From Deltaproteobacteria bacterium (GTDB taxonomy: Bacteria > Desulfobacterota > Desulfarculia > Desulfarculales > Desulfarculaceae), in contig JAJZPI010000019.1 of assembly GCA_021811275.1 (NCBI GenBank), positions 1-35,354 on the forward strand: 35,354 nt of DNA. The letters are read 5' to 3'. Each line of letters starts with the position of its first letter. Position 1 is the stretch's first letter. The translations under genes and the position numbers were made by a program. Positions 1 through 35,354 of this stretch are shown here, piece by piece. The notes under the pieces are model-generated. The model saw nothing but the letters and a program-made list of their open reading frames with translations, ran no database searches and had not been told where the DNA came from.

Positions 1-53
1 CCCGCATGCCGATTTGCGCTCAAACTACTCGTTTTAACGCTAGTTGGTATTAG
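1..53 (+). repeat. 53-bp direct repeat, copy 1
   Basis: This segment matches 1378-1430 in the same orientation. The first 34 bases (from CCCGCATGCC through ACTACTCGTTT) are identical, and there are about six mismatches in the last 19. Each copy lies 60-80 bp upstream of a gene for an exported hydrolase. The window begins inside or at the edge of this element, so its true left end is unknown. Confidence 0.85.
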
Positions 54-115
54 AGCACGCGCCTGAACGAGGTCTGCGGTTCCACCTGAACATCACAAGC
101 GGGAAAGGGGATAAG

Positions 116-919
116 ATGAGACGCATTTTGCTCGTCTGTTCGTCTGCGGCGTTGATGTTGGCGATCATGTCTTGTGGCCCATCAATAACATATGCCGATG
201 CAGGCAAAGCCGAGGACGGCGCGATTATCATTTCCAAGGAAATGGGCGCCAAATCAATGTTGAACTACCCAAGCGTCATAGCCGTAAAAGACAACACCGT
301 ATTTTTAGCGGATGGAACGTCCTTGCCTTACGATGACAACCTCCAGAAAAGCTTCGATGACCAACTTGAACATGCTGACATAAAAGATCACTTCGCCCAG
401 ATATATCCTGCCTTTGCCCCTCTCACCGCACCGGCTTTCAATAATGATCCAGGCCGATTTCGCAATGATGAATTGCTTAAAAAACTTTATGGAGAGAGCA
501 GAAGCAAGGTTGAAGAAAACCTCGCAGAAGTAACTTGGCTACCAGCGAACGAAGGTAAAAGGCTTCTCTTCAATAAGAAGGAAAACGCCGCGAAGCAACT
601 TCAAAAAGTCTCCAATGAACTGGATAAGCTTCCCAGCGAATACATGAAGTACATAAAGAATATTGATGGCACATACCAATACCGGCCCATAGCGGGGACA
701 ACCCGGTTGAGTCCTCACAGCTACGGCATTGCAATTGACCTGGACAACAAATATACAAGTTATTGGTTGTGGGATAAGGAATATCGCTATAAAAGCGACA
801 TTCCTCAAAAGATCGTTGATATTTTCGAAAAATACGGTTTTGTCTGGGGCGGAAGATGGTATCACTACGACACCATGCACTTCGAATACCGGCCTGAAAT
901 GTTCGAACGAGTGCTTTAG
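116..919 (+). CDS. M15-family (VanY/Peptidase_M15_4-like) D-Ala-D-Ala carboxypeptidase or L-Ala-D-Glu peptidase, exported
   Basis: A 267-residue zinc peptidase predicted to trim peptidoglycan stem peptides outside the cytoplasmic membrane. The zinc-site signature SxHxxGxAxD appears as HSYGIAIDLD (His201, Asp208). A second motif near the C-terminus, DTMHFEY (His255, Glu257), matches the DxPHFE-type end of the M15_4 family. I chose the ATG at 116 because a GAAAGGGG ribosome site precedes it and the protein then begins with a clear signal peptide (MRRILLVCSS). IMSC at residues 17-20 could be a weak lipobox. The in-frame upstream ATG at 44 lies in the repeat region and gives no signal peptide. 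The gene is AT-rich (about 45% GC in a sampled line) while its neighbours are well over 60%, so I infer recent transfer. Its exact bond specificity cannot be read from sequence. Confidence 0.8.
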   Translation: MRRILLVCSSAALMLAIMSCGPSITYADAGKAEDGAIIISKEMGAKSMLNYPSVIAVKDNTVFLADGTSLPYDDNLQKSFDDQLEHADIKDHFAQIYPAFAPLTAPAFNNDPGRFRNDELLKKLYGESRSKVEENLAEVTWLPANEGKRLLFNKKENAAKQLQKVSNELDKLPSEYMKYIKNIDGTYQYRPIAGTTRLSPHSYGIAIDLDNKYTSYWLWDKEYRYKSDIPQKIVDIFEKYGFVWGGRWYHYDTMHFEYRPEMFERVL

Positions 920-1210
920 GCCAGTGGATGTGATCAGCGGCAATGGAGCGGAGGTCCTCTGAAAACCAGCCGCGGTCGGGGCTCCCTCTGATCCGGACCG
1001 CGGGCCTTGACGCATCCGCGTTCGGCCAAGCCCTCAGGCGGGCAGCCCTTCGGTTACTCCAAGCGCAACGGTGTGGTCGGACGGTAATTCACGGGTTTCG
1101 AGGCGCCGGAACGTGTTCTCGGCATATGAGCGCCGAGTTGGCCGGAGCATGAAAGGCCTTGATGAACCACACCGCAGCAAGCTGAGGGGTATCTAATACC
1201 AAGATGCGAC

Positions 1211-1230
1211 CAAAGCCATCCATGGCTTTG
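1211..1230. repeat. Perfect inverted repeat (9-bp arms)
   Basis: CAAAGCCAT and ATGGCTTTG are separated by CC. Imperfect pairing continues outward (GATGCGA on the left, TCGCTCATC on the right). No T-run follows, so it looks more like a palindromic repeat than an intrinsic terminator. Confidence 0.6.
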
Positions 1231-1301
1231 ATCGCTCATCGGCAGGGCCAATGCCTGGTTTTGCCCTGCCCGGCGAGCGCGGGCGCGCTCGGCGGGCCAT
1301 C

Positions 1302-1371
1302 CCGGGGTCCCCAGCCAACTTGTTGGCTGGGGTGAGCCGGGGTCCCCAGCCAACGTGCTGGCTGGGGTGAG
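1302..1371. repeat. Two tandem 35-bp palindromic units (REP-like)
   Basis: Units 1302-1336 and 1337-1371 are identical except at two positions. Each is itself a hairpin. The first pairs CCCCAGCCAAC with GTTGGCTGGGG (11 bp, TT between). The second has one changed pair, GCTGGCTGGGG. They end 6 bp before the second 53-bp repeat. Transcribed, they would form strong hairpins between the two secreted-hydrolase genes, and they may also stop transcription, although no U-tract follows. Confidence 0.85.
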
Positions 1372-1377
1372 CCTTGG

Positions 1378-1430
1378 CCCGCATGCCGATTTGCGCTCAA
1401 ACTACTCGTTTGAACGTTAATTGGCATAAG
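1378..1430 (+). repeat. 53-bp direct repeat, copy 2
   Basis: Same orientation as 1-53. The copies diverge only in the last third (TTGAACGTTAATTGGCATAAG here). It ends 78 bp before the amide hydrolase start, so both copies have a similar position relative to a downstream exported hydrolase. It may carry promoter-like elements, but I cannot assign a convincing -35/-10 pair. Confidence 0.85.
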
Positions 1431-1508
1431 GACAAAAACGTAGCCAAGGCAAAGAGCAAAGCGCGTCCGGGCATCAGGCGGAAGAAATCGCCACGAAGAG
1501 GATAATCC

Positions 1509-2564
1509 ATGAAAACAAACCATCTTCGCCGCATCTTGCACAGCGCGCTACTTTTAGCATTCTTCATGCTCGTATCTATGCCACCCGCGCTGGCTTGCAC
1601 CCGCGCCGTCTATTACGGCAAGGAAGGCCAGACCGTCACCGGACGCACCATGGACTGGGTCGAGGACATGCAGTCCAACATCTGGATATTTCCGCGCGGC
1701 ATGGCCCGCGGCGGCGACATGGGTGAAAAAGCCCTGAAATGGACCAGCAAGTTCGGCAGCGTCATCGTATCTGGTTACGAGTCCGGCACCACCGACGGCA
1801 TGAACGAAAAGGGCCTGGCAGCCAACATGCTCTACCTCGCCGAGTCGGAATATCCCCCGGACGACGACCGGCCCACCCTCGTTACCGGAGCGGTTGCCCA
1901 GTACCTCCTCGACAACTTTGCGACCGTCGGGGAGGCCGTGGCGGCGATGCGCCAGGAAAGGTTCCGGGTGATCAGCGTACCGGCCCCCAATGGCAGCAAG
2001 GGCACCGTCCACTTCTCGATCTCTGACGCCTCGGGCGACTCGGCCATATTCGAGTATGTCAAAGGCGAACTGGTCATCCATCACGGCAGGCAGTACCAGG
2101 TCATGACCAACTCGCCGATCTACAGCGAGCAGCTGGCGCTGAACGAATACTGGAGGCAGATCGGGGGCACCGTCATGTTGCCGGGCACCAACCGCGCGGC
2201 CGATCGCTTTGTCCGCGCCTCGTTCTACATCAATGCCACCGTCCAGTCCGCCAATCCGCGCGAGGCCGCCGCCGCCGTTTTCAGCGTCATGCGCAACGCC
2301 AGCGTGCCCCGCGGCATCAGCACGCCTACCCAGCCCAACATTTCCTCCACCATCTGGCGTACGGTTGCGGACCAGAAGAACAAGGTTTACTACTTCGAGG
2401 ACACCGCGAGCCCGAGCCTGCTATGGGTGAAACTCAATCAGATCGATTTCAAGCGGGACTCGGGCGTCCGCAAGCTCGCCATACACGGCGACCCCGACCT
2501 GGGCGGCGACCAGACAGGCAATTTCAAGGAAGCCGAGGCCTTCAAGTTTCTGACTCCGAAATAG
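1509..2564 (+). CDS. Secreted choloylglycine hydrolase / penicillin V acylase-like Ntn hydrolase (linear amide C-N hydrolase)
   Basis: A 351-residue Ntn-family amidase predicted to act on linear amides (bile salts, penicillin V, N-acyl homoserine lactones or similar). A signal peptide of about 29 residues ends in PPALA, directly followed by Cys30. Cleavage would therefore expose the nucleophile as the N-terminal residue, as this family requires. Other family residues visible are Arg46 and Asp49 in GRTMDW, Asn in GLAANMLYL, Asn in VMTNSPIYSEQL and Arg in ADRFVRASFY. The length matches the family. The start has an AAGAGGATAATCC site just upstream. Base composition is close to the rest of the chromosome, unlike the preceding gene. 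The substrate is unknown. Periplasmic location is inferred from the signal peptide. Confidence 0.85.
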   Translation: MKTNHLRRILHSALLLAFFMLVSMPPALACTRAVYYGKEGQTVTGRTMDWVEDMQSNIWIFPRGMARGGDMGEKALKWTSKFGSVIVSGYESGTTDGMNEKGLAANMLYLAESEYPPDDDRPTLVTGAVAQYLLDNFATVGEAVAAMRQERFRVISVPAPNGSKGTVHFSISDASGDSAIFEYVKGELVIHHGRQYQVMTNSPIYSEQLALNEYWRQIGGTVMLPGTNRAADRFVRASFYINATVQSANPREAAAAVFSVMRNASVPRGISTPTQPNISSTIWRTVADQKNKVYYFEDTASPSLLWVKLNQIDFKRDSGVRKLAIHGDPDLGGDQTGNFKEAEAFKFLTPK

Positions 2565-2578
2565 GATCGGGCAAATGA

Positions 2579-2597
2579 GGCGGTGCGCATGACCGCC
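2579..2597 (+). terminator. Weak hairpin behind the amide hydrolase gene
   Basis: GGCGGT pairs with ACCGCC across a 7-nt loop, 15 bp after the stop codon. There is no clear T-run, so this is at best a weak or Rho-assisted stop. Confidence 0.3.
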
Positions 2598-2658
2598 GGT
2601 AAATCCTGACAACCCGCCTGGGCTGGCGAGGCACGCGTCCGGCACGCCGCCGCTTTTC

Positions 2659-2687
2659 TTTACAAGGCGGGCCAAGGAGGGTATTCG
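2659..2687 (+). promoter_or_regulatory. Possible sigma70-type promoter for the fused thiolase gene
   Basis: TTTACA (2659-2664), a 17-bp spacer and TATTCG (2682-2687), about 30 bp before the ATG. The -10 is only a partial match. GAGGATTCG is the ribosome site. Confidence 0.35.
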
Positions 2688-2716
2688 TTTAGGTAGGCCC
2701 CTGACGCGAGGATTCG

Positions 2717-4294
2717 ATGCCCAAGCCCGTACTCATCGCCGGCGCGGCCATGACTCCCTTCGGCCGGGCCACCAAGAAGCTCATGGACCTTCTGACCGGC
2801 GCGGCCGAGGCGGCGCTCAAGCAGGCCGGCCTGAGCGACGTGGACGCCATCTACCTGGGCGTGATGAACGCCGAGGAGTTCGTGGGCGAGGGCAACCTGG
2901 CCGTGGCGCTTACCGACCGCCTGGGGCTATCCGGCGCGGCGGGCTCGCGCATCGAGACCGCCAGCTCCACCGGGGCCGGCGCCCTCGAGAGCGCCTTCTA
3001 CGCCGTGGCCAGCGGCTACCTGGAAAACGTGCTGGTGGTGGCCGGAGAGAAGATGACCGGGCTCTCCACCTCGGTGACCACCCGCATCCTGGCCGAGGTC
3101 ATCGCGCCGGGGGAGCGGCGCTACGGGGCCTCCATGCCCTCCCTGGCCGCGCTTATCGCCCGGGCCTACGCCCGCCGCCACGGACTGACCGAGGACCAAC
3201 TGCGCGACGCCCTGGGCGCGGTGGCGGTCAAGAACCACGCCCGGGGCGCGCTCAATCCCCTGGCCCAGTTCCGCAAGGAGATCAGCCTGGCCGCCCACCA
3301 CCAGGCCAAGATGGTTTCCGACCCCCTGGGGCTCTTCGACTGCGCGCCCATCACCGACGGCGCGGCGGCGGTGGTCTTGAGCAACCGCCGGGGATCGGTG
3401 CGCCTGGCCGGCATGGGCCACGCCACCGACTCGGCGGCGGTCACCCGCCGGGGCAGCCTGGTGAGCTTCAACTCCACGCGCAAGGCGGCGGCCCAGGCCT
3501 ACGCCATGGCCCAGGTGCAGCCCAGCGAAATCGACTTCGCCGAGGTGCACGACGCCTTCACCATGTTCGAGATCATCGGCAGCGAGGACCTGGGCTTTTT
3601 CCCTCCCGGCCAGGGCTGGCGCGCCGCGGTCGAGGGCCGTACGGGCCCGGAGGGAACGCTGCCCATAAACCCCTCGGGCGGGCTCAAGGCGCGGGGGCAC
3701 CCGGTGGGGGCCTCGGGCCTGGCCCAGGTGGTGGAGGCCTACTGGCTCTTGACAGGCCAGGTGGATCCAAACCGCCGCCTGCCCCGGAATCCCGAGGTGG
3801 CGCTCACCCAGTCCATCGGAGGGCTTGGCAACAACAACCTGGTGACTGTGCTCACGCCGGCCGGGCGGCCCCTGCACCGGCCCGGCTGGCAGCCGGAGTA
3901 CGACCTGCCCCTGATCCCCGCCTCCCCGCCCCGGCCCGACCCTCCGCCCGGGGAAACCGTGGGCAGGCTGCTGGCCGCCACAGTTTTGCACGCCCCGCCC
4001 CAGGGCTTCGCCGCGCCCCTCAAGCTGGGCCTGGTCCGGGCCAGCGGGGGCTGGCAGACCCTGGTTCATCTGCTGGACGAAGGGCCGGCCGAGCCCGGCG
4101 ACTCCCTCCAGCTGACCATGGAAAACGGTCTCTACAAGGCGCGGGCCATCAGCGCCCTCAACCGGCCCTGGCAGGAGGCCCTCATGTCCTGGCGGCGTCT
4201 GCCCACCACCCTGCGCCTCTGGCGCCGCCGCGCCATGCGTCTGCGGGCTCGCGCCGCGCCGGACAAAACCGCAGGCGGGCCGCCTGAGGCTTAG
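2717..4294 (+). CDS. SCP2/thiolase-like protein fused to a C-terminal DUF35 OB-fold domain; Ser at the catalytic Cys position
   Basis: A 525-residue fusion. Residues 1-390 are a thiolase of the SCP2/archaeal acetyl-CoA acetyltransferase type, with EVHDAF (His278), NPSGGLKARGHP (His328) and SIGGLGNNN. Residues about 410-490 resemble a DUF35 OB-fold (GRLLAATVLHAPPQGF, then a GDSLQL turn) without the zinc ribbon. The nucleophile motif reads ETASSTGAGAL. Aligned without gaps to the thiolase at 12127-13281 (ETLCSSSSTGL), Ser83 (AGC) stands where that protein has Cys83. A one-base change separates AGC from TGC. Normal thiolysis or Claisen condensation is therefore doubtful. It could be a pseudo-enzyme, a scaffold or an altered acyl-transfer enzyme. 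The ATG is preceded by GAGGATTCG. The C-terminal 35 residues are Arg-rich. Confidence 0.85.
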   Translation: MPKPVLIAGAAMTPFGRATKKLMDLLTGAAEAALKQAGLSDVDAIYLGVMNAEEFVGEGNLAVALTDRLGLSGAAGSRIETASSTGAGALESAFYAVASGYLENVLVVAGEKMTGLSTSVTTRILAEVIAPGERRYGASMPSLAALIARAYARRHGLTEDQLRDALGAVAVKNHARGALNPLAQFRKEISLAAHHQAKMVSDPLGLFDCAPITDGAAAVVLSNRRGSVRLAGMGHATDSAAVTRRGSLVSFNSTRKAAAQAYAMAQVQPSEIDFAEVHDAFTMFEIIGSEDLGFFPPGQGWRAAVEGRTGPEGTLPINPSGGLKARGHPVGASGLAQVVEAYWLLTGQVDPNRRLPRNPEVALTQSIGGLGNNNLVTVLTPAGRPLHRPGWQPEYDLPLIPASPPRPDPPPGETVGRLLAATVLHAPPQGFAAPLKLGLVRASGGWQTLVHLLDEGPAEPGDSLQLTMENGLYKARAISALNRPWQEALMSWRRLPTTLRLWRRRAMRLRARAAPDKTAGGPPEA

Positions 4295-4351
4295 CGGGTC
4301 GGTCGCGCCGCGCCGCAAGCCAGTCTCGCGCTCTCCCGCACGAAGGTGTTT
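4295..4351 (+). repeat. CGGGTCGG bipartite intergenic repeat, copy A
   Basis: CGGGTCGG starts at the first base after the thiolase TAG. A GC-rich middle follows, then the tail CGCGCTCTCCCGCACGAAGG. It lies between convergent genes (thiolase + and HD protein -) and may act in 3'-end formation. Confidence 0.65.
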
Positions 4352-4360
4352 GGGATAGGA

Positions 4361-4411
4361 CGGGTCGGCCGCGTGCCGCCGCAAGCCGGCTTCGCGCGCG
4401 CCCCTTCAAGC
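4361..4411 (+). repeat. CGGGTCGG bipartite intergenic repeat, copy B
   Basis: CGGGTCGG at 4361-4368 is followed by a GC-rich middle and the tail GCGCGCGCCCCTTCAAGCG. It is a near-tandem neighbour of copy A and shares the CCGCCGCAAGCC middle, which makes the family relationship clear here. Confidence 0.65.
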
Positions 4412-4457
4412 GTGTCCGGAAAAATGACGAATGTCGGCGGGGCGTGGACGCGGCGCT

Positions 4458-5012
4458 TCACAGCCCCAGTTGGTCGCTGATTTCCCGCATGGCCGTCACG
4501 GCCAGGGCGGCGAACTCCTCGAGGCTCAGCCCCAGCTCGGCGCAGAGCAGGATGTGCCCGCGGTTTACGCTGGCGGCGAAGGCCTTTTCCTTCATGCGCT
4601 TGACCACGCTCTTGGGCTTGACGCTCATTAGCTTCTTGTCGGGGTAGACCATGGCCGTGGCCATGACCAGGCCGGTGATGGTCTCGCCGCAGGTGAGGGC
4701 GAAGTCCAGGGGCGTGGAGCGGGTGAGCCCCAGGTTCTCGGCGTTGTGGGCCTTGATGGCGGCGATGACGGCGGGATCGACCCCCAGCGGGGCCAGCATC
4801 TCGGCGGTGAGCAAACCGTGGCGGGCCATGTCGCCGGCGGTCTGGTCGTAGTCCAAATCATGCAGCAGCCCGGCCACCGCCCAACTCTCGGGATCATGTC
4901 CCAAGCGTCGGGCCAAGGCCGCGCAAACGGCGGCGGAGGCCAGGCTGTGCCTGCGGAGTCTTTCGTCGGCCAGGCTGCGCTCCATGAGCGCGCGCGCGCC
5001 GACCCGGTCCAT
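4458..5012 (-). CDS. HD-domain phosphohydrolase-like protein
   Basis: A 184-residue single HD domain. The motif LLHDLDYD gives the metal-binding His51-Asp52. His22 (LRRHSLA), His65 (MARHG) and the AIKAHN histidine lie at the spacing expected for HDIG-type hydrolases. The position usually held by the last Asp ligand appears to be Glu in CGETITGLV. I take that as conservative, but it depends on alignment. Such proteins hydrolyse nucleotides or other phosphate esters, and the substrate cannot be inferred. The gene starts 5 bp after the stop of the upstream Rho-N-like gene, so the two form a leftward operon. The ribosome site is weak and translation is probably coupled. Confidence 0.8.
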   Translation of the reverse strand: MDRVGARALMERSLADERLRRHSLASAAVCAALARRLGHDPESWAVAGLLHDLDYDQTAGDMARHGLLTAEMLAPLGVDPAVIAAIKAHNAENLGLTRSTPLDFALTCGETITGLVMATAMVYPDKKLMSVKPKSVVKRMKEKAFAASVNRGHILLCAELGLSLEEFAALAVTAMREISDQLGL

Positions 5013-5017
5013 CGGCC

Positions 5018-5350
5018 CTAGGCCGAGGCGGCCAGGCTGCGGGTCTTCTTCTTGAGCCGGCTGAGCTTTTTGCGCATGATGTCGATCTTGGCCTTGTCGG
5101 CGCCCTCGGCCCTCATCTGGTCACGCTGGGCGCGAACGGCCTTCAGCTTGGCCTTGGTCTCGCGGATCAGGCCGGTGTCCACCTGCTTGCCTTCGTCGAC
5201 GATGCCGCGCGCTTCCTTGATGCCGGCGATGAGTTCGCCCTTGTTCATGGCGTGCACGCCCAGCATGCCTTCGATGGTCAGCGCCAGCTCCCGGAGCTCC
5301 TTGGCGGTCATCTTCTCCAGGGGTTTTTCCTTGACCTGCTTCTCGGCCAT
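5018..5350 (-). CDS. Small Rho-N/SAP-like protein with C-terminal basic coiled coil
   Basis: A 110-residue soluble protein. Residues about 14-50 (MTAKELRELALTIEGMLG onward) look like the N-terminal helical domain of Rho, a small nucleic-acid-binding fold. The rest is a charged helix rich in Lys and Arg (MRKKLSRLKKKTRSLA). I chose the ATG at 5350 because the Rho-N helix follows naturally and GGAGG lies 11 bp upstream. The longer reading from 5395 runs into promoter sequence. It is first in an operon with the HD protein. I expect an RNA- or DNA-binding or ribosome-associated role, but no specific function can be assigned. Confidence 0.7.
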   Translation of the reverse strand: MAEKQVKEKPLEKMTAKELRELALTIEGMLGVHAMNKGELIAGIKEARGIVDEGKQVDTGLIRETKAKLKAVRAQRDQMRAEGADKAKIDIMRKKLSRLKKKTRSLAASA

Positions 5351-5420
5351 GGCTTGACTAGCCTCCACACAAAAAATTGGGTCCAAAGCGCCCAAGCTGT
5401 TCTTTTGATTGAAGAGCCGA

Positions 5421-5449
5421 GTTTACCCGCTCCCAGGGCGCTTGGCAAC
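5421..5449 (-). promoter_or_regulatory. Sigma70-type promoter for the Rho-N/HD operon
   Basis: On the minus strand TTGCCA (5449-5444) and TAAACT (5426-5421) are separated by 17 bp. It lies about 70 bp upstream of the chosen start at 5350, which supports that start over the longer reading. Confidence 0.55.
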
Positions 5450-5508
5450 ACCTTTACGAAGCCTTTGCGAAGCCGCCGGCGGGAAGATCGCGAGGGGCCA
5501 CGCCGCGC

Positions 5509-5539
5509 TTGTCAGGGCCCCTGACCTGGGGCACAATAT
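5509..5539 (+). promoter_or_regulatory. Possible promoter with internal palindrome upstream of the hybrid kinase
   Basis: TTGTCA (5509-5514) and CAATAT (5534-5539) are 19 bp apart. Between them lies the 15-nt palindrome GTCAGGG-C-CCCTGAC (5511-5525), a plausible operator overlapping the promoter. Both the -10 match and the spacing are imperfect. Confidence 0.35.
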
Positions 5540-5587
5540 TCTGGCAACCCGCCTACCGGCGCTGGCCCCCGCAGCCATGAGGAAGCC

Positions 5588-11328
<5,741 letters not shown>

Positions 11329-11385
11329 CGGGTCGGGGGGGCTGATTTTCACCCGCGCCGCACGCGCTCCCATTCATGAATGTTT
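11329..11385 (+). repeat. CGGGTCGG bipartite intergenic repeat, copy C
   Basis: CGGGTCGG begins at the base after the rpe TAG, the same placement as copy A. The tail is CGCGCTCCCATTCATGAATG (about 11363-11382). Confidence 0.65.
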
Positions 11386-11406
11386 CAGAAAGAATACATA
11401 AATAGT

Positions 11407-11498
11407 GTCATTGCGGGCGAACGGGAAACAATCTCGTCCCGAAGGCCAGCGCTGGTCTTCGGGACGAGATTGCTTCGTCGCTAAAGCTCCTCGCAATG
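11407..11498. repeat. Large palindromic dispersed repeat (TCATTGCG family)
   Basis: Arms 11430-11450 and 11451-11471 are complementary over 21 bp with one mismatch (AATCTCGTCCCGAAGGCCAG on the left). Outside them TCATTGCGGGCGA (11408-11420) pairs imperfectly with a right arm ending in CTCGCAATGA (11490-11499). From memory, this resembles TCATTGCGAG...GAAGCAATCTCG repeats seen in many bacterial genomes. It lies between convergent genes, and a similar degraded fragment is at 16409-16434. Confidence 0.75.
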
Positions 11499-11574
11499 AA
11501 TATGGGAGTTGGTCGGCTGTTCAGGCCCCGGCGTTCATGACCCAGCCGCCAGGGGGAGGATGAAAAAAGGAAGA

Positions 11575-11600
11575 GGCGGGGATGGACCCCGCCCCTTTTC
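11575..11600. terminator. Bidirectional intrinsic terminator between rpe and the OB-fold gene
   Basis: GGCGGGG (11575-11581) pairs with CCCCGCC (11587-11593) across ATGGA. On the plus strand CCTTTTCG follows. On the minus strand TCTTCCTTTTTTC follows. This suits the convergent arrangement of rpe and the minus-strand thiolase operon. Confidence 0.6.
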
Positions 11601-11620
11601 GTTCCTCCTGACAGCGAGCC

Positions 11621-11669
11621 CCCCACGGGAGCGCGCGAGGCTATTTCGAAGGACTACCCTGCCGACCCG
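11621..11669 (-). repeat. CGGGTCGG bipartite intergenic repeat, copy D
   Basis: On the minus strand CGGGTCGG (11669-11662) begins 16 bp after the OB-fold gene ends and is followed by GCGCGCTCCCGTGGGG (11636-11621). As with copies A and C, it is oriented with the gene it follows. Confidence 0.65.
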
Positions 11670-11685
11670 CTTGGGCCTCCGCGGC

Positions 11686-12123
11686 TCACGGGCGGTTGAA
11701 GACGTAGTTGATCTGGCCGCCCGGCAGCCGGTTAACCTCGGTCTTCATGGCCATGCCGATGGTCAGCTCCTCCAGGGGCACGTTGCCTATGCGGCCGAAT
11801 ACCTTGTAGTCGCCATAGTCGAGCACGGCGATGGCGTAGGGCAGGTCCTCGTTGAAGCCCACGGGGGCGTACATGAGCTGGCTGTAGGTGACGAGCTTGC
11901 CGGTGCCGGTCACCGGGAACCACTCCATGTCGCTCGTCAGGCACTGGTGGCAGTCGGCGCGGGGGGGGAAGAAGGCGAGCCCGCACTTCTTGCAGCGGGT
12001 GCCGGACACCTGGCCGGCCTCGAGCTTGTCGATGAAGTCGTTGACCTTGGTGACGGCGGTGAAGCTCACCGTGCCGAACTTCTTGAAGCGCAGGTCTTTT
12101 TCTTTCTTTTCCTTGCCAGCCAT
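11686..12123 (-). CDS. Zinc-ribbon OB-fold protein (DUF35 family), thiolase partner
   Basis: A 145-residue small partner of the adjacent thiolase. The zinc ribbon is Cys44/Cys47 (CKKC) and Cys58/Cys61 (CHQC). The OB-fold follows, with TGKLVTYSQLMYAPVGF and the late GDYKVFGRIG and EELTIGM turns typical of DUF35. In studied systems of this type (archaeal thiolase/HMG-CoA synthase/DUF35 and the BbsA-BbsB benzoylsuccinyl-CoA thiolase) the OB-fold protein binds the thiolase and helps hold the CoA substrate. It starts 3 bp after the thiolase stop, so the genes are cotranscribed and a complex is the natural inference. The N-terminus is Lys-rich. The pathway is not identifiable from this window. Confidence 0.88.
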   Translation of the reverse strand: MAGKEKKEKDLRFKKFGTVSFTAVTKVNDFIDKLEAGQVSGTRCKKCGLAFFPPRADCHQCLTSDMEWFPVTGTGKLVTYSQLMYAPVGFNEDLPYAIAVLDYGDYKVFGRIGNVPLEELTIGMAMKTEVNRLPGGQINYVFNRP

Positions 12124-12126
12124 GGC

Positions 12127-13281
12127 TCACCTCCCCAGGATGGTGACGTTGCCGTAGAGGCCAACGCCGCCGATGTTGTGCACGAGCCCGAACTGCGGGT
12201 CCTTGACCTGCATGGCCCCGGCCTCGCCTCTGAGCTGCAAGACCACGGTGCGTATCTGGCTGCCGCCGGTGGCTCCGATGGGATGCCCCTTGGAAAGCAG
12301 GCCGCCGTCCACGTTGACCGGGATGTGGCCTTCCCTGTAAGTGGCCTTGGCGCGGATAAGCTCCTTGCCCTGGCCGGGCTCCGCGAAGCCCAGATTCTCG
12401 TAGGCCATCATCTCGGCGATGGTGAAGCAGTCGTGGACCTCGGCCACGTTGATGTCCTTGGGCCCGATGCCGGCCATCTTGTAGGCCTGCTGGCCGGCCA
12501 TCTGGGCCACGCGCAGGCCGGTGAAGAGGTCGCGGCCGGCCATGTTTACCGGGGCGCTGGCCGCGCCCACGCCCATGATCCAGACCGGCTTCTTCACCCC
12601 CAGGTCCTTGACCTTCTGCTCGCTGGCCACGATCACGCAGGAGCTGCCGTCGGCGTTGGCGCAGCAGTCCATGACCTTCAGGGGGCTGGCCACCGGGTCG
12701 GCGGTCAGGCACTGCTGGAGCTCCACGCCCTTGCGGTAGACGGCCTTCTCGTTGATCTGGCCGTAGGTGGCGGCCTTGACCCGGATCAGCGCCAAATCCT
12801 CCTCGGTCACGCCGTAGTGGTTAAGGTAGGCCCGGGCGTACATGGCGTAGTAGGCGGGCATCATGGTGCCGAAGGGGCTCTCCCACTGGATGTCCGCGCC
12901 CCGGCCCATGCGCTCCTGGCTCTCGGCCGAGCTGATTTCGCTCATCTTCTGGAAGCCCAGCACCATGACGCTGTCGTGCAGGCCGCTGGCGACCAAGGAA
13001 TAGGCCAGCTTCAGGCCGGTGGAGGAACTGGAGCAGAGCGTCTCGGCGTAGAAGGTGGGCTGGGGCGTGAGCCCGCAGTATTCGGCGATCACCCCGGCGG
13101 GCGAGCGCTGCTTGTCATACTCCGGGGCCGAGCAGATCACCGTGGCCCCGATGTCGGAGTTGGCGATCTTGGCGTCGGACATGGCGTCCTTGAAGGCCTC
13201 GAAGGCCAGTTCGCGGATAGAGCCTTCATATCCCCGCACGAAGGCGGACTGGCCCACCCCAATGATGGCGACTTTTCCCAT
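12127..13281 (-). CDS. Thiolase family protein (SCP2/acetyl-CoA acetyltransferase-like), partner of the OB-fold protein
   Basis: A 384-residue thiolase with an intact active site: Cys83 in ETLCSSSSTGL, EVHDCFTIAEM, KGHPIGATGG and HNIGGVGLYGN. I chose the ATG at 13281 because AAGGAG lies 5-6 bp upstream and MGKVAIIGVGQ is the usual family N-terminus. The longer reading extends into the promoter. It should cleave or form a 3-oxoacyl-CoA (or act as a condensing enzyme) together with the DUF35 protein downstream. It is more divergent than simple acetoacetyl-CoA thiolases and resembles those used in anaerobic degradation of unusual acyl-CoAs. The substrate is unknown. The fused homolog at 2717-4294 lacks the equivalent Cys. 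Confidence 0.9.
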   Translation of the reverse strand: MGKVAIIGVGQSAFVRGYEGSIRELAFEAFKDAMSDAKIANSDIGATVICSAPEYDKQRSPAGVIAEYCGLTPQPTFYAETLCSSSSTGLKLAYSLVASGLHDSVMVLGFQKMSEISSAESQERMGRGADIQWESPFGTMMPAYYAMYARAYLNHYGVTEEDLALIRVKAATYGQINEKAVYRKGVELQQCLTADPVASPLKVMDCCANADGSSCVIVASEQKVKDLGVKKPVWIMGVGAASAPVNMAGRDLFTGLRVAQMAGQQAYKMAGIGPKDINVAEVHDCFTIAEMMAYENLGFAEPGQGKELIRAKATYREGHIPVNVDGGLLSKGHPIGATGGSQIRTVVLQLRGEAGAMQVKDPQFGLVHNIGGVGLYGNVTILGR

Positions 13282-13346
13282 GGATGCTCCTTGTCGTCTG
13301 GCAAGGCGGATTATGCCGGCGCTGGCCGGCGGCCTATCAGCTAAAA

Positions 13347-13384
13347 TGTAGCTACAATATAGACGAGGCTTCCCGCCAGCACAA
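13347..13384 (-). promoter_or_regulatory. Promoter of the thiolase/OB-fold operon with candidate operator palindrome
   Basis: On the minus strand TTGTGC (13384-13379), a 17-bp spacer and TATATT (13361-13356). The perfect palindrome TGTAGCTACA (13347-13356) touches the -10 and should cover the transcription start, a typical position for a repressor site. No regulator gene is adjacent. Confidence 0.5.
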
Positions 13385-13442
13385 GCAAAACCGCCCAAGG
13401 CTGGTAAAATGACCAATTTCGAGGACCTGGGTCACGGACGGT

Positions 13443-13471
13443 TTGACACCGACGTTCCCATGTGCTAACCT
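13443..13471 (+). promoter_or_regulatory. Promoter of serS
   Basis: TTGACA (13443-13448), 17 bp, TAACCT (13466-13471) preceded by TGTG-C. It lies about 57 bp before the chosen TTG start. The -35 is perfect and the -10 is weak. Confidence 0.5.
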
Positions 13472-13527
13472 GCCCTCGCGCTATATGTTGTGGATAAGGG
13501 GTGCTAAAACCACCACGGAGCCGGCCC

Positions 13528-14835
13528 TTGCTTGACTTGAAGTTTATCCGCGAGAACATGGCCCAGGTTCGCCGGGCCATGGCCGACCGCCGGGCCACCG
13601 TGGACCTGGAGGCCTTCGAAACCCTGGACGCCCACCGCCGGGCCATCCTGCCCGAACTGGAGGGCCTGCGCGCCCGCCGGAACGAAGTCAGCGCCCGGGT
13701 GGGCAAGGCCAAGAAGGGCGGCCAGGCAGCCTCCGGCCAGGACATGAGCGCCGTCTTCGCCGAGATGAAAGAGGTGGGCGAGCGTGTCAAGGCCCTGGAG
13801 GAATCCCTGGCCGGCATCCAGACCCAGCTGGAGGCTCTGGTCCTTACCATTCCCAACCTGCCCCACCGCAGCGTGCCCGTGGGCTCCGACGAAAACGACA
13901 ACCCCGTGGTCTCCAGCTGGGGCGAACCGCGCCACTTCGATTTCGAGCCCCTTAACCACTGGGACATCGGCGAGGCCCTGGGGATCATAGACTTCGAGGC
14001 CGCCGCCCGCATGACCGGGGCGCGCTTCGCCGTGCTCAAGGGCGCGGGCGCGCGCCTGGAGCGGGCGCTCATCAGCTTCATGCTCGACCTTCACACCACC
14101 GAGCACGGCTACACCGAGATACTGCCGCCCTTCATGGTCAACTCCCGGGCCATGACCGGCACCGGCCAGCTGCCCAAGTTCGCCGAGGACCTGTTCCACC
14201 TGGAGGGCACGGATTACTGGCTGATCCCCACCGCCGAGGTGCCGGTGACCAACCTGCACATGGACGAGACCCTGGCCGGGGAAAGGCTGCCCCTGCTCTA
14301 CACCGCCTACACCCCCTGTTTCCGGGCCGAGGCCGGCAGCCACGGCAAGGACGTGCGCGGGCTCATCCGGCAGCACCAGTTCGACAAGGTCGAACTGGTG
14401 CGCATGGTGCGTCCGGAGGAGTCCTACGACCACCTGGAGCAGCTGACCGCCAACGCCGAAACCATACTGCGGCGTCTGGAGCTGCCCTACCGCAAGGTGG
14501 TGCTCTGCACCGGCGACATGGGCTTCTCCTCGGCCAAGACCTACGACCTGGAAGTTTGGCTGCCCGGCCAGCAGCGCTACCGCGAGATCAGCTCCTGCTC
14601 CAACTTCGAGGATTTCCAGGCCCGGCGCATGGGCCTGCGCTTCAAGGACAAGGGAGCCAAGGGCACCACCCTGGCCCACACCATCAACGGCTCCGGCCTG
14701 GCCGTGGGCCGCACCCTGGTGGCCATCCTGGAAAACTATCAGCAGGCCGACGGCTCGGTGGTCATGCCCCGGGCTCTCCAGCCCTACCTGGGCGGCCTGG
14801 AGCGCATCGCCCCCGACCTGGGCGGCGGTAAATAG
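13528..14835 (+). CDS. serS: Seryl-tRNA synthetase
   Basis: A 435-residue class II aminoacyl-tRNA synthetase charging tRNA-Ser. The N-terminal coiled-coil tRNA-binding arm spans about residues 25-105 ([15 protein letters not shown] near its start). The catalytic core has motif 2 ([20 protein letters not shown]) and motif 3 ([16 protein letters not shown]), plus TAEVPVTN for serine binding. I chose the TTG at 13528 because it gives the family-typical start [10 protein letters not shown] with GGAG upstream. The in-frame GTG at 13501 has a ribosome site too close to it and adds nine residues. It is followed after 14 bp by a transpeptidase gene. Confidence 0.97.
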
Positions 14836-14849
14836 GAGGACAGCCTCTC

Positions 14850-16127
14850 ATGCGACTGGGCCACCGTTGGCAGCGCATCACCCTGACGGCCCTGTTGTCC
14901 CTGGCCCCGGCCCTGGCCTATTCCCCGGCCCTGGCCCCGGCCGCCTCGCCCCCCGCCCACGCCGCGATCCATGCCTCCCTGGACAAGCCTCAGCTGTCCC
15001 AGATCCTGGCCAATCGCGTGGCCCAGGTGGCCAGCGGCGACGTAGTGCAGGTCCAGTCCGCCCGTTATGGGCATCTCCAGGTGGAACCCACCATCGTCGA
15101 ACCTTTGCAGCAGGCGGCCGAGTCCTGGCTCCGGCAGATCAAGAGCCCGCGCGCGGCCATCGTGCTCACCGACGCCCGCACCGGCCGGGTGCTGGTCATG
15201 GCCGGGGTGCGCGGGGGCCGGCTCGACCCCCGGGTGGCCCTGGAGGGCGATGCCCTGGCCGCCAGCCTCTTCAAGATCGTCACCGCCACCGCCGCCGTGG
15301 AGGACGCCCAGCTCGACCCCTTGAGCCGCCTCTACTTCACCGGCCGGCCTCACACCCTCCTGCCCAACCAAGTGGTGCAGTCCAATCCCCGCAAGTCCAC
15401 CCAGGCCACCCTGCGCCAGAGCTTCGCCATCAGCAACAACCCCGTGTTCGCCAAGCTGGGCGTCTACCAACTGGGCGGCGAGCTGCTGACCTGGTACGGC
15501 AAGGCCCTGGGCTTCGAAAGCCGTTTGCCCTTCGAGCTGCCCCTGGGCGTCAGCCAGCTCATCGACCCCTCCGACAGCTTCACCCTGGCGGGCATGGCCA
15601 GTGGCTACAACCGTGAGACCACCATCAGTCCGGTGCACGCCACTCTGCTGGCCGGGCTCTTCATCAACCAGGGCCGGCTCATGGAGCCCTACGTGATCCA
15701 GCGCGTATTGGGCCCCAACCACGAGCTGCTCTACGCCGGGCGACCCCGCTCCCTGGGCCGCATAGTGAGCGAGCACACCTGCCAGTCCATGCGCCGCATG
15801 TTCGAGGCCACCATCACCGAGGGCACCGCCCGCAAGGCCTTCAACCAGCTGGGCAAGGATCCGGTGCTGCGCAACGTGGTCCTGGGCGGCAAGACCGGCA
15901 CCATGGGCGATGCCGACCACAGCGAACTCTTCGAGTGGTTCGCCGGCTACGGCATCGACGAGCACTCCGGCCACGCCCTGTCCGTGGCCGTGATGGTGGC
16001 GCACCACCGCACCCGCTGGGCCAACTCCAAGTCCCTGGCCCGCCTCATGCTCCGCCGGGCCTTCTCCTCGCCCCTGCCCAAGCCCACCCACGTGGTCTCC
16101 GGCAGCCACCCCGCCCCCTCTATGTAG
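14850..16127 (+). CDS. Exported penicillin-binding transpeptidase-domain protein
   Basis: A 425-residue protein with an N-terminal signal sequence (hydrophobic to about residue 38, AHA) and one penicillin-binding transpeptidase domain. The serine-acyl-enzyme motifs are present: SxxK as S139-LFK142, SxN as S195-NN, and KTG at K348 (GGKTGTMG). It lacks the N-terminal dimerisation or glycosyltransferase module of ordinary class A or B PBPs. It may therefore be a stand-alone transpeptidase, a carboxypeptidase-like PBP or a class D beta-lactamase relative, acting in the periplasm. AGGAGG precedes the ATG. It is probably cotranscribed with serS. His- and Arg-rich C-terminal residues have no evident role. 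Confidence 0.85.
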   Translation: MRLGHRWQRITLTALLSLAPALAYSPALAPAASPPAHAAIHASLDKPQLSQILANRVAQVASGDVVQVQSARYGHLQVEPTIVEPLQQAAESWLRQIKSPRAAIVLTDARTGRVLVMAGVRGGRLDPRVALEGDALAASLFKIVTATAAVEDAQLDPLSRLYFTGRPHTLLPNQVVQSNPRKSTQATLRQSFAISNNPVFAKLGVYQLGGELLTWYGKALGFESRLPFELPLGVSQLIDPSDSFTLAGMASGYNRETTISPVHATLLAGLFINQGRLMEPYVIQRVLGPNHELLYAGRPRSLGRIVSEHTCQSMRRMFEATITEGTARKAFNQLGKDPVLRNVVLGGKTGTMGDADHSELFEWFAGYGIDEHSGHALSVAVMVAHHRTRWANSKSLARLMLRRAFSSPLPKPTHVVSGSHPAPSM

Positions 16128-16534
16128 GGCGGCATGCCGCGCCGGCCGGGTGCCCCGGCTGCCAAGGCGGGTCGGCGGCGTGCCGCCGCGGGCAGGACGG
16201 GTCGGCAAGGCCCGGTCTAGTCCGGGCCTTGCGCGCTCCCGTTCAAGGACCTTTCTAAGAATAAAAGAGTGGGCGGGTTGGCGTAAGCGTAACCAGCCTT
16301 ACGAGCACACCGGGCTCAGATGCGAGAAGCATCCCCGCCGGGCACCCGGCTCGGCAACCCTCCGCTTCGCTTGGCACGTGCCGAGCCAAGAAAAAGAGCG
16401 AAGCGTGAGATTGCCTCGCTTGGCTCACAACGACGCTATTTTCGTTTTTCCCCAACCACCCAGGGGCGGGAGCGCCCAAGGCCCGGGTGCGAAACAACGC
16501 CGCCCGGCCCGCTCTGGCCGGCGCGTGCCGCGCT
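16128..16534. other. Repeat-filled spacer between convergent genes
   Basis: No gene is supported. The segment contains a half copy (16168-16197) and a full copy (16198-16252) of the CGGGTCGG repeat. It also has a GGCTCGGCA/TGCCGAGCC dyad (16348-16387) enclosing GGCACGTGCC, and a fragment similar to the TCATTGCG-type palindrome (GTGAGATTGCCTCGCTTGG, about 16408-16426). A GC-rich dyad lies at about 16456-16488. None has a good T-run, so termination for either gene is not obvious. Confidence 0.55.
16198..16252 (+). repeat. CGGGTCGG bipartite intergenic repeat, copy E, with perfect internal hairpin
   Basis: CGGGTCGG (16198-16205) is followed by AAGGCCCGG-TCTAGT-CCGGGCCTT (16207-16230), a 9-bp perfect stem. 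The tail is GCGCGCTCCCGTTCAAGG (16231-16248). It is the clearest copy and shows the unit as octamer, stem-loop, tail. A half copy, CGGGTCGG at 16168-16175, lies just upstream. Confidence 0.7.
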
Positions 16535-18466
16535 CTAGGCGGAAGCCAGGCGGAAGGCTTCCTTGAGATAGGATTTGATGTCGCCCACCACGGCCAGGGC
16601 TTCCTTGAGGGTGCGCTTTTCCAGGTCGGAAAGGGTGCCAAGGTCTATGAAGTTGTTCGGCTCCAGGCCCTGCTCGTGCATGCTTTGCTGATGGACCAGG
16701 CGCAGGTGCATCTGTAAGTCATAGGCCTGGCTGGCGCGCAGGTAAAGCTGGCGGGAGATGTGGCCGCCCTCGCCCAGCAACTGGAAGCGTTCCATGGTGT
16801 TGGTCTCGCGAATGCCCGCGCGCAGGCTCATCAGGCGGGCGAAGTCCACGAAGGGAGTCAGGCCCTTGGTCTTGAGGTCGAACTTGCCGGCGTGGGGCTC
16901 CTGCTTCTCGGTGATGAAGTTGCGCAAAAAGCTCAAGGCCGGGGGCGTGGTCAGGGTGTCCTTGGCCAGCTGGCGGAAGAAGACCTCCTGGCCGGAAAGC
17001 GAGCGCATCAGGTGCTCGCGCAGGCGCTGGCCCATGCCCAGGTCGCCGAAGCCGGGTCTGAAGTCGAAGAAGATGGTGGCGTGCAGGACCTCGCTGACGT
17101 CGGGGGTCATGATCCACTTGTCGAAGATGCGGGCCCAGCTGGTGAAGGGCTGGCACCACCTGGGGTTGCTGGCCATGATCTCGCCCTTGCAGCGGGGGAA
17201 GCCGCAGCGCACCAGGTGCTCGATGGTCTGGTTGGCCAGGCGGGCGAAGTACTCCTGGGAGGCCTTGGCCTGCTCAGGGTCCGCAGGGTCGGCGTAGATC
17301 AAGCCGTTGTCCTGGTCGGTGCGGAAGGTCTGCTCCTTGCGCCCCTCGCTGCCCATGAGGATCCAGCAGAAGGGCGCCGGCGGGGGGCCCATCTCTTCGA
17401 TGAGCAAAGTGAGCACCCGCTCCAGGATGTAGTCGTTGATGAGCGTGATCATGCGGGTTATGAAGTTGGGCTTGGCGCCTTCGTAGATGAGAGACTTCAC
17501 CACCCGGGGGCTTTTCAGCGAAAGCTCGTAGAGGTTGTCGATCTTGTTCTGGGAGACGATCTCGCGGACCAGATAGAGCGGCGAGGTGCCCTGAATGACC
17601 ATCAGGTCGTGGGCGGCGAACACGCCCATGATTTCTCCGCTGCGCTCTACGGTCAGATGGTGCACTCGGCGCTTCATCATCTCCAGCATGGCGTCGAAGC
17701 AGCCCGTGTGGCTGGGCACCGAGATCACCGGCGAGGTCATGATGTTCATCACCGGGGCCTGGTTGTCCAGACCCTGGGCGACTACCTTGGTGCGCAGGTC
17801 GCGGTCGGTGACGATTCCCCTTATCTTGCCGGTGCGGTCGGTCACCAGCAGGCAGCCCACCCGGCGCTCGCTCATCAAGCGGGCGGCCTCCTGAATGGAC
17901 CTGTCGCCGGCGACGGTTTCCGGACGGCGGCGGATGGCGTCCCCCACCTGGGCGGTGAACAGGTAGAGCGAGCCCTCGTCGGTGACGGAGGGCCGGGGCC
18001 GGGAGATCTCGGCCAGGGCCTTGCCCACGTAACTTTCCGAAAGGAGCTTGAGGTAGTGCTGGGAAAAGCGGGCGTGGGCGCCCACCAACGCCAGGAAGTC
18101 CTCGCGGGCGATCTGGATGAAAAGCGTCTCCTCCACCGCGATCACGTCGAGGTTGGAGAGGCTGCCGCGCAGGATGCCCAGGGCTCCGATGGCCATGCCC
18201 GGGCCCCGGTAGTCGATGAGGTTTTCCTGGCCGTCATCGTCGCGGAAGAAGACCTTGACCCGGCCCCGGTGGACGAGCCCCAGGTGGCTGACTTGGCTGC
18301 GGCCGCGCTCCAGGACCTTGGCCCCGGCGGGGAGGAGCTTGAGGGTGCAGCGGGCGGCCAGCTGCTCCAGGCTGGGCTGGTCCAGATCGGCAAAGGGCGG
18401 CGTGGCCTTCAGAAAGGCGAGAATTTCCGCGGTGGAAAGGGCCGGGGAGGCTGGGTCCGGGGCCAT
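16535..18466 (-). CDS. cNMP-binding / CBS-pair / DUF294 nucleotidyltransferase protein, catalytically intact
   Basis: A 643-residue cytoplasmic signalling protein: cyclic-nucleotide-binding fold (about 10-125), two CBS domains (about 145-275), DUF294 nucleotidyltransferase domain and a C-terminal DUF294 helical domain. The nucleotidyltransferase signature GSEGRKEQ...TDQDN is complete (Asp384, Asp386), as in GlnD-type enzymes. I chose the ATG at 18466 because GAGGAG lies just upstream. The extended reading has only a low-complexity Arg/Gly leader. Such genes are often found beside acs and acetate-permease genes, and here it directly follows acs. I infer control of acetate metabolism, perhaps by nucleotidylating a partner in response to adenine nucleotides sensed by CBS. 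The target is unknown. Confidence 0.9.
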   Translation of the reverse strand: MAPDPASPALSTAEILAFLKATPPFADLDQPSLEQLAARCTLKLLPAGAKVLERGRSQVSHLGLVHRGRVKVFFRDDDGQENLIDYRGPGMAIGALGILRGSLSNLDVIAVEETLFIQIAREDFLALVGAHARFSQHYLKLLSESYVGKALAEISRPRPSVTDEGSLYLFTAQVGDAIRRRPETVAGDRSIQEAARLMSERRVGCLLVTDRTGKIRGIVTDRDLRTKVVAQGLDNQAPVMNIMTSPVISVPSHTGCFDAMLEMMKRRVHHLTVERSGEIMGVFAAHDLMVIQGTSPLYLVREIVSQNKIDNLYELSLKSPRVVKSLIYEGAKPNFITRMITLINDYILERVLTLLIEEMGPPPAPFCWILMGSEGRKEQTFRTDQDNGLIYADPADPEQAKASQEYFARLANQTIEHLVRCGFPRCKGEIMASNPRWCQPFTSWARIFDKWIMTPDVSEVLHATIFFDFRPGFGDLGMGQRLREHLMRSLSGQEVFFRQLAKDTLTTPPALSFLRNFITEKQEPHAGKFDLKTKGLTPFVDFARLMSLRAGIRETNTMERFQLLGEGGHISRQLYLRASQAYDLQMHLRLVHQQSMHEQGLEPNNFIDLGTLSDLEKRTLKEALAVVGDIKSYLKEAFRLASA

Positions 18467-18557
18467 GGTTTCTCCTCGGGCCGAGGCCGCGTTTGAGTTG
18501 CCGGGATCGTGCCGGAAGCCTTCGCCCCGGCGCCGCCGCCTGGCCCCGGCTCCTGCC

Positions 18558-18580
18558 AGCATATTCTACTATAAAGCCCG
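18558..18580 (-). promoter_or_regulatory. Possible promoter region for the downstream DUF294 gene
   Basis: An AT-rich island reading TATAGTAGAATATG on the minus strand sits in very GC-rich surroundings about 95 bp before the start at 18466. TATAGT or TAGAAT could be the -10, but no -35 at good spacing is clear. Confidence 0.3.
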
Positions 18581-18670
18581 GCCCGGGGGCCAAGCCCAAC
18601 TTGGCCGGGGCAAGGCTTCCGCGCGGCTTGGCCGCCGGGCATGGAAAGCTCCGGCGGCACAGCCTGGGGG

Positions 18671-18706
18671 GCCGGGGCGCGGACCTTTGAAAGGCCGCGC
18701 CCCGGC
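18671..18706 (-). terminator. Strong hairpin after acs
   Basis: GCCGGGGCGCGG (18671-18682) pairs perfectly with CCGCGCCCCGGC (18695-18706), and the loop itself contains CCTTT-G-AAAGG. It lies 16 bp after the acs stop. No U-run follows on the minus strand, so it may attenuate or protect mRNA ends rather than fully terminate, separating acs from the DUF294 gene downstream. Confidence 0.55.
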
Positions 18707-18722
18707 TTTGGGGATCAGGTTG

Positions 18723-20714
<1,992 letters not shown>

Positions 20715-20825
20715 GAAATCCTCCTCCCTCGCTTGAATGATGCCCTCGGTAACTCACTCGTCAACTCTTCCGGACCGAACCTAAACCTGAAGTCCGCAAA
20801 ACGGCGCGGACCGGACCGTTCATCT

Positions 20826-21548
20826 TCACAGGGCCACCGCGCCCAGTTTTATCAAATCGCCCATGGTCCCCCGGTTGGTCTGCTCCAGGTGCAAAAACAT
20901 GCGTTGGAGGATCAGGGCAGTGGCCAGGGCGTCGCCCAGGGCGGTGTGCCTCTCAGGCACCTCCAGTCCGAAGCGCTCGGCCAAGGCGTCCAGGCCGCAC
21001 TTCTTGAAGTCCATGTAAACCCCGTGGGGGTCGGGCGTCAGCAAGGTGGACCGGCAAATCTCCACGGTGTCCAGGACCAGGTTCTGCAGAGAAAACCCGT
21101 AGCGCACCTTCATTATCTTGTTCAGGAAATGCAGATCGAAGGGCGCGAAGTGGGCCACCAGCACGTCGGTGCCCACGTATTCCATGAAGTCCTCGAAGAC
21201 CTCGCCGGCCGGACGCGCGTGAGCGATCATGTCCGGCACGATGGCATGGACCTTGATCGACTCCACCGGGATGTCCCGGCCGGGGTTGACCAGCTCGTCG
21301 AAGACCTCGCCCAGCCGCACCCGGCCCTCGACCATGCGCAAGGCCCCCACGCTCACCACCCGGTCCCGGTTGGGATCCAGGCCCGTGGTCTCCAGGTCGA
21401 GCACCACGAAGCGGTGGGAACGGGCGGGCTGCTCGGGGTGAACCTGCTCCAGGGCCAAGAGGTTTTGGCGCACCAGGGGAGGCAGGTCCCGGTTCTTGAG
21501 GCGCAGCCGCCGCAGGCGGTTGCGCATTCTGGCCAATGCAAAATTCAC
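20826..21548 (-). CDS. DnaQ-like 3'-5' exonuclease (DEDDh family)
   Basis: A 240-residue exonuclease domain protein. The DEDDh residues are visible: DLET (ExoI), VAHFAPFDLHFL (ExoII Asp) and ERHTALGDALATA (ExoIII His and Asp). An Arg-rich N-terminal stretch of about 45 residues precedes the domain. It starts with GTG at 21548. Its ribosome site (GAGGGAGGG) overlaps the stop region of the upstream DUF294 gene, so the two are translationally linked. In many bacteria a polymerase-epsilon-like exonuclease of this kind sits with DUF294 and acs. Its role there is unsettled and may concern RNA or signalling nucleotides rather than DNA proofreading. Confidence 0.88.
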   Translation of the reverse strand: MNFALARMRNRLRRLRLKNRDLPPLVRQNLLALEQVHPEQPARSHRFVVLDLETTGLDPNRDRVVSVGALRMVEGRVRLGEVFDELVNPGRDIPVESIKVHAIVPDMIAHARPAGEVFEDFMEYVGTDVLVAHFAPFDLHFLNKIMKVRYGFSLQNLVLDTVEICRSTLLTPDPHGVYMDFKKCGLDALAERFGLEVPERHTALGDALATALILQRMFLHLEQTNRGTMGDLIKLGAVAL

Positions 21549-21563
21549 CCACCAGTCCCTCCC

Positions 21564-23501
21564 TCAGGCCGCGTTCTGGGTACGGTAACGCTGCTCAAGG
21601 AAGGCCTGCAGCTCGCTGGTTACGGTGAAGCTGTCCTTGAGCATCTTGCGCTGGGCCGGGTTCAGGGAGGCGGGGTCCAAGTGGGCGTTCGGCTCGTGGC
21701 CGGCGCCCCGGGCTTCCAGATAGCGCGCCACCCTTAGCAGAACGATGAAGCTGTAGGCATCGGCCAGGTCGGCGGCGAAACGCTCCTGGAGTATGCCGCG
21801 CTTGGCCAGTTCGGCCAGGCGGCCCAGGGTGCTGGTGACGGTGAGCCCCTGTTCCAGGGCCAGCACCCGCACGGCGTTGATCAGGGGCGTAAGCCCGCTC
21901 ACCTTGAGGTCGAGCTGATCGCGGTATTCGCCGGATTTTTCGACCACGAACTCGCGCAAAAAGCCCAGGGGCGGACGGTTGTGGGGGCCCACCCGGGCCA
22001 GGCGGGCCAGGAAGTGGCGGTTGTCCTCGATGGCCTGGCTGACGTAGAGCCTCAAGGACTCGGCGAAGGCCATCTCCTCGTGCACGCCGCGCAGATCGAA
22101 GAGCGAGCCGGCGGCGGGTAGGGCGCACTGGCCGGCCTCCCTGATCATTTCGGAGAAGGCGTTCTGCCACTGGGCCTCGGACTGGCAGCAGGCCGGAGAG
22201 TTGGCCTGCAGGCCGTGCTCGCTCAAGGGGAAGCCGCAGGTGTGGAGCCTCTCCACCGCCCGCCCGGCCAAGTCCAGGAACCAGTCCTTGACCGCGCTGG
22301 CGCGTTCCGCCGGCACGTTCATGAATACCAGGCCGTTGTGCTGGGCGGTGCGCAGGGCCTGCTCGCACCGGCCGGCGCTGCCCAGGGCCAGCCAAGAATA
22401 GGGCACCGGGGCCCGTCCACGGCCCTGGTGCTCCATCTCCAGCTCGGTCAGCTCCAGGATCTTGAGCAGCAGGCGGTCGTTGAACTCGGTGGCCAGGTCG
22501 AGCATGTACTGCGCCGAGCCGCCCAGACGCAGGAGCATCTCCAGCACCGGGTCGAGGTTCTGGTGGATCAGCTCCAGCCCCTCGGCGCTGTTGATCTTGT
22601 CCAGGTCGCGCATCACCCCCACCGGGGCCGCGCCGGTGACCACGCGCACGTCGTGGTCGCTGAGCACGCCCACCATGCGTTCGCCCTCCACCACCACCAG
22701 GTGGTGGACGCGGTGGCGGATCATTTCCAGCATGGCCTCGAAGGCGAAGGCCTTGTTGTCGATGGTGCGGATGGGGCGGCTCATCACCTCGGCCACCGGC
22801 GCGCCCGGGTCCACCCCGGCGGCCAGCACCCGCACCCGCAGGTCGGTGTCGGTGACCACCCCCACCGGCACCCCGGTCTGCTCCACCACCACGATGGAGC
22901 CCACCCGCTGGTTGGTCATGTTGCGGGCGGCGGCGCGGATGGGGGTCTGGGGCAGGCAGGCCAGAACGCTGGTGGTCATCAGCTCCGAGACCTGGCTGCG
23001 CTTCAGGACCGCCTCCAGGCCCAGGGAGCCGCCGCCGGCCAGCAGGGTGAGCCCCTGGTCCGGGGTGCGGCGCACGGCTTGCAGGTTGCGGGCCAGGGAG
23101 AAGCTGAAGTGGCGGTGAAAGGCGGTGTGGCTGCTGTAGAGGTCCTTGAAGATGGCCGCCGGCAGCAGGAAGGCGATGATGTCCTCGCGGGCGGTGACGT
23201 CGAAAAGCGCCTGGCTGCCCTGCAGAAGGCTGACCGCGCCGAAGCAGTCGCCTTCGCCGCGCAGGTCGACCAGGATCTCTCCGCCCAGGTCGTCGGGCAG
23301 GGTCACCTTGACCGAGCCGGACTTGATGATGGCCAGGTCGGTGGCCGGGGGGCCGCCGGCGTGGTAGATGCGCTCGCCCCGGGGATAGAAGGCGATCTCC
23401 ATCCTGGACACCACGCGGGTGAGCTCTTCGTCGCTAAGGGTGTTAAAGGGCACCACCGTGCGCACGAAGTCCCGTATGCGCGGCAGTGGAAAATCGCTCA
23501 T
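21564..23501 (-). CDS. cNMP-binding / CBS-pair / DUF294 protein with degenerate nucleotidyltransferase site
   Basis: A 645-residue paralog of the protein at 16535-18466 with the same order: cyclic-nucleotide-binding fold (about 10-130), CBS pair (about 170-300), DUF294 nucleotidyltransferase and DUF294 C-terminal domains. The signature GSAGRCEQ is followed by TAQHN instead of TDQDN: Ala386 and His388 replace the two metal-binding aspartates kept in the paralog. It is probably catalytically dead and may sense or scaffold. The ATG at 23501 follows CAGAGG. It is first in the DUF294-exonuclease-acs run. The nucleotide it binds is not known; the CBS and cNMP folds suggest adenine nucleotides. Confidence 0.9.
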   Translation of the reverse strand: MSDFPLPRIRDFVRTVVPFNTLSDEELTRVVSRMEIAFYPRGERIYHAGGPPATDLAIIKSGSVKVTLPDDLGGEILVDLRGEGDCFGAVSLLQGSQALFDVTAREDIIAFLLPAAIFKDLYSSHTAFHRHFSFSLARNLQAVRRTPDQGLTLLAGGGSLGLEAVLKRSQVSELMTTSVLACLPQTPIRAAARNMTNQRVGSIVVVEQTGVPVGVVTDTDLRVRVLAAGVDPGAPVAEVMSRPIRTIDNKAFAFEAMLEMIRHRVHHLVVVEGERMVGVLSDHDVRVVTGAAPVGVMRDLDKINSAEGLELIHQNLDPVLEMLLRLGGSAQYMLDLATEFNDRLLLKILELTELEMEHQGRGRAPVPYSWLALGSAGRCEQALRTAQHNGLVFMNVPAERASAVKDWFLDLAGRAVERLHTCGFPLSEHGLQANSPACCQSEAQWQNAFSEMIREAGQCALPAAGSLFDLRGVHEEMAFAESLRLYVSQAIEDNRHFLARLARVGPHNRPPLGFLREFVVEKSGEYRDQLDLKVSGLTPLINAVRVLALEQGLTVTSTLGRLAELAKRGILQERFAADLADAYSFIVLLRVARYLEARGAGHEPNAHLDPASLNPAQRKMLKDSFTVTSELQAFLEQRYRTQNAA

Positions 23502-23549
23502 GGTCGGCCTCTGGGTCCTCGCAAAGGCGAGAGGTTTCTGGCAGCGGGG

Positions 23550-23606
23550 CGGGTCGGCCGGCGCGGCGCCCCGGCCAGCCTCCCCCCACTCCCGGTCAAG
23601 CCCCTT
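23550..23606 (+). repeat. CGGGTCGG bipartite intergenic repeat, copy F
   Basis: CGGGTCGG (23550-23557), a GC-rich dyad middle (GGCGC/GCGCC) and a tail like ACTCCCGGTCAAGCCCC. Unlike the other copies it is not in the orientation of the flanking genes, which are both on the minus strand. Confidence 0.5.
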
Positions 23607-23686
23607 AATTCACGCCATTGGGATGGATTGCCGGGCCGCGGGCCCCGGCGGCAAACATACGTTACCGCATTCCACCCCCTCGGAAT

Positions 23687-23715
23687 ATATTAGGAAAAAG
23701 GGCCAGATGGTTCTA
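23687..23715 (-). promoter_or_regulatory. Weak candidate promoter for the DUF294-exonuclease-acs cluster
   Basis: Minus strand TAGAAC (23715-23710), 17 bp, TAATAT (23692-23687). Each hexamer is only a half match. I found no convincing sigma54 site, which one might look for at acetate genes. Confidence 0.25.
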
Positions 23716-23750
23716 TGGGGGGAAACCCGTAATTTAAGGGGGGAGAACCC

Positions 23751-24353
23751 CTAGGCGTTCTCGAACCAATTGCGCTTCCGCCCCTGGACCAGGGCTAGGC
23801 CCTCCCCGGGGTAGACCCGCCGCTCATCGGCCGGCGTTGGCTGGTCCACCGACGGCCACTGACCCGGCACCTGTTCCGGCCCCTCCAGGGCCACCGGACC
23901 GGGCGCGCGCTCGACCATCACCGGCCGGGCGCCGAGGTCCACCCCGGGCGCCGTGGCGGAGAACTCCACCGCGATGCCGTTGGGGTCGAAGCTGTATATG
24001 GAATGGATGAAGCCGTGGTCCAGGGGCTCGGAGACCCAGAAGCCGGCGGCCTCCAGCTTGTCGCGCAACTCCCAGAGGTCCTCGTCGCCGGCCACTCCCA
24101 GGGCCACATGGTCGAAGACCAGCGGCCCCTTGGCGGGGTAGCCGTGCTCCTTCTCCTCGATGGGCTCCACGTCCGCCCACTCGAAGAAACCCAGGTAGCT
24201 GTCGGTGGCGATCCGGAAAAAATATTGGCGGGCGCCGGGCATGCCCAGCCCGGCCACCAGGCGCAGGCCCACCAAGTCCCGCCAATACCTTATGGTGCGG
24301 TCCATATCGCCGGTGGCCATGGCCAAATGGTTAACGCCGGTGAAGACGGCCAT
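23751..24353 (-). CDS. VOC-superfamily (glyoxalase/dioxygenase fold) protein
   Basis: A 200-residue vicinal-oxygen-chelate domain protein. The paired beta-alpha-beta-beta-beta modules show the usual metal-ligand positions: His9 (VNHLAMA), Glu in LGFFEWAD, His in VFDHVALG and Glu in IAVEFSA. About 60 C-terminal residues are Pro-rich and outside the fold. I chose the ATG at 24353 because AGGAG lies upstream and VFTGVNHLAM is the natural domain start. VOC enzymes include glyoxalases, epimerases (such as methylmalonyl-CoA epimerase), dioxygenases and resistance proteins. The specific reaction is not assignable. It is divergent from the dsr-linked gene at 24727. Confidence 0.8.
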   Translation of the reverse strand: MAVFTGVNHLAMATGDMDRTIRYWRDLVGLRLVAGLGMPGARQYFFRIATDSYLGFFEWADVEPIEEKEHGYPAKGPLVFDHVALGVAGDEDLWELRDKLEAAGFWVSEPLDHGFIHSIYSFDPNGIAVEFSATAPGVDLGARPVMVERAPGPVALEGPEQVPGQWPSVDQPTPADERRVYPGEGLALVQGRKRNWFENA

Positions 24354-24387
24354 TGTCCGACTGCTCCTGAAAAGAGGGTTCCAAATC

Positions 24388-24417
24388 ATTGTAAACCGGC
24401 TGGGCCCGCCCGGCCAA
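24388..24417 (-). promoter_or_regulatory. Promoter of the VOC gene
   Basis: Minus strand TTGGCC (24417-24412), 18 bp, TACAAT (24393-24388), about 35 bp before the ATG at 24353. Confidence 0.5.
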
Positions 24418-24452
24418 GATCATTGCGCCGGCGGACGGGGGCGGACGGGGGC

Positions 24453-24483
24453 TTGACATCACCCGGCAATATGAGCAATATGA
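24453..24483 (+). promoter_or_regulatory. Distal promoter of the dsr operon with CAATATGA direct repeats
   Basis: TTGACA (24453-24458), 17 bp, CAATAT (24476-24481). CAATATGA occurs at 24467-24474 and 24476-24483, nine bases apart and covering the -10. That placement suggests a regulator site, perhaps for a repressor or stress regulator. It would leave a leader of about 240 nt. Confidence 0.45.
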
Positions 24484-24587
24484 TGCGGCCCGCCGGGGCC
24501 GGCGCGGGGAGGCCGGCCCTGCGTTTTCGTTGTCATTGCAGTATTTGCAAGCTGTTAGCCCCGCCGGGCCCGGCCCCAGCAAGAGTC

Positions 24588-24616
24588 TTGACCTTTGGGG
24601 GGCCTTGTGTTAACTA
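24588..24616 (+). promoter_or_regulatory. Proximal promoter of the dsr operon
   Basis: TTGACC (24588-24593), 17 bp, TAACTA (24611-24616) with TGTGT before it, about 110 bp upstream of the RsbRD_N-like gene. Confidence 0.45.
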
Positions 24617-24726
24617 TGGCCCACATCAGGGCTGGGGGCTAACTACACCAAATGAATTGGTAAAATCCGGCGGGAAGCGGCCGGGCGCGGCGGGCGCAAC
24701 CGGCCGCAGGAAAGGATCATAGGTCT

Positions 24727-25284
24727 TTGGCCAATCTCCAAGAACTGCTTAAGGCCAAGAGCGAGACCATCCTCGAGCACTGGTTCGACCTCATCATCGC
24801 CACCTATCCAGCCGAGAGCGTCCAGTACTTCAAACGCACCAAGGACGCCTTCCAGAATCCGGTGGGACATACCATCCACCGCGAGATGAAGGCCGTCTTC
24901 GACGAGCTTCTGACCGGCCTGGACCGGGAGCGGGTCTCCCCCTTCGTGGACCGCATCGTGCGCATCCGCGCGGTGCAGGACTACGCCCCCAGCCAGGCCG
25001 TGGGCTTCGTGCTGGGCTTGAAGCAGGTGGTGCGAAAGGCTCTGGCCAAGGAGTTGGAGGCCGCCGCCGGCGCGCGGGGCCTGCTGGATCAGCTGACCGA
25101 CTTCGAGTCGCGGGTGGACGAGCTGGCGCTCATCGCCTTCGACATCTACATGGCCTGCCGCCAGAAGATCTACGAGATCCAGGCGCAGGAAGTAAAGAGC
25201 ATGTATTACAACGTGCTGCGCCGCGCCGACATCCTTTGTCCGATTCCCGAGCAGGAGGAGCCGGACATGCCTCCGGAGAAGTAG
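24727..25284 (+). CDS. RsbRD_N-like sensory domain protein preceding dsrM
   Basis: A 185-residue all-helical protein resembling the N-terminal sensory domain of RsbR/RsbRD stressosome proteins (globin-like fold without heme). Features are KSETILEHWFDLIIATYP near the start, then NPVGHTIHREM and SPFVDRIVRIRAVQDYAPSQAVGFVLGLKQVV. No STAS domain follows, so it is a stand-alone sensor. It starts with TTG at 24727, where AAAGGA lies upstream and the family helix begins immediately. From general knowledge, such genes are recurrent neighbours of dsrMKJOP in sulfate reducers. A role in sensing redox or assembling the complex is inference. The ORF ends 138 bp before dsrM. Confidence 0.75.
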   Translation: MANLQELLKAKSETILEHWFDLIIATYPAESVQYFKRTKDAFQNPVGHTIHREMKAVFDELLTGLDRERVSPFVDRIVRIRAVQDYAPSQAVGFVLGLKQVVRKALAKELEAAAGARGLLDQLTDFESRVDELALIAFDIYMACRQKIYEIQAQEVKSMYYNVLRRADILCPIPEQEEPDMPPEK

Positions 25285-25380
25285 CCGTTCCGGCCGCGCC
25301 CAGGGCGGTCGGGGGGCTCAAGAGGATAAACTAGGGCGACCTAAAACCTTCACCAAAGGGGGACCCGAGGCAAACTAACC

Positions 25381-25404
25381 ATGGCAACCATGATGGCCCT
25401 ATAA
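25381..25404 (+). CDS. Possible 7-codon leader peptide before dsrM
   Basis: ATG-GCA-ACC-ATG-ATG-GCC-CTA-TAA encodes MATMMAL and ends 18 bp before dsrM. A GAGG lies 11 bp upstream of its ATG. Length and position suit an upstream ORF, but a chance occurrence is likely. Confidence 0.15.
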   Translation: MATMMAL

Positions 25405-25422
25405 GAAACGAGGTAGGAGTCA

Positions 25423-26457
25423 ATGAGCTTCATCTTTTCCCTAGTCGCGGTCACGGTACTCGTTTTGGTGCCCCTCGTGGGAGTGACGGTGGCTGACCTG
25501 CGCTGGCTGTTCGGGGTTGTAGTGCCCTACGCCGCGGTGGCGACCTTCCTCATCGGGGTCAGCTACCGGGTGCTCAAGTGGAGCAACTCCCCGGTGCCGT
25601 TCAGGATTCCCACCACCTGCGGCCAGGCCAAGGGCCTGCCCTGGATCAAAACGAACAAACTCGACAACCCCTGCTCCCTGCCGGCGGTGATCGGGCGCAT
25701 GTTCCTGGAGGTCTTCCTCTTCAGGTCCCTGTTCCGCAACACCCGCATGGAGTATCACCAGGGACCCAAGGTTCGCTACGGCTCTTCCAAGTGGCTGTGG
25801 CTCTTCGGCCTGCTCTTCCATTATTCCTTCCTGGTGGTGCTGATCCGCCACTTGCGCTTCTTCACCGAGCCCGTGCCCATGTGGGTGCAGATCGTCGAGC
25901 ACATCGACACCTTCTTCGAGATGGGTCTGCCCCTGCCCGGCCCGGACGGCCTCTACGTGGGCCTGCCGCTGCTGGCCCAGTCCGGCGTGATCCTCCTGGC
26001 CGCGGCCACCCTGCTCTTCCTGCGCCGGGTGGTGATCGCCCAGGTGCGCTACATCTCCATCGCCGGCGACTGGTTCCCGCTGCTGCTCATCATCTTCATC
26101 GCCAAGACCGGCATCATCATGCGCTACGTGCTGAAGGTCGACGTGGTGACGGTCAAGAAGCTGACCATGAGCCTGGTCGCCTTGAAACCCGAGCTGCCCG
26201 CCGACCCCATCAGCTTCATGTTCTACATCCACATCTTCCTGGTCAGCTTCCTCTTTGCCTACTTCCCCTTCAGCAAGCTGATGCACCTGGGCGGCGTGTG
26301 GCTTTCCCCCACCCGCAACCTGGTCAACAACAGCCGGGAGAAGCGGCACATCAACCCCTGGAACCCCGAAGTCAAGTTCCACACCTATGCGGAGTACGAA
26401 GACGACTTCCGGGAGCAGATGATCGAGGCTGGCATCCCCGTGGAGAAGGAAGCTTAA
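25423..26457 (+). CDS. dsrM: DsrM, membrane cytochrome b subunit of the DsrMKJOP complex
   Basis: A 344-residue NarI-like integral membrane protein that oxidises menaquinol and passes electrons to DsrK. Hydrophobic segments are seen at about 5-45, 125-142, 185-205, 218-235 and 265-290, separated by loops carrying conserved His (LFHYSFLVVLIRHLRFF) for heme b ligation. MTKKL-like and INPWNPEVKFHTYAEYEDDFR C-terminal features face the cytoplasm near DsrK. GAGGTAGGAG precedes the ATG. The stop and the dsrK start are separated by one base. Family assignment rests on sequence features plus the complete dsrMKJOP order. Confidence 0.95.
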   Translation: MSFIFSLVAVTVLVLVPLVGVTVADLRWLFGVVVPYAAVATFLIGVSYRVLKWSNSPVPFRIPTTCGQAKGLPWIKTNKLDNPCSLPAVIGRMFLEVFLFRSLFRNTRMEYHQGPKVRYGSSKWLWLFGLLFHYSFLVVLIRHLRFFTEPVPMWVQIVEHIDTFFEMGLPLPGPDGLYVGLPLLAQSGVILLAAATLLFLRRVVIAQVRYISIAGDWFPLLLIIFIAKTGIIMRYVLKVDVVTVKKLTMSLVALKPELPADPISFMFYIHIFLVSFLFAYFPFSKLMHLGGVWLSPTRNLVNNSREKRHINPWNPEVKFHTYAEYEDDFREQMIEAGIPVEKEA

Positions 26458-26458
26458 T

Positions 26459-28147
26459 ATGGCAACACAAACTCCCAAGCCTCAAGAGATAGCCAAAGGC
26501 TTAAGCCACCAGCCGCCCAGCGAAAACTGGATGGACACCAAGCCGGAGTTCCGTTCCGGCATGTACTGCCATCCGGTTAAGGTGGCCAGCCTGGAAGGCA
26601 TGGGCGGCGCCTTCGCCCGCGAGTGGAACCCCACCGAGGCCGACTGGAAGCTGCCCGCCGACTGGAAGGGCATCGTCAAGGACGGCCTCAAGGACCGTCT
26701 GCGGCGCTTTCGCTCCTTCCAGGTATTCATGGACATCTGCGTGCGCTGCGGGGCCTGCGCCGACAAGTGCCACTTCTTCATCGGCACCGGCGACCCCAAA
26801 AACATGCCGGTCCTGCGCGCCGAACTGATCCGCAGCATCTACCGCGGCGAGTTCAGGACCGCGGGCAAGATCCTGGGCAAGCTGGCCGGCGGGCGCAAGC
26901 TCACCGAGGAAGTCATCAAGGAGTGGTTCTACTACTTCTTCCAGTGCACCGAGTGCCGCCGCTGCTCGGTCTTCTGCCCCTACGGCATCGACACCGCCGA
27001 GATCACCATCATCGCCCGCGAGATCCTGAACCTGCTGGGCCTGCAGATCGACTGGATCGGCACCCCGGTCAACGCCTGCTACCACGTCGGCAACCACTTG
27101 GGGCTCAAGCCGCACACCTTCAAGGAGAACATCGAGTATCTCCTGGGCGATATCGAAGAGAACGTGGGCATCACCATCGAGCCCAGCTTCAACCGCAAGG
27201 GGGCGGAGATTCTCTTCGTGACCCCCTCGGGCGACGTCTTCGCCGACCCCGGCATTTTCACCTGCATGAGCTACCTGATCCTCTTCGAGTACCTGGGTCT
27301 GGACTACACCTGGTCCACCTACGCCTCGGAGGGCGGCAACTTCGGCTTCTTCACCAGCAACGAGACGATGAAGAGGCTCAACTACAAGATGTACGCCGAG
27401 TCCAAGCGCCTGGGGGTCAAGTGGATCCTGGGCGGCGAGTGCGGGCACATGTGGCGGGTGGTGCACCAGTACATGGACACCATGAACGGACCGGCCGACC
27501 ACTTGGAGGTTCCGCGCAGCCCCATCACCGGCACGGTGTTCGAGAACGCCAAGTCCACCAAGATGGTGCATGTCACCGAGTTCACCGCCGACCTGATCAA
27601 GAACGGCAAGCTCAATCTGGACAAGAGCCGCAACGATCACTACACCGTCACCTGGCACGACTCCTGTAACACCAGCCGCGGCTTCGGATTCTTGGAGGAA
27701 CCCCGCTACGTGCTCAGGAACGTGGTCAACAACTTCTATGAGATGCCCGACCAGACCATCCGCGAGCAGACCTTCTGCTGCGGCTCGGGCTCGGGCCTGA
27801 ACGCCGGCGAGAACCTGGAACAGCGCTTCCGCGGCGGTCTGCCCCGGGCCAACGCGGTGCAGTTCGTGCATGAGAAGCACGGCGTGAACATGCTGGCCAA
27901 CATCTGCGCCATCGACCGCGCCGCCTTGAAACCCCTGATGGACTACTGGGTGCCGGCCGTCAACGTCTGCGGTCTCTCCGAGCTGGTCGCCAACGCCCTG
28001 GTCATCCCCGGCGAGAAGGCCGCTCGCTCCACCAACCTGCGCGGCGAGGAGATCAACGACCTGCGCGAGGAAGCGGGCCTCGAGCCCATCGAGTGGCCCG
28101 AAGAAGATGAAGAGGGCGGCGAGGCCGGAGAGGAGGGTGAGGAGTAA
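26459..28147 (+). CDS. dsrK: DsrK, HdrD-like catalytic iron-sulfur subunit
   Basis: A 562-residue cytoplasmic protein of the DsrMKJOP complex, thought to reduce the DsrC trisulfide or disulfide. Two cubane-cluster motifs are visible: CVRCGACADKC (Cys94, 97, 100, 104) and CTECRRCSVFC (Cys163, 166, 169, 173). The heterodisulfide-reductase-type CCG region has ECGHMWR, HDSCN and CCGSGSG (Cys440-Cys441), expected to bind the special catalytic [4Fe-4S] centre. An acidic C-terminal tail (EEDEEGGEAGEEGEE) ends the protein. The ATG lies two bases after the dsrM stop codon and the gene overlaps dsrJ by one base. No DsrC or sulfite reductase genes are in the window. Confidence 0.97.
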   Translation: MATQTPKPQEIAKGLSHQPPSENWMDTKPEFRSGMYCHPVKVASLEGMGGAFAREWNPTEADWKLPADWKGIVKDGLKDRLRRFRSFQVFMDICVRCGACADKCHFFIGTGDPKNMPVLRAELIRSIYRGEFRTAGKILGKLAGGRKLTEEVIKEWFYYFFQCTECRRCSVFCPYGIDTAEITIIAREILNLLGLQIDWIGTPVNACYHVGNHLGLKPHTFKENIEYLLGDIEENVGITIEPSFNRKGAEILFVTPSGDVFADPGIFTCMSYLILFEYLGLDYTWSTYASEGGNFGFFTSNETMKRLNYKMYAESKRLGVKWILGGECGHMWRVVHQYMDTMNGPADHLEVPRSPITGTVFENAKSTKMVHVTEFTADLIKNGKLNLDKSRNDHYTVTWHDSCNTSRGFGFLEEPRYVLRNVVNNFYEMPDQTIREQTFCCGSGSGLNAGENLEQRFRGGLPRANAVQFVHEKHGVNMLANICAIDRAALKPLMDYWVPAVNVCGLSELVANALVIPGEKAARSTNLRGEEINDLREEAGLEPIEWPEEDEEGGEAGEEGEE

Positions 28148-28530
28148 TGAAAATCTACGACAAGCCCGTAATCGTCATCGGCGTCCTCATCTTCCTGGCT
28201 ATTTTCGCCTTCCCGCTGTGGACGGCCCTGGGCACCACGCCTCCCCAGCCCAAGGTGGAGCTGCCCAAGGACATGAAGGAGTGCGTGGCCCCCACCGAGT
28301 ACATGAAGTCCTCGCACATGCAGCTGTTGAATGAGTGGCGCGATTCGGTGGTGCGCGACGGCAACCGGGTGTGGGTCAGTCATACCGGCAAGCAGTACAA
28401 CATGAGCCTGACCAACGAGTGTCTGCGCTGCCACAACGAGAAGAGCAAGTTCTGCGACCAGTGCCACAACTACGTGGGCGTGGTGCCGTTCTGCTGGGAC
28501 TGCCACACCTACCCCAAGGAGGCCAAATAA
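28147..28530 (+). CDS. dsrJ: DsrJ, triheme cytochrome c subunit
   Basis: A 127-residue periplasmic cytochrome anchored by an N-terminal hydrophobic helix (residues 7-25). Three CxxCH heme-binding motifs: CLRCH (92-96), CDQCH (103-107) and CWDCH (116-120). Cys46 in KECVAPTEYM with the downstream HMQLLNEWRD corresponds to the conserved Cys that serves as an unusual heme ligand in characterised DsrJ. It therefore probably has the mixed His/Cys ligation of the family. The start ATG overlaps the dsrK stop (TAATG), and the stop overlaps the dsrO start by one base, a tightly coupled operon. Confidence 0.96.
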   Translation: MKIYDKPVIVIGVLIFLAIFAFPLWTALGTTPPQPKVELPKDMKECVAPTEYMKSSHMQLLNEWRDSVVRDGNRVWVSHTGKQYNMSLTNECLRCHNEKSKFCDQCHNYVGVVPFCWDCHTYPKEAK

Positions 28531-29312
28531 TGACCTTCAACAGGAGAGATTTTCTGAAGGTAGCCGGCCTCTCCGCCGCAGTGGGCCTGGGGGGCAACGC
28601 GGCCTTTGAGCTGATTTTCCCCGGCCAGGTGGACGCGGCCGAGGAGATGAAACAGTCCCCCACCGAACTGACGGCCAAGCGCTGGGGCATGGTGATCGAC
28701 GTTAAGAAGCTCACCCCCGGGCTGCGCAAGACCATTACCGACGCCTGCCACATCAACCACAACGTGCCGACCATCGAGCCGCCCAAGAACCTCAAGTGGA
28801 TATGGGAGGCGCCCTTCGAGCACGTCTTCACCGAGGTGGAGCAGGAGTATCTGGAGGAGGCCGTCAAGGAATCCCCCATGCTGGCCATGTGCAACCATTG
28901 CGACAATCCGCCCTGCGTGCGGGTCTGCCCCACCAAGGCCACCTTCAGGCGCGCCGACGGCATAGTCATGATGGACATGCACCGCTGCATAGGCTGCCGC
29001 TTCTGCATGGCCGCCTGCCCCTACGGCTCGCGGAGCTTCAACTTCTACGACCCCAGGAAATACCTGCCCGACCCGGTGCCAAACACCGCCTATCCCACTC
29101 GCACCAAGGGCGTGGTGGAGAAGTGCACCTTCTGCACCGAGCGTCTGGTCACCGGCCAGCTGCCCTACTGCGTGGAGGCGGCCCAGGGCGCCATGCTCTT
29201 CGGAGACATGAGCGACGCGGGCAGCGCGCCCAGGAAGGCCCTGCGCAGCCGCTTCAGCATCAGACGCAACCCCGGCCTGGGCACCCAGCCCCAGGTCTAC
29301 TACCTGGTCTAG
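28530..29312 (+). CDS. dsrO: DsrO, periplasmic iron-sulfur subunit
   Basis: A 260-residue ferredoxin-like electron-transfer protein. A Tat signal starts with NRRDFLKVAG (Arg5-Arg6) and ends near residue 33, so it is exported folded with clusters in place. Cluster-binding motifs: CNHCDNPPCVRVCP, CIGCRFCMAACP and CTFCTERLVTGQLPYC, matching the multi-[4Fe-4S] DsrO/HmeA pattern. The ATG at 28530 overlaps the dsrJ stop and GGAG lies just upstream. It should connect DsrJ with the quinone-reactive DsrP. No truncation is seen. Confidence 0.96.
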   Translation: MTFNRRDFLKVAGLSAAVGLGGNAAFELIFPGQVDAAEEMKQSPTELTAKRWGMVIDVKKLTPGLRKTITDACHINHNVPTIEPPKNLKWIWEAPFEHVFTEVEQEYLEEAVKESPMLAMCNHCDNPPCVRVCPTKATFRRADGIVMMDMHRCIGCRFCMAACPYGSRSFNFYDPRKYLPDPVPNTAYPTRTKGVVEKCTFCTERLVTGQLPYCVEAAQGAMLFGDMSDAGSAPRKALRSRFSIRRNPGLGTQPQVYYLV

Positions 29313-29351
29313 GCTTTAAGCGGGATCACCGCCACAAGAATTGAGGACGAA

Positions 29352-30512
29352 ATGCTTGAAAAAGCCTTAGAAGGACAACCGAGGTACTGGGGCTGGCTCA
29401 TATTCCTCCTGGCGCTCATTGGGGCCGCGGCCTTCGGCTACAGCTTCCAATACCGGGAGGGTCTGTCCATCACGGGCATGAGCCGCGACGTTTCCTGGGG
29501 ATTCTACATCGCCAACTTCACCTTCCTGGTCGGCGTGGCCGCCTCGGCGGTGATGCTGGTGCTGCCCTACTATCTGCACCACTACAAGACCTTCGGCCGC
29601 ATCACCATCCTGGGCGAGTTTTTGGCCATCGCCTCGGTGGTGATGTGCATCCTGTTCATCGTGGCCGACCTGGGCAAGCCGGCGCGCGTCAACAACGTGC
29701 TCTTGCATCCCACGCCCAACTCGATCCTGTTCTGGGACATGATCGTCTTGAACGGCTACCTGTTCCTGAACCTGATCATCGGTTGGACCACCCTGGCCGC
29801 CGAGCGCAAGGAGCTGCCCCCGCCCAAGTGGGTCAAGCCGCTCATCTACCTGTCCATCCCCTGGGCGGTTTCCATCCATACCGTGACGGCCTTCCTCTAC
29901 GCCGGCCTGCCCGGCCGCGGCTTCTGGCTCACCGCCATCCTGGCCCCGCGCTTCCTGGCCTCGGCCTTTGCCGCCGGCCCGGCCGTGCTGATCCTGCTCT
30001 CCTTCCTGGTGCGCGGGCTGACCAAGTTCGACGCCGGCAAGGAGGCCCGGGAGACCCTGGCCAAGATCGTATGCTACGCCATCATCATGCACCTGTTCTT
30101 CTTCTTCCTCGAGGTCTTCACCGTGGGCTACAGCATGATCCCCAGCCACCTTGCCCACCTGAAGTACCTCTACTTCGGCTACCACGGTGCGGGCGGTCTG
30201 GTGCCCTTCGTGTGGACGGCGCTCGTGGCCGGTTTCGCGGCCATCGTGCTGTTGATCGTGCCCCGCTTCCGCCAAAAGGAAGGGCTGTTGATCACCGGCT
30301 GCATCCTGGTCTTCGTATGCACCTGGATCGACAAGGGCATGGCCATGATCAGCGGCGGTTTCGTGCCCAACCCCCTGCACGAGGTCACCGAGTACGCCCC
30401 CACCAACCTGGAGCTCCTGATCACCTTCGGCGTCTACGGCGTGGGCGCCCTGGTGCTGACCATCCTCTACAAGGTGGCCGTCTCAATCAAGCAGCAGGAG
30501 GAGCTGCGCTAG
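29352..30512 (+). CDS. dsrP: DsrP, NrfD-family membrane subunit
   Basis: A 386-residue integral membrane protein of the NrfD/PsrC family, predicted to exchange electrons and protons between quinone and the periplasmic DsrO/DsrJ. About ten hydrophobic segments are evident (for example WGWLIFLLALIGAAAFGY near residue 13, and runs at about 52-72, 85-105 and 125-145). GAGGACGAA precedes the ATG at 29352, 39 bp after dsrO. It is the last gene of the operon, followed by a strong terminator. The complete M-K-J-O-P order is consistent with sulfite or sulfate respiration. Confidence 0.95.
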   Translation: MLEKALEGQPRYWGWLIFLLALIGAAAFGYSFQYREGLSITGMSRDVSWGFYIANFTFLVGVAASAVMLVLPYYLHHYKTFGRITILGEFLAIASVVMCILFIVADLGKPARVNNVLLHPTPNSILFWDMIVLNGYLFLNLIIGWTTLAAERKELPPPKWVKPLIYLSIPWAVSIHTVTAFLYAGLPGRGFWLTAILAPRFLASAFAAGPAVLILLSFLVRGLTKFDAGKEARETLAKIVCYAIIMHLFFFFLEVFTVGYSMIPSHLAHLKYLYFGYHGAGGLVPFVWTALVAGFAAIVLLIVPRFRQKEGLLITGCILVFVCTWIDKGMAMISGGFVPNPLHEVTEYAPTNLELLITFGVYGVGALVLTILYKVAVSIKQQEELR

Positions 30513-30538
30513 CAGCCGCCTGACCTCCGACCGACAGA

Positions 30539-30575
30539 GCGCCCCTCCCCGGCCGGGGAGGGGCGCTTAATTTTT
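30539..30575 (+). terminator. Intrinsic terminator of the dsr operon
   Basis: GCGCCCCTCCCC (30539-30550) pairs perfectly with GGGGAGGGGCGC (30555-30566) over 12 bp around GGCC. TTAATTTTT follows directly. It lies 27 bp after the dsrP stop. Confidence 0.93.
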
Positions 30576-30599
30576 CGCTAGGCACGCGCCCTCGACCGA

Positions 30600-30629
30600 T
30601 TGACAAGCGCGGCGTAGTCTTGCTATATT
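30600..30629 (+). promoter_or_regulatory. Promoter of the TetR-methyltransferase operon
   Basis: TTGACA (30600-30605), 18 bp, TATATT (30624-30629). This is a near-ideal sigma70 promoter, and the two palindromes begin on its -10. Confidence 0.8.
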
Positions 30630-30660
30630 GAACATGTTCACTTATTGAACATGTTCAATA
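30629..30660. promoter_or_regulatory. Double palindromic operator for the TetR regulator
   Basis: Two perfect palindromes share the TGAACATGTTCA core: 30629-30640 and 30643-30660 (TATTGAACATGTTCAATA, 18 bp). Their centres are 17 bp apart, and they cover the end of the -10 and the transcription start. This is typical of TetR-family autorepression with two dimers, and the only nearby regulator is the TetR gene that follows. Confidence 0.85.
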
Positions 30661-30682
30661 TAATCTTCGATAAGGACTCCGC

Positions 30683-31327
30683 ATGGGCAGCGGCAAACGC
30701 GCACCCGGCCCCAGCTCCCGACCCGGCCGCCGAGCCCGGCAGAAGGCCGAAACGGGCCAACTCATCCTGGAGGCGGCCAAAGAGCTTTTCGCGGAAAAGG
30801 GGTTCGAGAAGACGACCATCCGCGACATAGCCCGCCAAGCCGGGGTGGGGGTGGGCACGGTGCTCAACCATTACCCAGACAAGGCCTCGCTGCTGATCGC
30901 GGCCCTTTTGGGCGACTTGACCGGCATCCAGGAGGAAACCTTGGCGGCGATGCCCCAGGGCCTTGCCTTCCGGGAGCAGTGCCTGCATATCGTGCGCCCC
31001 TTCTTCGCCTACTACGCCCGCCGCCCCGGCCTTTCGCGCACCCTGCTCAAGGAGTCGCTGTTCATCCCCGGCCCCTGGGGGGCCAAGCTGCAACAGGAGG
31101 CCCTATTCTTTCTGGAAGTGGTGGCGGGCTTGGTGGAGCAGGCCAAGTCGCGCGGCGAAATCCGGCCGGAGGCCAAAGCCTACCTGGCCGCCTCGTCCTT
31201 GTTCGCCTGCTACCTGGCCGTGCTCAATCACGGCTTGAGTCAGCCCGCCTTCGTGCCCGAGAGCTTGATCGCGCTCCTGGGGTCCATGCTGGACCAGTTC
31301 CTGGCCGGCATCGGGCCCCGGGGCTAG
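30683..31327 (+). CDS. TetR/AcrR-family transcriptional repressor
   Basis: A 214-residue regulator with an N-terminal helix-turn-helix (about 25-70: ILEAAKELFAEKGFEKTTIRDIARQAGVGVGTVLNHYPDKA region) and a variable helical ligand-binding domain. The N-terminal 22 residues are basic and unstructured-looking. AAGGA lies 8 bp before the ATG. The gene sits directly behind a strong promoter overlaid by two palindromes, so autorepression is likely. The methyltransferase gene 17 bp downstream is probably in the same operon. The inducing ligand is unknown. A hydrophobic compound or antibiotic would be usual for the family. Confidence 0.9.
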   Translation: MGSGKRAPGPSSRPGRRARQKAETGQLILEAAKELFAEKGFEKTTIRDIARQAGVGVGTVLNHYPDKASLLIAALLGDLTGIQEETLAAMPQGLAFREQCLHIVRPFFAYYARRPGLSRTLLKESLFIPGPWGAKLQQEALFFLEVVAGLVEQAKSRGEIRPEAKAYLAASSLFACYLAVLNHGLSQPAFVPESLIALLGSMLDQFLAGIGPRG

Positions 31328-31344
31328 TAAAAAGGGGAAAGGGG

Positions 31345-32358
31345 ATGAACCTGCAATATCTGATGATCATGCTGCGCACGCCCGATCTGGCCGGCCTGGC
31401 GCGCGCCATGCGCGAGTCGCTCCACTATGTACGCATGCATTACCTTCATGCCGCCCTGGACTGCGGCCTCATCGAGGCCTTGCGCCGCCCCCGCACCAGG
31501 GAGGAATTGCTTGGCCTGCTGAACGTGCGGCGGCCCCAATTCCTGGACGGACTCTTGGAGTTGGGTCTGTCGCTCAAGGAGTTGAAATGCAAACGGGGGG
31601 AGTTCAGCATCAAGGGCGGGCTTTCGCGCTCGCTGCTGGGCCCCCAGGGCGGGGTGCTGGGGGCCATGATCCAGGCCAACGCGACCTACTACAACTCCGT
31701 ATACCGCCACGCCGCCGAACGCATGCGCGGCGCGCCCCTTGGCGACTATCTGCCGCAGATCGGGCCGCTGGTGGCCAAGTTCTCCGAGGTAAGCGAACCC
31801 TTCCTGCGCCGCTTCCTACGCGCCAACCTGGCCGGACGGAAGACGCCGCGCATCCTGGACCTGGGCTGCGGCGCGGGGTTCGGGCTGCGGGGGGCGCACC
31901 AAGCCAACCCCGAGGCCGAGGGAGTGGGAGTGGAGATGGACCCGGCGGTGGCTCGGCAGGCGGAGGAAAACTTGACTAGCTGGGGCCTGGGTAGCCGCTT
32001 CCGCGTGGCCGTGGGCGACCTGCGCGATATCCTGGAAGGGCTGCCCGGCCCCTTCGACCTCATCACCATGATCAACCTGGTTTACTACTTCACCGAAGAG
32101 GAGCGCCGGGGGCTCTTCGCCCGGCTGAGGCCCCTCCTGGCCCCGGGGGGCGCGCTGGCCTTGGCCTCCAACTTCGGCAGCCAGGGCAGGGACCCCATGG
32201 CGGCCAACCTCAACCTGGCCACCTGCTCCATCAAGGACTGCACTCCCCTGCCCCGCCTGGGCGACTTATGCGCCCAGCTCGAACAAAGCGGCTACACCCA
32301 GGTCAAAAGCACCCGCATCGTGCCGGGGAGCGCCTACTACGCCGTGACCGCCTCCTGA
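31345..32358 (+). CDS. Class I SAM-dependent methyltransferase with N-terminal winged-helix-like domain
   Basis: A 337-residue protein. The N-terminal part (about 1-95) resembles the dimerisation/winged-helix domain of O-methyltransferases (LHAALDCGLIEALRRPRTREELLGLL). The C-terminal Rossmann domain carries motif I ILDLGCGAGFG and a following acidic strand (VGVEMD). FDLITMINLVYYFTEEER matches the post-motif region of hydroxyl or carbon methyltransferases. I chose the ATG at 31345 because AAAGGGG precedes it. It shares the TetR promoter, so its substrate is probably what the repressor senses or a related compound. Small-molecule methylation is inferred. Confidence 0.85.
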   Translation: MNLQYLMIMLRTPDLAGLARAMRESLHYVRMHYLHAALDCGLIEALRRPRTREELLGLLNVRRPQFLDGLLELGLSLKELKCKRGEFSIKGGLSRSLLGPQGGVLGAMIQANATYYNSVYRHAAERMRGAPLGDYLPQIGPLVAKFSEVSEPFLRRFLRANLAGRKTPRILDLGCGAGFGLRGAHQANPEAEGVGVEMDPAVARQAEENLTSWGLGSRFRVAVGDLRDILEGLPGPFDLITMINLVYYFTEEERRGLFARLRPLLAPGGALALASNFGSQGRDPMAANLNLATCSIKDCTPLPRLGDLCAQLEQSGYTQVKSTRIVPGSAYYAVTAS

Positions 32359-32359
32359 G

Positions 32360-32407
32360 CCGGGGTGGGAGCGGGCGGGGACCGGGCAAGAGCGCCTTCC
32401 CGACCCG
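32360..32407 (-). repeat. CGGGTCGG bipartite intergenic repeat, copy G
   Basis: On the minus strand CGGGTCGG (32407-32400) begins 27 bp after the formyltransferase gene ends, followed after a GC-rich middle by CCCGCTCCCACCCCGG. It lies between convergent genes. Confidence 0.5.
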
Positions 32408-32434
32408 CCAGGCCCAGCCGGGCAAGCGGACGGC

Positions 32435-33220
32435 CTACAGGTCCGAGGGCCGCACCCCGCCGGGCCTGGGAATCCCGTCCAGGGTGGCCACCCCGCGCTC
32501 GTCGATGCCCAAACGTCCCTGGGCCATCAGCTCGATGGTCAAGGGAAAGATCACCCAGTCCCCTCGCTCCTTGAGCCGGTCCTGGTGCTCGTCGGCCACC
32601 CGCCGCAGGCGGGCCGAGTTCTCCAGGAGTTCCTCCAGGGGCGCGGGCAGGTCCACGGCCAGGGGGTCGCTGACCAGGAGCAGGGGTCCGGTGTCCACCC
32701 CGCGGTCGATCCAGAGGGTGGACGAGCGCAGCTCCTTGACCCCGGCGGCGATGGCGTCCAGGACCGCGTCGTCGCCCACGAAGCGGCGTTTGCCCTTGGC
32801 GTCGGCGATGGACAAGTCTGCGGGATGGACGTTGATCCCGCGCGGCAGCGTCAGAAAGCTCATGTACCCGCCCAGGGCGATGAGATCGACCTTGAAGGCC
32901 TTGACGAGCTTGGCGGCCACCTGGTCGTACTCCCGGCGGGCGGCCAAGCCCTCCTTGGTCAACACCGTGCGCTTGACCCCTTTCAGTTCATGGAAGCGGC
33001 GGGTGTCGTAGGCGAAGTAGGGCAGTCCGTACTCGCGGGCGATCTTCTGCCCCTGGCAATGCTCGTCGGCGCGGTCGCTGAAGATGAAGCAGACCTCGAT
33101 ATGGGGGCTTTTGCGCTCGAGAAGCCTTCGGATGTTGGTGCCGCTGCCACTCATGAAGGCGGCCACCTTCAGGCGCTGGCCGGGAGCGGGGGGAGCGAAG
33201 ACGACGGGCTTGGGGGACAT
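32435..33220 (-). CDS. PurN-like formyltransferase family protein
   Basis: A 261-residue protein with the formyltransferase (GART/PurN) fold. MSGSGTNIRRLL matches the phosphate-binding loop. INVHPADLS supplies the Asn and His, and RGVDTGPLL supplies the Asp, of the catalytic Asn-His-Asp set. It is longer than ordinary PurN (about 200 residues) and departs from the usual NIHPSLLP. It may be glycinamide ribonucleotide formyltransferase or a related formyl- or carbamoyl-type transferase. I chose the ATG at 33220 because the upstream ATG at 33292 lies inside the predicted -10. No other purine gene is nearby. The C-terminal 40 residues look like a small extra domain. Confidence 0.75.
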   Translation of the reverse strand: MSPKPVVFAPPAPGQRLKVAAFMSGSGTNIRRLLERKSPHIEVCFIFSDRADEHCQGQKIAREYGLPYFAYDTRRFHELKGVKRTVLTKEGLAARREYDQVAAKLVKAFKVDLIALGGYMSFLTLPRGINVHPADLSIADAKGKRRFVGDDAVLDAIAAGVKELRSSTLWIDRGVDTGPLLLVSDPLAVDLPAPLEELLENSARLRRVADEHQDRLKERGDWVIFPLTIELMAQGRLGIDERGVATLDGIPRPGGVRPSDL

Positions 33221-33287
33221 GCGGGCCTGCCTTTCACTGCTTTGAATGCCTGCGCGCCGGAGGAGGCGGCGTGATAACCACAGCCTC

Positions 33288-33317
33288 ATCATATCAGGAA
33301 CGGCCAGCCGCGGTCAG
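33288..33317 (-). promoter_or_regulatory. Promoter of the PurN-like gene
   Basis: Minus strand CTGACC (33317-33312), 18 bp, TATGAT (33293-33288), about 70 bp before the chosen start at 33220. Confidence 0.5.
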
Positions 33318-33341
33318 CCCGCTAGTGGAGGCCCGCGCTCC

Positions 33342-33370
33342 TTGACAAGCACGGCGGCTCCACCTAGAAT
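33342..33370 (+). promoter_or_regulatory. Promoter of ahbB-hemL
   Basis: TTGACA (33342-33347), 17 bp, TAGAAT (33365-33370): 11 of 12 consensus bases at ideal spacing. It lies about 80 bp before the TTG start of ahbB and diverges from the promoter of the PurN-like gene. Confidence 0.85.
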
Positions 33371-33450
33371 CGACTCTCAGCCAACCAAACAAGCCGTTGG
33401 CCTGCCGCGTGACCAGCGCCCATTTTCGGCCCTTCCCCGGCGAGGCTTTT

Positions 33451-33915
33451 TTGATCGACGACCTGGACAAGCGCATCATCGCCCGCCTGCAAGGCGACCT
33501 GGCGCTGACGCCCGAACCTTTCGCGCCCCTGGCCGGGGAGTTGGGACTGGCCCAATCCGAGGTGGTGGCCCGCATCGCCCGCCTGGCCGAAAGCGGGGTC
33601 ATGCGCCGCTTCGGGGCCACCCTGCGTCATCAGCAGTCGGGCTTTCCCGCCAACGTCATGGTGGCCTGGCGGGTGGAGGAGGGGCGTATCGAGGAGGTGG
33701 GGGCCAAGCTTTCCGCCGAACGCCGGGTCAGCCACTGTTACTGGCGCAAGCCCCAGCCCAGCTTTCCTTACAACCTATATTCCATGGTCCACGGCAAGAC
33801 CGAACAGGAGTGCCGCGAAATCGTCGGCAGGCTGGCCCGGGAAACGGGCGTGGGCGATTACGAGATGCTTTTTTCCCTGGAGGAGCTAAAAAAGACCTCC
33901 ATGCGCTATTACTAG
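33451..33915 (+). CDS. ahbB: Siroheme decarboxylase subunit (AhbB type, Lrp/AsnC-like)
   Basis: A 154-residue Lrp/AsnC-fold protein acting in the alternative heme pathway, where siroheme is decarboxylated to 12,18-didecarboxysiroheme. An N-terminal HTH-like segment (DDLDKRIIARLQGD) is followed by the AhbB signature: MRRFGATLRHQQSGF, VSHCYWRKPQPSFPYNLYSMVHG. The R-x-x-H and CYWRK residues are those implicated in substrate binding in this family. I prefer the TTG at 33451 because GAGG lies 6 bp upstream. The reading from 33397 would add 18 unrelated residues. AhbA, its usual partner, is not in the window. It is followed by hemL after about 30 bp. Confidence 0.88.
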   Translation: MIDDLDKRIIARLQGDLALTPEPFAPLAGELGLAQSEVVARIARLAESGVMRRFGATLRHQQSGFPANVMVAWRVEEGRIEEVGAKLSAERRVSHCYWRKPQPSFPYNLYSMVHGKTEQECREIVGRLARETGVGDYEMLFSLEELKKTSMRYY

Positions 33916-33944
33916 ACCAGCGGGAAGCGAGGACGGAAATCATC

Positions 33945-35234
<1,290 letters not shown>

Positions 35235-35310
35235 GAGAACTGGGGAGACCCTTCCCAAAAAACTTTAGCGTTGGTGCGGTGAGGGCGTAGCCCATGCCCA
35301 GCGGCGAAAA

Positions 35311-35348
35311 AGAGCGGGAAGGCGCGCAGCGCCTTCCCGCTCTTTTTT
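35311..35348 (+). terminator. Intrinsic terminator of ahbB-hemL
   Basis: AGAGCGGGAAGGCGC (35311-35325) pairs perfectly with GCGCCTTCCCGCTCT (35329-35343) over 15 bp around a 3-nt loop, followed by TTTTT. Confidence 0.93.
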
Positions 35349-35354
35349 AGGAGG

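What the first reader, a model, noticed from the sequence alone, without database searches (positions are those of the whole stretch)
2717..4294. Thiolase-OB-fold fusion with the nucleophilic Cys replaced by Ser
Gapless alignment with the nearby split thiolase places Ser83 (AGC) at the Cys83 position. The active-site histidines (278, 328) are kept. The DUF35 domain is fused at the C-terminus without a zinc ribbon. The same window has a normal two-gene thiolase/DUF35 pair, so the fusion may be a regulatory pseudo-enzyme or carry altered chemistry.
Basis: partly seen in the sequence, partly recalled or inferred. Interest (0 to 1): 0.55.

Follow-up and report, generated by a model that had tools for sequence, protein, structure and literature searches.

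The report
Serine-type thiolase-like protein with OB domain
A protein that looks like the fat-metabolism enzyme thiolase carries a serine where the enzyme's essential cysteine should be, and the same swap is kept in relatives across many bacteria and archaea, which points to an uncharacterised enzyme type and not to a one-off mutation.

Summary
The product of 2717-4294 (+), 525 residues, is a thiolase domain fused to a DUF35-type OB domain without zinc ribbon. Ser83 sits at the nucleophilic-cysteine position; His278 and His328 are kept.

Ser is not a lone mutation. In a 120-sequence tree the protein falls in a 75-row clade with Ser 67, Thr 5, Pro 2, Cys 1. The clade includes ST0096 of Sulfolobus tokodaii (PDB 4YZO), for which the papers searched describe no function. 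Basal members are separate thiolase and OB genes, most with a zinc ribbon, so fusion came later. His328 is kept in 73 of 73 Ser/Thr/Cys rows, against 5 of 13 cysteine-less thiolases of archaeal HMG-CoA-synthase operons. This favours an active Ser/Thr acyltransferase (compare DpsC) over a dead scaffold; no activity is shown. In one small phylum the gene follows recR in 9 of 9 genomes and in five leads into a plsX-fab cluster.

New variant of a known kind; function inferred only.

The parts
2717..4294 (+). Fusion gene: thiolase-like domain plus OB domain plus basic tail, 525 aa
2729..3856 (+). Thiolase-like domain, residues 5-380
   Evidence: Pfam and NCBIfam matches; structural matches 6esq_A, 7yvy_A, 4yzo_A
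2963..2965 (+). Ser83 codon AGC at the nucleophilic-Cys position
3341..3343 (+). Cys209, the only cysteine; shared with Cys-type relatives
3548..3556 (+). His278-Asp279-Ala280 (HDAF); Ala replaces the second catalytic Cys of HDCF
   Evidence: role of that Cys from PMC12329534 passages
3698..3700 (+). His328 of GHPVG
3857..3952 (+). Linker, residues 381-412, where two-gene relatives carry a zinc ribbon in the partner protein
   Evidence: alignment A3
3953..4147 (+). OB domain, residues 413-477
4148..4291 (+). Basic C-terminal tail, residues 478-525, net charge +8, two predicted helices
12127..13281 (-). Comparator: split Cys-type thiolase (Cys83, HDCF)
11686..12123 (-). Comparator: separate DUF35 protein with zinc ribbon plus OB

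Best explanation
A catalytically active thiolase-fold protein that works as a Ser/Thr-type acyltransferase on acyl thioesters. The thiolase domain, helped by the fused OB domain, binds an acyl-CoA (or acyl-carrier protein). Ser83, activated by His328, takes the acyl group as an ester, and the acyl passes to an acceptor (carrier protein, lipid, small molecule) or to water. With both catalytic cysteines gone, C-C bond making or breaking as in thiolase is unlikely. The cationic tail may dock an acidic partner such as ACP or a membrane. Shown here: Ser/Thr conservation, kept histidines, loss of both catalytic cysteines, fusion history, tail charge, gene context in one phylum. Inferred: activity, acyl-Ser, acceptor, role of the OB domain and of the tail.
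For: Ser 67 and Thr 5 of 75 rows of the clade; serine written TCN in 42 and AGY in 11 of the 59 rows whose codon was read; His328 in 73 of 73 and His278 in 72 of 73 Ser/Thr/Cys rows, against His328 in 5 of 13 cysteine-less thiolases of HMGCS operons; catalytic loops hold 18 of 56 invariant positions while being 49 of 380 sites; clade-specific residues next to catalytic motifs; precedent: DpsC, thiolase fold with Ser118-His297-Asp302, self-acylates and passes acyl groups to ACP (PMC12664062, passages); gene beside yceD-rpmF-plsX-fab genes in one phylum; basic tail.
Against: Nothing was assayed and the Ser-His distance could not be measured. Cys-to-Ser changes abolish activity in PhlC-type acyltransferases (PMC6392133 and PMC12955522, passages). 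Two sister sequences with Pro at the position keep both histidines, so kept histidines do not prove a Ser nucleophile. One fusion has Cys (L132). Six of 31 Cys-type rows, and 7yvy, also have Ala in the HDAF motif, so that Ala does not by itself exclude C-C chemistry. The fab context is confined to one phylum, and the gene is absent from most sampled genomes of the window's phylum (18 of 297 at E <= 1e-90). Counts are not corrected for kinship.
Confidence: 0.45

Rival explanations
1. A non-catalytic scaffold or acyl-CoA binder: the fold is kept to bind CoA thioesters or a partner enzyme, and Ser83 is a non-nucleophilic leftover.
For: Cysteine-less thiolases do occur as subunits of archaeal HMGCS operons (13 of 13 with HMGCS upstream and DUF35 downstream); two sister sequences have Pro; MsTLP1 has Gly at the position, a C-terminal beta-barrel and no thiolase catalytic residues (PMC3406046, passages); C88S of PhlC keeps fold but not activity.
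Against: His328 kept in 73 of 73 rows and Ser/Thr in 72 of 73, unlike the HMGCS-operon set; no HMGCS gene seen beside the Ser-clade loci inspected.
Confidence: 0.28
2. Non-covalent C-C chemistry (retro-aldol, decarboxylation or similar), as in Ltp2/Sal, with Ser83 as a hydrogen-bond or oxyanion-hole residue.
For: Thiolase-fold aldolases with DUF35 partners exist and lack the nucleophile (Sal has Gly there; PMC12329534, passages); the OB domain is closest to ChsH2 of Ltp2.
Against: The YDHF/YDCY motifs that carry the aldolase residues are HDAF here; no steroid-type or catabolic neighbours seen in the window.
Confidence: 0.17
3. A thiolase that still does Claisen or thiolytic chemistry with Ser in place of Cys.
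For: Best family score is still the thiolase subfamily PRK06064 (below its cut-off); one member has Cys (L132); some Cys-type relatives also have HDAF.
Against: Both catalytic cysteines absent; published Cys-to-Ser changes in the related PhlC abolish acyl transfer.
Confidence: 0.07
4. A lone mutation or sequencing error.
For: None found.
Against: Ser in 14 of 14 intact sequences of the family and in 50 of 51 rows of the fusion clade.
Confidence: 0.01

Closest known systems
ST0096 of Sulfolobus tokodaii (PDB 4YZO, thiolase-like protein)
   Same: Ser at the nucleophile position, same clade at 100/96, Z 54.0, 36% identity; a zinc-ribbon OB gene follows directly
   Different: Not fused; HDMAT in place of HDAFT; partner keeps the zinc ribbon; no function found in the papers searched
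Archaeal HMGCS-thiolase-DUF35 complex (6ESQ/6ET9)
   Same: Closest fold of the thiolase part (Z 60.9) and DUF35 partner domain
   Different: Cys nucleophile and HDCF; three genes including HMGCS; zinc ribbon kept
DpsC (priming ketosynthase of daunorubicin synthesis)
   Same: Thiolase fold with Ser as nucleophile, His in reach (PMC12664062, passages)
   Different: KAS III type, no OB domain; homology to our clade at this level not tested
PhlC of PhlABC and related acyltransferases
   Same: Thiolase-like subunit with DUF35 partner doing acyl transfer (PMC6392133, passages); Z 54-55
   Different: Cys88 nucleophile; C88S inactive; multi-subunit
Ltp2/Sal steroid aldolases with DUF35 partner
   Same: Thiolase fold, changed active site, OB partner
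   Different: YDHF/YDCY motifs; zinc-ribbon DUF35 on a separate or MaoC-fused chain
MsTLP1 (thiolase-like protein type 1, Mycobacterium smegmatis)
   Same: Nucleophile Cys lost, extra C-terminal beta-barrel on one chain (PMC3406046, passages)
   Different: Gly at the position and no thiolase catalytic residue kept; relation to our clade not tested

Membership tests
Thiolase (SCP2-type or biosynthetic) | Thiolase fold | tested here: met
   Z 41-61 to thiolases, AF2 pLDDT 94.8
Thiolase (SCP2-type or biosynthetic) | Nucleophilic Cys | tested here: not met
   Ser83; Ser in 50 of 51 rows of the fusion clade
Thiolase (SCP2-type or biosynthetic) | Second catalytic Cys (HDCF) | tested here: not met
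   Ala280 in 51 of 51 rows; note Ala also in 6 of 31 Cys-type rows
Thiolase (SCP2-type or biosynthetic) | GHP histidine | tested here: met
   His328 in 51 of 51 rows
Thiolase-DUF35 complexes | OB domain of DUF35 type | tested here: met
Thiolase-DUF35 complexes | Zinc ribbon on the DUF35 part | tested here: not met
   No zf-ChsH2 in the window protein and no Cys outside C209; present in two-gene relatives
Thiolase-DUF35 complexes | HMGCS or PhlA-like gene alongside | tested here: not met
   None in the window gene list beside the fusion; a partner encoded elsewhere was not sought
ST0096-type Ser thiolase-like clade | Ser/Thr at the nucleophile position and tree placement | tested here: met
Ltp2/Sal aldolases | YDHF or YDCY motif | tested here: not met
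   HDAF; motif from PMC12329534 passages
TLP1 thiolase-like proteins | Sequence kinship to MsTLP1 and its C-terminal barrel | tested here: inconclusive
   MsTLP1 was not recognised among the 60 listed of 133 PDB matches; not compared directly
DpsC-like Ser ketosynthases | Ser-His-Asp geometry and self-acylation | not testable with these tools
   No model coordinates and no assay

The most novel reading that the evidence does not exclude
An ancient, uncharacterised class of Ser/Thr-nucleophile thiolase-fold acyltransferases that began as an archaeal-type thiolase plus zinc-ribbon OB pair and was later fused without the ribbon. In bacteria it passes acyl groups between CoA and carrier protein or membrane lipid and so links acyl-CoA pools with fatty-acid and phospholipid synthesis.
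Probability: 0.22. Interest if true: 0.75.

Novelty: new variant of a known kind. Interest (0 to 1): 0.5.

Why it matters
Thiolases are defined by a cysteine nucleophile, and family models place these proteins among thiolases or acetyl-CoA acetyltransferases. A widely kept Ser/Thr version means a class of doubtful annotations and probably an unknown reaction. The family gives a ready test set: a solved structure (4YZO), two-gene and fused forms, natural Thr (L084, L095, L097, L154, L155) and Cys (L132) variants, and two named isolates that carry the fusion.

Tried and rejected
Relocated nucleophile: C209 is the only Cys, but Cys-type relatives have it too and Sulfolobus-type members lack it; rejected.

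Broken or split gene: 14 of 14 intact sequences of the family are full length. One MAG (G003; L018, L029, L073) has a broken copy; its pieces were read apart and left out of the counts. Also left out before counts: L003/L004 (a third thiolase-like protein of the own genome) and 29 duplicates; in the tree, 14 duplicate or truncated rows. The group I called 'fusion' is a clade of 51 rows; a recheck shows that L066 is cut by its contig end inside the OB domain and that L071 ends 40 residues after the thiolase part with no OB domain in any of the three forward frames after it, so 49 rows show the whole fusion. Excluding L071 leaves Ser 49, Cys 1.

Window neighbours: the upstream CBAH-family hydrolase and the downstream opposite-strand HD-domain gene give no pathway. 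Neighbours shared across the Ser clade: only within lineages. Sulfolobus-type loci show enoyl-CoA-hydratase-, CoA-transferase- or CoA-ligase-like neighbours in some cases, judged by eye, not consistent.

Link to the S. acidocaldarius beta-oxidation cluster (PMC6449355, passages): the genome G440, whose length I recall as that of this species, has the orthologue near 1.49 Mb, away from that cluster at 903-932 kb; no support.

Literature: ten searches listed no paper on a Ser-type thiolase-OB family; only open-licence PMC papers are held. ST0096 was found in one of them, as a structural neighbour (PMC6392133, passages). PMC2954200 (passages) already reports DUF35 homologues fused to thiolase-superfamily members, so the fusion as such is not new.

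Structure: fold matches cannot tell function; the Ser-His distance was not measured because model coordinates are not given.

Full report
What is there. Window 2717-4294 (+) encodes 525 residues with coding-type base composition. Pfam gives Thiolase_N and Thiolase_C_1 above cut-off, OB_ChsH2_C at 22.4 bits (cut-off 27.1) and no zinc ribbon. A model built from 58 sequences has mean pLDDT 94.8 and pTM 0.91. Its thiolase part is closest to 6esq_A (Z 60.9, rmsd 1.4, 376 aligned), 7yvy_A (Z 56.8, rmsd 1.4, 357) and, among others near Z 54, 4yzo_A (Z 54.0, rmsd 1.6, 351). The C-terminal domain folded alone (pLDDT 83.5, pTM 0.57) is closest to ChsH2(DUF35), 6ok1_B, with other OB folds close behind; 37 of 40 aligned C-terminal or partner domains match OB_ChsH2_C.

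Active site. Ser83 lies opposite Cys83 of the split thiolase. His278 and His328 are present. The second catalytic Cys of SCP2-type thiolases (HDCF) is Ala280; the role of that Cys is taken from PMC12329534 (passages). So both catalytic cysteines are gone and both histidines remain. Caution: Ala also stands there in 6 of 31 Cys-type rows. The only Cys, C209, is shared by 31 of 31 Cys-type rows and replaced in 12 of 12 Sulfolobus-type rows.

Is Ser fixed? In the window's family 14 of 14 intact sequences have Ser. A scan of genome contigs used two peptide patterns away from residue 83 and kept the best 80 of 382 relatives: Ser 57, Thr 3, Cys 10, Asp 4, Gly 4, Glu 1, Ala 1. With further searches, 120 distinct sequences were aligned and a quick tree built. 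The protein belongs to a 75-row clade (SH-aLRT 99): Ser 67, Thr 5, Pro 2, Cys 1. Inside it the fusion clade has 51 rows, Ser 50 and Cys 1 (L132, genome G328), which reads as a reversal; 49 of the 51 show the whole fusion, L066 is cut by a contig end, and L071 shows no OB domain. A slower tree of 98 rows joins ST0096 and 56 Ser/Thr rows at 100/96 and 46 fusion rows at 99/95. ST0096 is a long branch there, but its relatives give the same grouping. Some deeper joins are weak and several rows are long-branched.

Origin. Two-gene members (archaea, Methylomirabilota, Rokubacteria) branch below the fusions; a gene right after the thiolase encodes a zinc ribbon plus the same OB domain. An Elusimicrobia member (L078) has a separate small OB-like gene without a ribbon, so the ribbon may have gone at or before the fusion. 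The Ser came first, the fusion later.

Enzyme or scaffold? A built-in control exists: 13 archaeal thiolases, each with an HMG-CoA synthase gene directly upstream and a DUF35 gene directly downstream (13 of 13; three of the synthases checked against NCBIfam). There the Cys is Asp, Gly, Ser, Glu or Ala, and His328 survives in 5 of 13. In the 73 Ser/Thr/Cys rows of our clade His328 is kept in 73 and His278 in 72. Mean within-group identity is similar, 0.60 in the fusion clade and 0.61 in the HMGCS set. Serine is written with both codon families, TCN 42 and AGY 11 of 59 rows read. The catalytic loops hold 18 of 56 invariant positions though they are 49 of 380 sites. Against this, two sister sequences have Pro and keep both histidines. 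None of these counts is corrected for kinship. Together they favour catalysis by Ser/Thr without proving it.

How it may work. DpsC shows that a thiolase fold with Ser-His-Asp can self-acylate and hand acyl groups to a carrier protein (PMC12664062, passages). Against this, Cys-to-Ser changes in PhlC-type acyltransferases abolish activity (PMC6392133, passages; PMC12955522, passages), so a Ser enzyme must be adapted; residues typical of the clade at 109-110, 140, 144, 280, 284 and 373-374 may be that adaptation (nearness to the active site inferred from motif positions). The tail after the OB domain is net positive in 48 of the 49 rows that have it (48 of 51 in all), mean +5.9 over the 51, while the thiolase domain averages -2.2.

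Context. In this window no pathway neighbour is evident. In one small phylum all 9 genomes held carry the gene; recR lies directly upstream in 9 of 9, yceD directly downstream in 6 of the 8 with sequence there, and five run on into plsX, fabH, fabK, fabD and fabG (L075 genes named). In the window's phylum 18 of 297 sampled genomes have it at E <= 1e-90. So it is missing from most relatives but present throughout one small lineage.

Verdict. Real, conserved, and not described in the papers that could be searched. It most likely works like a Ser-type acyltransferase (0.45); it is not filed as a thiolase, because the defining Cys was tested and not met.

Noticed in passing
L099, L101-L104, L107, L109-L112, L114, L117, L120: In 13 archaeal loci (Thermoplasmatota and Methanobacteriota labels) the thiolase between an HMG-CoA synthase gene and a DUF35 gene has lost its nucleophilic Cys (D, G, S, E or A), and 8 of 13 also lost the GHP histidine: probable pseudo-thiolase subunits of the HMGCS complex, which leaves open where acetoacetyl-CoA comes from.
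   Followed up: partly
L132 (genome G328, C8): A fusion with Cys at the nucleophile position inside the Ser clade, a natural revertant.
   Followed up: partly
L158, L160: Two Thermoproteota thiolase-like proteins with Pro at the nucleophile position and both histidines kept.
   Followed up: no
L003/L004 (own genome, contig C11): A third thiolase-like protein of the window's genome with Gly at the nucleophile position.
   Followed up: no
window 44-919: ORF of about 46% G+C in a 66% G+C window, Peptidase_M15_4 domain; possibly acquired.
   Followed up: partly
window 1509-2564: Choloylglycine-hydrolase-family (CBAH) protein upstream of the fusion on the same strand, 152 bp apart.
   Followed up: partly
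window 16535-18562 (-) and 21564-23501 (-): Two long proteins of similar make-up near an acetate-CoA ligase gene; the first has cNMP-binding, CBS and DUF294 domains, the second looks alike by eye.
   Followed up: partly
window 25423-30512: Gene run resembling dsrMKJOP of sulfate reducers (recalled, no family call for it); the small ORF 28147-28530 had no Pfam match at E <= 0.0001.
   Followed up: no
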